DNA from: a virus | Virus record (IMG/VR): IMGVR_UViG_3300042380_000870 | Location: 1-44,461 of that record | Reading direction: 5' to 3' (one strand) | Length of the DNA stretch: 44,461 nt | Shown: positions 1-44,461 of the stretch, in pieces | Position numbering within the stretch: the stretch's first letter is position 1 | Layout: every line of letters starts with the position of its first letter | Notes under the pieces: model-generated | What the model saw: the letters and a program-made list of their open reading frames with translations, nothing else | What the model was told of the DNA's origin: nothing | Databases searched by the model: none | Program-made: the position numbers and the translations under genes

Positions 1-2
1 AT

Positions 3-776
3 GGCGTCTGGTACGTTTTTAAGCAGCGCGACGCGGCGTTTGTAAAAGCGCCAAAAACGTATTCATCTGGAAATTGTGTAGGTGCCGGCGACGTTTTTCT
101 TGCCGGTATTATTATGGGTTTTTCGGAATTAGGGGAATTTAATCCCCGTATTCTGACACCAACCACTATCCCGCTGGTCCTCTCTTTCGGTTTTTCAGCG
201 GCAGGGCAACGAGTACGCACAAATAGCACGAAAGCCGTAAATGAGCGGCAGGTGCTCAAAGAGGTTGCCAGCTGTTCGCGCATTGACGGGCGAGTGCTGT
301 CCCCAAGCGAGTTTGTGCGGTTTGCGCAAATTCGCCGAGCGGCGGGCTTTCGCATCGTATTTACGAACGGTTGCTTTGATCTTTTGCACACAGGCCACAG
401 AACGCTATTGCAGCGCGCGCGTGCCGAAGGCGACATATTACTCGTAGCCGTAGATTCCGACGACAACGTACGCAGAAACAAAGGCAAAAATAGGCCTATT
501 CAAGATCAAGAAACACGCGCCGGCAATGTAGCGGCATTGGCCGGCGTTGCGGCTGTCTGTGTGTTTGACGACGCCGCATCGAGCGGGCATAATACGCTGC
601 TCAACCTAATTCGGGACGTGCAACCCGCAGTGCTTGTAAAAGGCGCTGAGTACGCCGGCCGAAGAGTTATTGGCGCTGACGACGTGATGCAACAAGAAGT
701 TCCTGGGCGCGTTGTTCTGGTGCCGATGGTGCCTGGCACAAGCACAACTGCTCTAGTTACAAAAATGAAAGCATGA
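3..776 (+). CDS. HldE-like bifunctional heptose kinase/nucleotidyltransferase (5' truncated by window edge)
   Basis: The reading frame is open from base 3. Bases 81-110 encode GAGDVFLAGI, the PfkB/ribokinase ATP-binding signature, so this is the end of a sugar-kinase domain. After a linker, bases 350-450 encode a cytidylyltransferase domain: FTNGCFDLLHTGH, with HTGH at 387-398, then VDSDDNVRR and later VKGAEY. This order is that of HldE, which phosphorylates D-glycero-beta-D-manno-heptose 7-phosphate and, after dephosphorylation, adenylylates heptose 1-phosphate to ADP-heptose, an LPS core precursor. An ATG at 114 is not the true start because it lies inside the kinase signature region. What I see is the domain order; the heptose substrate is inferred, and another sugar nucleotide is possible. 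The kinase N-terminus lies outside the window. Confidence 0.83.
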   Translation, partial: GVWYVFKQRDAAFVKAPKTYSSGNCVGAGDVFLAGIIMGFSELGEFNPRILTPTTIPLVLSFGFSAAGQRVRTNSTKAVNERQVLKEVASCSRIDGRVLSPSEFVRFAQIRRAAGFRIVFTNGCFDLLHTGHRTLLQRARAEGDILLVAVDSDDNVRRNKGKNRPIQDQETRAGNVAALAGVAAVCVFDDAASSGHNTLLNLIRDVQPAVLVKGAEYAGRRVIGADDVMQQEVPGRVVLVPMVPGTSTTALVTKMKA

Positions 777-780
777 AGCT

Positions 781-1008
781 ATGACAAAAGAAGCAGAGAC
801 ATATTGTCAGATTGTTGAAATCGAGGCCGATACGCTCGAAACTTTTTTCATTCGAAAATTGGGTAATGCTATTGGCAAACGCACATTTAAAGAGATCGTC
901 GTATTTGCCAAAGAAAAAACTAAGACAACGTCAGGCGACACGGCAGTTATTTTGACCGCAAAAGGCGGAAAAATTGTAAGCCTTCAAGAAGTTGAACTGA
1001 CATCATAA
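781..1008 (+). CDS. Hypothetical protein, 75 aa
   Basis: I do not recognise this small protein. It begins 4 bases after the HldE-like stop, so it is probably cotranscribed and translationally coupled; the Shine-Dalgarno is weak (GAAG just upstream). The protein is rich in Lys, Glu and Thr, with alternating hydrophobic stretches and no membrane segment. The next gene follows 11 bases later with a clear AAGGAG site inside the gap. Reality as a gene rests on tight packing and coding strand, not on homology. Confidence 0.6.
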   Translation: MTKEAETYCQIVEIEADTLETFFIRKLGNAIGKRTFKEIVVFAKEKTKTTSGDTAVILTAKGGKIVSLQEVELTS

Positions 1009-1019
1009 GGAGTATTGCC

Positions 1020-1325
1020 ATGCCTCTGTCCGAAGACACAAAAAAGCGTGCTATGCTTGCTGCGGCTGCATTAAAAGCCGTCTGTGCAGAGTACCAGGAT
1101 GTGCTCGTTGTGTTGGATTTTGTCACCCTTGCTGACATCGCCAACTTAGAGACAGACTCAGACGACGCAAATTGCAGTGTCGGCGAGCTTCCGGAAGATT
1201 CGCTTTGCGCTATTCTTTGGCATATTGGCAAACACGTTGGCGGCACGCAGTGCAGCCACGATCTGTTGCCAGCATTAGCGCAGTTTGCCCTTGATGAGCA
1301 CGAGCGCAAGCAAGCTGGAGCGTAA
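1020..1325 (+). CDS. Hypothetical protein, 101 aa, helical and acidic
   Basis: Unknown family. A good AAGGAG Shine-Dalgarno precedes the ATG by about 7 bases, which supports both the gene and the start. The N-terminal third is Ala-rich and likely helical, followed by an acidic segment and a Cys/His-containing C-terminal half. There is no signal peptide or membrane segment. It lies between the 75-aa gene and the exonuclease, all within 15 bases of each other, suggesting one transcript. Confidence 0.68.
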   Translation: MPLSEDTKKRAMLAAAALKAVCAEYQDVLVVLDFVTLADIANLETDSDDANCSVGELPEDSLCAILWHIGKHVGGTQCSHDLLPALAQFALDEHERKQAGA

Positions 1326-1339
1326 CGAACGGAGGCGGT

Positions 1340-1906
1340 ATGTTCGTGTTTGTAGATACTGAGACGGGAGGGCTAACAGCAGACTACAGTTTGCTGACAG
1401 TCGCCGCGGCTATTGCGGACGATCAGTTTAATGTGCTGCGCAAAACCTGTTTTGGTGTCAAACCGCCCGTATACATTGTGAGCCCGGGCGCGATGCGGGT
1501 GAACAAAATCAATCTGGCAGAACACGCGGCTACGTCTATGTCGCCGCAGCTTGCGTCGGAAGAGCTTGAGCAATTTTTACGCGACGGCATGGAAATCTCT
1601 GGCAATAAAAAGCTCATCCCTGTCGGTCACAACATCAAGTTTGACCTTGATTTCATTTGGACTCAGTTGCTTCCAGAAGCGATGTGGAAAAACTACTGCA
1701 CATACCCAGAACTCGACACAGCGTCTGTGGCGCGGTTCTACACTATCTCAAACACCATCCCGAATTTTTGCAGCCTCGTAGCTTTGCGGCAGCTGTTTAA
1801 AATCGAGACTGGAGATGCGCACAATGCGATGGCCGACGTTCTCGCAACTGTCGAGTTAGCGAAGAAATTCGTGGCGATTTCGAAGGGCGAGCCGGCGCTC
1901 TGCTAG
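1340..1906 (+). CDS. DEDDh-family 3'-5' exonuclease (DnaQ/RNase T-like), 188 aa
   Basis: A stand-alone proofreading-type exonuclease. Exo I is VDTETGG (D6, E8). Exo II is HNIKFDLDF with D102. Exo III is HNAMAD with H161 and D166, giving the complete DEDDh metal-binding set and marking the subclass with a catalytic histidine. Length fits a single catalytic domain. The family removes nucleotides from 3' ends of DNA or RNA. The phage polymerase at 13208 carries its own exonuclease domain, so this enzyme probably serves end trimming, RNA turnover or host nucleotide scavenging rather than primary proofreading; that is inference. An AACGGAGGCGGT Shine-Dalgarno precedes the ATG. Confidence 0.88.
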   Translation: MFVFVDTETGGLTADYSLLTVAAAIADDQFNVLRKTCFGVKPPVYIVSPGAMRVNKINLAEHAATSMSPQLASEELEQFLRDGMEISGNKKLIPVGHNIKFDLDFIWTQLLPEAMWKNYCTYPELDTASVARFYTISNTIPNFCSLVALRQLFKIETGDAHNAMADVLATVELAKKFVAISKGEPALC

Positions 1907-1910
1907 ACCA

Positions 1911-2060
1911 GGCACGTTGTCGAAGGCGGAGTTCATTGCCCGCCAGCATGGTCGACAACCCGGCGCCCGAGCTGTTCGTGGGCTAAAACGACAGATGCTG
2001 ACACACTGCGGAAACTTTCTACTCAGTGGTGTCAGATGCCGTAGCAACTGGATGTTGCAG
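1911..2060 (+). ncRNA. Structured non-coding segment with serial stem-loops
   Basis: Between the exonuclease stop and tRNA-Gln, this non-coding stretch folds as consecutive hairpins on paper. One is a nested pair: 1916-1923 with 1952-1959 (8 bp, perfect) enclosing 1925-1929 with 1940-1944 (5 bp). Then GCCC at 1965-1968 pairs with GGGC at 1980-1983. An 11-bp stem joins 1998-2008 to 2024-2035 with one bulged G. GCAAC 2044-2048 pairs with GTTGC 2054-2058. No tRNA T-loop is present. It could be a phage small RNA, a processing region or a decayed RNA gene. No homology is known to me. Confidence 0.45.
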
Positions 2061-2066
2061 CGCGGT

Positions 2067-2137
2067 TGCCCGATGGTGTAACGGTAGCACAAGAGATTTT
2101 GGTTCTCTTTGTCTAGGTTCGAATCCTAGTCGGGCAT
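2067..2137 (+). tRNA. tRNA-Gln (anticodon TTG)
   Basis: A full cloverleaf of 71 nt can be drawn. The acceptor pairs TGCCCGA 2067-2073 with TCGGGCA 2130-2136. The D stem is GTGT/GCAC. The anticodon stem AGAGA/TCTCT encloses loop TTTTGGT, giving anticodon TTG. The T arm is CTAGG-TTCGAAT-CCTAG, and the discriminator is T. CCA is not encoded. It reads CAA (and CAG by wobble). The A-ending codon preference matches that of the other two tRNAs in this window. Confidence 0.93.
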
Positions 2138-2174
2138 TGATGTAGCGTCTCGTTTTTACGAAAGGAGTTCAAAT

Positions 2175-2612
2175 ATGGGTGGCGCAAAACGACAGTTAGA
2201 AGAAGAAATGGCAAAAGCGGACGAAGAGTACAGGTTGGAAAGCATTTGCCCTGCGTGCGGTGCCGAACGAGAAGAAATTACGCTGGATCACAACACATTT
2301 TGGGTTTGCTACATATGCGACACGGACCGCGATGACTTAGAGGCGGATAATGATATGCCACCAGAAGAGGACGATTTGTGGGCGATACCTGCTAGTTCTT
2401 CATCGCCGCCGGCTACTGACGTTGTAATGGTTCCGGTTCCGCGAGCTTTGGCAAAAGATGTGGTACAAGCGGTTGCCGAGCGTATTTGGTATCACGTAGA
2501 TGGTTTAAAAGACAACCCGCTTGATGATAAATGTCTTGCGGACGTTAACGAATTGACTGCTTTTGTCAAAAAACTGCAGAAATTGTTTCCGGAAGTGGAC
2601 GTAGAGTTTTAA
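2175..2612 (+). CDS. Zinc-ribbon hypothetical protein, 145 aa
   Basis: A strong AAAGGAG Shine-Dalgarno precedes the ATG. After a charged helical N-terminus, the protein has CPAC (C25, C28) and CYIC (C45, C48), four cysteines spaced like a treble-clef or zinc-ribbon site. A very acidic linker and an alpha/beta C-terminal half follow. Function is unknown; small zinc-ribbon proteins in phages are often nucleic-acid or protein adaptors. It stands just downstream of tRNA-Gln. Confidence 0.75.
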   Translation: MGGAKRQLEEEMAKADEEYRLESICPACGAEREEITLDHNTFWVCYICDTDRDDLEADNDMPPEEDDLWAIPASSSSPPATDVVMVPVPRALAKDVVQAVAERIWYHVDGLKDNPLDDKCLADVNELTAFVKKLQKLFPEVDVEF

Positions 2613-2660
2613 ACAGCGTCGTGAACGTAGTTTTGTTTTGCGTAACTATGGAGGTGCGTT

Positions 2661-2864
2661 ATGCACTTGAACATCAGAGTTAAGCTCGAGGACGGGTTCG
2701 ATGTTGGCGCATTTGTTAGAAACTTTGCTGCGCACTGCGATCGTGATTGCGCAGAGTACAACGCCCCCGTAGCGATAATCGAGGGCTACGACGCCTATGA
2801 AGATTTTCCAAAGCCAGTAAAGCTAGCCAAAAGCCGCAAGAAAACCGTCAAAAAAAAGCGTTAA
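2661..2864 (+). CDS. Hypothetical protein, 67 aa, basic C-terminus
   Basis: Unrecognised. A GGAGG Shine-Dalgarno precedes the ATG at good spacing. The N-terminal 50 residues are mixed hydrophobic/acidic with two cysteines (CDRDC). The last 15 residues are almost all Lys/Arg, a tail that often binds nucleic acid. Flanked by small unknown genes with gaps of about 40-50 bases. Confidence 0.68.
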   Translation: MHLNIRVKLEDGFDVGAFVRNFAAHCDRDCAEYNAPVAIIEGYDAYEDFPKPVKLAKSRKKTVKKKR

Positions 2865-2900
2865 GCCGCAGCGTTAGTTAGCAAATGGAGTTGCGCGTAT

Positions 2901-3527
2901 ATGCAACATTTTGATTCCAGCAAGATGTCAGATGACGAGTACAGTTTTATCAAGCTGTATTGCGCCACTGTGAAAAATGACTATTACCTTATCTTGCGGC
3001 TAAATCAGCTAACAGATCCTGCAAATCTTGGCATTACTAACGTAGTTGACGCCGCCATACTGGCAAAAAAACTGCAAAAAATGCAAACCGAGTACTGTAA
3101 CAAGATAGAAGCGTGCGGCACTGTGAGCAAAAAATTGGCAGAGAAGTACAAAGACGAAGTGTCGCACAAACAAATTGCGTATGTGTTTACGCAGTCATTT
3201 TTCAAGTTGATCGACGCCAGCACCAAAAATGCGTTACTAGTAGATAAAAACACGCCGGCGCACGACGGGTGGAGTAGCGGCCATCCGTCACAGTGGCAAC
3301 AGGTTATCAAGTCGCTCAATGACGTCTATTTGCAGAAGCAAGCCGAAGACGCGGCAAATCCGCAAACGACGATTATTACGGCACTGATCAACCTGTTTTC
3401 AATTCTTCCCAAGAACATTAAGAACGGCAACGCGCATTACACGTTTTATGATGCGGAAGAGAACGACTGGGAAGAATACGACGAATATGAAGAAGACGAA
3501 GATGACGATTATTTCTACTCGCAGTAG
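2901..3527 (+). CDS. Hypothetical protein, 208 aa, acidic tail
   Basis: Unknown family. GGAG lies about 11 bases before the ATG. The protein is largely helical with a lysine-rich middle. Its last 20 residues are almost entirely Asp, Glu and Tyr, ending in YFYSQ. Such acidic tails occur on single-strand-binding proteins (T4 gp32, SSB) and on DNA mimics, but the body shows no OB-fold motif I can recognise. It lies immediately upstream of the SbcD-like gene, so a role in DNA processing is plausible but unproven. Confidence 0.72.
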   Translation: MQHFDSSKMSDDEYSFIKLYCATVKNDYYLILRLNQLTDPANLGITNVVDAAILAKKLQKMQTEYCNKIEACGTVSKKLAEKYKDEVSHKQIAYVFTQSFFKLIDASTKNALLVDKNTPAHDGWSSGHPSQWQQVIKSLNDVYLQKQAEDAANPQTTIITALINLFSILPKNIKNGNAHYTFYDAEENDWEEYDEYEEDEDDDYFYSQ

Positions 3528-3539
3528 GGATCAAGTTTG

Positions 3540-4655
3540 ATGACGCCTCTTTTTGTTTTCTGCGCTGACACACATCTTGCTGACGGCGCATGGACAACTC
3601 GCCCCGGGATCTACGGCGACGCGTACTACAGCTTCGAGCAAATTGTTGATTACTGCATTGAGCAGCGTTTGCCGCTCATACTCGGCGGCGATGTGCTCGA
3701 AAAGAAAACGAACGCGGCCCGGCCCATCTCGATGTTGTGCCGGCAAATGTCAAGGATGGAAGCAGCGACTGTCCCTGTGTTCTATATCCAGGGCAATCAT
3801 GAGTACGATCGAAATGCGCCCTGGCTGTCGGTGCATTCTTGGCCGAACCATATGCACGAGCAGTTGATTAACATTAACGGCGCTTTTGTTTACGGATTAG
3901 ATTGGTTACCCAAAGGCGATATTCAGAAAGCACTGAGTGCCGTACCGATTGAAACGGACATTCTGATCACGCATCAGGTGTGGCATGATTTCATGAAAAA
4001 CGTCGGCCGGCCCGAGTGCGCGCTTACCGACGTGCATCATGCGAAAATCGTCCTAGCCGGCGACTTCCATGTAACTGAGACTGCGACTAGTGTAAATGCG
4101 CAAAATCGCCCGATTACGATGCTGTCGCCGGGTTCTACGTGCATGCAAGACATTAGCGAAGCCGACGACAAGTATTTTTTCGCGATTAGCCGCCAAGAGA
4201 ACGGCGAATTCTATTGCGATAATCGGCAGTTAAAAACACGCCGGTTTGTGAACTACACGGTCAAAGATCCGGAAACACTGGACACGCTTTGCGCTGGCGC
4301 GCTGACTAACGCTATTGCAGAGCTTGTAAAAGAGTCGCCGGAACCGGTAGCCAAGCCGCTTGTACGGGTTAAGTTCGACAAGAAGCTGCCCGATGCCTTT
4401 CTGCGAATTTCTACCGCAGTTGGCGATTCCGCGCATTTGTTTTGCGACGCAATCGTTGACAAATCGCGTGGAGAAACAGAGACAAATCGCGCAGTCGCGC
4501 GCAATGATCTGATGACGGTTGTTGGCGAGTTGCTCAAATCGCAGCCAGAGGCGTTGAAGCTGGCTACAGCTCTTTTACAGGCAGAGAACGCCACGACTGA
4601 GCTGGATCAGCAATTCGCTAAATTTCAACAGGAGCAGATAGATGCAGTTGCTTAG
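3540..4655 (+). CDS. SbcD/Mre11-like nuclease subunit (T4 gp47-like), 371 aa
   Basis: A calcineurin-type metallophosphoesterase. Motifs in order are CADTH (D10, H12), GGD (D51), GNHE (85-88), THQ (H145) and GDFH (174-177), which together bind two Mn ions. The family acts with an SbcC/Rad50 ATPase as an exo/endonuclease on DNA ends; T4 gp46/gp47 makes 3' overhangs for recombination-dependent replication. I chose ATG 3540 over TTG 3537 because AGGGA at 3526-3530 is well spaced. The gene overlaps its partner at 4642 by 14 bases, implying coupled translation and equimolar production. Confidence 0.9.
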   Translation: MTPLFVFCADTHLADGAWTTRPGIYGDAYYSFEQIVDYCIEQRLPLILGGDVLEKKTNAARPISMLCRQMSRMEAATVPVFYIQGNHEYDRNAPWLSVHSWPNHMHEQLININGAFVYGLDWLPKGDIQKALSAVPIETDILITHQVWHDFMKNVGRPECALTDVHHAKIVLAGDFHVTETATSVNAQNRPITMLSPGSTCMQDISEADDKYFFAISRQENGEFYCDNRQLKTRRFVNYTVKDPETLDTLCAGALTNAIAELVKESPEPVAKPLVRVKFDKKLPDAFLRISTAVGDSAHLFCDAIVDKSRGETETNRAVARNDLMTVVGELLKSQPEALKLATALLQAENATTELDQQFAKFQQEQIDAVA

Positions 4656-6768
4656 GCTCGAGGTTCGAAACTGGTGCCAGCACAAGCACCGCGTGTGTTC
4701 ATTCACACGCGGTCTTGTTGCTATTATCGGCCGCATTGGTTCTGGTAAATCAAATCTGTTGGGTGCAATTTGCTGGCTGCTAACCGGCGAAAATCCAAAT
4801 GCCGGCGTAAAAGCGGAGAATGTATCGCAGCTATCCGCTGAGGGCGAACCCGCGCACGCTAGCTTGGAGTTTGAGCACGCCGGGCATCTCGTTGTAGTAA
4901 CGCGGCACCTGCTCCCCGAAAAAGAGCCGGCGACGTTGCTTGTAGACGGGACAGAGGTTGCCCGTGGCGATAAAGCGGTTACAGCGCAAATTGAAAAGCT
5001 GCTTGGAATTGACAGCAAGTTTCTTTCTCGGTTTGTGCTTGTTGCGCAAAATGAGATATTCGCATTTATCGAAGACGGCGCCACAGAGGTTGACAAATTT
5101 TTCCAGAAACTGTTCGGCACAGCTACCGCGGAAAAATGCAGCGAGCTTCTGAGCAAACAGCTTAACAAGCTAGTTATTCCTGAAATTATTGAAACGTCTG
5201 CGCAATTGGCTACCGCCTTGCCCGATACGGACAAGCAGTTAGCTGAGTTAACAACAGAGATAAATCAGTTGCCGACCGTGGAGCAGGTGCTAAGTACGCA
5301 ATTAGCTCAGCAGAAAATTGCAAGCGATTGGCATAAGCGGCAAGAGCTTAGTCGCGGGCTTGCTGTGATGGAACAAAATCTAGCGGAAAATTTGAAGCAG
5401 AAAGCGCAACTGGCTGACGCCTGCGAACAGTACGCCAGCGACATCAATGCACTTAAAGACGCTATTTCCGGAAACGCAGACGCGCATACCCATGCCAGAA
5501 CTGCGTTAAACCACTTGGCGACATATCGGCAAATTGCTGCTACGCGTAAGGCATCAAAAGATCGGATTGCTGAGATTGACAAGTGGCTGTCAGACAATCC
5601 AGAACCAGAAGCGCCTACTGAAGAACAACGCGTAGAGCTGATAGCCGCGGTTAAAGAAGCCGAACTAAATCTGCAAAAAGCAGAAGAGTTTACGCGGACG
5701 TTTATTGAACACAAAGCTGCGGCTTGCCCTACGTGCAACACACCTATTTCGGATTTAACGACTGAAATGGAGCGGGTGCAGACTAGCCTACCAATTTTAC
5801 GCGACGTCATGGAAGCTGCCAGAAAAGAAATGACGCGCGGCATTTCCCGGATTTCACGGAAAACGGTATGGCAAGCAGAGCAGCAAAAATTACTTACAGA
5901 GCAGGCGCAGCTGGCCGAGTCTCTTAAATCGTTCAGCGACATATCTGCGCCCGAGCTCAGCGAAGACGAGTTGCTAAAACTGATAAGCAATCACGAAAGC
6001 TTACAGAATGCGCAGGCTGAACTAGAACCGCTCGCGCAGCGAACACGTGAAAAACTAGCAGGCGTAACCAGCACTATTAACGCGCTAACAGACAACAAGC
6101 AAAAAATTCTTGACGATTTGGCTGGTTTAAACGTTACAGCCGTCGACGCAGATATCGCCGAAAGCTTGTTGACTGAGCTGAGAACGCAGTGCAATCAGCG
6201 GCAGCAAAAGGAAAACGCGAGAACACAGTTGAAATTTGCGCGAGAGCAGCTCTGCACAAAAATCGCGGATATTCAAGCAAATGAGCAGAAAGCTGAAAAA
6301 CTGCGTGATTGGACAGCGATTGCAGCTACAGCGAAAGAGGCGTTGAAATCGGCTCCGCGCATAGTCGCAACACGAAATCTACAAAAGCTAGAAACAGCTA
6401 TTAATGAACTACTGCAGATATTTGGCGTTGATTTCTTTGTTAAAGCAGCCGACGACGACTCGCCAACATTTGTCGCCGAATTCTTTGACGGCCGGAAACA
6501 GCCAGCAAAGCGGCTATCATATGGGCAAAAAACTGTATTAGCTTTAGCGTTTCGCGTAGCTGTTAACGCATTGTTCGCTGAGGAAATCGGCTTACTGGCG
6601 CTTGACGAGCCTACGGCGTATTTAGATCAACAGCGTATTAAAGCGCTAGCGCCGGTTCTCGAGAAACTTCGAGATCTTTCAACTGCGCGTGGGTTACAAT
6701 GTCTGTTAGTAACCCACGAGACTAGCCTATCTCATTTGTTTGAGTCGGCAGTCGAGCTTGATGCGTGA
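4642..6768 (+). CDS. SbcC/Rad50-like SMC-family ATPase (T4 gp46-like), 708 aa
   Basis: An SMC-type ATPase partner of the upstream nuclease. Walker A is GRIGSGKS (30-37). Long coiled-coil arms rich in Ala, Glu, Gln and Leu surround a zinc hook CPTC at 362-365. The ABC signature LSYGQK begins at 625, and the Walker B/D-loop reads LLALDEPTAYLD around 652-662. The hook lies midway between the two ATPase halves, as in Rad50. The complex opens and tethers DNA ends, so it probably loads the RecA-like protein encoded at 17950. Length is close to phage gp46 and shorter than cellular SbcC. It overlaps sbcD, and the next gene begins 6 bases after its stop. Confidence 0.91.
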   Translation: MQLLRLEVRNWCQHKHRVCSFTRGLVAIIGRIGSGKSNLLGAICWLLTGENPNAGVKAENVSQLSAEGEPAHASLEFEHAGHLVVVTRHLLPEKEPATLLVDGTEVARGDKAVTAQIEKLLGIDSKFLSRFVLVAQNEIFAFIEDGATEVDKFFQKLFGTATAEKCSELLSKQLNKLVIPEIIETSAQLATALPDTDKQLAELTTEINQLPTVEQVLSTQLAQQKIASDWHKRQELSRGLAVMEQNLAENLKQKAQLADACEQYASDINALKDAISGNADAHTHARTALNHLATYRQIAATRKASKDRIAEIDKWLSDNPEPEAPTEEQRVELIAAVKEAELNLQKAEEFTRTFIEHKAAACPTCNTPISDLTTEMERVQTSLPILRDVMEAARKEMTRGISRISRKTVWQAEQQKLLTEQAQLAESLKSFSDISAPELSEDELLKLISNHESLQNAQAELEPLAQRTREKLAGVTSTINALTDNKQKILDDLAGLNVTAVDADIAESLLTELRTQCNQRQQKENARTQLKFAREQLCTKIADIQANEQKAEKLRDWTAIAATAKEALKSAPRIVATRNLQKLETAINELLQIFGVDFFVKAADDDSPTFVAEFFDGRKQPAKRLSYGQKTVLALAFRVAVNALFAEEIGLLALDEPTAYLDQQRIKALAPVLEKLRDLSTARGLQCLLVTHETSLSHLFESAVELDA

Positions 6769-6774
6769 GCGCCC

Positions 6775-7704
6775 ATGTTTCACCTTGCCGATGAAACTGC
6801 TATTAAATTACACACAGCGCCCGACGGGAATATCTGGTACGCCGCGGGTATAAATCCGCCAGAAAACTCTCAGCAGACGTTAGACACGTTTCTGCTATCT
6901 AATTTGATAAGCCGGCTAAACACAAACATACGTATTCTTGGCGTAGCGCAAAACGCTGAGTTAATCGCCAACCTTTATTTACGAAAACGCGGAAAAGAGC
7001 TGGCAACTATATGCCTAGCTGGGCCAAACGTTTGCGCAGCTATGTCAGAATTGAATGATCCGGTAATGACGCTTTTCCGGATGCGCGAATCTTGGTTTCC
7101 GCTGGCCTGCGGCGGCTGGCACGAGATGACTAGCGTAGAATATTCAATTTACGCACTTCTTTCACTTCACCGCCGCGGCCGGGATTTAGCTGACAACACG
7201 TCGCGCATATTTTACGAGACGCATCCGCTATACAAGCGGTTAAATTTTATCGGCGGCATATCGCACAAAGATGCGACAATGCTACTGACCACAATAGTCG
7301 ATCCGCGGTGGTACGTTGACAGGCGTCGGGCTGACAACGCCATTAAACTGAATTTGTTTCTCGGTCTGACGCCAAAAATTCAGAACAGAGTGTCTGACAC
7401 TACAAAACTATTGCATCGCGGCCGTGACTTGCGCTGCAGTACGGTCCTGCGTTGTTGGAAAACGCAGGATCCCGGTGTAATAGATTTTCAAGCACCGCAA
7501 AACTTTCTGTGGCGTATTTGGCGCGCAGCCGGTGAGGGCGCAAAAGGCGATTTACGGGCCTCACAGGCGTTCATACGGTATCTGCACGCGAATTGGTTGG
7601 ACATCGCGTCGTCGCGCAAAGGCGCGCGCGACGGCTTCTTTCTTCCGGAGCAGTTCTTTAAGACGCCGGCGGAGCAGCAAGCGTTTGCAACACATCTTGC
7701 CTGA
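6775..7704 (+). CDS. Hypothetical protein, 309 aa
   Basis: Not recognised. It starts 6 bases after the SbcC-like stop, with little Shine-Dalgarno, so translation is probably coupled. The protein looks globular and soluble, with several Trp and Arg clusters and no membrane segment or obvious metal site. Its place inside the replication block suggests DNA metabolism, but no motif supports a particular reaction. Confidence 0.72.
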   Translation: MFHLADETAIKLHTAPDGNIWYAAGINPPENSQQTLDTFLLSNLISRLNTNIRILGVAQNAELIANLYLRKRGKELATICLAGPNVCAAMSELNDPVMTLFRMRESWFPLACGGWHEMTSVEYSIYALLSLHRRGRDLADNTSRIFYETHPLYKRLNFIGGISHKDATMLLTTIVDPRWYVDRRRADNAIKLNLFLGLTPKIQNRVSDTTKLLHRGRDLRCSTVLRCWKTQDPGVIDFQAPQNFLWRIWRAAGEGAKGDLRASQAFIRYLHANWLDIASSRKGARDGFFLPEQFFKTPAEQQAFATHLA

Positions 7705-7713
7705 GTTTGGGAT

Positions 7714-8208
7714 ATGCAGGAAGTCATTATCACGTTGCGCTTCAATCGCGTGTGCTTAGGCGCGGCAAAACGCAAGAAGCACGGGCAAGTAGTTTTTGGG
7801 TTTGACCGCGACCCGTCGAATAGGGTAATGTTCATGCCCGCGGCGTGGCTAAGCGTGATGCGTTATGCCGCAAAACTAGCAAACAAGCATCACAGCGCAG
7901 TGCAAAAAATTGACTGGTGCCCAATTGTCGAGGGGCGCACCAGAAACGATTGGCGGCGCACCATTGTTGCGCAGCACGATGGCGAAACGCGTGCGCATTA
8001 TGCTGTGCATGAGGCGTTTCAGCCTGGAGACACAGTTGTGCTTTCAGCAGTTATTCCAGACGAGTTGCCAATTCAAGACTTCTCTCGACTTTTAGATCTA
8101 GTCGGTAAATACAAAGGCTTTTCGCCGTTCAACAACCCCACCGAGCACTATGGGACATTTGAAATCATTTCAATCAAACCAATCCAAGGACACTTCAACG
8201 ATGGTTGA
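7714..8208 (+). CDS. Hypothetical protein, 164 aa
   Basis: Unknown. The ATG lies 9 bases after the previous stop with only a weak GGGA upstream. The protein is rich in beta-prone and basic segments (AKRKKHGQVVFGFD near the N-terminus). The C-terminus has a GTFEIISIKPIQGHF stretch and overlaps the helicase start by 8 bases. This position suggests a small partner or regulator of the helicase; that is inference from context only. Confidence 0.72.
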   Translation: MQEVIITLRFNRVCLGAAKRKKHGQVVFGFDRDPSNRVMFMPAAWLSVMRYAAKLANKHHSAVQKIDWCPIVEGRTRNDWRRTIVAQHDGETRAHYAVHEAFQPGDTVVLSAVIPDELPIQDFSRLLDLVGKYKGFSPFNNPTEHYGTFEIISIKPIQGHFNDG

Positions 8209-9736
8209 ATCTTGGAGCCAGATTCCTGTTGCGTTAAACCGTTGTGGTAACGCGCTTACGCTCTCCCGTGCCGACGGCATGCCGTTTGATCTGGAATTCG
8301 TTAATGTGATAACCAAAGACATGCGATATCAGCATGTAGAGCAATTACACGGCGCCGCGCAACGAAATCCAATCACGGGGCAGCGGCAGTATTTTAAGAC
8401 AACTGAGTACAAACTATTTCGGTATGAGCACGGCAAACTAATACTGCCGAGCGGCTATCTTGCAAGACTTGCGGCGTGCCTGAAAAAACTTGGCTGCTCC
8501 GCAACATTTACCGATACGTCGCCAAAGCGAAAGCGGCCTGACTGCTATACACCTGACTGGAAGAACCTGGACGGTCGAATCGAGTTTCGGCCGCGACAGG
8601 AAGAATGCTTAAAGATGATTGCCAAATCTCGTTGTGGAATTATCAAAGCCGTAACAGGTTTCGGTAAAACTACCAGCATTGGCGCGCTAGCTCTGCTGTT
8701 TCCGCAGGCCAAAATTCACGTGGTTACCAAATCTGTAGACGTAGCCGAGCGTATCGTCAAAGCGCTAAAGCGTTTTATTCCCAAAGTCGGTTTTGTCGGC
8801 GACGGTTCTCGATATTGGGAGCGCGTTACGGTTATTACCGCGGGCAGTCTTGCGCATTCAGATGGCGACGCGGATTTTTTGTTTTGCGACGAGGTACACC
8901 AGCTAGCCACTATTAATTTTTCTACAGAGATTGCTCGGCGGTACATGCAAAGCAGAAACTTCGGGCTTAGCGCTACGCCGTACTCGCGAATGGATAATGC
9001 GCACGCAGTTCTTGAGCCGATTTTTGGCCCAATGATTTTTGAGCTGACATATCAACAAGCGGTCGAGCTCGGGCTAGTTGTGCCGATTAGAGTAACGTGG
9101 CTTCCGATTCGTATGCACTTTAATCCCGTAGAGCGTTACTCAAATCGTGTAGCTAAGAAACGTTACGGGATCTGGACAAATGCTGCGCGTAATCAAATGA
9201 TTGCGGATGCGGTGCGGTCCTATCCGGATACGCATCAGATTTTGATTCTGGTAGAGACGATTGAGCATGCTGTGCATCTTGGACATCTTCTACCCGAGTA
9301 CACGTTGGTCTATTCGTCTATGTTCCCGAGCGATTGCGCGGCGTACAAAAAACGCGGGTTGCTCCCAGCGGACTACAAGCCGCTAAATGACTACCAAAAA
9401 CACCAGTTGCGCGATCAGTTCGAATCGGGTAAGTTGCGCCGCGTGATCGCCACGGATGTGTGGTCTACTGGCGTTGACTTTGAGCAGTTAAACTTGCTTG
9501 TCCGCGCTGATGATCGCGATAGCGATATTGTTGACGTGCAGGGGCCAGGCCGCGTAAGCCGCGTGTATGTATCTCCTGACGGCGTGAAAAAAGAGTTTGG
9601 CGAAGTTATTGACTGCATGGATACGTTCGATCCGACGTTTTATCGCAAAAGTATGGGAAGGCGAAACTCGTACAAACTTTTAGGATGGGAGCAAAATTGG
9701 AATGACGCTCAGCGTAGCTGGAGAGATGAAAAATAA
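8201..9736 (+). CDS. SF2 DNA helicase (UvsW/RecG-like fold), 511 aa
   Basis: RecA-fold helicase core. Motif I is TGFGKTT (G153-T158). Motif II is DEVH (from D230). Motif III is SATPYS. The second lobe has IATDVWSTGVDF and motif VI QGPGRVSRV. Phage enzymes of this kind, such as T4 UvsW, unwind branched DNA and R-loops and help switch from origin to recombination-dependent replication. I chose ATG 8201 over an in-frame ATG at 8150: AAGGA sits 11 bases upstream and the start overlaps the previous stop. The N-terminal 130 residues before the core are not assigned. The exact subfamily is uncertain. Confidence 0.88.
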   Translation: MVESWSQIPVALNRCGNALTLSRADGMPFDLEFVNVITKDMRYQHVEQLHGAAQRNPITGQRQYFKTTEYKLFRYEHGKLILPSGYLARLAACLKKLGCSATFTDTSPKRKRPDCYTPDWKNLDGRIEFRPRQEECLKMIAKSRCGIIKAVTGFGKTTSIGALALLFPQAKIHVVTKSVDVAERIVKALKRFIPKVGFVGDGSRYWERVTVITAGSLAHSDGDADFLFCDEVHQLATINFSTEIARRYMQSRNFGLSATPYSRMDNAHAVLEPIFGPMIFELTYQQAVELGLVVPIRVTWLPIRMHFNPVERYSNRVAKKRYGIWTNAARNQMIADAVRSYPDTHQILILVETIEHAVHLGHLLPEYTLVYSSMFPSDCAAYKKRGLLPADYKPLNDYQKHQLRDQFESGKLRRVIATDVWSTGVDFEQLNLLVRADDRDSDIVDVQGPGRVSRVYVSPDGVKKEFGEVIDCMDTFDPTFYRKSMGRRNSYKLLGWEQNWNDAQRSWRDEK

Positions 9737-10442
9737 CGACGCTAGGCCGCTCCTGGCGTATGACTGGCATAAGTATTTAAGCCCGCCGCAATTGATGGCT
9801 TACATTCGCCACGCATATATCTGGCGCAGTACGGGCAACACAAGTTTGAACAGTCCTGCGCAGTGTAAAAAGACTGTGCGCTGGGACGGCGGTGAAGATT
9901 CGTTTGGGTGCAAGTTTACGCCGGTCTGGCCGCGTATTCTCAAAATGCTGCACTCATATGATGCGGAACCGGGTATTTGGGTGGCTGCGCATTTCTCGCC
10001 GATTGCGAATGTTATCCGCGGCGACAATACCGGCTCGTTTGAAATACGAGAAATCTCGCCGACGAGTCTTTGTAGTAAAACGTCTGATCGGCTTTATACC
10101 GATTATTGTGCGTTTTTCCCCAAGTACCTTAACGACAGCTACGAGACGGCAGGTAGATCTGTCGGCTTGCGTTTGAAGAGTTTAGCGCGGCTCCCGTTGT
10201 CGCGCGAAGCTCAATACTCTTGCGCCCTATGTGACGAAAATTATGTAACCGCTCCGGCCTTTTTTCGCCACGCCATTGCGACTCAGGCCGGCGCTGCAGA
10301 TGCGGCGGAGCGTTATTTATGGCCGGCTGCTTTTGACTACGAATCGCAGCAGTCGTTGTACAGCAATGTGCCGGCCTGGTGTATTACAGATCAGCTATTA
10401 GACGCAGTAGAAATGATTCGAACGTATTGGAGGCGTTCATGA
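9702..10442 (+). CDS. Hypothetical protein, 246 aa
   Basis: Unrecognised. The start could be ATG 9702 (GGGAG 10 bases upstream, 35-base overlap with the helicase) or ATG 9726 (8 residues shorter). The C-terminal third carries CALC followed by FFRH, a possible partial zinc site. Its stop overlaps the ATG of the DnaB-like gene as ATGA, so the two are translationally coupled. A helicase loader is a tempting idea from this position, but I see no AAA+ or other loader motif. Confidence 0.7.
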   Translation: MTLSVAGEMKNNDARPLLAYDWHKYLSPPQLMAYIRHAYIWRSTGNTSLNSPAQCKKTVRWDGGEDSFGCKFTPVWPRILKMLHSYDAEPGIWVAAHFSPIANVIRGDNTGSFEIREISPTSLCSKTSDRLYTDYCAFFPKYLNDSYETAGRSVGLRLKSLARLPLSREAQYSCALCDENYVTAPAFFRHAIATQAGAADAAERYLWPAAFDYESQQSLYSNVPAWCITDQLLDAVEMIRTYWRRS

Positions 10443-12139
10443 CTTACAGTAGCGACAACGCAGTCACAGTTGAAAATCCGATTACGCCTCCAGAAATTGA
10501 AGCCATTCTGCGAGGATTTTTGCGGCACGAGCGGCTCTTGGGCGAAGCTCTGCGTGCAGGGCTTCAACAAGAACATTTCGGGCAGCGGCAGTACGAGTTG
10601 AAATACTACGCGCTTTTCGGCGCCATGTGCGACTTGACAGAGAAGTACGGCGCGCTCACGAAGGCGATGTTAATTCATCACATTGCCAGTATTGCGGTAA
10701 CTAGCGCGACAATTGGCGGCACTACGCAACTGTCGGCCGAAGACGTTCTGTTTCTGCTCGGCGACGATAATCGCGCCGGCTTTATTGAAGAGGCTTTTGA
10801 CAGCCCGCCGCTATCTGAAGAGCAGCAGCGTGCCGAGCGGGCATACTGCGAGAGCATCTTACGGCGGTTCCTTAATTCCCGGCTGATTAAAGAATCTTTG
10901 CAGGGCGTCCTAAATCAGACTGGCGCGAACGCCGCTCCGGTCAACATCGACGCGCTTTTGGAAGATTTTTGCCGCAAATCGCAGCGGGTGCAGCATGTCG
11001 GCGCGATAATCGAGAACGCCGCGGTTATGCCAGATTTTGGCGCGCCGATTAAATTACCGCCGGCCCCAGAACCAACTAATGTGCCTTGGCTTGATACGTT
11101 TCTTGGCGGGATCCGGCCGGGGGATTTGGTTGGCTGTCTAGCGCCTTTCGGCGGCGGTAAGACAACAATGCTTGTGTCAGCGGCGGTACGCATAGCCGAA
11201 AACTATCACCTGACAGAGCAGAACAAAATTGCCGTATACATAGGCTTTGAAGACGCGGCCGACAAGACAATGGCGTTGTGCTGGTCTGCGGCTTCGCACA
11301 TTGACCGCGAATTATTTTCCCAACGCGAGACGGCAAACTTTTGGGATTTGTTTTCGACGTCTACTAATCTCAAAGACTACGAACTCAAACTGCCTGAAAA
11401 TCAAAATCCAGCAGTCAAGCTCGGCGAGCGTGAGCGCTGGGAGCTCACGAAAATGTGGTACAACAAAAATTTCATGTACCTAGACTATGGCGCCGGCAGC
11501 GCGATGGGTTCTCGCAAATTTAGCGGCCCCGCCGAGTTAGCTGAAGCACTGCACAGACTATGCGAAGAGCGTAAGTGTGAAATTGGTTTTGTCGCAATTG
11601 ACTACGCGGCAAAAATGATCGACCGCATGCTCGAGGGCGAAGGTTTTGCTACTGCCGCAAAACTGCAGGAATCTATGTGGCGGTTCTTGCGGTTACTGCC
11701 GGATCAATTGCGGCGGCACATTGCAGATCCGTTTGGCGCCACTGTGTTGCTGGCGCATCAGCTGGCGCAGGGCGAGATCAAGGGCTACCCGCCGAGTCGG
11801 TATGTGCATCACCACGACTCGTCTATGGGGAAAAGCTTTGCAGAAAATCTGCATGCTTGTTTTTGCATCGGCAATCGCGATCCTGACTCGCAGGTTTCGA
11901 CTATTCACTATTCAAAAATCCGCGCCAGCCGCCCGATTTCCGCCATGGGTTTAGTCAAAATCAATGACAACTGGGTAGACGTCGGACTTGTGACAGACAA
12001 GTATGTAGTTTGTCGCGGGTCTAAAAAGATTCTGTCTAAAGGCGATGTGCGCCCGTTTAGCGGCGGCGGCGCTATGGACACGCGAGAACGCCGAGCTGGT
12101 TCTGCGGTTATTGATAACTTCAGCGATAACTTGCTGTAA
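10439..12139 (+). CDS. DnaB-like replicative helicase, 566 aa
   Basis: An N-terminal helical domain resembling the DnaB primase-interacting domain is followed by a RecA-type SF4 core. Walker A is FGGGKTT with K241. Walker B is IGFVAIDYAAK. A later VLLAHQLAQGE matches the conserved glutamine-containing helicase motif, and a basic C-terminal segment follows. It should form a hexamer that drives the replication fork and works with the primase encoded next. ATG 10439 is preferred over an upstream ATG at 10379 because GGAGG lies just before it and it makes an ATGA overlap with the preceding gene. Length is slightly above cellular DnaB (about 470 aa). Confidence 0.88.
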   Translation: MTYSSDNAVTVENPITPPEIEAILRGFLRHERLLGEALRAGLQQEHFGQRQYELKYYALFGAMCDLTEKYGALTKAMLIHHIASIAVTSATIGGTTQLSAEDVLFLLGDDNRAGFIEEAFDSPPLSEEQQRAERAYCESILRRFLNSRLIKESLQGVLNQTGANAAPVNIDALLEDFCRKSQRVQHVGAIIENAAVMPDFGAPIKLPPAPEPTNVPWLDTFLGGIRPGDLVGCLAPFGGGKTTMLVSAAVRIAENYHLTEQNKIAVYIGFEDAADKTMALCWSAASHIDRELFSQRETANFWDLFSTSTNLKDYELKLPENQNPAVKLGERERWELTKMWYNKNFMYLDYGAGSAMGSRKFSGPAELAEALHRLCEERKCEIGFVAIDYAAKMIDRMLEGEGFATAAKLQESMWRFLRLLPDQLRRHIADPFGATVLLAHQLAQGEIKGYPPSRYVHHHDSSMGKSFAENLHACFCIGNRDPDSQVSTIHYSKIRASRPISAMGLVKINDNWVDVGLVTDKYVVCRGSKKILSKGDVRPFSGGGAMDTRERRAGSAVIDNFSDNLL

Positions 12140-12153
12140 CATCTGAGGACGGT

Positions 12154-13194
12154 ATGGCTGATCCGTTGAATCCGGTTCTTTACAGGTTACTAAAGCAAAA
12201 ATTCGGAGACGTGCATATATCAAATGAAGGTTGTCACGCTTATTATCAGCGCTTGCCTGACCCTCTTAATCCTCGGCGAACAGTTACACAGGCTTCATCC
12301 TGGGGGGAGTATTATTGCGTGCGCTGTCCGTTTTGTAATGACCATTCTCCTCGTTTGTGGATTAATCACCGCTATGCATCTGAAGTGAGCCGTGGTATAA
12401 GGCAACTCACGCACTTAGCGGTTTGCTACAACGAGCAATGCCTGCGCGAGCCGGGGCGGATGGAACAATTAGAGCAGTTGATCTTCGGAGTCGGCCGGCA
12501 TTTAAAGCCAAAGCCGCTAACAATTCGGCCGGCGGTAACGAGCTTTGAGCACACTGCTGTTACTCCGCCGGGCGATATCGTGCTTTTAAGCGATCTTCCT
12601 GCCAAACATCCAGCGCGGTGTTACATAGAGTCGCGCGGTTTCGACCCGGATTGGCTAGCCGTAAAATTTCAAGTTGGCATCTGCGCTACTGCCGCAGAAC
12701 CGCGGTTTGAAATTATGCGAGAGCGGTTATACATACCGGTCACGTTTCGCGGTGATCTTGTTGGTTGGCAGTGCCGCGCTATTAGGCCGACTACAGCGCC
12801 AAAGTATTTAAACGCGCCAAATATGCAAAAGTCTAAATTGCTGTACAACTTTGACAACGCGGCATCGCAACCGTTTGCCGTAATTGTTGAAGGTGTGACA
12901 AGTGTTTGGCGTCTTGGCGGCGGGGCTGTCTGTTTGTTCGGCAAAAGCATGTCTATGCACCAGCAAAATTTGATAGCGCGTACTTGGGTAAATAAACCGG
13001 TATTCCTGCTTTTGGACAATGATGCTAAAGCAGAAATGGAACGAGCGCGGACGGTGTTAACACAACACGGTATGACAGTTGTGTCTGTTGATTTGCCAGA
13101 TGCGCGTGATCCGGCCGACTACGCTCTTGGCGATATAACGGATTTGTTAATGGAACGTGCTGCTGCGGCAGGTGTACTAAACGCAATGATTTGA
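12154..13194 (+). CDS. DNA primase, zinc-binding plus TOPRIM, 346 aa
   Basis: The N-terminus has a zinc-binding region with C55, C58 and C61 (CVRCPFC) and a further C91/C96 pair. The TOPRIM domain follows, with VIVEGVTS as the Glu-containing motif and LLLDND (D288, D290) as the DxD metal site. The family makes short RNA primers for lagging-strand synthesis. The protein is short for a DnaG (about 580 aa) and lacks a clear C-terminal helicase-binding domain, as in many phage primases. It lies directly between the DnaB-like helicase and DNA polymerase, and GAGGACGGT precedes the start. Confidence 0.86.
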   Translation: MADPLNPVLYRLLKQKFGDVHISNEGCHAYYQRLPDPLNPRRTVTQASSWGEYYCVRCPFCNDHSPRLWINHRYASEVSRGIRQLTHLAVCYNEQCLREPGRMEQLEQLIFGVGRHLKPKPLTIRPAVTSFEHTAVTPPGDIVLLSDLPAKHPARCYIESRGFDPDWLAVKFQVGICATAAEPRFEIMRERLYIPVTFRGDLVGWQCRAIRPTTAPKYLNAPNMQKSKLLYNFDNAASQPFAVIVEGVTSVWRLGGGAVCLFGKSMSMHQQNLIARTWVNKPVFLLLDNDAKAEMERARTVLTQHGMTVVSVDLPDARDPADYALGDITDLLMERAAAAGVLNAMI

Positions 13195-13207
13195 TGGAGA
13201 AGCGACT

Positions 13208-16200
13208 ATGAGTCTTTTGCATCTGTTCTCAGAAGCGCTTGTTTTTCCGGAAAAGCAAGAAGCGCTTGAAGCTTTGTATCCGGCAATTGATCTGACAGCG
13301 CCTGGCATGCCGCCGCCCGGAGCAAATTTTGTCAAGCACGCAATAGATCTTGGCGACGATCTCAATCTGGACGATATTAAAAAGAAAAAGCAGGCACCTG
13401 CTAGCAAACATCTCGATTATCTGTATCGTCGCGCAATGTACGATAATACGTTTTCTATTCCAGTATTGAGCAAACGCGGCACGTTTACTGCGCTGTTTGT
13501 TCCGGGGCACCTCGTCGGCGATCTAACGAGTGACGATCCGACGATTATTTACGGGCCAAAGCCGGCGCGTGTTATGGTTGTTGGGAAAATGCCCGGCCGC
13601 GATAACCTACACAAACGCGACGCCTGGGCTGGTAGAGGAATTGACGCGCTTATGACCGCGATTCAGAAAGCAAACGTACCGCACACTGAATACGCTAAGT
13701 GGTTTGTTACGTTTGCTTGTAAATTTGCGCCAGAGAACGCCGAGGTTGAAAACATTGAGGCTGCGTGGTTTAAAGATTGCGCTCCGCTTATGGCGCAAGA
13801 GTTTCGGCTTGTCAAACCAGACTACATTCTTTGCCTTGGCGCAGACGCCGTAAAAGCGGTTCTCGGTAGTCCGGTAAAACTTAACGGCCGTGTCGCTGAA
13901 ATTGATGTACCCATGCCAGACGGGTCAACGCACAACATCAAAGTCATGTCGTCGTTGCATCCAGCATATGTTGCGCGTAAATCTGATGCGGCCATAACCG
14001 CCGAATTTGAAGGACAGATTCAGCGGTTTATTGCGCTGACAAACAATGTCCTAATAACGAAAGAGGTTGTGGATCATGCAGAAATTTACACAGAAGAGGC
14101 GTTGGCAGAAACGGTTGACGCTATGCTTGCGGATCCCGACCCCAACGCTAATATCATCGCTATTGACTGCGAGTGGCACGGCGAATACCCGACTGAGCAC
14201 GGTGCATATTTACGCACGATTCAAATTTCCAACAAAGATAAATGGGCTCGCACAATTGTTCTCCGGTATGAGGGCGGCGCAACGGCATTCCGCCCAAGTC
14301 TCGACGCCGCAAGAACGCAACTTACACGTCTTCTTAAATCAACCGCTAGTCGACGCGTACGGGTGGGCGGGCACTTTCTCCGCGCTGACTTGCCGTGGCT
14401 TATTGATTTTGGTGTCGACGTACGTGACGAGTACGCGCCGGATCCTGATGTAAATAATCGGTCGCAGGGCGGCTGGGATACGAGCCTGCTTTATCACGCT
14501 TGCAACGAGACCGCAAAATACGCGCTAGATGACTGCGTTATGCGGTTTACCTCCGCGCCGACATATTGGGAAAAACTGTATGTTTGGAAAAAGACGTTTT
14601 GCGCGCAGAACAAAATTAAACCAGACGCGTTAGGCGGATACGGTGCATGTCCGAGCCACGTGTTGCATCCATACGCGAATTATGACGTAGACGTTACGCG
14701 GCGGATCATGATGTATTTCTACGGCACAAACGGCTATGACGGAAAAATAGCATGTGACGCAAACGGTAATGATTGCTGGGTGCCGTACTGGACAGCGCAT
14801 ATGGCCTCGCTGGCATTTCTTGAAATGGAAATGACAGGCATGGTCATCGACCGAGATCGTACTGACGCGCTTGCTAACATATTTATGGAACAACAGGAAA
14901 CGCTTTTAGCCGAAGTTCGTGAAGAACTAAACTGGCCGGCGTTTAACCCAAAATCGCATCCGCAGCTCGCTGTGGCGCTGTTTGGGCGTAAATTCGCGAA
15001 GAATTTCACCAATAAAATCACTATTCCTGATGACGCGCGCCTGCTCGATCTAACCCCGATCAAGACAACGGGAAAGAGACCGAAGCTGTGGCACACGATC
15101 GACGCGGCTACACAGAGTAAATCGCCGCCGAGCACGGATAAGGAAAGCCTGGGTATTCTTGGCCACGCCAATACTACGGCGGCTAAGATTCGTGATTACA
15201 AGTTTATTGCGCAGGTATTACAATCTGTGCTGCGCGTGCCTAATGTCAAGGATGATGGAGAATTTGACACAGATGATAACGGCAATTATGTCTATGAGAA
15301 GGGTCTTGTCGGCAGTGCGCATGCTGACGGTAAAGTCCGTACTCACTTATTTCAAACAAAAGAAACCGGGCGTGCGTCAAGTTCTCGGCCGCCGCTGCAA
15401 AATCTCAGCTCACGGCGAGAGGACGACTACAGGCGCATTCTCGGCCCAGCCTACACGCATCCGGTGCGCTCGGTACTCAAAGTACCGGAGGGGTGTGTTG
15501 GGATCGAAACCGATCTCACTGGTGCGGAGTTGGCGGTCTTAGCTTGGTTGTCGCAAGATCGTAACATGATTGAACACGTCCGGCGCAACTTACTGCCGGA
15601 AGAGCACCCAGATCATTACGACATTCACTCGCAGCAAGCCGTTAAAACTTTCGCGCTTAAAGGCGTTGTACCGACAAAAACCGGCATGAAAGACGCCGGC
15701 AAAAAAGGTTTACGAGTTGCGGCCAAAAACGTGAATTTCGGTATTCCGTACGGCCGCGGTTCAGAGGCCATCGCTCGGCAGTGTAAAGAAGAGGGCGTCG
15801 AAGTTACGGCGGCTGAGTGCCAAGCGATGATCGATGCGTACTTTGACTCGTATCCAGGTACGCAGACCTTTTTAGCGCAATGCCGAGAGCGGTCGCAGGA
15901 TCCAGGCTGGATCGTAGGCCCGTATGGCCGTATGCGTAGATTTTCGCCGCCGATTTCTGATGACGGCGCGCAGGCTATCATTGCAGACCAACAACGGCAG
16001 GCGCAAAACTTCCCGATTCAGGGCGGAGTTGCTGACGCTGTATCTATTGCGCTGGCCAATTTTTATCGGTACAGAAAAGAACATCCGGATGTGCAGTATG
16101 ACATCGCGCTGCAAATTCATGACGCTATCGTGCTTATTGTTCCCGTAGCGCACGCCGAACGCGTTTACAAAGATGTCATACCAAAATGCATGGTTGACGA

Positions 16201-16357
16201 CGTGCCATTTTGGCCGCGGTATTTAGACGGAGTAGCAATACCCGTAGACGAGCCGTACCACTTTGGCATGGACCGTGATGTATTTGTGCACTGGGGCGAG
16301 AAGATTAAACCTGCCGAGGCCTCGAGTTTAGGCCTCGACTGGTTGCTCGAAAAATAG
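13208..16357 (+). CDS. Family A DNA polymerase with N-terminal UDG-like and 3'-5' exonuclease domains, 1049 aa
   Basis: Three modules are visible. Residues 118-275 resemble a family 4/5 uracil-DNA glycosylase: GKMPGRDN (126-133), CKFAPENAEV, PDYILCLGADA and SSLHPAYV (248-255). Residues 315-490 are a DEDD exonuclease, with AIDCEW (D320, E322), VGGHFLRADLPWL and YDVDVTRR. The rest is a PolA core: motif A TDLTGAELAVLA (D769, E774), motif B RVAAKNVNFGIPYG (R836, K840, F844, Y848) and motif C IHDA (H971, D972, A973). Motif C usually has Glu after His-Asp, here Ala. A UDG-like domain fused to PolA is, as I recall, known from SPO1-type phages. The glycosylase may be active or only a DNA- or uracil-sensing module. 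Confidence 0.92.
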   Translation: MSLLHLFSEALVFPEKQEALEALYPAIDLTAPGMPPPGANFVKHAIDLGDDLNLDDIKKKKQAPASKHLDYLYRRAMYDNTFSIPVLSKRGTFTALFVPGHLVGDLTSDDPTIIYGPKPARVMVVGKMPGRDNLHKRDAWAGRGIDALMTAIQKANVPHTEYAKWFVTFACKFAPENAEVENIEAAWFKDCAPLMAQEFRLVKPDYILCLGADAVKAVLGSPVKLNGRVAEIDVPMPDGSTHNIKVMSSLHPAYVARKSDAAITAEFEGQIQRFIALTNNVLITKEVVDHAEIYTEEALAETVDAMLADPDPNANIIAIDCEWHGEYPTEHGAYLRTIQISNKDKWARTIVLRYEGGATAFRPSLDAARTQLTRLLKSTASRRVRVGGHFLRADLPWLIDFGVDVRDEYAPDPDVNNRSQGGWDTSLLYHACNETAKYALDDCVMRFTSAPTYWEKLYVWKKTFCAQNKIKPDALGGYGACPSHVLHPYANYDVDVTRRIMMYFYGTNGYDGKIACDANGNDCWVPYWTAHMASLAFLEMEMTGMVIDRDRTDALANIFMEQQETLLAEVREELNWPAFNPKSHPQLAVALFGRKFAKNFTNKITIPDDARLLDLTPIKTTGKRPKLWHTIDAATQSKSPPSTDKESLGILGHANTTAAKIRDYKFIAQVLQSVLRVPNVKDDGEFDTDDNGNYVYEKGLVGSAHADGKVRTHLFQTKETGRASSSRPPLQNLSSRREDDYRRILGPAYTHPVRSVLKVPEGCVGIETDLTGAELAVLAWLSQDRNMIEHVRRNLLPEEHPDHYDIHSQQAVKTFALKGVVPTKTGMKDAGKKGLRVAAKNVNFGIPYGRGSEAIARQCKEEGVEVTAAECQAMIDAYFDSYPGTQTFLAQCRERSQDPGWIVGPYGRMRRFSPPISDDGAQAIIADQQRQAQNFPIQGGVADAVSIALANFYRYRKEHPDVQYDIALQIHDAIVLIVPVAHAERVYKDVIPKCMVDDVPFWPRYLDGVAIPVDEPYHFGMDRDVFVHWGEKIKPAEASSLGLDWLLEK

Positions 16358-16374
16358 GTCAAAATAGGTCAAAA
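16351..16374 (+). repeat. Tandem direct repeat upstream of promoter
   Basis: The decamer AAAATAGGTC occurs twice in succession (16351-16360, 16361-16370) and is followed by AAAA. The first copy includes the polymerase stop codon. The A-rich repeat ends about 10 bases before the proposed -35 of the next gene, where an UP element or regulator site would lie. No known regulator is implied. Confidence 0.6.
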
Positions 16375-16382
16375 ACAAGGGC

Positions 16383-16410
16383 TGGACTTCTCCGTTCTAT
16401 GTGGTAGAGT
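16383..16410 (+). promoter_or_regulatory. Promoter candidate for the 471-aa gene
   Basis: TGGACT (16383-16388), a 16-base spacer, then TAGAGT (16405-16410) with TGG directly before it, as in an extended -10. It lies 43 bases before ATG 16453, downstream of the A-rich tandem repeat. The same TGG-plus-hexamer layout and 16-base spacing recur at 25348-25375. Confidence 0.55.
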
Positions 16411-16452
16411 ACAGCCACTGGTTGGTTTTTCTTTAACCCAAGGAGTGCTTTC

Positions 16453-17868
16453 ATGGCACGTTTCCCTAGTCAGAATCTTGCTTCCTTTGGTACGCCGCAG
16501 CAGGCTGGTAATGGAGATGGCAAGAGACGTTTTTGTTACGGTAAGCAGCGCAATGTAATTATCGTCGGCGGCAAAAAGATGCTCGACGACGGGCTCTGCC
16601 TTCGGCTTCTTCCTACGTATGCCACAGATCAGTCTGGGCAGCGCATCGTTGGCGCCGACGGCAAACCGGCGCTGACGCAGTTTCGTGAAGATGCCGGCTT
16701 CGGCGACTGGTGTCGTACCTATGAGTGCGTGTCGTGGTTCGGGCAGCCGGGTCTGCACTTCATCGTGTGGGACGGCAACCCGGCTGTAAATAGGTACGAG
16801 AGTCCGGTGTGGTTGCTCTATCGAGCGGCTTACAAGAACAAGGAAACGCCGGGCATCGGCGCTTTGTTCTGTGATTTGCTTAATAGGGCGGCTGGTTTTC
16901 AGCAGCAGACGCATGTCGGCTCGCTGAAGCGTCCGGAGCAGATTCTGTTCGTCAGCGCGACGCAGCTTTACAACAAGCCGGATCGTACTCCCGGTTTCGG
17001 TTGCTTCGATCTGGCTGATCAGAAAGAAAATAACGCGCGGATCTTCGGGTTTAAGAAGACCGCTGCCGAAAGCCTGCTGAACGCTCTGCAGGTTCAAGGC
17101 GCAGATGGGCAGTTTCTCGCTGGCGATATGCTGTCGGCGGGGCCGTCCAAGCTCGTGACCGTCATCTCGAAGTCGTATGGCGTAGCGGCACATCCGAAGC
17201 CGCCGCGTCCTCTTGCGATTTCGAATGAGGGTCCGGACTATTTGTATGTGCCGCCATATGCGATTTCAGCTGCAAATCAGGCTGAAGCCGTAGTTGTCGG
17301 TAAACCCAATCCATCGCCGGACGGCAAGATGTCCGGCGAACAGCACTGGGTTGTGCTTCATGACACGTACAACGGACAGGCTGTTCCGTTTGGCGCTTAT
17401 GCAAATAAGATTGCTACGGCCAACAGCACGTTCGACGAATTGATGTACGTGCCGAGTTTCGAAGAGCAGGCAGAGCTAATGGCTGAGTCGTTCCCGCGCG
17501 AAGCTCTTGATTTCGCGTGGCGTGATCATCCGGAGTACATCCGGTATCTACGCCGTGGGACAACGACGGTTGAGGCGCCGCAAGCGCGCTTTCAGCCGCC
17601 GACTGGCGTAGCCTCGTCCGTGGCGACGGCGCATGCTATCAACGCTGCGACCACAACCACGACGGCGCCGGCTATTAGCTCTATTGTTCCGGATGCAGAC
17701 GATATCGATCCGGATGCCGAAGCCGCGCTCGCGCAGCTGCAGATGGGCATGAAGTCCGCAGCAGCAGCGTCCGCGCCATTTGGCAACAAGCCGCAGACGG
17801 CAGACATTGTCGCTGAGGCTCGGGCAAAAGCGCAGGCTGCTCTTCAGGCGGCTCGGCGAAACGGCTAA
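16453..17868 (+). CDS. Abundant protein of unknown family, possible ssDNA-binding protein, 471 aa
   Basis: No family is recognised with confidence. The N-terminal 300 residues look globular and aromatic-rich (for example WCRTYECVSWFGQPGLHF). The C-terminal 100 are low-complexity, Ala/Thr-rich with an acidic patch (DADDIDPDAEAA), ending in a basic helix. Codon use is much richer in C and G at third positions than its neighbours (CTG, CTC, AAG), a sign of high expression. It has its own promoter candidate, the Shine-Dalgarno AAGGAG and a terminator, and lies between DNA polymerase and the RecA-like gene. A stoichiometric replication protein such as an SSB would fit. Against this, the extreme C-terminus is basic rather than acidic. 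Confidence 0.8.
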   Translation: MARFPSQNLASFGTPQQAGNGDGKRRFCYGKQRNVIIVGGKKMLDDGLCLRLLPTYATDQSGQRIVGADGKPALTQFREDAGFGDWCRTYECVSWFGQPGLHFIVWDGNPAVNRYESPVWLLYRAAYKNKETPGIGALFCDLLNRAAGFQQQTHVGSLKRPEQILFVSATQLYNKPDRTPGFGCFDLADQKENNARIFGFKKTAAESLLNALQVQGADGQFLAGDMLSAGPSKLVTVISKSYGVAAHPKPPRPLAISNEGPDYLYVPPYAISAANQAEAVVVGKPNPSPDGKMSGEQHWVVLHDTYNGQAVPFGAYANKIATANSTFDELMYVPSFEEQAELMAESFPREALDFAWRDHPEYIRYLRRGTTTVEAPQARFQPPTGVASSVATAHAINAATTTTTAPAISSIVPDADDIDPDAEAALAQLQMGMKSAAAASAPFGNKPQTADIVAEARAKAQAALQAARRNG

Positions 17869-17887
17869 TTAATTAGCCAAGATCTGC

Positions 17888-17931
17888 GGGATGGGGGCTT
17901 GTGAAACATCAAGCCCCCATCCCAATCTTTT
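17888..17931 (+). terminator. Rho-independent terminator after the 471-aa gene
   Basis: A perfect 14-bp stem pairs 17888-17901 (GGGATGGGGGCTTG) with 17910-17923, with an 8-base loop TGAAACAT. It is followed by AATCTTTT. AGAT before and ATCT after can extend the stem. It closes the single-gene unit that starts at 16383; the T-run is short, so partial read-through into the RecA-like gene is possible. Confidence 0.85.
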
Positions 17932-17949
17932 ACAAACCACGAGGATACT

Positions 17950-19320
17950 ATGGGCCGACGTAAAAAAAGTGAAGTAACTGCCGGTATTGATGTCACCGCA
18001 CCACTTGGTGAGCATCCTGTTATTACAGAGATTCTCAAAGCAACAGCCGAAGAGCAGGATCCGCTTATCGGCTTACCACTACCGTCACTAGCGGCAAGGT
18101 ACCTGCTTCAAAGCAATATCTTTCCGCTGTCTCGGTTTGTTCAGCTGCGTGGGCAATTTAGCGCCGGTAAATCGGCTATGCTCATCGAGGTCATGCGCTG
18201 GTTTGCCATGTATGGCGGCGGTGGCGTCATGATCGACACCGAGCACAAAAGTAGCCGCAGCATGATTGACGGCATGTTCGGCCACAACCCGGAATACACG
18301 AAACGGGCTGTAGTTGTCGAAGCTGCCAGCGTTGAAGAGTGGCAGAAGAAGTACATTAGTCTGTGTCAGCTTATTCACAAGCAAGCTGACGCCGGCAACG
18401 AGGTGTATCCAATGTGCATCGGCGTAGACTCTATCTCGGCTGTCGAGGTTGAGCGTCGCGTCGAAAAGGTGGCTGAAGAAGGACATGCTGCGGCTGGGCA
18501 TCCATACCTAGCGCGTAACTTGTCTGACTTTATGCGAACAGCGCTTGTACCGACGCTTCGGCATTATCCGATTGCGTTTGTTGCAACGAACCATCTGAAA
18601 GAAGAAATTAATCAGATGGGATTCGGCGCGCCAAAGAAGTACGCTCCGGGTGGGGCAAGCCTTGACTATTATCCCACGTTAATCCTTGATATGGATCGAG
18701 TGTCTGCCAAGCTGATTGAGCGTAATGGCGCTCAGGGGCAGCAGGTGCGGATTATTGCGACCAAGAACAATCTTGGCGCTCCTGGCCGGCGTATCGTCGT
18801 CAACCTGCTTTGGTATCCCAAAACCATTGCATACCGCGACGAAAACGGCGATCAGGCGTATAAGCAGCAGCAGCACCATTACTGGGATTGGCATACCGCC
18901 TCTACCAGACTGCTACTCGATCTGCAGGATCCAGAGCGTAAACCGCAGCCGGGCCACGATCCCAAGCTGGGTGAGATTCTTAGGCAGGTGTGCGATCTTG
19001 AGTACAAGCACGGCACTAAAAACGCCGACACGCCGCTTGTGTTTTCCAGCGCCCTCGGAATCTCGAAGCAGGAAGCCGTTCCTGAAGTCGAGATTTCGAT
19101 GATGATCGAGGAGAACAAGAAGATGCGCAGCCTGCTTGACGGTTTGCTAGGCGTCAATGCTTACGCCATCTGTGATCCGGCTGTTAAATACCGGGAGCAG
19201 GTTATGTCGCAGCTTAAAGACAAGCAGACGACCGATAATCCAGAGCTCATGGCGGCAGCTGGTGCTTTGGAAGATCTTGTGCCTGCAGATCTTGATCCGC
19301 TTGGACAGTTTTCTGAATAG
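17950..19320 (+). CDS. RecA/UvsX-like recombinase, 456 aa
   Basis: A RecA-fold ATPase. Walker A is GQFSAGKS (68-75). VMIDTEHKSS follows as the strand with the catalytic Glu, and Walker B is MCIGVDSIS near 157-165. VATNHLKEE then matches the region after the switch motif. It should form ATP-dependent filaments on ssDNA and promote strand exchange, probably on ends prepared by the SbcCD-like pair. The C-terminal 120 residues are charged and not assigned. It follows the terminator of the 471-aa gene by 19 bases, with ACGAGG before the ATG, so it depends on read-through or an unseen promoter. Confidence 0.87.
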   Translation: MGRRKKSEVTAGIDVTAPLGEHPVITEILKATAEEQDPLIGLPLPSLAARYLLQSNIFPLSRFVQLRGQFSAGKSAMLIEVMRWFAMYGGGGVMIDTEHKSSRSMIDGMFGHNPEYTKRAVVVEAASVEEWQKKYISLCQLIHKQADAGNEVYPMCIGVDSISAVEVERRVEKVAEEGHAAAGHPYLARNLSDFMRTALVPTLRHYPIAFVATNHLKEEINQMGFGAPKKYAPGGASLDYYPTLILDMDRVSAKLIERNGAQGQQVRIIATKNNLGAPGRRIVVNLLWYPKTIAYRDENGDQAYKQQQHHYWDWHTASTRLLLDLQDPERKPQPGHDPKLGEILRQVCDLEYKHGTKNADTPLVFSSALGISKQEAVPEVEISMMIEENKKMRSLLDGLLGVNAYAICDPAVKYREQVMSQLKDKQTTDNPELMAAAGALEDLVPADLDPLGQFSE

Positions 19321-19330
19321 GAGGTGATTT

Positions 19331-19585
19331 GTGCGTAAAACGACGAAAAGTAGCAACGATGTGAAAGATGCTGTTGATGCAATTGTTCGCGCACTCGGTG
19401 AACTTGATACAGCTATTACACCACGTGGCCGAGGCGACACTATTATTTCCGGCGGCCACGATGCTTCTGGCGGTTTCGTTACGTCTCTTACTGAAGCAGT
19501 AATGGGCGTAACAGCCGGGCTATGCCGAATCGCCGATGCGATTGAGAACCATACGGCGGCTATGGCAGAAAAAGACGACGTTTAA
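19331..19585 (+). CDS. Hypothetical protein, 84 aa (GTG start)
   Basis: Unrecognised. A strong AGGAGGTGAT Shine-Dalgarno starts at the recA-like stop and makes GTG 19331 the likely start. The protein has a basic N-terminus, a helix-like first half, a Gly-rich middle (GGHDASGGF) and a helical C-terminus. The next gene starts 5 bases after its stop. Confidence 0.7.
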   Translation: MRKTTKSSNDVKDAVDAIVRALGELDTAITPRGRGDTIISGGHDASGGFVTSLTEAVMGVTAGLCRIADAIENHTAAMAEKDDV

Positions 19586-19590
19586 CGACA

Positions 19591-20154
19591 ATGTCGCGCG
19601 AAGAATTTTTCGATAACCTGTTCAATGAAAGTACGCCAGCTGCCGAGGACTTAAAAATCCTCCGGCAGCTGGCGTACGAAGAGCGCGTCATCAAGCGCAT
19701 ATTCACGGATTGCGGACTAAAACCAAACGGCTGGGGCCGTCTTGCGTCTGACTGTCGTGCAAAGACGCAGCAGACTAAGCTTAATTTTGCCTGGTTCAAC
19801 GCGACGTATACTGCTTTTCCGGGTGTATTGCTTGGGCGGCGCGTTCCGTTTCTTCATAAAACTACGCTGCCTGATTTGTTCAAACCCGCCCCGAAAAACA
19901 GGCTGGTAAAGGCGATAGCTAAAGAACTGGCTATCAACGAGATTGACCCGATGAGCGACAGCTACGTTTTTGTCTTTCCTGTGATTAAGACAGCGTTCTG
20001 CGCGCATAGTTTTAGCAGCCTTGCCGACACTCGGTTGCCTGATGGCGCCCGACAGCAGTTCGTGATGCTACCGACGGCAAATAAACGACCGTTCATTGTC
20101 GAGCCGTTAAAAAATCTTTGTACTGCTATAGGTCCGGCGTGGTTTTCAAATTAG
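19591..20154 (+). CDS. Hypothetical protein, 187 aa
   Basis: Unknown family. It begins 5 bases after the previous stop and lacks a strong Shine-Dalgarno, so coupling is likely. Forty bases in, the coding sequence contains a near-perfect long inverted repeat (19631-19677) that would fold early in the message. The protein has several aromatic and basic residues and no membrane segment. Codons and packing look like those of its neighbours. Confidence 0.7.
   Translation: MSREEFFDNLFNESTPAAEDLKILRQLAYEERVIKRIFTDCGLKPNGWGRLASDCRAKTQQTKLNFAWFNATYTAFPGVLLGRRVPFLHKTTLPDLFKPAPKNRLVKAIAKELAINEIDPMSDSYVFVFPVIKTAFCAHSFSSLADTRLPDGARQQFVMLPTANKRPFIVEPLKNLCTAIGPAWFSN
19631..19677 (+). repeat. Intragenic inverted repeat, 15 + 4 bp stem
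   Basis: GTACGCCAGCTGCCG (19631-19645) is the exact reverse complement of 19663-19677. Inside it AGGA 19646-19649 pairs with TCCT 19658-19661, leaving one bulged C and an 8-base loop CTTAAAAA. No T-run follows, so it is not a classical terminator. It sits at codons 14-29 of the 187-aa gene. Confidence 0.9.
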
Positions 20155-20163
20155 GCTTACGGT

Positions 20164-21315
20164 ATGGGCCCGAACAGAAAATACCGCAGCATTTTCGTTC
20201 CGGTTACCGCTTTGTCTTTTTCACAAGACCAAGAAGCTGACTGCGCGGCTTTTATAGACAAGCGTAGCGCGCACACTGAGCTTGTACCTCTGTCAGATGC
20301 AGAGCAACTGACGCTTACTGCAGCCGGTAAGTTTACTGATACGGGCTATCGCTTCAATGTGCTCGGGTTTATCGCTGTGTGCGACGCGATAGCCATTGGC
20401 TTGCATCGCGTTTTTGGTGAAATATCTGGCGAGTCGCCGTCTAAACTTATCGACGCAGACGCATATAGTTTGCCGTCTGCGGTCAGTATCTATAACGAAG
20501 CATTGCGCGTCAGGTTCGAAACATTACGCGAGCGCAATCTTCTTATCGACCACCACGATCGGGTTGTTGACGGATTTCTCGGGCTCAACCACAAGCTGCT
20601 CGATAATTCTGTGTTTTTCGAGACAATTCAAAATGCCCGAACAGACAAATCAGACGACACAATTTTTTACAGAGCTGAACTTGTAGGCCGAGAGTTGCGG
20701 GTGTACATTCTTGATCCCGCCACCAAGACGACTGACGCGCATCCGGATTCCCGACACGTTTTCGCGGCCGGCTGGTATTTTTGTAATCGAGAGGACGCGG
20801 GCAATTCTGTGCGTGCCATACCTTGTTTGTATACGCGGTTTGGCGTAGCTCTCGCGACGGATAAAAACAGAAACAGATTGCCGCATGTAGGCACTGATTT
20901 ATCTGGTCGCACAGCTCAACTCGTTGTGCGCACATTTACCAAATCAATCGATATGGTAGAGCTAAAACAGCGTATAGCTACGCTACGCGAATTCAAATTA
21001 GGTTTTACAGACAACCAAACCGAGTTCGAAACGGTAGTCAAAAAATGGATTGGTTACCTAGTCAGCTTTGGACTGTCTAAAGAAACGGCGCGCGCAATTG
21101 TAAGAAACGCAGCCTTTTCAGGAGCGGACATTGAGCCGCGCAATCCGCTAGATGCGTATACAGGAAAAGTACTAGAAACGCGGAACGGCTACGATCTTGT
21201 GTGCGCAACTTTAAAACACGCGAGAAATCAGCCGACGCACGTACGCGAAAAAATTCAGTCTGTGGGGTTATCGCTTCTTTTGCCCGCGACAAAAAAGGCG
21301 TTTGGTAAGGTTTAA
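20164..21315 (+). CDS. Hypothetical protein, 383 aa
   Basis: Not recognised; the overall layout loosely recalls phage/plasmid DUF932-type proteins but no diagnostic motif is clear. It looks soluble, mixed alpha/beta, with a Tyr/Phe-rich centre and a basic C-terminus. The start follows the previous stop by 9 bases, with only AGG upstream. Its neighbours are unknown genes, so context gives no firm role. Confidence 0.72.
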   Translation: MGPNRKYRSIFVPVTALSFSQDQEADCAAFIDKRSAHTELVPLSDAEQLTLTAAGKFTDTGYRFNVLGFIAVCDAIAIGLHRVFGEISGESPSKLIDADAYSLPSAVSIYNEALRVRFETLRERNLLIDHHDRVVDGFLGLNHKLLDNSVFFETIQNARTDKSDDTIFYRAELVGRELRVYILDPATKTTDAHPDSRHVFAAGWYFCNREDAGNSVRAIPCLYTRFGVALATDKNRNRLPHVGTDLSGRTAQLVVRTFTKSIDMVELKQRIATLREFKLGFTDNQTEFETVVKKWIGYLVSFGLSKETARAIVRNAAFSGADIEPRNPLDAYTGKVLETRNGYDLVCATLKHARNQPTHVREKIQSVGLSLLLPATKKAFGKV

Positions 21316-21331
21316 CTCAAGGAGGTGAGGT

Positions 21332-22183
21332 GTGACAATGCAACTAAATACTGTTAACGCACAGCGCAATGACCTGATCAACGTTGCTGATTTGCACACA
21401 AATTTGCAACAGGTTATTATGCGCGTCACAGAACTCGTGACAGAGCAACACGCAGCTAACATTATGGCTATGTGGCGTGTTGGCCAGATGCTGTTTGAAA
21501 TTGACAACGATCCTGAGCAATATCTGACAGAAGAGCAACTGGCAAATCATGTAAGTCCGTCTGCGCTGCTGCTCAATGCTTTCAATAAAATCTACACGGC
21601 CGACTCTTTCAATACGTCGCGGCAGTTGTTTGAAAACTATCCTTCTCAGGAGCGCATAGACGCGCTCATTAATCGCCGCTGCCCGGCCCGACCGACGTGG
21701 CGCGTTACAGCATCTCACGTGCAGCTTTTGCTGACCGTGCAGGATCCTGACCAGCGCAAAGTCATAGAAGATCGCTGTGTAAACGAAGCATACACTACAA
21801 AAGCGCTGGCCGTTGAGCTAAACGAAATTCGCGGCGAAGAAAAAAGAGCTGGTCGCGGCCCGGCAGCGCCAAAGGGTTTAAAACAGCGCGTGTACGATCT
21901 ACTTGAACATCAGCGAAAATTTATTTCGCGGTCGGAAAAGCTGTGGGTAGAGGACGACGGGCTGTACGACGCGCTTATGAATATGGCGTCATCAGACATT
22001 ACGGAAACCGTACGCGGCTACATGGCGGAAATCACAGAAAATTTCCACAAGATGCAAGAAGTAATCGACACACACCAAGCGCTTTGTCGAAAATTTGCGG
22101 AGCATATCGATGCTGAGTCGGCGGACGGCGACGAAGCCGAACCGCCTGCGCAGCACGAGAAAAAGAAAGGTATTACACGGTAG
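21332..22183 (+). CDS. Hypothetical protein, 283 aa
   Basis: A perfect AAGGAGGTGAG Shine-Dalgarno precedes two starts: GTG 21332 (6 bases after GGAGG) and ATG 21338 (12 bases); GTG has the better spacing. The segment around residues 110-165 (WRVTASHVQLLLTVQDP followed by a helix-rich stretch) resembles the N-terminal helical part of DUF1016/YhcG proteins and ParB-like helix-turn-helix folds, but no nuclease motif follows. The C-terminus is Lys/Glu-rich. Function unknown. Confidence 0.73.
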   Translation: MTMQLNTVNAQRNDLINVADLHTNLQQVIMRVTELVTEQHAANIMAMWRVGQMLFEIDNDPEQYLTEEQLANHVSPSALLLNAFNKIYTADSFNTSRQLFENYPSQERIDALINRRCPARPTWRVTASHVQLLLTVQDPDQRKVIEDRCVNEAYTTKALAVELNEIRGEEKRAGRGPAAPKGLKQRVYDLLEHQRKFISRSEKLWVEDDGLYDALMNMASSDITETVRGYMAEITENFHKMQEVIDTHQALCRKFAEHIDAESADGDEAEPPAQHEKKKGITR

Positions 22184-22187
22184 CAGT

Positions 22188-22739
22188 ATGTTGTTTTTCA
22201 AAAACGTCCCAGTCGTCATAGAGCCCGGCGTCGCTGCCCTTGAAGTGGCCGTCTGCCGAAAAACAAAAGATGGCGAGCGTTTGTTTTACGTGCCGTTTAG
22301 CCGCGTAAACACGGACGCAACAATAGCCGAAAAGCTGCCGTTTATTGTGTCGTCGAGCCACCCTCACATTTTCTCAATGGCTGAAGACATTGACGCAAGT
22401 CCGTTCTTACTGATTTACGATTACCTGGGCAAGTTGTACAACGTCTATACGCGCGAATCGAAAAATGGCGCCTGGACAGAGAACAAAACCGTACCAGAGC
22501 AGATTGGCGAAACAGTTACGCAGTTTTCGGTGCGGTTTTCGTTTAACTCAATAAAGTCGCGCGATAAATTTCTTGGCGCGTTTAACAGCCTGGTAAATCA
22601 TTACCAGGAAAACAACAAAAACGCGAATGCCATACGCAAAGACGTCGAGACGGTTGTACAATTGCTTTTAGCGTCTAACGTCGGTCCGGTTGTTCTACCA
22701 ATAGCAGTAGCAAAGCCAAAAAAGTCTCTTGGCGTGTAA
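22188..22739 (+). CDS. Hypothetical protein, 183 aa
   Basis: Unknown. I place the start at ATG 22188, just after the previous stop, rather than at an in-frame ATG 22095 inside the upstream gene. The Shine-Dalgarno is weak. The protein mixes beta-rich and basic segments, with a Lys/Asn-rich helical C-terminal third. No membrane, metal or nucleotide site is seen. Confidence 0.68.
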   Translation: MLFFKNVPVVIEPGVAALEVAVCRKTKDGERLFYVPFSRVNTDATIAEKLPFIVSSSHPHIFSMAEDIDASPFLLIYDYLGKLYNVYTRESKNGAWTENKTVPEQIGETVTQFSVRFSFNSIKSRDKFLGAFNSLVNHYQENNKNANAIRKDVETVVQLLLASNVGPVVLPIAVAKPKKSLGV

Positions 22740-22766
22740 GCTGCGTTTAATGCACGGATGCGTTAA

Positions 22767-23498
22767 ATGTTGTCAAATTCGCAGTTTTGTGTTTGTGTTT
22801 TACTGTACGGAACAGACGACTATTGTTTCCGTATGGCGCAGCGCGTGATAAATACACCGCTGCGTGGTTTGGGGGCCGCGGGTATAGATTTTCGGTTTGG
22901 ATTAAACGCAGTTAGCGAGCAGACGAGAACGTTCGTGCATCAAGCCGTGCACGATAGCTTTCCTGGTGCGCTAGTCGTCGACTGCCCCGAAAACATACAC
23001 AAGTACCCGATGATGCGGCGGTTATTGTATGACCGCACTCTAACATCGTCTTATCTTATGTGGTTTGACGATGATTCTTGCATAATCCCCTCTACTGATT
23101 TAAACGCGTGGCTTTCGCGCATTCAGCGGCAAATGCATGCGTACGCCATGTTGGGGTCTGTGCATAAAACTAGGTACATCGGCAATCAGCCCGACTGGAT
23201 AAAAGCGCAAGCGTGGTATAACAGCAAAGAGCCGCAGCAATACGTACAGTTTGCCGCCGGCGGTTGGTGGACGATTCGCGCTGATGTGTTGACGCGGTTT
23301 GACTGGCCGCCGCCCCAGTTTAAACACAGAGGCGGCGACGTTATGCTAGGAGAGCTGCTGCGGCAACATGATTTACCGCTTGGGCATTTTCGAGATAACC
23401 TTTGGATCAACGCGAATGAATTTGGTGTTGAATCTCAGTCCACACGCCGCGGTCGAGCGGAATCGCCAATCGGTTACGACTATGTAGCGCGAGGTTAA
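22767..23498 (+). CDS. Glycosyltransferase, GT-A fold, 243 aa
   Basis: The N-terminus opens with a hydrophobic strand (FCVCVLLYGTDDY), typical of a Rossmann-like GT-A start. MWFDDDS holds the metal- and nucleotide-sugar-binding DxD (D101-D103). AAGGWWTIRADVL follows, with the acceptor-loop GGWW typical of several GT-A families, and then a C-terminal GGDVMLGELLRQ. There is no signal peptide or membrane anchor, so it acts in the cytoplasm. The acceptor may be DNA base, virion protein or host surface sugar; the sequence cannot tell. It is the first of three glycosyltransferases in the window. Confidence 0.8.
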   Translation: MLSNSQFCVCVLLYGTDDYCFRMAQRVINTPLRGLGAAGIDFRFGLNAVSEQTRTFVHQAVHDSFPGALVVDCPENIHKYPMMRRLLYDRTLTSSYLMWFDDDSCIIPSTDLNAWLSRIQRQMHAYAMLGSVHKTRYIGNQPDWIKAQAWYNSKEPQQYVQFAAGGWWTIRADVLTRFDWPPPQFKHRGGDVMLGELLRQHDLPLGHFRDNLWINANEFGVESQSTRRGRAESPIGYDYVARG

Positions 23499-23499
23499 T

Positions 23500-23895
23500 A
23501 TGGTCGTAAAAACTACCCGTGTTGACCTAATTAAAACGCGCGCAGCTTGGCCTGAAGAAGCGTTTCAACCGGCTTTCGTTTTTCCAAGAAAAGACGATAC
23601 GCGCAAATGGTTAGTTTTGGACGCGCCAATTTCGGAAAACGCGGCATTAACGTGGGCGTCTGCTGCGTCGGACGAGTATGTGCGTATTCCGCTTTTTAAG
23701 TATGACTTGCCGGCACAAGGCGACACCGCATTAGCAATAGCGTTTAGACTGGGGTTATCCTGTGCCGCGCAACTTGCGTCTGCGCCAGAATGTTTGCATA
23801 TTGTGACAGGTAACCCTGTTGAGCTCGTAAGTAATTCTGCCGGTGCCGTAACAGTTATGCGGTACTGGTTCGGGTTCGCAATAGCTTTTGATTAA
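23500..23895 (+). CDS. Hypothetical protein, 131 aa
   Basis: Unrecognised. The ATG follows the glycosyltransferase stop by one base. The protein is aromatic-rich and looks globular, ending in a hydrophobic strand (VMRYWFGFAIAFD). Tight linkage to the glycosyltransferase could mean a shared role, but nothing in the sequence confirms it. Confidence 0.66.
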   Translation: MVVKTTRVDLIKTRAAWPEEAFQPAFVFPRKDDTRKWLVLDAPISENAALTWASAASDEYVRIPLFKYDLPAQGDTALAIAFRLGLSCAAQLASAPECLHIVTGNPVELVSNSAGAVTVMRYWFGFAIAFD

Positions 23896-23908
23896 AGTAG
23901 GTAGCCAC

Positions 23909-24493
23909 ATGGCAAAAAAATGCAAAAAAGGAAAGTGCAATCCTGAATCGTGCGACAATGAGTCGTGCAAAACCAGTAGCAACACTACAACGGTAACGAC
24001 GACCGCCAAGTTGTCTATGCCGGCATTGACTGCTGCGGCTGCTGGTGTTGGTATCGGCGTAAAATCTGCAGCAAATGATCCAGGTCAGACGCAGATCTCA
24101 ATCGAAGACCCAGCCACCGCGATTAGGGATAATAGCGCTGACTTCTACAAGTTGTACGCGCAGTATTTAGCCCTGCGAGAACTGGCAATGCCGCTCAACG
24201 GGCTTCCGCAAACAGCACCTCTGCCTGAATCTGTCAAGATTTCAAAAATCACGATTGACTTTAGCGTGGACGGCAAATCAAATACGGCAGAAATTCCCGG
24301 CGCAACGTCAATCGCCGAAGTTTCTGTGGCAATTGGTACCGGTTTACGCGCCATCATCGACAAAATGCATCAAACGTTGTTTGTGCTGGGGCATGTTACA
24401 TCAAATATGCAGGTTGCGGTTAAGCAAGCCGTTACCGCGAGAACTGCGTCGAGCATTTCACTGACTAACAAGACTGATGAAAAAACGGTTTAG
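23909..24493 (+). CDS. Hypothetical protein with Cys-rich N-terminus, 195 aa
   Basis: I place the start at ATG 23909, after GTAGGTAG, rather than at an in-frame TTG at 23888. The first 25 residues are basic with four cysteines (C5, C10, C15, C20), evenly spaced every five residues, then a Ser/Thr-rich stretch and an Ala-rich segment. The rest resembles a small structural fold. Even Cys spacing hints at metal binding or disulphide-linked assembly. Function unknown. The end overlaps the next gene by 17 bases. Confidence 0.66.
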   Translation: MAKKCKKGKCNPESCDNESCKTSSNTTTVTTTAKLSMPALTAAAAGVGIGVKSAANDPGQTQISIEDPATAIRDNSADFYKLYAQYLALRELAMPLNGLPQTAPLPESVKISKITIDFSVDGKSNTAEIPGATSIAEVSVAIGTGLRAIIDKMHQTLFVLGHVTSNMQVAVKQAVTARTASSISLTNKTDEKTV

Positions 24494-25313
24494 TCTTTCT
24501 CGGGTATTCAAGCAGCGCGATAAACTATTTCAAGCAATACGCCCATACGTGGGCTTGACGATATCAGGAAACACGCTGCACGACCTTGTAGCAGACGTGT
24601 ATCGCGTTCTGCCTAATTACGTATCGCACGACGCCGTATTCGAGTCTAGTCGCGCAATAGTCGGCGACGAACTAACTCGAAAAATTGCGGCAGAGTTTGC
24701 GTGGCGTTTGGCCGGCAATATCGACACGCTAATTACAGGCAGGCCTGTGCTGCCCTGGACTCGGCAGTCGGAGGACGAGTGGGTTCCCGTGCTTGTTACG
24801 CGCGTTGATCCGGCGTTTCGGCGCGGTAAGCCGGGGTTTTTATTTCAGTTGCGCGTGCTTGCGGGCTCGCCGTGCCCAACTTTGTTTTCGCATTTTATGT
24901 CTAAGGCGAGTTGTGCGGGTATCTCGCACATTGTCGGGTTTTCGCGCAATATGCCGTATACCAGTAGCGCATATTTCACTGGCTTAAAGTTTTGGGCGCA
25001 TCTGAACGCGGCTAGAAGTGGTGCTGGGTTATTTTTTCAAGAAGTAGCTTGCCCGCCATCTATGCAGACAAGCAATCGCAAAATACTAGAGATCAGAACA
25101 CGTATTTCGCCCTGCCCGCGCGGTTTTCAGCATGAGTGTCTAAATTGCGTTGTCGGCTACGATACTTGCGCCGCGGCTATTCACGCAAAAGAGCTCGAGC
25201 TGCGGCTGTGTCCAGGCTGTAATCTCAATTCTCATTTTGATCTAACGAGATCTGATGAGTTGTGTCTTACGTGTTGGCAGCGTAAATTACAGCGCAATAC
25301 AGCCGGAATTTAA
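24477..25313 (+). CDS. Hypothetical protein with C-terminal zinc-finger cluster, 278 aa
   Basis: The N-terminal 200 residues are basic and unassigned. The last 70 hold a dense cysteine/histidine cluster: CPRGFQHECLNC, then CPGC and CLTC, enough for two zinc sites. The family is not recognised. The gene ends its unit: the stop codon lies in the loop of the terminator at 25302-25328. Confidence 0.74.
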   Translation: MKKRFSLSRVFKQRDKLFQAIRPYVGLTISGNTLHDLVADVYRVLPNYVSHDAVFESSRAIVGDELTRKIAAEFAWRLAGNIDTLITGRPVLPWTRQSEDEWVPVLVTRVDPAFRRGKPGFLFQLRVLAGSPCPTLFSHFMSKASCAGISHIVGFSRNMPYTSSAYFTGLKFWAHLNAARSGAGLFFQEVACPPSMQTSNRKILEIRTRISPCPRGFQHECLNCVVGYDTCAAAIHAKELELRLCPGCNLNSHFDLTRSDELCLTCWQRKLQRNTAGI

Positions 25314-25328
25314 TCCCGGCTTTTTTTT
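25302..25328 (+). terminator. Rho-independent terminator with stop codon in the loop
   Basis: GCCGG 25302-25306 pairs with CCGGC 25316-25320 around loop AATTTAATC, followed by eight T residues (25321-25328). The TAA stop of the upstream gene (25311-25313) is inside the loop. The T-run is followed by AGCTAT, a pattern seen at three other sites here. Confidence 0.88.
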
Positions 25329-25347
25329 AGCTATCAGCGATATTCGG

Positions 25348-25375
25348 TTGACACGCCGTATTGATCTGGTATGTT
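25348..25375 (+). promoter_or_regulatory. Promoter candidate, sigma-70-like
   Basis: A perfect TTGACA (25348-25353), a 16-base spacer ending in TGG, and TATGTT (25370-25375). It lies between the terminator at 25302 and ATG 25398, exactly where a new transcription unit should start. Confidence 0.72.
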
Positions 25376-25397
25376 TTCTCGACGCAAGGAGTGTGTT

Positions 25398-26063
25398 ATG
25401 TCTATTGGTTACCGACCAAAAGGCGAATCGGGCCCGGTTTATCATCCGGCCAGAGACTACGCTTATGTTACGCCCACGCTTATGGCTGCGGCCATTGCGA
25501 GCATGGAATCAAAAAACACGCCGGAAGAAGTACAGGCGTGGAAACTTGAAGCCGGTATAACAGACGATGAGATAGGCCTAGCTGCTGAAGCCTTGGCCCG
25601 CGCGCAACGCGATTTTGTAAACGCCTCTGACCCTGTAACGTCTTTTGAGCAGGCATTAAATCGCCGCGACTTTACGGATATACGCTATCCGGTCCGGCAG
25701 TTTCTTTTTGCCGCTATCGGGCAAGCGTTCTGCGCGGCTTGGTTTACAGCCGTACGCGAAGTATCGCGTGTAAACGAGGAATCTCCCGCAGCTCCTGGCA
25801 TGGCAGACTTTACAGCAACTGTACAGGGTTTTTTCGGCTACAAATCGACGCCGGAAGCCAAACAGCTGACGATTGCTAATTTGCAACTCAAAAACGACGT
25901 GCTGCAGTCGCGCATGCGCACGCTGTATGCTGAGTATCAGGTTTTGCAGGAAAAACTTGCAGAGGCGCAGAAAAAAATGCAGCCAACCGTCCCTGAGCTG
26001 GCAAAAAACACGAAGAGCATTCTCGATATCGTACTCAGTGTATTGTCACTAACGCGGAAGTAG
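25398..26063 (+). CDS. Hypothetical coiled-coil protein, 221 aa
   Basis: First gene of the unit served by the promoter at 25348. AAGGAG lies 7 bases before ATG 25398, which is preferred over ATG 25371 inside the promoter. The N-terminal 150 residues look globular and helical. Residues about 160-205 form a probable coiled coil rich in Leu, Gln and Lys, and the C-terminus is hydrophobic. Function unknown. Confidence 0.75.
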   Translation: MSIGYRPKGESGPVYHPARDYAYVTPTLMAAAIASMESKNTPEEVQAWKLEAGITDDEIGLAAEALARAQRDFVNASDPVTSFEQALNRRDFTDIRYPVRQFLFAAIGQAFCAAWFTAVREVSRVNEESPAAPGMADFTATVQGFFGYKSTPEAKQLTIANLQLKNDVLQSRMRTLYAEYQVLQEKLAEAQKKMQPTVPELAKNTKSILDIVLSVLSLTRK

Positions 26064-26064
26064 C

Positions 26065-26703
26065 ATGCCAAAATACAGAATGTACCGCGATCCGGAAGTG
26101 TTCGCGGCAAAACTTCCGAAGCTCGATAGCGATTGTGTGCGCTGCCTCGGCCTGGATCTTGGCAGCAATTGCGGCGTAGCTATTTATGACTTTACGCCTG
26201 GCGGCAAACTTCTTCGCGAAAAACTGCAGTTGTTTCAATGGGATCTGTCTTGCACCGGGCTTGATTCAGGCGCCGCGCGCTTTGTGCGTTTGCGCGGCTT
26301 TTTAAACGTTGTAGCCCCTGACGCAATAGCCTATGAAGACGTGAAATACACGCCGCCTCGTGAGTTCTTTGTCAATAAGAAATTCGGTATTCCTGCCATT
26401 CTTGCCCGAGTTGCTACAGCATCGGAAGTGCTGGGCGGTATGAAAGTTACTGTCGCTACTTGGGCGCAAGAGCGGAATTTGCCGTCTATGGGATTTGGCG
26501 TTACGACAATCAAAAAGTTTGCTACCGGCAACGGTCGCGCGAACAAAGAAGACATGATTGCTGCCGCCAACAAGAATTTCAACACGGCATTTGACCCGGC
26601 AAAATACAAAGCCGAGGGAATCGACAACGTTGTCGACGCGGCGTTTGTGCTGTTGATGCTTTTGCAGCAGGTTAAAGTCGGCATCGGCACGCCGCCAAAA
26701 TAA
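26065..26703 (+). CDS. RuvC-like Holliday-junction resolvase, 212 aa
   Basis: RNase H-fold nuclease. The first strand CLGLDLGSNCG holds D31. A second acidic residue is E91 in IAYEDVKY. GVTTIKKFATGNGRANKEDM matches the RuvC DNA-contact segment. GIDNVVDAAF supplies D187 and D191. These four acids form the two-metal site. The family cuts four-way junctions symmetrically. In this phage it would resolve recombination intermediates before packaging and complement the UvsX-, UvsW- and SbcCD-like genes. Length is near that of cellular RuvC (about 173 aa) with an N-terminal extension of about 25 residues. Confidence 0.85.
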   Translation: MPKYRMYRDPEVFAAKLPKLDSDCVRCLGLDLGSNCGVAIYDFTPGGKLLREKLQLFQWDLSCTGLDSGAARFVRLRGFLNVVAPDAIAYEDVKYTPPREFFVNKKFGIPAILARVATASEVLGGMKVTVATWAQERNLPSMGFGVTTIKKFATGNGRANKEDMIAAANKNFNTAFDPAKYKAEGIDNVVDAAFVLLMLLQQVKVGIGTPPK

Positions 26704-26706
26704 CCG

Positions 26707-27330
26707 ATGACCGAGCACGCGAAATTTTTAGCGCAGGCAGACGCAGTTACTGAGCATGCGCCCGTTAGGCGGTTGTCGTGTTTAGAAGCAATGCGCGAGC
26801 GCCGCGGTGAAGTTGTTTGCTTTACACCGGCGCTTTTAGTTACTGCCGGCCGCATGCCGTTTGATCCAGCTCAAGAGTTTATCGCGCGATTTAATGTCGG
26901 CGCAGACAGTCAGCCGTTTTGCGTAGAGTTGTCTCCGGCGCACCATCCATTTTTTTCCGGTCTTGGCGTTTCTGTACTTGACGGCAAACAAATTGATTGG
27001 GATCGGCGGTTGTACGCCGCGCCTATCGCCATAGCAGAAAGTTGCTTCAATTTTATAGGCGGCATAGGCATTCACGGCGACGACTTCTACGCCAGCGCTG
27101 TAACATATGAGCTAACTATGCCTGATCCTACTGCTTCGCTGATTGGTTCTGGCGCGCAAATTCCGTTACACGTATTTGGCGTGCTCATACGCGAACGAAT
27201 AACGTATCTAGCGCCGGCCGGACATAATCCACCATACGTCACAACAGTGCCTGCAGCTGAACATATACCAGGTTTCAAAATAAGTCCGGTTACTGAGCAT
27301 GATTTAAAACGACTCAGGGGTGACACATGA
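26707..27330 (+). CDS. Hypothetical protein, 207 aa
   Basis: Unknown. The ATG is 3 bases after the resolvase stop, with little Shine-Dalgarno. The protein is beta-rich and Pro/Gly-rich in its second half, with several His and Asp residues but no recognisable active site. Its stop overlaps the next start as ATGA. Confidence 0.7.
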   Translation: MTEHAKFLAQADAVTEHAPVRRLSCLEAMRERRGEVVCFTPALLVTAGRMPFDPAQEFIARFNVGADSQPFCVELSPAHHPFFSGLGVSVLDGKQIDWDRRLYAAPIAIAESCFNFIGGIGIHGDDFYASAVTYELTMPDPTASLIGSGAQIPLHVFGVLIRERITYLAPAGHNPPYVTTVPAAEHIPGFKISPVTEHDLKRLRGDT

Positions 27331-27752
27331 GTGACAAGCCAGACAAACAGCTGAAAGAAATTAAGTTTTACGCCGCCATTTTGTACCCAGATGGCGAATA
27401 CAAAGTGGAGCAGTTTGATACGCCAGATGCGCTGGCAAATCGGCTAAAGTCGTTGGTGGATAAAGACGTCAGCGTGTTCAATTTTGCCGGCGTGCAGCTC
27501 AAGGTATCTCGGCCGCCATTCCGGCATTTATTAACGCCGTGGGGCGCTAAACCGCTATTTGACTCAAACACCACAGAGCTCGAGCCCGACGATACGGGAT
27601 ACCTCGGCGCGGATTTCATTCATCTATCTGATCCGCCACCGCTGTCTGTTCCAAAACAAAACAAGGCCGGCGGCAATGACGAGTTTTTTGACGACAAAGA
27701 AGACGCGGGGATGGGTGTGTTCGACGATATTCTGCCAGATCCAGACAGCTAA
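27327..27752 (+). CDS. Hypothetical protein, 141 aa, acidic C-terminus
   Basis: Unrecognised. It starts within the preceding stop (ATGA overlap). The N-terminal 90 residues look like a small alpha/beta fold. The final 40 are acidic and likely flexible (DDKEDAGMGVFDDILPDPDS). It is the last gene before a regulatory intergenic stretch. Confidence 0.7.
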   Translation: MSDKPDKQLKEIKFYAAILYPDGEYKVEQFDTPDALANRLKSLVDKDVSVFNFAGVQLKVSRPPFRHLLTPWGAKPLFDSNTTELEPDDTGYLGADFIHLSDPPPLSVPKQNKAGGNDEFFDDKEDAGMGVFDDILPDPDS

Positions 27753-27769
27753 ATTTTTGCCAAAATGCT

Positions 27770-27788
27770 GGCATATTTGTTGTGGTAT
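27770..27788 (+). promoter_or_regulatory. Promoter-like motif GGCATATTT-N5-GGTAT, copy 1
   Basis: GGCATATTT, five bases, then GGTAT. The same arrangement with identical spacing occurs at 43190-43208. Both lie in intergenic DNA upstream of genes with strong Shine-Dalgarnos. The site overlaps a small inverted repeat (TGCCA and TGGCA, 27759-27774). No good -35 hexamer is visible, so an extended -10 or a phage-specific promoter is likely. Confidence 0.55.
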
Positions 27789-27844
27789 CTCTTTCTGATC
27801 AAGCAACAAATAATTAGGAGTTTCTCCACTGGAGGTTGAATGAG

Positions 27845-28078
27845 TTGAACCAAGTTTACGATACGTTCAGGGCGGTTGTTTACAACGGCCGCCCTGTCAA
27901 AGCTCAACGGAAGGTAGGCAGCCAAATTCGATGGCGTGACTATCAGGGAAACGTTGAGTTTGTATCGGAACGCGCGTGGTTGGATAATACGCGTGAAGTG
28001 TTTGTCCCCAAAAAACTAGGCACGCGGGAACACGTGCTTCGGAATTGGGGGCAGTATTGCAAGTACTGTAATACTTAG
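27845..28078 (+). CDS. Hypothetical protein, 77 aa (non-ATG start)
   Basis: Unrecognised small basic protein with Arg/Trp-rich segments and C-terminal CKYC. The start is odd: the strong GGAGG at 27831-27835 is best placed for TTG 27845 (9-base spacing). An ATG at 27840 in another frame opens only a two-codon reading frame ending in TGA 27846-27848. TTG 27836 is too close to GGAGG. Weak initiation or coupling through the minicistron is possible. The next gene follows 19 bases after the stop. Confidence 0.6.
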   Translation: MNQVYDTFRAVVYNGRPVKAQRKVGSQIRWRDYQGNVEFVSERAWLDNTREVFVPKKLGTREHVLRNWGQYCKYCNT

Positions 28079-28097
28079 TAAAGAATGGAGTAGCTGA

Positions 28098-29357
28098 ATG
28101 ACCCAGGTCAATCAAAAGCAGGTTCGTTCTTATCGCAAGCCGGGCAAGAAAAATAACCCGGAAAATTCTGCGCATCCGCCGATGGACGAGCGGACGGCGC
28201 GGCAGCTCAAGCGACACCGCGATCTCATGGCCCAGTACGACGAGATCGCGCATCGCCTAGTTGGTCGTATTGCGATGGAAATCCTGCCGGGGCAAGGGAG
28301 TGCTCATGACCCCTTCATGTTCCGGCCGGTTCACAAGGAACTTCCAAAGTTCCGTGGCCGGCCTACGTTCGTGCTGTTGCACGTTGTGCGGCACGATCGT
28401 TTGATCATTTCCGAGGTGGAAAGCCATCCGGTGAATGGTAAATTAAATTACGCCGTAAAGCGGTGGTATGACTTCGGTCTGCCCCCGACTCGCGGCGCCG
28501 AGTTCCCGAGGCTTGATGGTCCTGAGAATCATGTGTTGCTCACCGCGGGCAACAACCTTCTGCAGGAACTCATCAACACGGTCGAGCAGTCGACCGACAC
28601 GCTGCAGACGCCCGCGCTTCCGCAGCTGTTGATTATGCTCGATGCCGTGAGAATCGACGAAGCCAAGCTTGCGGGCTTGGTCGAGTCGATTAATCCGCCG
28701 GAGCTCAGGCCGGTTTACGCGCAGAAGAAGCGCGAAGCGGCTGAAGTAATTTCACTCGGCGAACTCTTCGGAGACGCTGAGGTTCTCAAGGACGCCGAAA
28801 TTGCTGCCGGGTTCCGACAGCAGCGGGCCTATGAGAACTACGAGAACCTTCTCGGATCGCACGAGATCAACCCCGCGAGGAAAATCTTCCTCGCGAGGAA
28901 TCCCGCGCGTTATGTCTTGAAGGCTGCGGGGCTGGCCGACGACTGGGCGATGACTGCCGACGAGGCTGTTGTCGAGCAGCTGCTCGCCAAAATGCGGGAG
29001 TCGCTCCCGCTGCCAGAGATGGCCACTGACTCGGACTTGATCGACGGGTTGTCAGATCCGACCAAGCCGCTGAGTTTTGGTGTGCCGGTTGATCGGCTGC
29101 CTACCTCGGTGATTATCCGCGCCATGCGTGCGGCAATTCCGGCAGGTAAGGCCGTTCACAAGCACGTCACCGACGACGAGCTTGTGGATGCGGCAAAGAA
29201 GCCGTATGAACCGCTCGTGGTTCATGCGTATTCGAAGATCCAAATCGTCCGTGCAGACGACCTTCGAGTGCTTCCGTCCTACGCGACGGGCGGTTTCTTT
29301 CCCGCGGTGTTCGATGTGGTAGCGCCCGCTCAGACCGTGGAGCTGGCCTGCGAGTAG
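28098..29357 (+). CDS. Abundant protein of unknown family, 419 aa
   Basis: Not recognised. It has the GC-rich, C/G-ending codon use that also marks the 471-aa gene at 16453, pointing to high expression. TGGAG precedes the ATG. The N-terminal 50 residues are basic. A mixed alpha/beta middle follows, then helical repeats rich in Leu, Ala and Glu, and a beta-rich end. No membrane, nucleotide or metal site is seen. It is not adjacent to head genes in an arrangement that would identify a major capsid protein. An abundant DNA-binding or structural protein is possible. Confidence 0.78.
   Translation: MTQVNQKQVRSYRKPGKKNNPENSAHPPMDERTARQLKRHRDLMAQYDEIAHRLVGRIAMEILPGQGSAHDPFMFRPVHKELPKFRGRPTFVLLHVVRHDRLIISEVESHPVNGKLNYAVKRWYDFGLPPTRGAEFPRLDGPENHVLLTAGNNLLQELINTVEQSTDTLQTPALPQLLIMLDAVRIDEAKLAGLVESINPPELRPVYAQKKREAAEVISLGELFGDAEVLKDAEIAAGFRQQRAYENYENLLGSHEINPARKIFLARNPARYVLKAAGLADDWAMTADEAVVEQLLAKMRESLPLPEMATDSDLIDGLSDPTKPLSFGVPVDRLPTSVIIRAMRAAIPAGKAVHKHVTDDELVDAAKKPYEPLVVHAYSKIQIVRADDLRVLPSYATGGFFPAVFDVVAPAQTVELACE
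28874..28895 (+). repeat. Intragenic hairpin in the 419-aa gene
   Basis: CGCGAGGAA (28874-28882) and TTCCTCGCG (28887-28895) pair perfectly around loop AATC. It encodes part of the near-repeat NPARKIFLARNPAR. No T-run follows. Confidence 0.8.
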
Positions 29358-29361
29358 TTGT

Positions 29362-29649
29362 ATGAGACACTTTCTCCAACCCGCTGGGAAACTATTGGCA
29401 TGGCTCCTTAAACAGGATGCCGCGCCAAGCGTTATCCCGGTATTTCCCGACGACGTCGAGATTGGGTTGGTTGTGGCGTATCTGCTGAATGGGACTTGTT
29501 ATGCCGAAGTGCTGACAAGTAAAGAACAATTGTTCGCAGTTTGCGGCAAGGGCTTCCCATACGGCAGGTTGTTCTTCCACGTAAAAAAGGATAGTCTCTT
29601 CCTGGTCTGCCCGCAGCTGTCCAGGAAATCTTTTGGGGAGCCGGCGTAA
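29362..29649 (+). CDS. Hypothetical protein, 95 aa
   Basis: Unknown. It starts 4 bases after the 419-aa gene and shares its transcript. Three cysteines and several aromatic residues are spread through a compact beta-rich sequence. The TAA stop is the loop of the terminator that ends the unit. Confidence 0.7.
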   Translation: MRHFLQPAGKLLAWLLKQDAAPSVIPVFPDDVEIGLVVAYLLNGTCYAEVLTSKEQLFAVCGKGFPYGRLFFHVKKDSLFLVCPQLSRKSFGEPA

Positions 29650-29667
29650 GCCGGCCCCCCTTTTTTT
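29635..29667 (+). terminator. Strong Rho-independent terminator with stop codon in its tetraloop
   Basis: GCCGGC 29640-29645 and GCCGGC 29650-29655 form a 6-bp stem closed by loop GTAA, which contains the TAA stop (29647-29649). GGGG upstream and CCCC downstream extend it to about 10 bp around a bulged A. Seven T residues follow (29661-29667), then AGCTAT. Confidence 0.92.
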
Positions 29668-29683
29668 AGCTATCGGAGCTTTT

Positions 29684-30577
29684 ATGGCAACGCCAACAGG
29701 ATACAAAGACCCAGCACAAGAAAAGTTATTAAGTGGGTTATCGGTGGCTGACGCGGTTGGTGTCCGCGGTATGCGCGGACTTAAAGGCGCAATAGTGTCC
29801 GCCGCCGGCGTTGATGGTCGTCCGTCAAACTTTAACCCGCACGATACGCAGCATATCGTAATTAACGTAGAACCCGATATCGCCGGCGGCCGATGCTTAA
29901 CGTTGGCGCAGTTTACTAAGAGCTCAGTAGCGCAAGCTTTAGCCGCCGCAGCAAGTAAAGTACAAGGCAGCGACATCGTATCTGTCAGAGAAAGGACCGC
30001 TATGGCATTTGAAGAGCTGGCAAAAATTGCTAATTCTGGCGTACAAAAAACAACTGCTGTGCCGCCTCCCGTCCCGCCCGCCAAGCCAAAAGCTGCGGTC
30101 GCGCTTGAACATCCGCAGGATATACCAGAAACAGATTACGCGCCGATTGAGACAATCGATCGTACGTATAGTCCAATGGCGGCGTTTGGACTTAAAAAAC
30201 AGCAAACAGTTACTGGGCGCGTTCCTGTTATTTCGCAAAAAGCAAATGCCGGCCCGCCAAACAAACTCGTTTATTTTGAAAAAGAGGGAATTGGCACTGT
30301 TCCCGCGTTTTTTCACGATATTGTTGTGGACGTGTCTTTTGACGACGAAAATTTGACTGAAAGCGGCTTTATTGTGCTCGTTTACGACTTGCGCTTTGAT
30401 CAAGCGGCCGCACGCTGGTTTCCCCCGTCTAATGATCCATACAAGCGCCCGTGGGCGGTACAGATTAATAATGATCGCCGGCTGTATCTTGTTCATACAA
30501 CCGGATTTCAGTATGTTTATGATGAACGCGAGTTCTGTGTATTACTTGTTGAAAAAGCCGTTGAATCGGAGCTGTGA
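29684..30577 (+). CDS. Hypothetical protein, 297 aa, probably structural
   Basis: The start is ATG 29684 with CGGAG just upstream; an in-frame ATG at 29633 lies inside the terminator. The N-terminal 120 residues are Gly/Ala-rich. A proline-rich linker (VPPPVPPAKPK) follows, then a beta-rich C-terminal domain with several Trp and Tyr. The domain layout and its position just before the portal gene suggest a virion protein, but no family is recognised. Confidence 0.7.
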   Translation: MATPTGYKDPAQEKLLSGLSVADAVGVRGMRGLKGAIVSAAGVDGRPSNFNPHDTQHIVINVEPDIAGGRCLTLAQFTKSSVAQALAAAASKVQGSDIVSVRERTAMAFEELAKIANSGVQKTTAVPPPVPPAKPKAAVALEHPQDIPETDYAPIETIDRTYSPMAAFGLKKQQTVTGRVPVISQKANAGPPNKLVYFEKEGIGTVPAFFHDIVVDVSFDDENLTESGFIVLVYDLRFDQAAARWFPPSNDPYKRPWAVQINNDRRLYLVHTTGFQYVYDEREFCVLLVEKAVESEL

Positions 30578-30578
30578 C

Positions 30579-30752
30579 ATGGAAAAAATGGGTGTCGTTC
30601 GCCCGGATATAACACCCCAGGTTGAACCGACTAAATCCGCGAATTGCGCCGATCCGCAAATTGTGGATAATAAACGGCATAAAATCGAGGAGCTGGACGC
30701 CGATTTTCGCAAACAAGCTGCGACCCGTGCGACCGATTCTCTAAACAAGTAA
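30579..30752 (+). CDS. Small hypothetical protein, 57 aa
   Basis: A short gene that begins one base after the preceding stop and ends 15 bases before the portal start. The protein is charged and helical (KIEELDADFRKQA), with no hydrophobic segment. It could be a portal-associated helper, by position only. No good Shine-Dalgarno is visible. Confidence 0.6.
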   Translation: MEKMGVVRPDITPQVEPTKSANCADPQIVDNKRHKIEELDADFRKQAATRATDSLNK

Positions 30753-30767
30753 ACCGGAATCTATATC

Positions 30768-32693
30768 GTGGCTTATCTAAGCTCGAATAATTTTGCCACT
30801 TCCGGCCCTGGCGTATCCGCTGACGACCGGTTTCCGGACCCGTTCTGCGACATTGCGTCGCTTTCTATGCCTGAATCGATTCAGGCTGCGCTGCGCTGGT
30901 GCGAGTTCATTATGAACTGCAACGGCTTGTACCGGCAGGCCGTTGACCGTGTTGTGTCGTATTTTTTGACAGACATCCACGTAAGCGAAGACGGCAAAAA
31001 CAAACTCGGCCGGGAAGAAAAAGACAAGTACGTCGAATTTTTTGAGAACACGCTAGGCATTAAAAACGCGTTGCACTCCGTCGCCATGGACTATCTAACC
31101 TATGGCAATAGTTTTACCAGCGTTTTGGTGCCGTTCAAACGCTATTTGTCTTGTAAGCGGTGCAGCTTAGAGATGCCGCTAGCGCAAGTGTTCAACAAAC
31201 CCGCGTGTAAATTCAAATGGCAAGAATTTGAGTTTCACGCCACTTGTCCGCAATGTCATTATGCCGGCCCGTGGACGCATATCGACCGGCGAAGTGGTGA
31301 CGCCGGTGATCTCAAAATCAAGCGGTGGAATCCGCATGAGATGGAACTGATTTGGGATCCGTATACCGACGAAGTCAGATATGTGTGGCGCATTTCTGAA
31401 GAGTATCGCGCCTTAATTCGACAGGGGCATTTGCACCACTTGGAGCGCGCCAGCTGGGAAGTAATTCAAGCTGTCAAAGACAACCAGAATTTGATGTTCG
31501 ACAAGGACGTCATTTTTCATCTGAAAGAAGACGCGCTCGCTGGTTTACGTAATCGCGGCTGGGGCATATCTCGTATTCTGGCTAACTTTCGACAAGCCTG
31601 GTATGTGCAGATTCTCATGCGCTACAACGAGGCTGTTGCCTTGGATTACGTTATTCCGTTTCGCGTAATCACGCCGGCGCCACGCGGCGGCGACGCAGCT
31701 TCAAGCGATCCCGTACATACGATTAATCTCAGCAATTTTACCGGGCGCGTACAGGCAATGCTGCGCGCACGAAGGCTTGACCCGGCCCGCTGGAACGTGT
31801 TACCGTTCCCTGTCAATTATCAGGCACTTGGCGGCGATGCATCACAGCTTGCGCCGAAAGACCTGTTAGATCAGGGCTTTGACACATTGTTGAAGTGTAT
31901 CGGTATGCCGGTTGAGCTGTTTAACGGAAGCTTGACGATGCAAGCTGCCCCTGCGGCGCTTAGATTGTTCGAGGCAAACTGGGCGCATTTACCGCACAAT
32001 TTAAACCGTTTTCTGGCGAATGTCGCGTCTGCTGTTGCCAGAGTTAAATCTTGGGAGCCGGCAGCTGTGCGACTAATGCGCGTAACGCACGCAGACGATC
32101 TAAACCGGCAGATGGCAAAGCTGCAGCTGATGATGGGTCAGCAAATCAGCAAGACCACGGGCCTCAAATCTATCGGACTCGACTACGACGAAGAGACAAA
32201 GCAGCTTCTCGAAGAAGAAAAGATTTACGCAGAAGAACAAACCAAAATGCAGCGCGAGATGGAACAGGCGCAGCAGATGGACGCGCTTTCACAGTCCGCC
32301 GGCCCAGCAGTTGGCGGCGTAGGCGCTCCGGGCGCGGGGGCGACAGGGATGCCGCAACAACCGGGCATGACGCCCGCCCCGCCCGGCCCGCCAGCGAATC
32401 CCGTCGATCAGTTCATCATGCAGCGACAAAATACGCCAAATGTGCCGCGCACACCAGAGGATTTGCAAGCTCAAGCGCAGTTGCTTGCGCAGCAGATACT
32501 GTCGCTGCCTGAGTCTGTAAAAGACAGCCAGCTTATCAAACTGAAGAAGACAGATCCCACAATGCACGCACTAGTGCGCAGCATCATCGAAGACATCCGA
32601 CAACAAGCGCAGGTTGAAGGCGGCGCGCAGCTTATGGCGCAGCAGTATGGCCAGCCAGCCGGCGGACAAGGCCCGCTACCGCCTGGGCCGTAG
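30768..32693 (+). CDS. Portal protein, 641 aa (GTG start)
   Basis: Portal-type sequence. After a helical N-terminus (ALRWCEFIMNCNGLYRQAVDRVVSYF), the stem and wing region includes YLTYGNSF, a motif common in portals. A later region reads GWGISRILANFRQAWY, then GMPVELFNGS and a helical crown with Gln/Glu-rich coil. The C-terminus is Gln/Pro/Gly-rich and flexible. A CKRC...CPQC pair near residues 130-165 suggests an unusual zinc-binding insertion. Twelve copies would form the head vertex through which DNA is packaged. It is the clearest virion gene in the window; terminase and capsid genes must lie elsewhere. Confidence 0.86.
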   Translation: MAYLSSNNFATSGPGVSADDRFPDPFCDIASLSMPESIQAALRWCEFIMNCNGLYRQAVDRVVSYFLTDIHVSEDGKNKLGREEKDKYVEFFENTLGIKNALHSVAMDYLTYGNSFTSVLVPFKRYLSCKRCSLEMPLAQVFNKPACKFKWQEFEFHATCPQCHYAGPWTHIDRRSGDAGDLKIKRWNPHEMELIWDPYTDEVRYVWRISEEYRALIRQGHLHHLERASWEVIQAVKDNQNLMFDKDVIFHLKEDALAGLRNRGWGISRILANFRQAWYVQILMRYNEAVALDYVIPFRVITPAPRGGDAASSDPVHTINLSNFTGRVQAMLRARRLDPARWNVLPFPVNYQALGGDASQLAPKDLLDQGFDTLLKCIGMPVELFNGSLTMQAAPAALRLFEANWAHLPHNLNRFLANVASAVARVKSWEPAAVRLMRVTHADDLNRQMAKLQLMMGQQISKTTGLKSIGLDYDEETKQLLEEEKIYAEEQTKMQREMEQAQQMDALSQSAGPAVGGVGAPGAGATGMPQQPGMTPAPPGPPANPVDQFIMQRQNTPNVPRTPEDLQAQAQLLAQQILSLPESVKDSQLIKLKKTDPTMHALVRSIIEDIRQQAQVEGGAQLMAQQYGQPAGGQGPLPPGP

Positions 32694-32706
32694 TAGAGGC
32701 CCAATA

Positions 32707-33747
32707 ATGCGTGTCGGCATTTATACACACTACGCGCACTGTGACCAGGCCTATTTAGCTGCAAGACTGGCGCTGCTGTTGCAGAAACTTGGCGCAGAGT
32801 TCGATATCTACTCCGATAATACGCCGGGTTTTTTGGGTCTACCGTGCGACAGCGCCGTAGTGACACGCAACATAATCAAATACACCGAGTGGGCTAAAAA
32901 ACAGCGCGTAATTATTTGGACGCACGTTCCGCCCATAGAGCAAATAAATTACGCAAAGCGCAAAAACATAAAAACAGTAGTAGCACCGATGTGGCAGGAG
33001 CTAGTTAGGCCGTTCAAAAAAACGCTCCAACGCGCTGATCACGTAATTACGATGAGCGCAGAATGCCAAATGCTCTTTTCTGAGATATTCAAATTGCGCT
33101 CTGCTGAGTTAATTCCGTTTGATCCGGGTTTGCCTGTTTTCAAAAAATCCGGAACTGTAAATGCGCGCAATGTCCGTATTTTTTTGCCGTGGTTTGATCG
33201 AAACGCTAAATGTACTTCCGCGGCATTTATCGCATCGTTGCGGTTTCTTATCGAACATATGGAAGAGGCGTATCTAACAGTAGCTATAACGCCAAGTCAA
33301 TTCTCGCCCTCAATAGTCAAGTTTTTCTTGACGCTTCAGCGGCGTTGCAAAAATCGCGTAAGTATTTTGCGCGGCGTACCGGTAGTTTCTAGGGCGCATT
33401 TGTATTCCGCGCACGACATTACGCTACTACCGGCGGAGTGCGACAATTACGGGCTCTGCGCTATAACGTCTATCACGATGGGTACGCCGGTTTTAGCTAC
33501 AGCTATTTCTCCGCAAACAGATTTTTTGTTCCCAGACGTCAATTCTGTGCTGGTAAAGACTGACATAGACTACGACGAAAATGGCGTAGCTCATGCACTA
33601 CCAGACTACGACAAATTCATGTACGTACTACAAGAGCTTGTGGCTGAACCGCGACATATCCAGCGGTTAAATCACAAAACAAACTACAACTTAAACGCCC
33701 GCAAGAATGCGTTTGAAATGAGCTGGACAAACATATTCGACGCATGA
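32707..33747 (+). CDS. Glycosyltransferase, GT-B fold (GT4-like), 346 aa
   Basis: The start ATG 32707 is preferred over an in-frame ATG at 32614 inside the portal gene. The N-terminal lobe opens MRVGIYTHYAHCDQAYLAARL, a GT-B first strand and helix. The C-terminal lobe has LLPAECDNYGLCAITSITMGTPVLA, the GT4-type E-x7-E nucleotide-sugar site. The protein is soluble and cytoplasmic. Acceptor and sugar are unknown. Such enzymes in phages modify DNA, capsid or host glycans. It lies between the portal and other virion genes. Confidence 0.83.
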   Translation: MRVGIYTHYAHCDQAYLAARLALLLQKLGAEFDIYSDNTPGFLGLPCDSAVVTRNIIKYTEWAKKQRVIIWTHVPPIEQINYAKRKNIKTVVAPMWQELVRPFKKTLQRADHVITMSAECQMLFSEIFKLRSAELIPFDPGLPVFKKSGTVNARNVRIFLPWFDRNAKCTSAAFIASLRFLIEHMEEAYLTVAITPSQFSPSIVKFFLTLQRRCKNRVSILRGVPVVSRAHLYSAHDITLLPAECDNYGLCAITSITMGTPVLATAISPQTDFLFPDVNSVLVKTDIDYDENGVAHALPDYDKFMYVLQELVAEPRHIQRLNHKTNYNLNARKNAFEMSWTNIFDA

Positions 33748-33772
33748 CGGGCGTTGGCGCATGGAGGTGCCG

Positions 33773-34519
33773 ATGACCAAGCAAGTATTGCAAATTACGA
33801 CAACTGTTAATTTTGCCCGCGAAGCTTACGGCAATGAAAAAACAAACGCCGATTGCGAAATAACAACGTATTGCCTTGCCGTCGCAAAGCTGGCAGAGCA
33901 GATAGCGCAACAGCTCTTTAAAGACATGCGCAGCGACATTGTTCCGCCAGATAAACACGACATTATTGAAAGTATTGTGCATGCCGCGGTTCTTAGCGAA
34001 GCCGTTGGCGTAGCCCGACGAACGTTTGAAAATATTGCCGCGATAACAAACGTACAAATTGCGTCCATGGTATCTACGCTTACGCGCGACTATCGCATGG
34101 TCGAGACTAAGCGCGATATAGAGTATCGCGGCCGGTTAAGCGTAAGCCCGTTAGCCACACAAATTGTTGCGGTCGCGGGAATCATTTGTAACGGCAAAAG
34201 TGTCATCAAATTTTTGCAGAAAAACGGGCTTGCAGCAGTTCCTAAGTCGCGTAAAATCCTTGCGCAGCTAGATGGCGATCTACTAGCCGTTCATGCCGTG
34301 TCGCGCTATTACACACTTAGGTTGTACGCGCACGCTGCCAGAAATTTAATCGCTGACGCCAATCAGTTAATCAAAAAGCTGAAGGCCGACGCGAAGCTTG
34401 CGCGGTTAGTGGAAAAAAGCACCGAAGGCATCAGGACACGTCACGCAGCGAAACAAGCATCGGCGGCTAACGAGGAAAAGAAAAATGCAAGAAAAAAAGC
34501 TTCTAGACGCAATTCGTGA
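33773..34519 (+). CDS. Hypothetical protein, 248 aa, basic C-terminus
   Basis: Unknown. GGAGGT at 33763-33768 lies inside a possible upstream ATG (33761), so ATG 33773 is the likely start. The protein is helix-rich with an Ala/Lys-rich basic C-terminal tail (KKNARKKASRRN), suggesting nucleic-acid or membrane contact. It overlaps the next gene by 35 bases. Confidence 0.7.
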   Translation: MTKQVLQITTTVNFAREAYGNEKTNADCEITTYCLAVAKLAEQIAQQLFKDMRSDIVPPDKHDIIESIVHAAVLSEAVGVARRTFENIAAITNVQIASMVSTLTRDYRMVETKRDIEYRGRLSVSPLATQIVAVAGIICNGKSVIKFLQKNGLAAVPKSRKILAQLDGDLLAVHAVSRYYTLRLYAHAARNLIADANQLIKKLKADAKLARLVEKSTEGIRTRHAAKQASAANEEKKNARKKASRRNS

Positions 34520-34802
34520 CGAGTATGCTACAGCCAATCCCGGCGCTGTAGTCGAGGGTGGTGTAATAAACCACTTTTGCGAGTTTGCAAACAATTGGCT
34601 ATTAACAAAGGGCGTGGTCGGCGTTGGCCAGACCGTCGACGGCTTTGCGATTAGATTTTCTGATGGCAGCGAATACATTCTTGCGGCAAATACGCCAACC
34701 GATGTAACGCCAGGCGCGCCCGTGCAGATAACAGGGCAAGCGTCTAGAAATCAACGCACCATGCCCGATACGACACGCAGCGTAAACATCACTGGCCGTT
34801 AA
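34485..34802 (+). CDS. Hypothetical protein, 105 aa
   Basis: Unrecognised. It starts inside the end of the previous gene. The protein is compact, with a Lys/Glu-rich N-terminus and a beta-rich second half. GAGG lies upstream inside the previous gene. The next gene, thymidylate kinase, starts 8 bases after its stop. Confidence 0.65.
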   Translation: MQEKKLLDAIRDEYATANPGAVVEGGVINHFCEFANNWLLTKGVVGVGQTVDGFAIRFSDGSEYILAANTPTDVTPGAPVQITGQASRNQRTMPDTTRSVNITGR

Positions 34803-34810
34803 GGAACAAC

Positions 34811-35464
34811 ATGTTTATTTGTCTGGAAGGTATTGACGGCGCTGGCAAAAGTACGCAAGCGCGGTTGCTTTCTGATTACTTTGCGTGTCAAAAACGCCTA
34901 GTAGAGTTAGTTGCCGACCCGGGCACAACTAAAATCGGAAAGGCCATTCGACAAATACTGCTTGATAATGACGACCCGATTTCAGAGCGCGCGCAGATGT
35001 TACTTTTCTCTGCAGCCCGCGCGGAATTAAGCCATTACATTCAAAAGAAACTAAGCGACGCGTATTCAATTGTTTGCGATCGTTGGCTGCTGTCTACGCT
35101 CGTTTATCAGGTTGCGTTAAACGATACAGACGAGCGGCTCGTATACGACATTTTTGATCACACCGCTATTCGTCCAGATATCTGCGTTCTGCTAGACATA
35201 GATCCGGAGGACGCCGATTCGCGCAAACAGCACGAGACACGCAAAGACAGGTATGAGCGCGTTACGTTAGCTGAGAAAAAAATGATGCGCGCGGCTTATT
35301 TAGATTACGCCAGAAGGCTCGCGGTAACTGAGCCGAAAACAATCGTGGCTATTGTGCCCGCTTACGGCACAGTAGACGAGGTTAATCAACGGGTTTTAGA
35401 TGTCGTTTTGCGCGGAAAGGAATCCAATGCAAGGATTAAAGTTGCTGGCGCCCGTACTAACTAA
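34811..35464 (+). CDS. tmk: Thymidylate kinase, 217 aa
   Basis: P-loop nucleoside-monophosphate kinase. Walker A is GIDGAGKS (7-14). The dTMP-site motif DRWLLSTLVYQ begins at D90. VCVLLDIDPEDAD-like and RKDRYERV segments form the lid region. It phosphorylates dTMP to dTDP with ATP. The usual Arg-Glu-Pro-Gly motif appears as ADPGTTKIG, so the arginine is missing and Glu is Asp. Whether substrate range changes cannot be read here. Together with the thymidine kinase at 42223 and cytidine deaminase at 41852 it supports dTTP supply. Confidence 0.88.
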   Translation: MFICLEGIDGAGKSTQARLLSDYFACQKRLVELVADPGTTKIGKAIRQILLDNDDPISERAQMLLFSAARAELSHYIQKKLSDAYSIVCDRWLLSTLVYQVALNDTDERLVYDIFDHTAIRPDICVLLDIDPEDADSRKQHETRKDRYERVTLAEKKMMRAAYLDYARRLAVTEPKTIVAIVPAYGTVDEVNQRVLDVVLRGKESNARIKVAGARTN

Positions 35465-35882
35465 AGCAGATTTGCAGCATTTGTGCGGTGTTCTATTTGA
35501 TGTAGCGCAGCGCCACACTCCGAGCACCTCGTTTGCGGATATTAACGAGTTGCTCAATGCGGCACAGATAATGCAGTCTAACGGCATACCTGTGCAACCT
35601 GTGGCTAAAATCAAAGCGGCACTCGGCGATCATTCGTCTAGCGTGACAAAGCAGTCAAACGAATATCGGCTTTTAAAGGCTAGATACGCCGCGTGCCTGA
35701 GCACAATAGCCGATTTAGCTGGAAAACAACCAGTAAAAGCAAAAAGCGCCTTTCACTCCGGTATTCACGAAGGTTTACGGCGCGCGGCTAAAATTGCGAT
35801 AATGTTCTTGGATGATATAGTAGAGAATCGTCCGCTGCTGCCAAAGGGCGGAAAAATGAAAAAGTCTGATTTTGTGCGCTAG
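35427..35882 (+). CDS. Hypothetical protein, 151 aa
   Basis: Start chosen at ATG 35427 with AAAGGA upstream; it overlaps the thymidylate kinase by 38 bases. The protein looks helical and soluble, with a central Lys/Ser-rich stretch and a basic C-terminus. No family recognised. Its transition position between tmk and virion genes gives no strong clue. Confidence 0.68.
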   Translation: MQGLKLLAPVLTKADLQHLCGVLFDVAQRHTPSTSFADINELLNAAQIMQSNGIPVQPVAKIKAALGDHSSSVTKQSNEYRLLKARYAACLSTIADLAGKQPVKAKSAFHSGIHEGLRRAAKIAIMFLDDIVENRPLLPKGGKMKKSDFVR

Positions 35883-35897
35883 GAGATAATACGGCTT

Positions 35898-36215
35898 GTG
35901 GCTACGCTTAGTTTAAATACGGCTAACGAGATTGAGTTTAAAAACTTGACAGCCAATACGGCGCCGACAACTGCGCCGACAGTTCTGGCGCAAGTAGGCG
36001 AGTGGGAAGTTGGCAATCACGTTGATGCCGGCGTGGTTATAGACACTTACGGCGAATACCCGCCAATGCTTACCGCCAGCGACGCAAGAAAATTAGCCAA
36101 ATGGCTAGTCAGGGCGGCCGACAGCATCGATACAGCGCAAAACCAGCCAAAGAAGAAAAAACGGCAGCACTACGAAGAAGATGACGACGAGCAAACATAC
36201 AACTTCAAGGGCTAG
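35898..36215 (+). CDS. Hypothetical protein, 105 aa (GTG start)
   Basis: AGGAGA at the previous stop supports GTG 35898. A Thr-rich N-terminus, a compact middle and a charged tail (Lys-rich, then Glu/Asp-rich) are visible. The sequence GEWEVGNHVDAGVVIDTYGEYP suggests a small beta fold. It may be a small virion or tail-assembly protein, by position. Confidence 0.62.
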   Translation: MATLSLNTANEIEFKNLTANTAPTTAPTVLAQVGEWEVGNHVDAGVVIDTYGEYPPMLTASDARKLAKWLVRAADSIDTAQNQPKKKKRQHYEEDDDEQTYNFKG

Positions 36216-36218
36216 TAA

Positions 36219-36575
36219 ATGATAGACCAGAAAATTTCATCGTTGCCGCGCAAATACGCGCTCGCGACGTCGGATATGCTTCCGCTCGTCGACTCGCAAT
36301 TTGGGCCGGCTAATTATGTAAACAAAAAGACAACCGTCGGCGACTTAATGGCGCTGGCTGAAATTATCGTAAACAATCAAGTTAGCGCGTTGAACACAGT
36401 AGCTAGCGTTAACGGTTTTGGCGGCATAGTTGTGCTGTCAATTGACCAACTAGATAACGTTCGCGTAATTGTTCCGCAAGAGAATCAAGTGCTAGCCTAC
36501 GACTCAGCGCAATCTGACTGGGTTAACAAAAACTTGACCGATTTAGATCTAGTCCTCGACTGCGGTAATTTTTAA
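36219..36575 (+). CDS. Tail-fibre-like structural protein, 118 aa
   Basis: The opening KISSLPRKYALATSDMLPLVDS is the N-terminal motif common in phage tail and baseplate attachment proteins, and VNGFGGIVVLSIDQL matches a recurrent phage fibre segment. No enzymatic motif. It is the first of a run of short fibre-type genes and probably attaches or decorates the tail tip. Confidence 0.72.
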   Translation: MIDQKISSLPRKYALATSDMLPLVDSQFGPANYVNKKTTVGDLMALAEIIVNNQVSALNTVASVNGFGGIVVLSIDQLDNVRVIVPQENQVLAYDSAQSDWVNKNLTDLDLVLDCGNF

Positions 36576-36577
36576 CC

Positions 36578-37807
36578 ATGGCTTTTCAATTTCGTAGAGA
36601 CACCGCCGCCAACTGGGCTACAGCTAATCCTGTGCTTGCCCCAGGCGAGCCCGCGTACGAGCTCGACACGCGTGTCTTAAAAATTGGCGACGGGTTAGAA
36701 ACGTATAACAGATTGGCGCCGTACAGCTCCGGCGACAATGCAACAGCGGGCGGCCGGTTGTCCGTAATACAAAATGTTTCTGCGCCAGATCCTTGGGCCA
36801 CGTTGACTTGGAATACGTCAGCGGCAGTCGTATGGTACGTGCCGCATTCGTCTGACAAAATCACGTTATGGTCAGGCACAAACTGGCAGCAGTATACGTT
36901 TAACAATACGACTATGATTGGAATTGGCGGTTTACCGGCGTCCAAGAACTTCGATATTTTTGCGTATCAAGTAAACGGTGTTGTAACGTTAAGCGCGGTG
37001 CAGTGGACAAACAACACTACGCGCGCTGTTTCGCTTGTATCGCTAAACGGCGTTTTAGTGCGCAGCGGTATGGCAACAATGCGCTATATCGGCACCATTA
37101 GAACGAACACTACAGCCGGCACTACATCGGATTTGCTCGGCCGCCGACTCGTTTACAACTACTACAATCAGCTTGAGCGGCCGCTAGCTGTCGGACTGCC
37201 GTCGCCGCATACTTATTCCACGTCAGCGTGGCGTATTTGGAATAACTCCGTCGGTAGCGGCAACTGTTTGCAACTTGTGCTTGGCGTCCGGCAGCCTATA
37301 CCTGTTTTTGCGCAAAGTTTTGTACGGTACGGCTATTTTCATACGCGAATTATGGCAGGCACGCCGTACACCACCACAATTTCTGCGCCTCCAACTGGCT
37401 CTACAAACGTTAATGTCGCGGGCGGTAATCAGCTTGCGTTATCTGTTGTAGATGACAACGTAGTGCCAAATTTTACAACAGTGTCCGGCGCCAATATGCC
37501 GTCGGAGCCGCGACCGGTTATTACCGCGGTATCTGGCAATGTTGTTACGTTAAGCGCGCCGCTTACAGCAAACGTAAATACGCTTGACTCCGTAATTCTT
37601 GGTCCCGCAGCCCACACGATTGAGCCCGGCGGTAACGCAATTGCCCCGACAGCTTTAAGCGGGCAGGCGTCCGCTACGGTTGTGTCGTCTGGCATAGCCG
37701 CTGGTTTGACATTAGGTGGCTTTTGTTCGCTTGTCCCGTGTGAATACGGTATATCCGCGGATTCATACTTTACTAGCGGGCGATTAACTGCCCTACCAAT
37801 GATGTGA
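36578..37807 (+). CDS. Tail-fibre/receptor-binding protein, 409 aa
   Basis: The N-terminus reads FRRDTAANWATANPVLAPGEPAYE and then VLKIGDGLETYNRLAPY, the conserved fibre-attachment module of many phage tail fibres. The following 350 residues are Asn/Thr/Val/Gly-rich beta structure with many alternating hydrophobics, as in fibre shafts and receptor-binding tips. No chaperone-like C-terminus was noted. It likely binds the host surface. Confidence 0.8.
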   Translation: MAFQFRRDTAANWATANPVLAPGEPAYELDTRVLKIGDGLETYNRLAPYSSGDNATAGGRLSVIQNVSAPDPWATLTWNTSAAVVWYVPHSSDKITLWSGTNWQQYTFNNTTMIGIGGLPASKNFDIFAYQVNGVVTLSAVQWTNNTTRAVSLVSLNGVLVRSGMATMRYIGTIRTNTTAGTTSDLLGRRLVYNYYNQLERPLAVGLPSPHTYSTSAWRIWNNSVGSGNCLQLVLGVRQPIPVFAQSFVRYGYFHTRIMAGTPYTTTISAPPTGSTNVNVAGGNQLALSVVDDNVVPNFTTVSGANMPSEPRPVITAVSGNVVTLSAPLTANVNTLDSVILGPAAHTIEPGGNAIAPTALSGQASATVVSSGIAAGLTLGGFCSLVPCEYGISADSYFTSGRLTALPMM

Positions 37808-37812
37808 GCTAT

Positions 37813-38445
37813 ATGACTGAAAACCAAGACAATATGCCGGCGGAAAATACCGCGCCTGTTACGGCAAACCCGCCTCAACTAGCCGCGCCTCCGACAGTTG
37901 AAGTAAATTCTGCACACACTTTTTTCGCTGTAACTGGTGACGAACTAGCGCAACTGCATAAAGCTATTTCGGCTATTGCGCCCGTTTGCGGTGTTTCTGG
38001 CGCTGGGCCAGACATGTCACACTACCGCGTCGATTTTGAAGAGCATGCAACAGAAGCCCAGGTAAGCGAAGCTCTTGCGTTTTTACAAAATTGGCCGGAA
38101 TACAAAGAGCGGCAGCGCACAATTGCCCACAACTACACACTGCTCGAGAGCTGGTTTAACGAGCAAATTGCCGCGGGTTGCCTGGTGAGCGCCGGGTTTA
38201 CTCTTGGTTTGACAGATAGCGACGTGACTTTGTTAACTGGAAATTATGTGCTAGCCCAAGCCGCCGTTGCTGCAGGTATGCCTTTGCCGCCGATTATCGA
38301 TAAAAACCAGGCAGTACACGCTGTCGATACGATCGAAAATTTCACGGCAATAATGCTAGAATACGGAAATCGAAGGGCGGCACTTGCGCAAGAGTATGCT
38401 CAAAACAAAGCAGTTATTGACGAATTTGCTGCTTCAGCTCAGTAG
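37813..38445 (+). CDS. Hypothetical structural or assembly protein, 210 aa
   Basis: The start is ATG 37813; a GTG at 37804 overlapping the previous stop is possible. The N-terminal 40 residues are Pro/Asn-rich, and the rest is helical with Ala, Glu and Tyr. Its place inside the fibre cassette suggests a fibre assembly or tail protein. A fibre assembly chaperone is possible, but no family motif is visible. Confidence 0.62.
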   Translation: MTENQDNMPAENTAPVTANPPQLAAPPTVEVNSAHTFFAVTGDELAQLHKAISAIAPVCGVSGAGPDMSHYRVDFEEHATEAQVSEALAFLQNWPEYKERQRTIAHNYTLLESWFNEQIAAGCLVSAGFTLGLTDSDVTLLTGNYVLAQAAVAAGMPLPPIIDKNQAVHAVDTIENFTAIMLEYGNRRAALAQEYAQNKAVIDEFAASAQ

Positions 38446-38454
38446 GACTCAGCG

Positions 38455-39300
38455 ATGACTAAAGCTGTTAGAATTAAACGCCGCTTATCGGGGGAGCCGG
38501 GCGCGCCTTCGCAATTGTTAAACGCCGAACTTGCGTTTAACGAAATAAGCGGCGTATTGTACTATGGCCGCGGCTTAGAGCCAGATACAACAGCATCTGA
38601 GATTATTGAAATCGGCGGTTTTGGCGCGTTTGTCGGCCTCGCTGGTTCCCAACAAATTTCCGGCGAAAAAACGTTTCTTGACGACACGTTTTTCGCGGCA
38701 AACGTCCTCGCCCCAACACCGCCGACAAACGATTCGTCAAACAGATTGGCTACAACAGCCTTCGTTAAATCGCAAAATTACGCGACGCTTATAAACGGGC
38801 TTATTCCGGCAGAGCAGTTGCCCGGGTTCATCGACGATATTGTCGAATACGGCGACGAGAGTTACCTGCCGGAAGAGGGCGAAGCAGGCAAGTTGTATGT
38901 GATCAACAATACTGGCCGTGTGTATCGGTGGTCGGGGAGTATGTTTGTAGAGATTGTGGCGTCGCCCGGCACCACCGACGCCATTGCAGAAGGCTCCATA
39001 AACTTATTTTTAACGCCGGATCGTGTTTTCACATACTCGCCCGTCAAAAGCGTCGTTGGCCGGACTGGAGACGTATTTGTAACGCAAGACGACATCGGCC
39101 TAGCGAACGTAAACAACACCGCGGATATCGACAAGCCGATTTCTATAGCGATGCAATTTGCTTTAGATGCCAAAGCTGAATTGGTACACACGCACGTTAT
39201 AACAGACGTTGTAGACCTGTCGAGCACGTTAACGACTATAACGCAATCGCTGAGTCAAAAGGTCAATGTAACAGATATTATTGACGGCGGTGGCTTCTGA
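38455..39300 (+). CDS. Tail-fibre protein, 281 aa
   Basis: The N-terminus carries IKRRLSGEPGAPSQLLNAELAFNE, the fibre-attachment module. SGEKTFLDD with LATTAFVKSQNYA is a common fibre shaft segment. The C-terminal part has DDIGLANVNNTADIDKPIS and a final coiled Ser/Leu stretch (LSSTLTTITQSLSQK). The domain order is typical of long fibres, and this may be a partial or segmented fibre. Confidence 0.78.
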   Translation: MTKAVRIKRRLSGEPGAPSQLLNAELAFNEISGVLYYGRGLEPDTTASEIIEIGGFGAFVGLAGSQQISGEKTFLDDTFFAANVLAPTPPTNDSSNRLATTAFVKSQNYATLINGLIPAEQLPGFIDDIVEYGDESYLPEEGEAGKLYVINNTGRVYRWSGSMFVEIVASPGTTDAIAEGSINLFLTPDRVFTYSPVKSVVGRTGDVFVTQDDIGLANVNNTADIDKPISIAMQFALDAKAELVHTHVITDVVDLSSTLTTITQSLSQKVNVTDIIDGGGF

Positions 39301-39301
39301 C

Positions 39302-39580
39302 ATGGCAACAACGCAAAATATTATTGTCCACAGGCGTACTGCCGTACCCGGGCGTACGCCAACTGCTGCGCAACTAATGTTTGGCGAGTTTGGCATAAAT
39401 TACGTTGACGGGCGTGTATTTCTCAAAAAAGCAGACAGCACGGTACTGGATATCACGGAGCCGCTGTACAGTATTGATGGCGGTTTACTCGTCGGCACAA
39501 CGTCCGGTTTGCCGGCGCTGCTTACAGAAGCCGGTGCTGTGTTTTACACGGAAGATTTCAAACGAATTATCATCGGATAA
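39302..39580 (+). CDS. Short tail-fibre attachment protein, 92 aa
   Basis: Start ATG 39302, preferred over an in-frame TTG at 39281 in the preceding gene. It is essentially one fibre N-terminal module: HRRTAVPGRTPTAAQLMFGEFGINYVDGRVF, followed by a small beta domain. It is too short to reach a receptor alone, so it is probably an adaptor or a remnant of a shuffled fibre. Confidence 0.7.
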   Translation: MATTQNIIVHRRTAVPGRTPTAAQLMFGEFGINYVDGRVFLKKADSTVLDITEPLYSIDGGLLVGTTSGLPALLTEAGAVFYTEDFKRIIIG

Positions 39581-39592
39581 CGCGGTGCTGAA

Positions 39593-40162
39593 ATGCCTTT
39601 AGACGTAAAAATCTCAGAGCTTCCCCCGACATTTGCCGTCAATCCGGCCGACCTATTTATTGTTGTAGATCTGAGCGGCGCACCTACAACTAAAAAAATA
39701 CCTGCGTCTTATTTGGGCACACTCGCGCCAGTGCAGTCTGTCGCGGCAAAAACCGGCGCCGTTACTCTTGAAATTACAGACGTTACAGATCTGCAGTCGG
39801 CCCTTAATCAAAAACAAGTTGCGGGAAATTACGTCAAACTCGTTTGGGAAGCTCGAGAAATCAGCGGCACAGTAAATAATTACGCTGTCGGCTCAGCCAA
39901 TATGCTCGTAATTTCAGCTACTAACTCAGCCAAAATTACGGGTTTGACTGGCGGAACCGCGGCGAGTTGGGTGCGCCTCATAAACACAACGATTAATACA
40001 TTAACGCTAGCGCATCAAAGTTTGGATAGCCTCCCGGCAAATCGTATGATTATGGCATCAGGCGTAGATTACGTGCTTGGCGAAAATGAAGAAGCCGGCC
40101 TATTCTACGATCCGGTGTCTAGCCGATGGCGAGTTACGACATGTTGCGCAGCTCCGTATTGA
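39593..40162 (+). CDS. Tail-fibre protein, 189 aa
   Basis: N-terminal KISELPPTFAVNPADLFIVVD matches the same adaptor family as the 118-aa gene at 36219. AAKTGAVTLEITDVTDLQSALNQKQ follows, a shaft segment shared with the gene at 41305, and the C-terminus is a small beta domain ending in Trp/Cys-rich residues. The last 37 bases overlap the next glycosyltransferase. Confidence 0.75.
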   Translation: MPLDVKISELPPTFAVNPADLFIVVDLSGAPTTKKIPASYLGTLAPVQSVAAKTGAVTLEITDVTDLQSALNQKQVAGNYVKLVWEAREISGTVNNYAVGSANMLVISATNSAKITGLTGGTAASWVRLINTTINTLTLAHQSLDSLPANRMIMASGVDYVLGENEEAGLFYDPVSSRWRVTTCCAAPY

Positions 40163-41301
40163 TTGGCTCACGGTTACTTCGCGCAGCAAATTTTTTGCTA
40201 AAGACACAACTTGACGGCAAAACATTATCAAACCGTGTTCAGTGGCTAGACACGAAAGTCGAGCACCCTGACCGTGTCGCGCAATGGCTAGATGACGAAG
40301 CGAATAAACGCGGCGTCATACTTAGCGCGGCAGTTCGCGACCGGCTTATGCAGTTAGCCTTTCGCGGAAAAATACGAGCGCAGTACGCGCCGCTAATACG
40401 TCAAGATATTGGAATTGTTTTGGCGTACTACTCGCCGTGCAATTTCAAATTACCGCGCGCTAATTTGCTGCGTGTAGTGCAGCACTTTGCTGACGCCGGC
40501 TATCCAGTAGCAGTTGTCGAAGCTGTTATGCCGGGCGCAGTGCCGCTCACAGAGCTTCCAGAATGCTGTATACACAAACAAATACCGGCAACAGTTAAAA
40601 ACATATTGTTTTTGAAGGAAAATCTGTACAACATCGGGGCTGCGTTGTTGCCGCATCCAAAACTAGTATTTATGGATGCAGATCTAGAGTTCAGCCGACG
40701 CGATTGGCTCAATGCGACAAGTGAGCTACTCGAAGAATACGACGTCATGCAGCCGTTTTCAAATGCTGTTTGGCGTGCTCGTGATAACATAACTACGCTT
40801 ATCGACAGACGCTGCGCCGCGCATTGTCTAATGTACGACGAAGCGCCAAACGGCGACGTGTATCATCCAGGCTTCGCTTGGGCGTTTAGACGCGAGTTTT
40901 TTGAAGCCATAGGCGGCTGGTATGAAGATCATCCTGTTGGCGGCGGCGATACGGGCTTTTGGTTCGCGCTCGATAATAGAATGCCAAAAACATCAACAAT
41001 TAACTACTGGCTAAACTGCAACAACCTGTTTGCAACAACAAGAGCATTTTCTGCTTATCGCGCCCGGGTTCTCGCGTATAATCCAAAATTGACATATCTC
41101 AAAAACAACGCAGCGTTGCACTTGTGGCACGGAACACGCGAAAAACGGCAGTACGTCTCGCGCAATATCGATTATTTGCCGCCGCTTGTAGACAACGACT
41201 ATCCTGTTAAACGCGGCACGAATGGTTTAATGGAATGGTTAGACGAAAACAACGGCGTAAGATGCTTGCAGTATTTTCAAAGTAGAGAAGAAGACGGGTG
41301 A
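40126..41301 (+). CDS. Glycosyltransferase, GT-A fold, 391 aa
   Basis: GT2-like sequence. VFMDADLEF carries the DxD (D184-D186). HPGFAWAFRREFFEAIGGWYEDH followed by GGGDTGFWFA is the acceptor-side segment of galactosyltransferase-type C-terminal domains. The N-terminal 90 residues are basic and unassigned. No membrane segment. The start may be ATG 40126 or 40141. The gene overlaps the fibre gene before it and sits 3 bases before the next fibre gene, so it is made with fibres; virion or fibre glycosylation is a good guess but unproven. Confidence 0.82.
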   Translation: MASYDMLRSSVLIGSRLLRAANFLLKTQLDGKTLSNRVQWLDTKVEHPDRVAQWLDDEANKRGVILSAAVRDRLMQLAFRGKIRAQYAPLIRQDIGIVLAYYSPCNFKLPRANLLRVVQHFADAGYPVAVVEAVMPGAVPLTELPECCIHKQIPATVKNILFLKENLYNIGAALLPHPKLVFMDADLEFSRRDWLNATSELLEEYDVMQPFSNAVWRARDNITTLIDRRCAAHCLMYDEAPNGDVYHPGFAWAFRREFFEAIGGWYEDHPVGGGDTGFWFALDNRMPKTSTINYWLNCNNLFATTRAFSAYRARVLAYNPKLTYLKNNAALHLWHGTREKRQYVSRNIDYLPPLVDNDYPVKRGTNGLMEWLDENNGVRCLQYFQSREEDG

Positions 41302-41304
41302 TTT

Positions 41305-41820
41305 ATGGCATTGCACCAAACGTTCCAGCTTATTCAACTAAAACGCGGAACAGCTGCCGATTTGGTCGAGCTGAATCCGCTTCTCGAAGCAGGCGAGATA
41401 ATCATAGAACTAGACACCGGGCGATTTAAAATCGGCAACGGCGAGCTTTATTGGCTGCAGCTACCTTACGCGAATAGCTCTTCTGGCTACAGTTCTGTTG
41501 TTGCTTTGTCGGATGTGATTGGGCTGCAAACTGCGCTGAACAATAAACAACCAGCTGGGGATTACGCGTTAAACAGCGATCCGCGGCTAACTGACGCCCG
41601 CACGCCGGTTGCGCATACGCACACAATCGCCGACGTCGCCGGCTTGGACGAAGCGCTTGACCAAAAACAGCCAATCGGAGATTATGCGTTCTTCGTCGAC
41701 CCGCCGGCTAGCGCGTCGTCTTCTGGCGTTACTGGCGCGGTTGCGCGCGACACAAATTTTTTTTATGTGTGTGTTGCGCCTAATACCTGGATGCGCGCAG
41801 CGCTATCGACGTGGACTTGA
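41305..41820 (+). CDS. Tail-fibre protein, 171 aa
   Basis: Fibre-attachment module FQLIQLKRGTAADLVELNPLLEAGEI then GRFKIGNGELYWLQLPY. The middle has two related units, LSDVIGLQTALNNKQPAGDYAL and VAGLDEALDQKQPIGDYAFF, matching the unit in the gene at 39593. The C-terminus is a short Trp-containing beta domain. Probably a fibre or spike; the repeated units are sites for recombination between fibre genes. Confidence 0.78.
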   Translation: MALHQTFQLIQLKRGTAADLVELNPLLEAGEIIIELDTGRFKIGNGELYWLQLPYANSSSGYSSVVALSDVIGLQTALNNKQPAGDYALNSDPRLTDARTPVAHTHTIADVAGLDEALDQKQPIGDYAFFVDPPASASSSGVTGAVARDTNFFYVCVAPNTWMRAALSTWT

Positions 41821-41851
41821 CCCGCAAAATCTACTTGGTATAACCAGCACC

Positions 41852-42220
41852 ATGCACGACAATCCGCTTTTAGAGATGGCGCAAAAAATTGCTGTTAAAG
41901 CGCATGCGCCTTATTCTCGGTTTTACGTCGGCGCCGCGGCACAATTCAGCGATGGAAAAATTTACTGCGGCGTAAACGTAGAAAACAAGTCGTATGGGCT
42001 GACAATTTGCGCGGAGCGTTCGGCTATTTTTGCGGGTATTGCCGCCGGCAGCCGCAAACTTGATGCCATAGCCGTGTGCAGCCTAGCGCACGATAACTGC
42101 TATCCGTGTGGCGCATGCCTGCAAGTAATCGCAGAATTCGGCACGCCAGACACAAAAATCTTTGTTGGTCACGAAGTCATGACACTAAACGATGTTCTTC
42201 CAAAAAGGTTTGAGCTATAA
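41852..42220 (+). CDS. cdd: Cytidine deaminase, 122 aa
   Basis: The catalytic signature CAERS (C53, E55) and CYPCGAC (C86, C89) supply zinc ligands and the proton-shuttling Glu. Length and motifs match homotetrameric cytidine deaminase, which turns (deoxy)cytidine into (deoxy)uridine. The start is ATG 41852; an in-frame ATG at 41609 falls inside the fibre gene. The gene is followed 2 bases later by thymidine kinase, so both are probably cotranslated. Confidence 0.92.
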   Translation: MHDNPLLEMAQKIAVKAHAPYSRFYVGAAAQFSDGKIYCGVNVENKSYGLTICAERSAIFAGIAAGSRKLDAIAVCSLAHDNCYPCGACLQVIAEFGTPDTKIFVGHEVMTLNDVLPKRFEL

Positions 42221-42222
42221 GC

Positions 42223-42858
42223 ATGGCTAAGCTGTACTTCCGGTACGGTGTTGTTGGTAGCGCAAAAACTCTAAATCTTCTGGCCGTTGCGCACAATTAT
42301 CGACAGCAGCGCAAAAATGTATTGCTCATCAAGCCGGCCGTCGACACAAGATTCGGATCAAAAACAATCGGCACGCGAGCTGGTTTAACAGCCACGGCTG
42401 ATATTGTTGTGCCGGATAGCGGCGCACTAGATCTGACTGAAACAAAAAACGTTTCGTGCATTCTTGTAGATGAAGCGCAGTTCTTGCCGGTTACAACGGT
42501 AGAACGGCTACACAAGATTGCGCACGCTGTCGAAAACGGCATTCCCGTTATTTGTTATGGCCTGCGCACAGACTTCCGACTTGAATTATTTCCCGCGTCG
42601 AAACGGTTAATGGAGCTGGCCGATACGATAGAAGAGATCAAAACAACATGCACAGATTGCGATCGCAAGGCTGTGTTTAATCTGAAGATCAAAAACAACA
42701 AACCAGTATTAGACGGGCCAACCGTAGAGCTCGGGTTCGAAGACACGTATATTCCTGTGTGCGCGTCATGCTACGAGTTGCGGCATGTGCGTTATCTAGA
42801 GTGGAAGGACAATCAACGCAAACTTTGGGCAAAAGGAGTTCCGCATGACTTCGCCTGA
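42223..42858 (+). CDS. tdk: Thymidine kinase, 211 aa
   Basis: Type II thymidine kinase. The P-loop region is YGVVGSAKTLNLL (residues 8-20); the final Gly before Lys is Ala here. DEAQF (D83-F87) is the catalytic acidic motif, and ICYGLRTDFRLELF follows as the substrate lasso. A zinc site is formed by CTDC and CASC near residues 144-190. It phosphorylates thymidine or deoxyuridine. Paired with cytidine deaminase and thymidylate kinase it can make dTTP from salvage. Confidence 0.9.
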   Translation: MAKLYFRYGVVGSAKTLNLLAVAHNYRQQRKNVLLIKPAVDTRFGSKTIGTRAGLTATADIVVPDSGALDLTETKNVSCILVDEAQFLPVTTVERLHKIAHAVENGIPVICYGLRTDFRLELFPASKRLMELADTIEEIKTTCTDCDRKAVFNLKIKNNKPVLDGPTVELGFEDTYIPVCASCYELRHVRYLEWKDNQRKLWAKGVPHDFA

Positions 42859-43036
42859 GTACGTAACGCTTAAATTTGGGCCGGAGCAGCGGTATGAACT
42901 ACACATTCCGGTACCTGCGCGACAAGAGATTTCTGTCTTACGTCAAGCTCTGTTGGATTGTTTCTTCGAACTCGGCGACAAAATTGATTACAGCGATCCA
43001 AAACAGATGACATTTAGCTGGCATGACGCCGCCTAA
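42845..43036 (+). CDS. Small hypothetical protein, 63 aa
   Basis: Unknown. AAAGGAG lies just upstream inside tdk, which supports the start; it overlaps tdk by 14 bases. The protein looks compact and soluble, with YELHIPVPARQE and a helical segment. It is the last gene before the intergenic region at 43037-43242. Confidence 0.68.
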   Translation: MTSPEYVTLKFGPEQRYELHIPVPARQEISVLRQALLDCFFELGDKIDYSDPKQMTFSWHDAA

Positions 43037-43105
43037 ATACGACGAATTAAGCTGGCATATTAGATGGCGCGTAAAAAACGCAATACATACAAATACATTT
43101 ATCAA

Positions 43106-43167
43106 CTACGCGCTGGTAGCTAAAAAAAGGCAAACTTGCTCCTTTTTTTTTTAGCTACCAGCGCGTA
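43106..43167 (+). terminator. Very long inverted repeat, bidirectional terminator-like
   Basis: The first 16 bases (43106-43121, CTACGCGCTGGTAGCT) are exactly complementary to the last 16 of the repeat. Between them a seven-A tract faces a ten-T tract, closed by GG/CC and the loop CAAACTTGCT (43131-43140). The T-tract lies before the second arm, on the + strand, so it is inside the stem rather than after it. As a structure it may terminate on either strand or protect RNA. The gap 43037-43242 holds this and the promoter-like motif at 43190, nothing else that I can see. Confidence 0.8.
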
Positions 43168-43189
43168 GCTAAATAACGACAGAAAACAC

Positions 43190-43208
43190 GGCATATTTAA
43201 TACGGTAT
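43190..43208 (+). promoter_or_regulatory. Promoter-like motif GGCATATTT-N5-GGTAT, copy 2
   Basis: Same 19-base layout as 27770-27788. It follows the long inverted repeat and lies 35 bases before ATG 43243, where an initiating transcript for the small-gene and tRNA cluster would start. TATGTG is a weak -10. No -35 consensus is visible. Confidence 0.55.
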
Positions 43209-43242
43209 GTGTTTTCATTGTCTCTTTTCTCAAGGAGGGAGC

Positions 43243-43425
43243 ATGCGAGTCATGCGCTTGGCCAATTTGGATGGTCACGACAGGCGGCGGTTCAGCGAAA
43301 TCGCCAGCAATGTAGATATCGACTCGGCGAGGAATGCCGAGTTCGAATCGCTTGATTGGCGGCATAAGCAGCGGCTCATCGCGGCGCTGTTGCGCAAATC
43401 GAAGCGCGAGCGCGTTTCGAAGTGA
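43243..43425 (+). CDS. Small basic hypothetical protein, 60 aa
   Basis: A strong AAGGAGGG precedes ATG 43243 (ATG 43252 is an alternative). The sequence is Arg/Lys-rich and largely helical, with DWRHKQRLIAALLRKSKRER at the C-terminus. Codons are GC-rich, suggesting good expression. A small nucleic-acid-binding role is plausible; no family recognised. The leader TTTTCTCAAGGAGGG is nearly repeated before the gene at 43559. Confidence 0.72.
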   Translation: MRVMRLANLDGHDRRRFSEIASNVDIDSARNAEFESLDWRHKQRLIAALLRKSKRERVSK

Positions 43426-43448
43426 TCGATTTAGCCCCGGCGTTCGGT

Positions 43449-43521
43449 GGGGCTGTAGCTCAGTCGGTAGAGCATCGGACTTTTAATCCGTTGGTCCTGG
43501 GTTCGAGCCCCAGCGGCCCCA
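43449..43521 (+). tRNA. tRNA-Lys (anticodon TTT)
   Basis: A 73-nt cloverleaf: acceptor GGGGCTG (43449-43455) with CGGCCCC (43514-43520), one G-T pair. The D-arm is GTAGCTCAGTCGGTAGAGC. The anticodon loop CTTTTAA gives TTT. The T-arm is CTGGG-TTCGAGC-CCCAG, and the discriminator is A. CCA is not fully encoded. Leader 43439-43448 pairs with 43521-43530 over ten bases with one G-T pair, making a 17-bp extended helix. Confidence 0.95.
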
Positions 43522-43558
43522 CCGAGCGCCGTGGCTTCTTTTTCTCAAGGAGGGGAAA

Positions 43559-43774
43559 ATGAACTGGATCGTCATGCTGATCTTGTCGTTTGTTGTCCCG
43601 ATCGTTCAACCGATGGTACAACAGGGCGTCAGTAATGTTCAGGCTCGGGTGCAGCAAAGGATGCAGCAGCCCGCGCCACAGGTTCAAACCAGTCAGCCTC
43701 AGTATTACTACGACGGCAAAGACTGGTACTGCTTCCACAACGGGCAGTGGTGGATCTGGAAGCCTAACAACTGA
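43559..43774 (+). CDS. Small membrane-anchored protein, 71 aa
   Basis: Between two tRNAs. AAGGAGGGG gives a strong Shine-Dalgarno. Residues 2-19 (NWIVMLILSFVVPIVQPM) form one hydrophobic segment that could be an N-terminal membrane anchor. A Gln-rich linker follows, then a short aromatic domain YYYDGKDWYCFHNGQWWIWKP. The aromatic tail looks folded and surface-exposed. Function unknown. An inner-membrane or cell-envelope role is possible. Confidence 0.75.
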   Translation: MNWIVMLILSFVVPIVQPMVQQGVSNVQARVQQRMQQPAPQVQTSQPQYYYDGKDWYCFHNGQWWIWKPNN

Positions 43775-43787
43775 TTTTTGCGCGCAT

Positions 43788-43870
43788 GGGGTTGTGGCGT
43801 AACGGCAGCCGCAGCGGACTTAAAATCCGCTGGGAGTAATCCCGTGTGGGTTCGATTCCCACCAGCCCCA
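43788..43870 (+). tRNA. tRNA-Leu (anticodon TAA)
   Basis: A class II tRNA of 83 nt: acceptor GGGGTTG with CAGCCCC, D-arm, anticodon stem GCGGA/TCCGC with loop CTTAAAA giving TAA. The long variable arm has GGGA/TCCC, the T-arm is GTGGG-TTCGATT-CCCAC, and the discriminator is A. CCA is not encoded. A 12-bp inverted repeat (43780-43791 and 43871-43882) flanks and partly overlaps it, followed by a T-rich run. Confidence 0.95.
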
Positions 43871-43908
43871 CCCCATGCGCGCGTTTTCTTTAGCTATGCG
43901 AGGAGCTA

Positions 43909-44211
43909 ATGCTGACAGAACGCGCAATAGATCATTATGGAAATTGCCCCAAATGCGGAAGCAGTTGGGACGCTGGCGGCATATTCGAGTGTTTCCGGGC
44001 AATGCCGCATTATGCAGACAAAGCTGACTATGAGCTGTGGTATTTGATTCAAGAGAGCTACAGCTTGCCGTACAAATTCAGTCGACTGGTCGGCGTTGAG
44101 CATCCCGGCCGTTACGACGGCGTATGGGAGTGGCAATGCCCTGATTGCAAAGCGACGTTTCCACGGTTTGAAAGGGAAGTCACGCATGGAAAAGCCGGAC
44201 AAGTGCGGTAA
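43909..44211 (+). CDS. Zinc-ribbon hypothetical protein, 100 aa
   Basis: Two CxxC pairs, CPKC at residues 13-16 and CPDC near the C-terminus, form a classic zinc ribbon around an aromatic middle. GCGAGGAGC precedes the ATG. Function unknown; the pattern fits nucleic-acid or protein binding. Its end overlaps the next gene by 26 bases. Confidence 0.75.
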   Translation: MLTERAIDHYGNCPKCGSSWDAGGIFECFRAMPHYADKADYELWYLIQESYSLPYKFSRLVGVEHPGRYDGVWEWQCPDCKATFPRFEREVTHGKAGQVR

Positions 44212-44440
44212 CTGCGACAGCGCAAATCTTCGCCTGGATAAGGTTGAAGTACGCGCAGAATACGGCGGACATCTCGAGAACGGCGAGATGACGCAGCCCG
44301 AGTTTCTGCAGCCAATGCCGATCAGCTTCGACGTCGATATGTGGATCTGCGACGATTGTGACGCGCAGTGCCCGGATATGGATGCGATCAGCAATCGCAT
44401 TGTGCGCGAAATTCAACGAGCGATTGGAGAAACAAATTGA
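44186..44440 (+). CDS. Zinc-ribbon hypothetical protein, 84 aa
   Basis: Start ATG 44186, with AAAGGG upstream; it overlaps the preceding gene. CGNC near the N-terminus and CDDC in the second half form a second zinc ribbon in tandem with the previous gene. No family recognised. The following start may overlap its stop. Confidence 0.72.
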   Translation: MEKPDKCGNCDSANLRLDKVEVRAEYGGHLENGEMTQPEFLQPMPISFDVDMWICDDCDAQCPDMDAISNRIVREIQRAIGETN

Positions 44441-44461
44441 CGCGAAAAATCAAAACAGTAA
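44437..44461 (+). CDS. Possible start of a further gene (3' truncated by window edge)
   Basis: TTG 44437 overlaps the previous stop (TTGA) and lies 8 bases after GGAG. The eight visible codons read MTRKIKTV. This is only a candidate, because the window ends here. Confidence 0.35.

Follow-up and report, generated by a model that had tools for sequence, protein, structure and literature searches.

The phage genome analyzed here carries an intact two-domain hldE gene that retains the signature motifs of the bifunctional heptose kinase/adenyltransferase, lies in a conserved operon, and is accompanied by a gene for the ADP-heptose 6-epimerase HldD in the same phage. We consider it likely that this is a real, intact, and probably active phage HldE that acts together with the phage's own HldD, with a heptose phosphate as its presumed substrate. 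What is unusual about the gene is its fixed partnership with two other proteins, i.e., a GSU2086-like protein with an HTH-like region (HTH-GSU2086 protein) and a protein that we refer to as X.

The window, i.e., the whole stretch of DNA that was analyzed, is one entire virus record of 44461 bp. Its main features are the following:

3-776 (+): 3' part of the HldE-like gene, 257 of about 506 aa; the frame enters from the left edge and is closed by a stop codon, with the 5' part beyond the contig edge.
81-92 (+): GAGD motif of the PfkB-type kinase half, seen in the sequence and kept in 6/6 phages and 41/41 cellular rows of our alignment.
351-770 (+): nucleotidyltransferase half with TNGCFDLLHTGH at 363-398; CTP_transf_like (PF01467) E 1.1e-13, rfaE_dom_II E 1.9e-41 over residues 111-256.
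32614-33747 (+): GT4-like glycosyltransferase, speculatively a user of the sugar; phrog_2170 E 2.3e-6, PF00534 E 4.1e-4 with 20.4 of 26.4 bits, i.e., under the cut-off.
2067-2137: tRNA gene, Gln(ttg).
43449-43523: tRNA gene, Lys(ttt).
43787-43873: tRNA gene, Leu(taa).

As the original prediction had stated, GAGDVFLAG (81-107) and HTGH (387-398) lie in one reading frame. Since the window is an entire virus record, the 5' half of hldE had to come from elsewhere. Virus record G001 (53,609 bases; locus L002) matches window positions 1-40802 at 99.98-99.995% identity and contains the complete gene as an open frame of 524 aa (L002:9200-10774), in which an ATG at L002:9254, overlapping the stop codon of X, would be the likely start and yield a protein of about 506 aa. 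Because this near-identical phage has the whole frame, hldE in the window is cut by the contig edge and not by mutation. Full-length homologs in the same surroundings were found on five more phage contigs (L003, 500 aa; L004, 502 aa; L005, 497 aa; L006, 504 aa; L020, 506 aa), and these together with the window phage (L002) are the six phages compared below. The upstream extension that had been proposed as a check thus reveals an intact kinase half in G001 and in all five relatives.

The HldE profile NF008454 was the best whole-length match, spanning residues 23-523 of the 524-aa frame of L002 (E 5.1e-61, 206.7 bits), with E 5.1e-61 to 3.0e-69 in four phages and E 1.9e-65 and 1.9e-66 in the other two; PF00294 and PF01467 are both present in one frame in L002 and L004. 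Together with the PF01467 and rfaE_dom_II matches, this bears out beyond chance the predicted HldE-type order of a PfkB kinase followed by a nucleotidyltransferase. The phage proteins resemble HldE (RfaE) of E. coli K-12 and others in domain content and domain order and in having this profile as best whole-length match, and they keep the motifs GAGD, D-Y-K, N--E, TNG-FD, HxGH, KG--RP, and KG. They differ from cellular HldE in falling below the curated NCBIfam cut-offs, in a kinase half that is the most diverged part, and in having the HTH-GSU2086 protein and X as operon partners. More precisely, all six phages miss the cut-offs for the whole protein (NF008454; 207-234 of 521 bits), domain I (TIGR02198; 90-114 of 345 bits), and domain II (TIGR02199; 139-154 of 181.5 bits). 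Five cellular HldE used as controls scored 431-527, 296-395, and 185-212 bits, so that four of the five miss 521 and three miss 345 as well while all pass 181.5, with the phages well below them; E. coli HldE reached 886, 433, and 214 bits. Compared to these controls, divergence of the phage enzymes is therefore moderate in the transferase half and strong in the kinase half.

A similar picture emerges from individual alignment positions. The 41 cellular HldE rows have 61 columns with at least 93% conservation. All six phages agree with them at 43 of these (including GAGD, TNGCFD, and HxGH), and each phage on its own keeps 46-51, compared to a median of 55 for 35 other viral rows. The kept motifs are presumed to include the catalytic residues. 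Several positions that do not vary among cellular HldE have other residues in the phages; for example, between four and six of the six phages deviate at P37, D258, N375, and P417 (E. coli numbering). The nearest solved structures by sequence were 5x9q, a putative cytidylyltransferase (best, E 1.9e-18), and 4e84, a heptose-7-P kinase (E 7e-8).

HldD scored above its cut-off (TIGR02197, 274.6 bits) in all five contigs of the lineage that reach far enough (G001, 341.5; G003, 287.4; G004, 283.6; G005, 300; and G059, the contig of L020, 286.6 bits), and a protein-level check of two contigs gave 341.8 and 284.2 bits. G000 and G002 gave no HldD match, but both contigs stop at hldE or no more than about 1 kb from it. 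The hldD gene of G001 occupies 51630-52550, placing it 10.8-11.7 kb upstream of where the window begins. Aligned to E. coli HldD, the phage protein largely keeps the Y--SK, RYFNVYGP-E--K, and TQADL-LR regions, with Y140 and K178 as the catalytic pair. That the same phage encodes HldD supports heptose as the substrate of its HldE.

GmhA-type SIS_2 proteins were found in none of 15 virus records and GmhB in two of these 15, none of them among G000-G005, and a search of the ORFs of locus L020 (G059) with E. coli GmhA and GmhB retrieved neither. Because neither enzyme was found in G000-G005, the host probably carries out both steps. As a separate observation, a GmhB-like phosphatase is encoded in the flank of 17 of 80 viral loci (best 80 of 569 relatives; L007, L030, L045, L051, and others), mostly beside HldE and HldD, with many near-copies among them and one locus, L027, that looks cellular; four such proteins scored 136-140 bits compared to a GmhB cut-off of 178. 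The original prediction had also counted three glycosyltransferases in the window as possible users of the sugar donor, of which scans of the longer ORFs (28 with Pfam, ten with PHROGs) leave a single weak match at 32614-33747. GT9 heptosyltransferase matches were found in the sister phages G005 and G059 and in none of G000-G004, and a Pfam scan of 37 ORFs in the upstream half of G003 (E 1e-4) yielded 13 families, none of them a glycosyltransferase.

Based on these gene contents, the kinase half of HldE would phosphorylate D-glycero-D-manno-heptose 7-phosphate at C1 and the transferase half would join heptose 1-phosphate with AMP to form ADP-heptose, after which phage HldD would convert ADP-D,D-heptose to ADP-L,D-heptose; the host would probably provide the GmhA (isomerase) and GmhB (phosphatase) activities. 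A glycosyltransferase would then probably attach the sugar to the host surface or to a phage product, and the host LPS might be remodeled in this way. The suggested relevance of ADP-heptose as a host innate-immune signal, sensed by ALPK1, concerns vertebrates (PMC11573728) and has no visible bearing on this phage.

The reading as a phage HldE is favored by the full frames, the whole-length profile match, the kept columns, the presence of HldD, the coupling of X and HldE, and reports of viral ADP-heptose enzymes, and it is weakened by the missed cut-offs, the incomplete set of conserved columns, and the absence of matches to GmhA in 15 virus records, to GmhB in G000-G005, and to GT9 in G000-G004. 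The missed cut-offs, the diverged kinase half, and the changes at columns fixed in cells such as P37, D258, N375, and P417 would also fit an HldE-derived enzyme that now acts on another sugar phosphate (another heptose, a hexose, or a pentose), yielding a different nucleotide sugar. We regard this as rather unlikely, given that the same phages encode an HldD that is above its cut-off and largely keeps the HldD signatures, and that ADP-heptose is the known substrate of this epimerase. It is very improbable that the transferase half instead belongs to a non-heptose enzyme, e.g., a glycerol-3-phosphate cytidylyltransferase, that became fused to a sugar kinase. Such enzymes are part of the same cytidylyltransferase-like superfamily, and glycerol-3-P and ethanolamine-P cytidylyltransferases are also in the list of solved structures; however, the HldE profile spans both halves, and the full L002 protein scored 139.3 bits with rfaE_dom_II (domain II) and 91.1 with domain I but only 36.8 with the glycerol-3-phosphate cytidylyltransferase profile TIGR01518 (28-56 bits across the six phages, cut-off 165.4), so that the HMM comparison proposed earlier assigns the transferase half to the heptose type. 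Finally, a decaying or chimeric remnant, as might be suspected from the truncated gene and missing kinase half in the window, is hardly credible, since the same phage and five relatives sharing its gene order have full open frames with kept motifs, which rules out a disrupted kinase half.

A phage HldE is in itself a known kind of gene, because viral ADP-heptose enzymes have already been published: heptose enzymes are reported to extend to viruses, with enzymes from the different kingdoms making ADP-heptose (PMC11573728). A commentary states that the phosphatase is absent in viruses (PMC11461863), and another study describes a cyanophage with heptose kinase, isomerase, and epimerase (PMC7378029). 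Our phages share with these systems virus-borne genes for heptose kinase/transferase and epimerase; they differ in forming a separate HldE clade and, for the window phage, in a transferase without the arginine of the promiscuity motif. This motif, (F/L)XXGRSTT, marks promiscuous NDP-heptose synthases (STTR5; PMC11573728), though it is not strictly required according to the commentary (PMC11461863). The window phage has MVPGTSTT at this place, and among the six phages only L020 has the R, with M replacing F/L. For the enzyme of the window phage, this would predict that ATP is preferred. In PHROGs, the transferase half matches phrog_7878 (bifunctional heptose kinase/adenyltransferase, E 9.2e-24), a family of 131 positions that comprises the transferase only, whereas the window phage has the kinase fused to it. 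A tblastn search of named phages gave 39 records, many of them cyanophages, with one covering at least 80% of the query; several of the matched genes are already annotated as heptose kinase/adenyltransferase. A megablast search of window positions 1-25000 against phages gave no match.

Viral relatives were sampled by a scan with the window's 257 aa (599 pattern matches, 569 relatives, of which the best 80 were used) and cellular ones by a search with P0001, again as the best 80 of 585 relatives and thus not as the full set. In a quick tree of 82 rows (41 cellular, the six phages, and 35 other viral) whose deepest forks are weak, the six phages form an HldE clade of their own (SH-aLRT 99). All 41 cellular rows fall outside of this clade, and 33 of the 35 other viral rows stand in separate groups or singly while two are placed among cells. 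The closest cellular HldE are often from Planctomycetota (within the best 80 of 585 relatives), and the phage clade is not nested among cells. When the phage alignment was used to search genome contigs, it gave 20 pattern matches, none of them a relative.

The gene order GSU2086-like protein, X, HldE is common to all six phages, with L003 being cut inside X. In five of them, the start of hldE and the stop of X overlap, and in L005 hldE starts 2 bases downstream of that stop. The protein encoded first in this cassette matches NF052581 (GSU2086) with E 2.8e-14 and 53.4 bits in L002 and E 1.6e-18 and 67.3 bits in L004, below the cut-off of 250 bits (best viral score 94.2); such matches under the cut-off were found in four of 15 virus records. 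Its C-terminal part is predicted to adopt a deoxyhypusine synthase / ArgZ fold (mean pLDDT 70.0; Foldseek E 3.8e-5 and 1.5e-4; VIA Z 17.2 over 187 and 16.9 over 210 residues), and its N-terminal part has a weak phage-repressor likeness (phrog_2328, E 1.6e-4 in L006, not matched by L002 and L005). The protein thus resembles the GSU2086 family of Geobacter and others by its profile match and its coupling to hldE, but it has an extra N-terminal HTH-like region, scores under the cut-off, and lacks the cellular motifs K-G, IHD-E, and TSE apart from one D and one H.

Protein X matched no family at a useful E in NCBIfam, Pfam, or PHROGs (one match at E 0.054 for X of L004) and nothing by tblastn in 50,697 phage records. 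Structure prediction gave a weak model for X (mean pLDDT 68.4); Foldseek searches of PDB and BFVD retrieved nothing at E 0.001, the best VIA match was Z 7.5 over 71 residues, and no fold was assigned. Viral scans with X (4 loci) and with the HTH-GSU2086 protein (3 loci) returned only contigs already known and must be insensitive, because they missed L006 and L020. Just 5' of the HTH-GSU2086 gene lies a conserved protein of 319-335 aa (L002:6097-7062, L004:6049-7008, L020:5836-6843) without a family match in these three loci.

For Geobacter, PMC5585712 lists GSU2085 as hldE, GSU2086 as a "hypothetical cytoplasmic protein in sugar biosynthesis operon", and GSU2087 as gmhA, with transposon scores for growth on electrodes of -3.1, -3.2, and -3.7, respectively. 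In our own search, GSU2086 exceeded its cut-off with 18 matches in 16 of 44 genomes (drawn from the best 80 of 585 relatives), a sample that, being chosen for having an HldE-type gene and including some short contigs, favors the presence of that gene but not its adjacency. Twelve of the 18 loci have a gmhA- or hldE-type neighbor, which in one case is a kinase half where the contig ends. Among the remaining six, a weak kinase-like ORF alone was seen twice and a GT9-like ORF once, and nothing of the kind was seen at three. That GSU2086 might stand in for GmhA is doubtful because gmhA adjoins it in Geobacter (PMC5585712) and in seven of the 18 cellular loci.

Tentatively, the HTH-GSU2086 protein and X could be dedicated parts of the heptose system, the former having lost the cellular motifs and turned into a regulator that senses a heptose or an NAD-type ligand via its deoxyhypusine-synthase-like fold, and the latter directing or using heptose; we consider this possible though somewhat doubtful. 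If true, phages would reveal an unrecognized GSU2086 step or sensor tied to ADP-heptose also in bacteria. The role of heptose enzymes in viruses has been stated to be unsolved (PMC11573728), and a lineage that consistently carries HldE in one operon with the same two partners, together with HldD, offers concrete genes for this question. The cassette also provides an independent, viral link between ADP-heptose and GSU2086, which in Geobacter is an uncharacterized member of the hldE-gmhA operon. We found no paper on this cassette in the open PMC literature, which is no proof of absence.

Other genes of these phages are of interest in their own right. The related phage G003 encodes an AAA_5/CbbQ-type ATPase and a CobT-type VWA protein (L172:2714-4309 (-) and another ORF). 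In the window itself, a 1049-aa frame (13208-16357, +) encodes a family A DNA polymerase in which a uracil-DNA-glycosylase (UDG)-like domain at the N-terminus (residues 115-261) precedes the exonuclease and then the polymerase. It also encodes a thymidylate kinase (34811-35464, +), a deoxycytidylate-deaminase-type protein (41609-42220, +), and a thymidine kinase (42223-42858, +), nucleotide genes that are possibly connected with the UDG-polymerase fusion.
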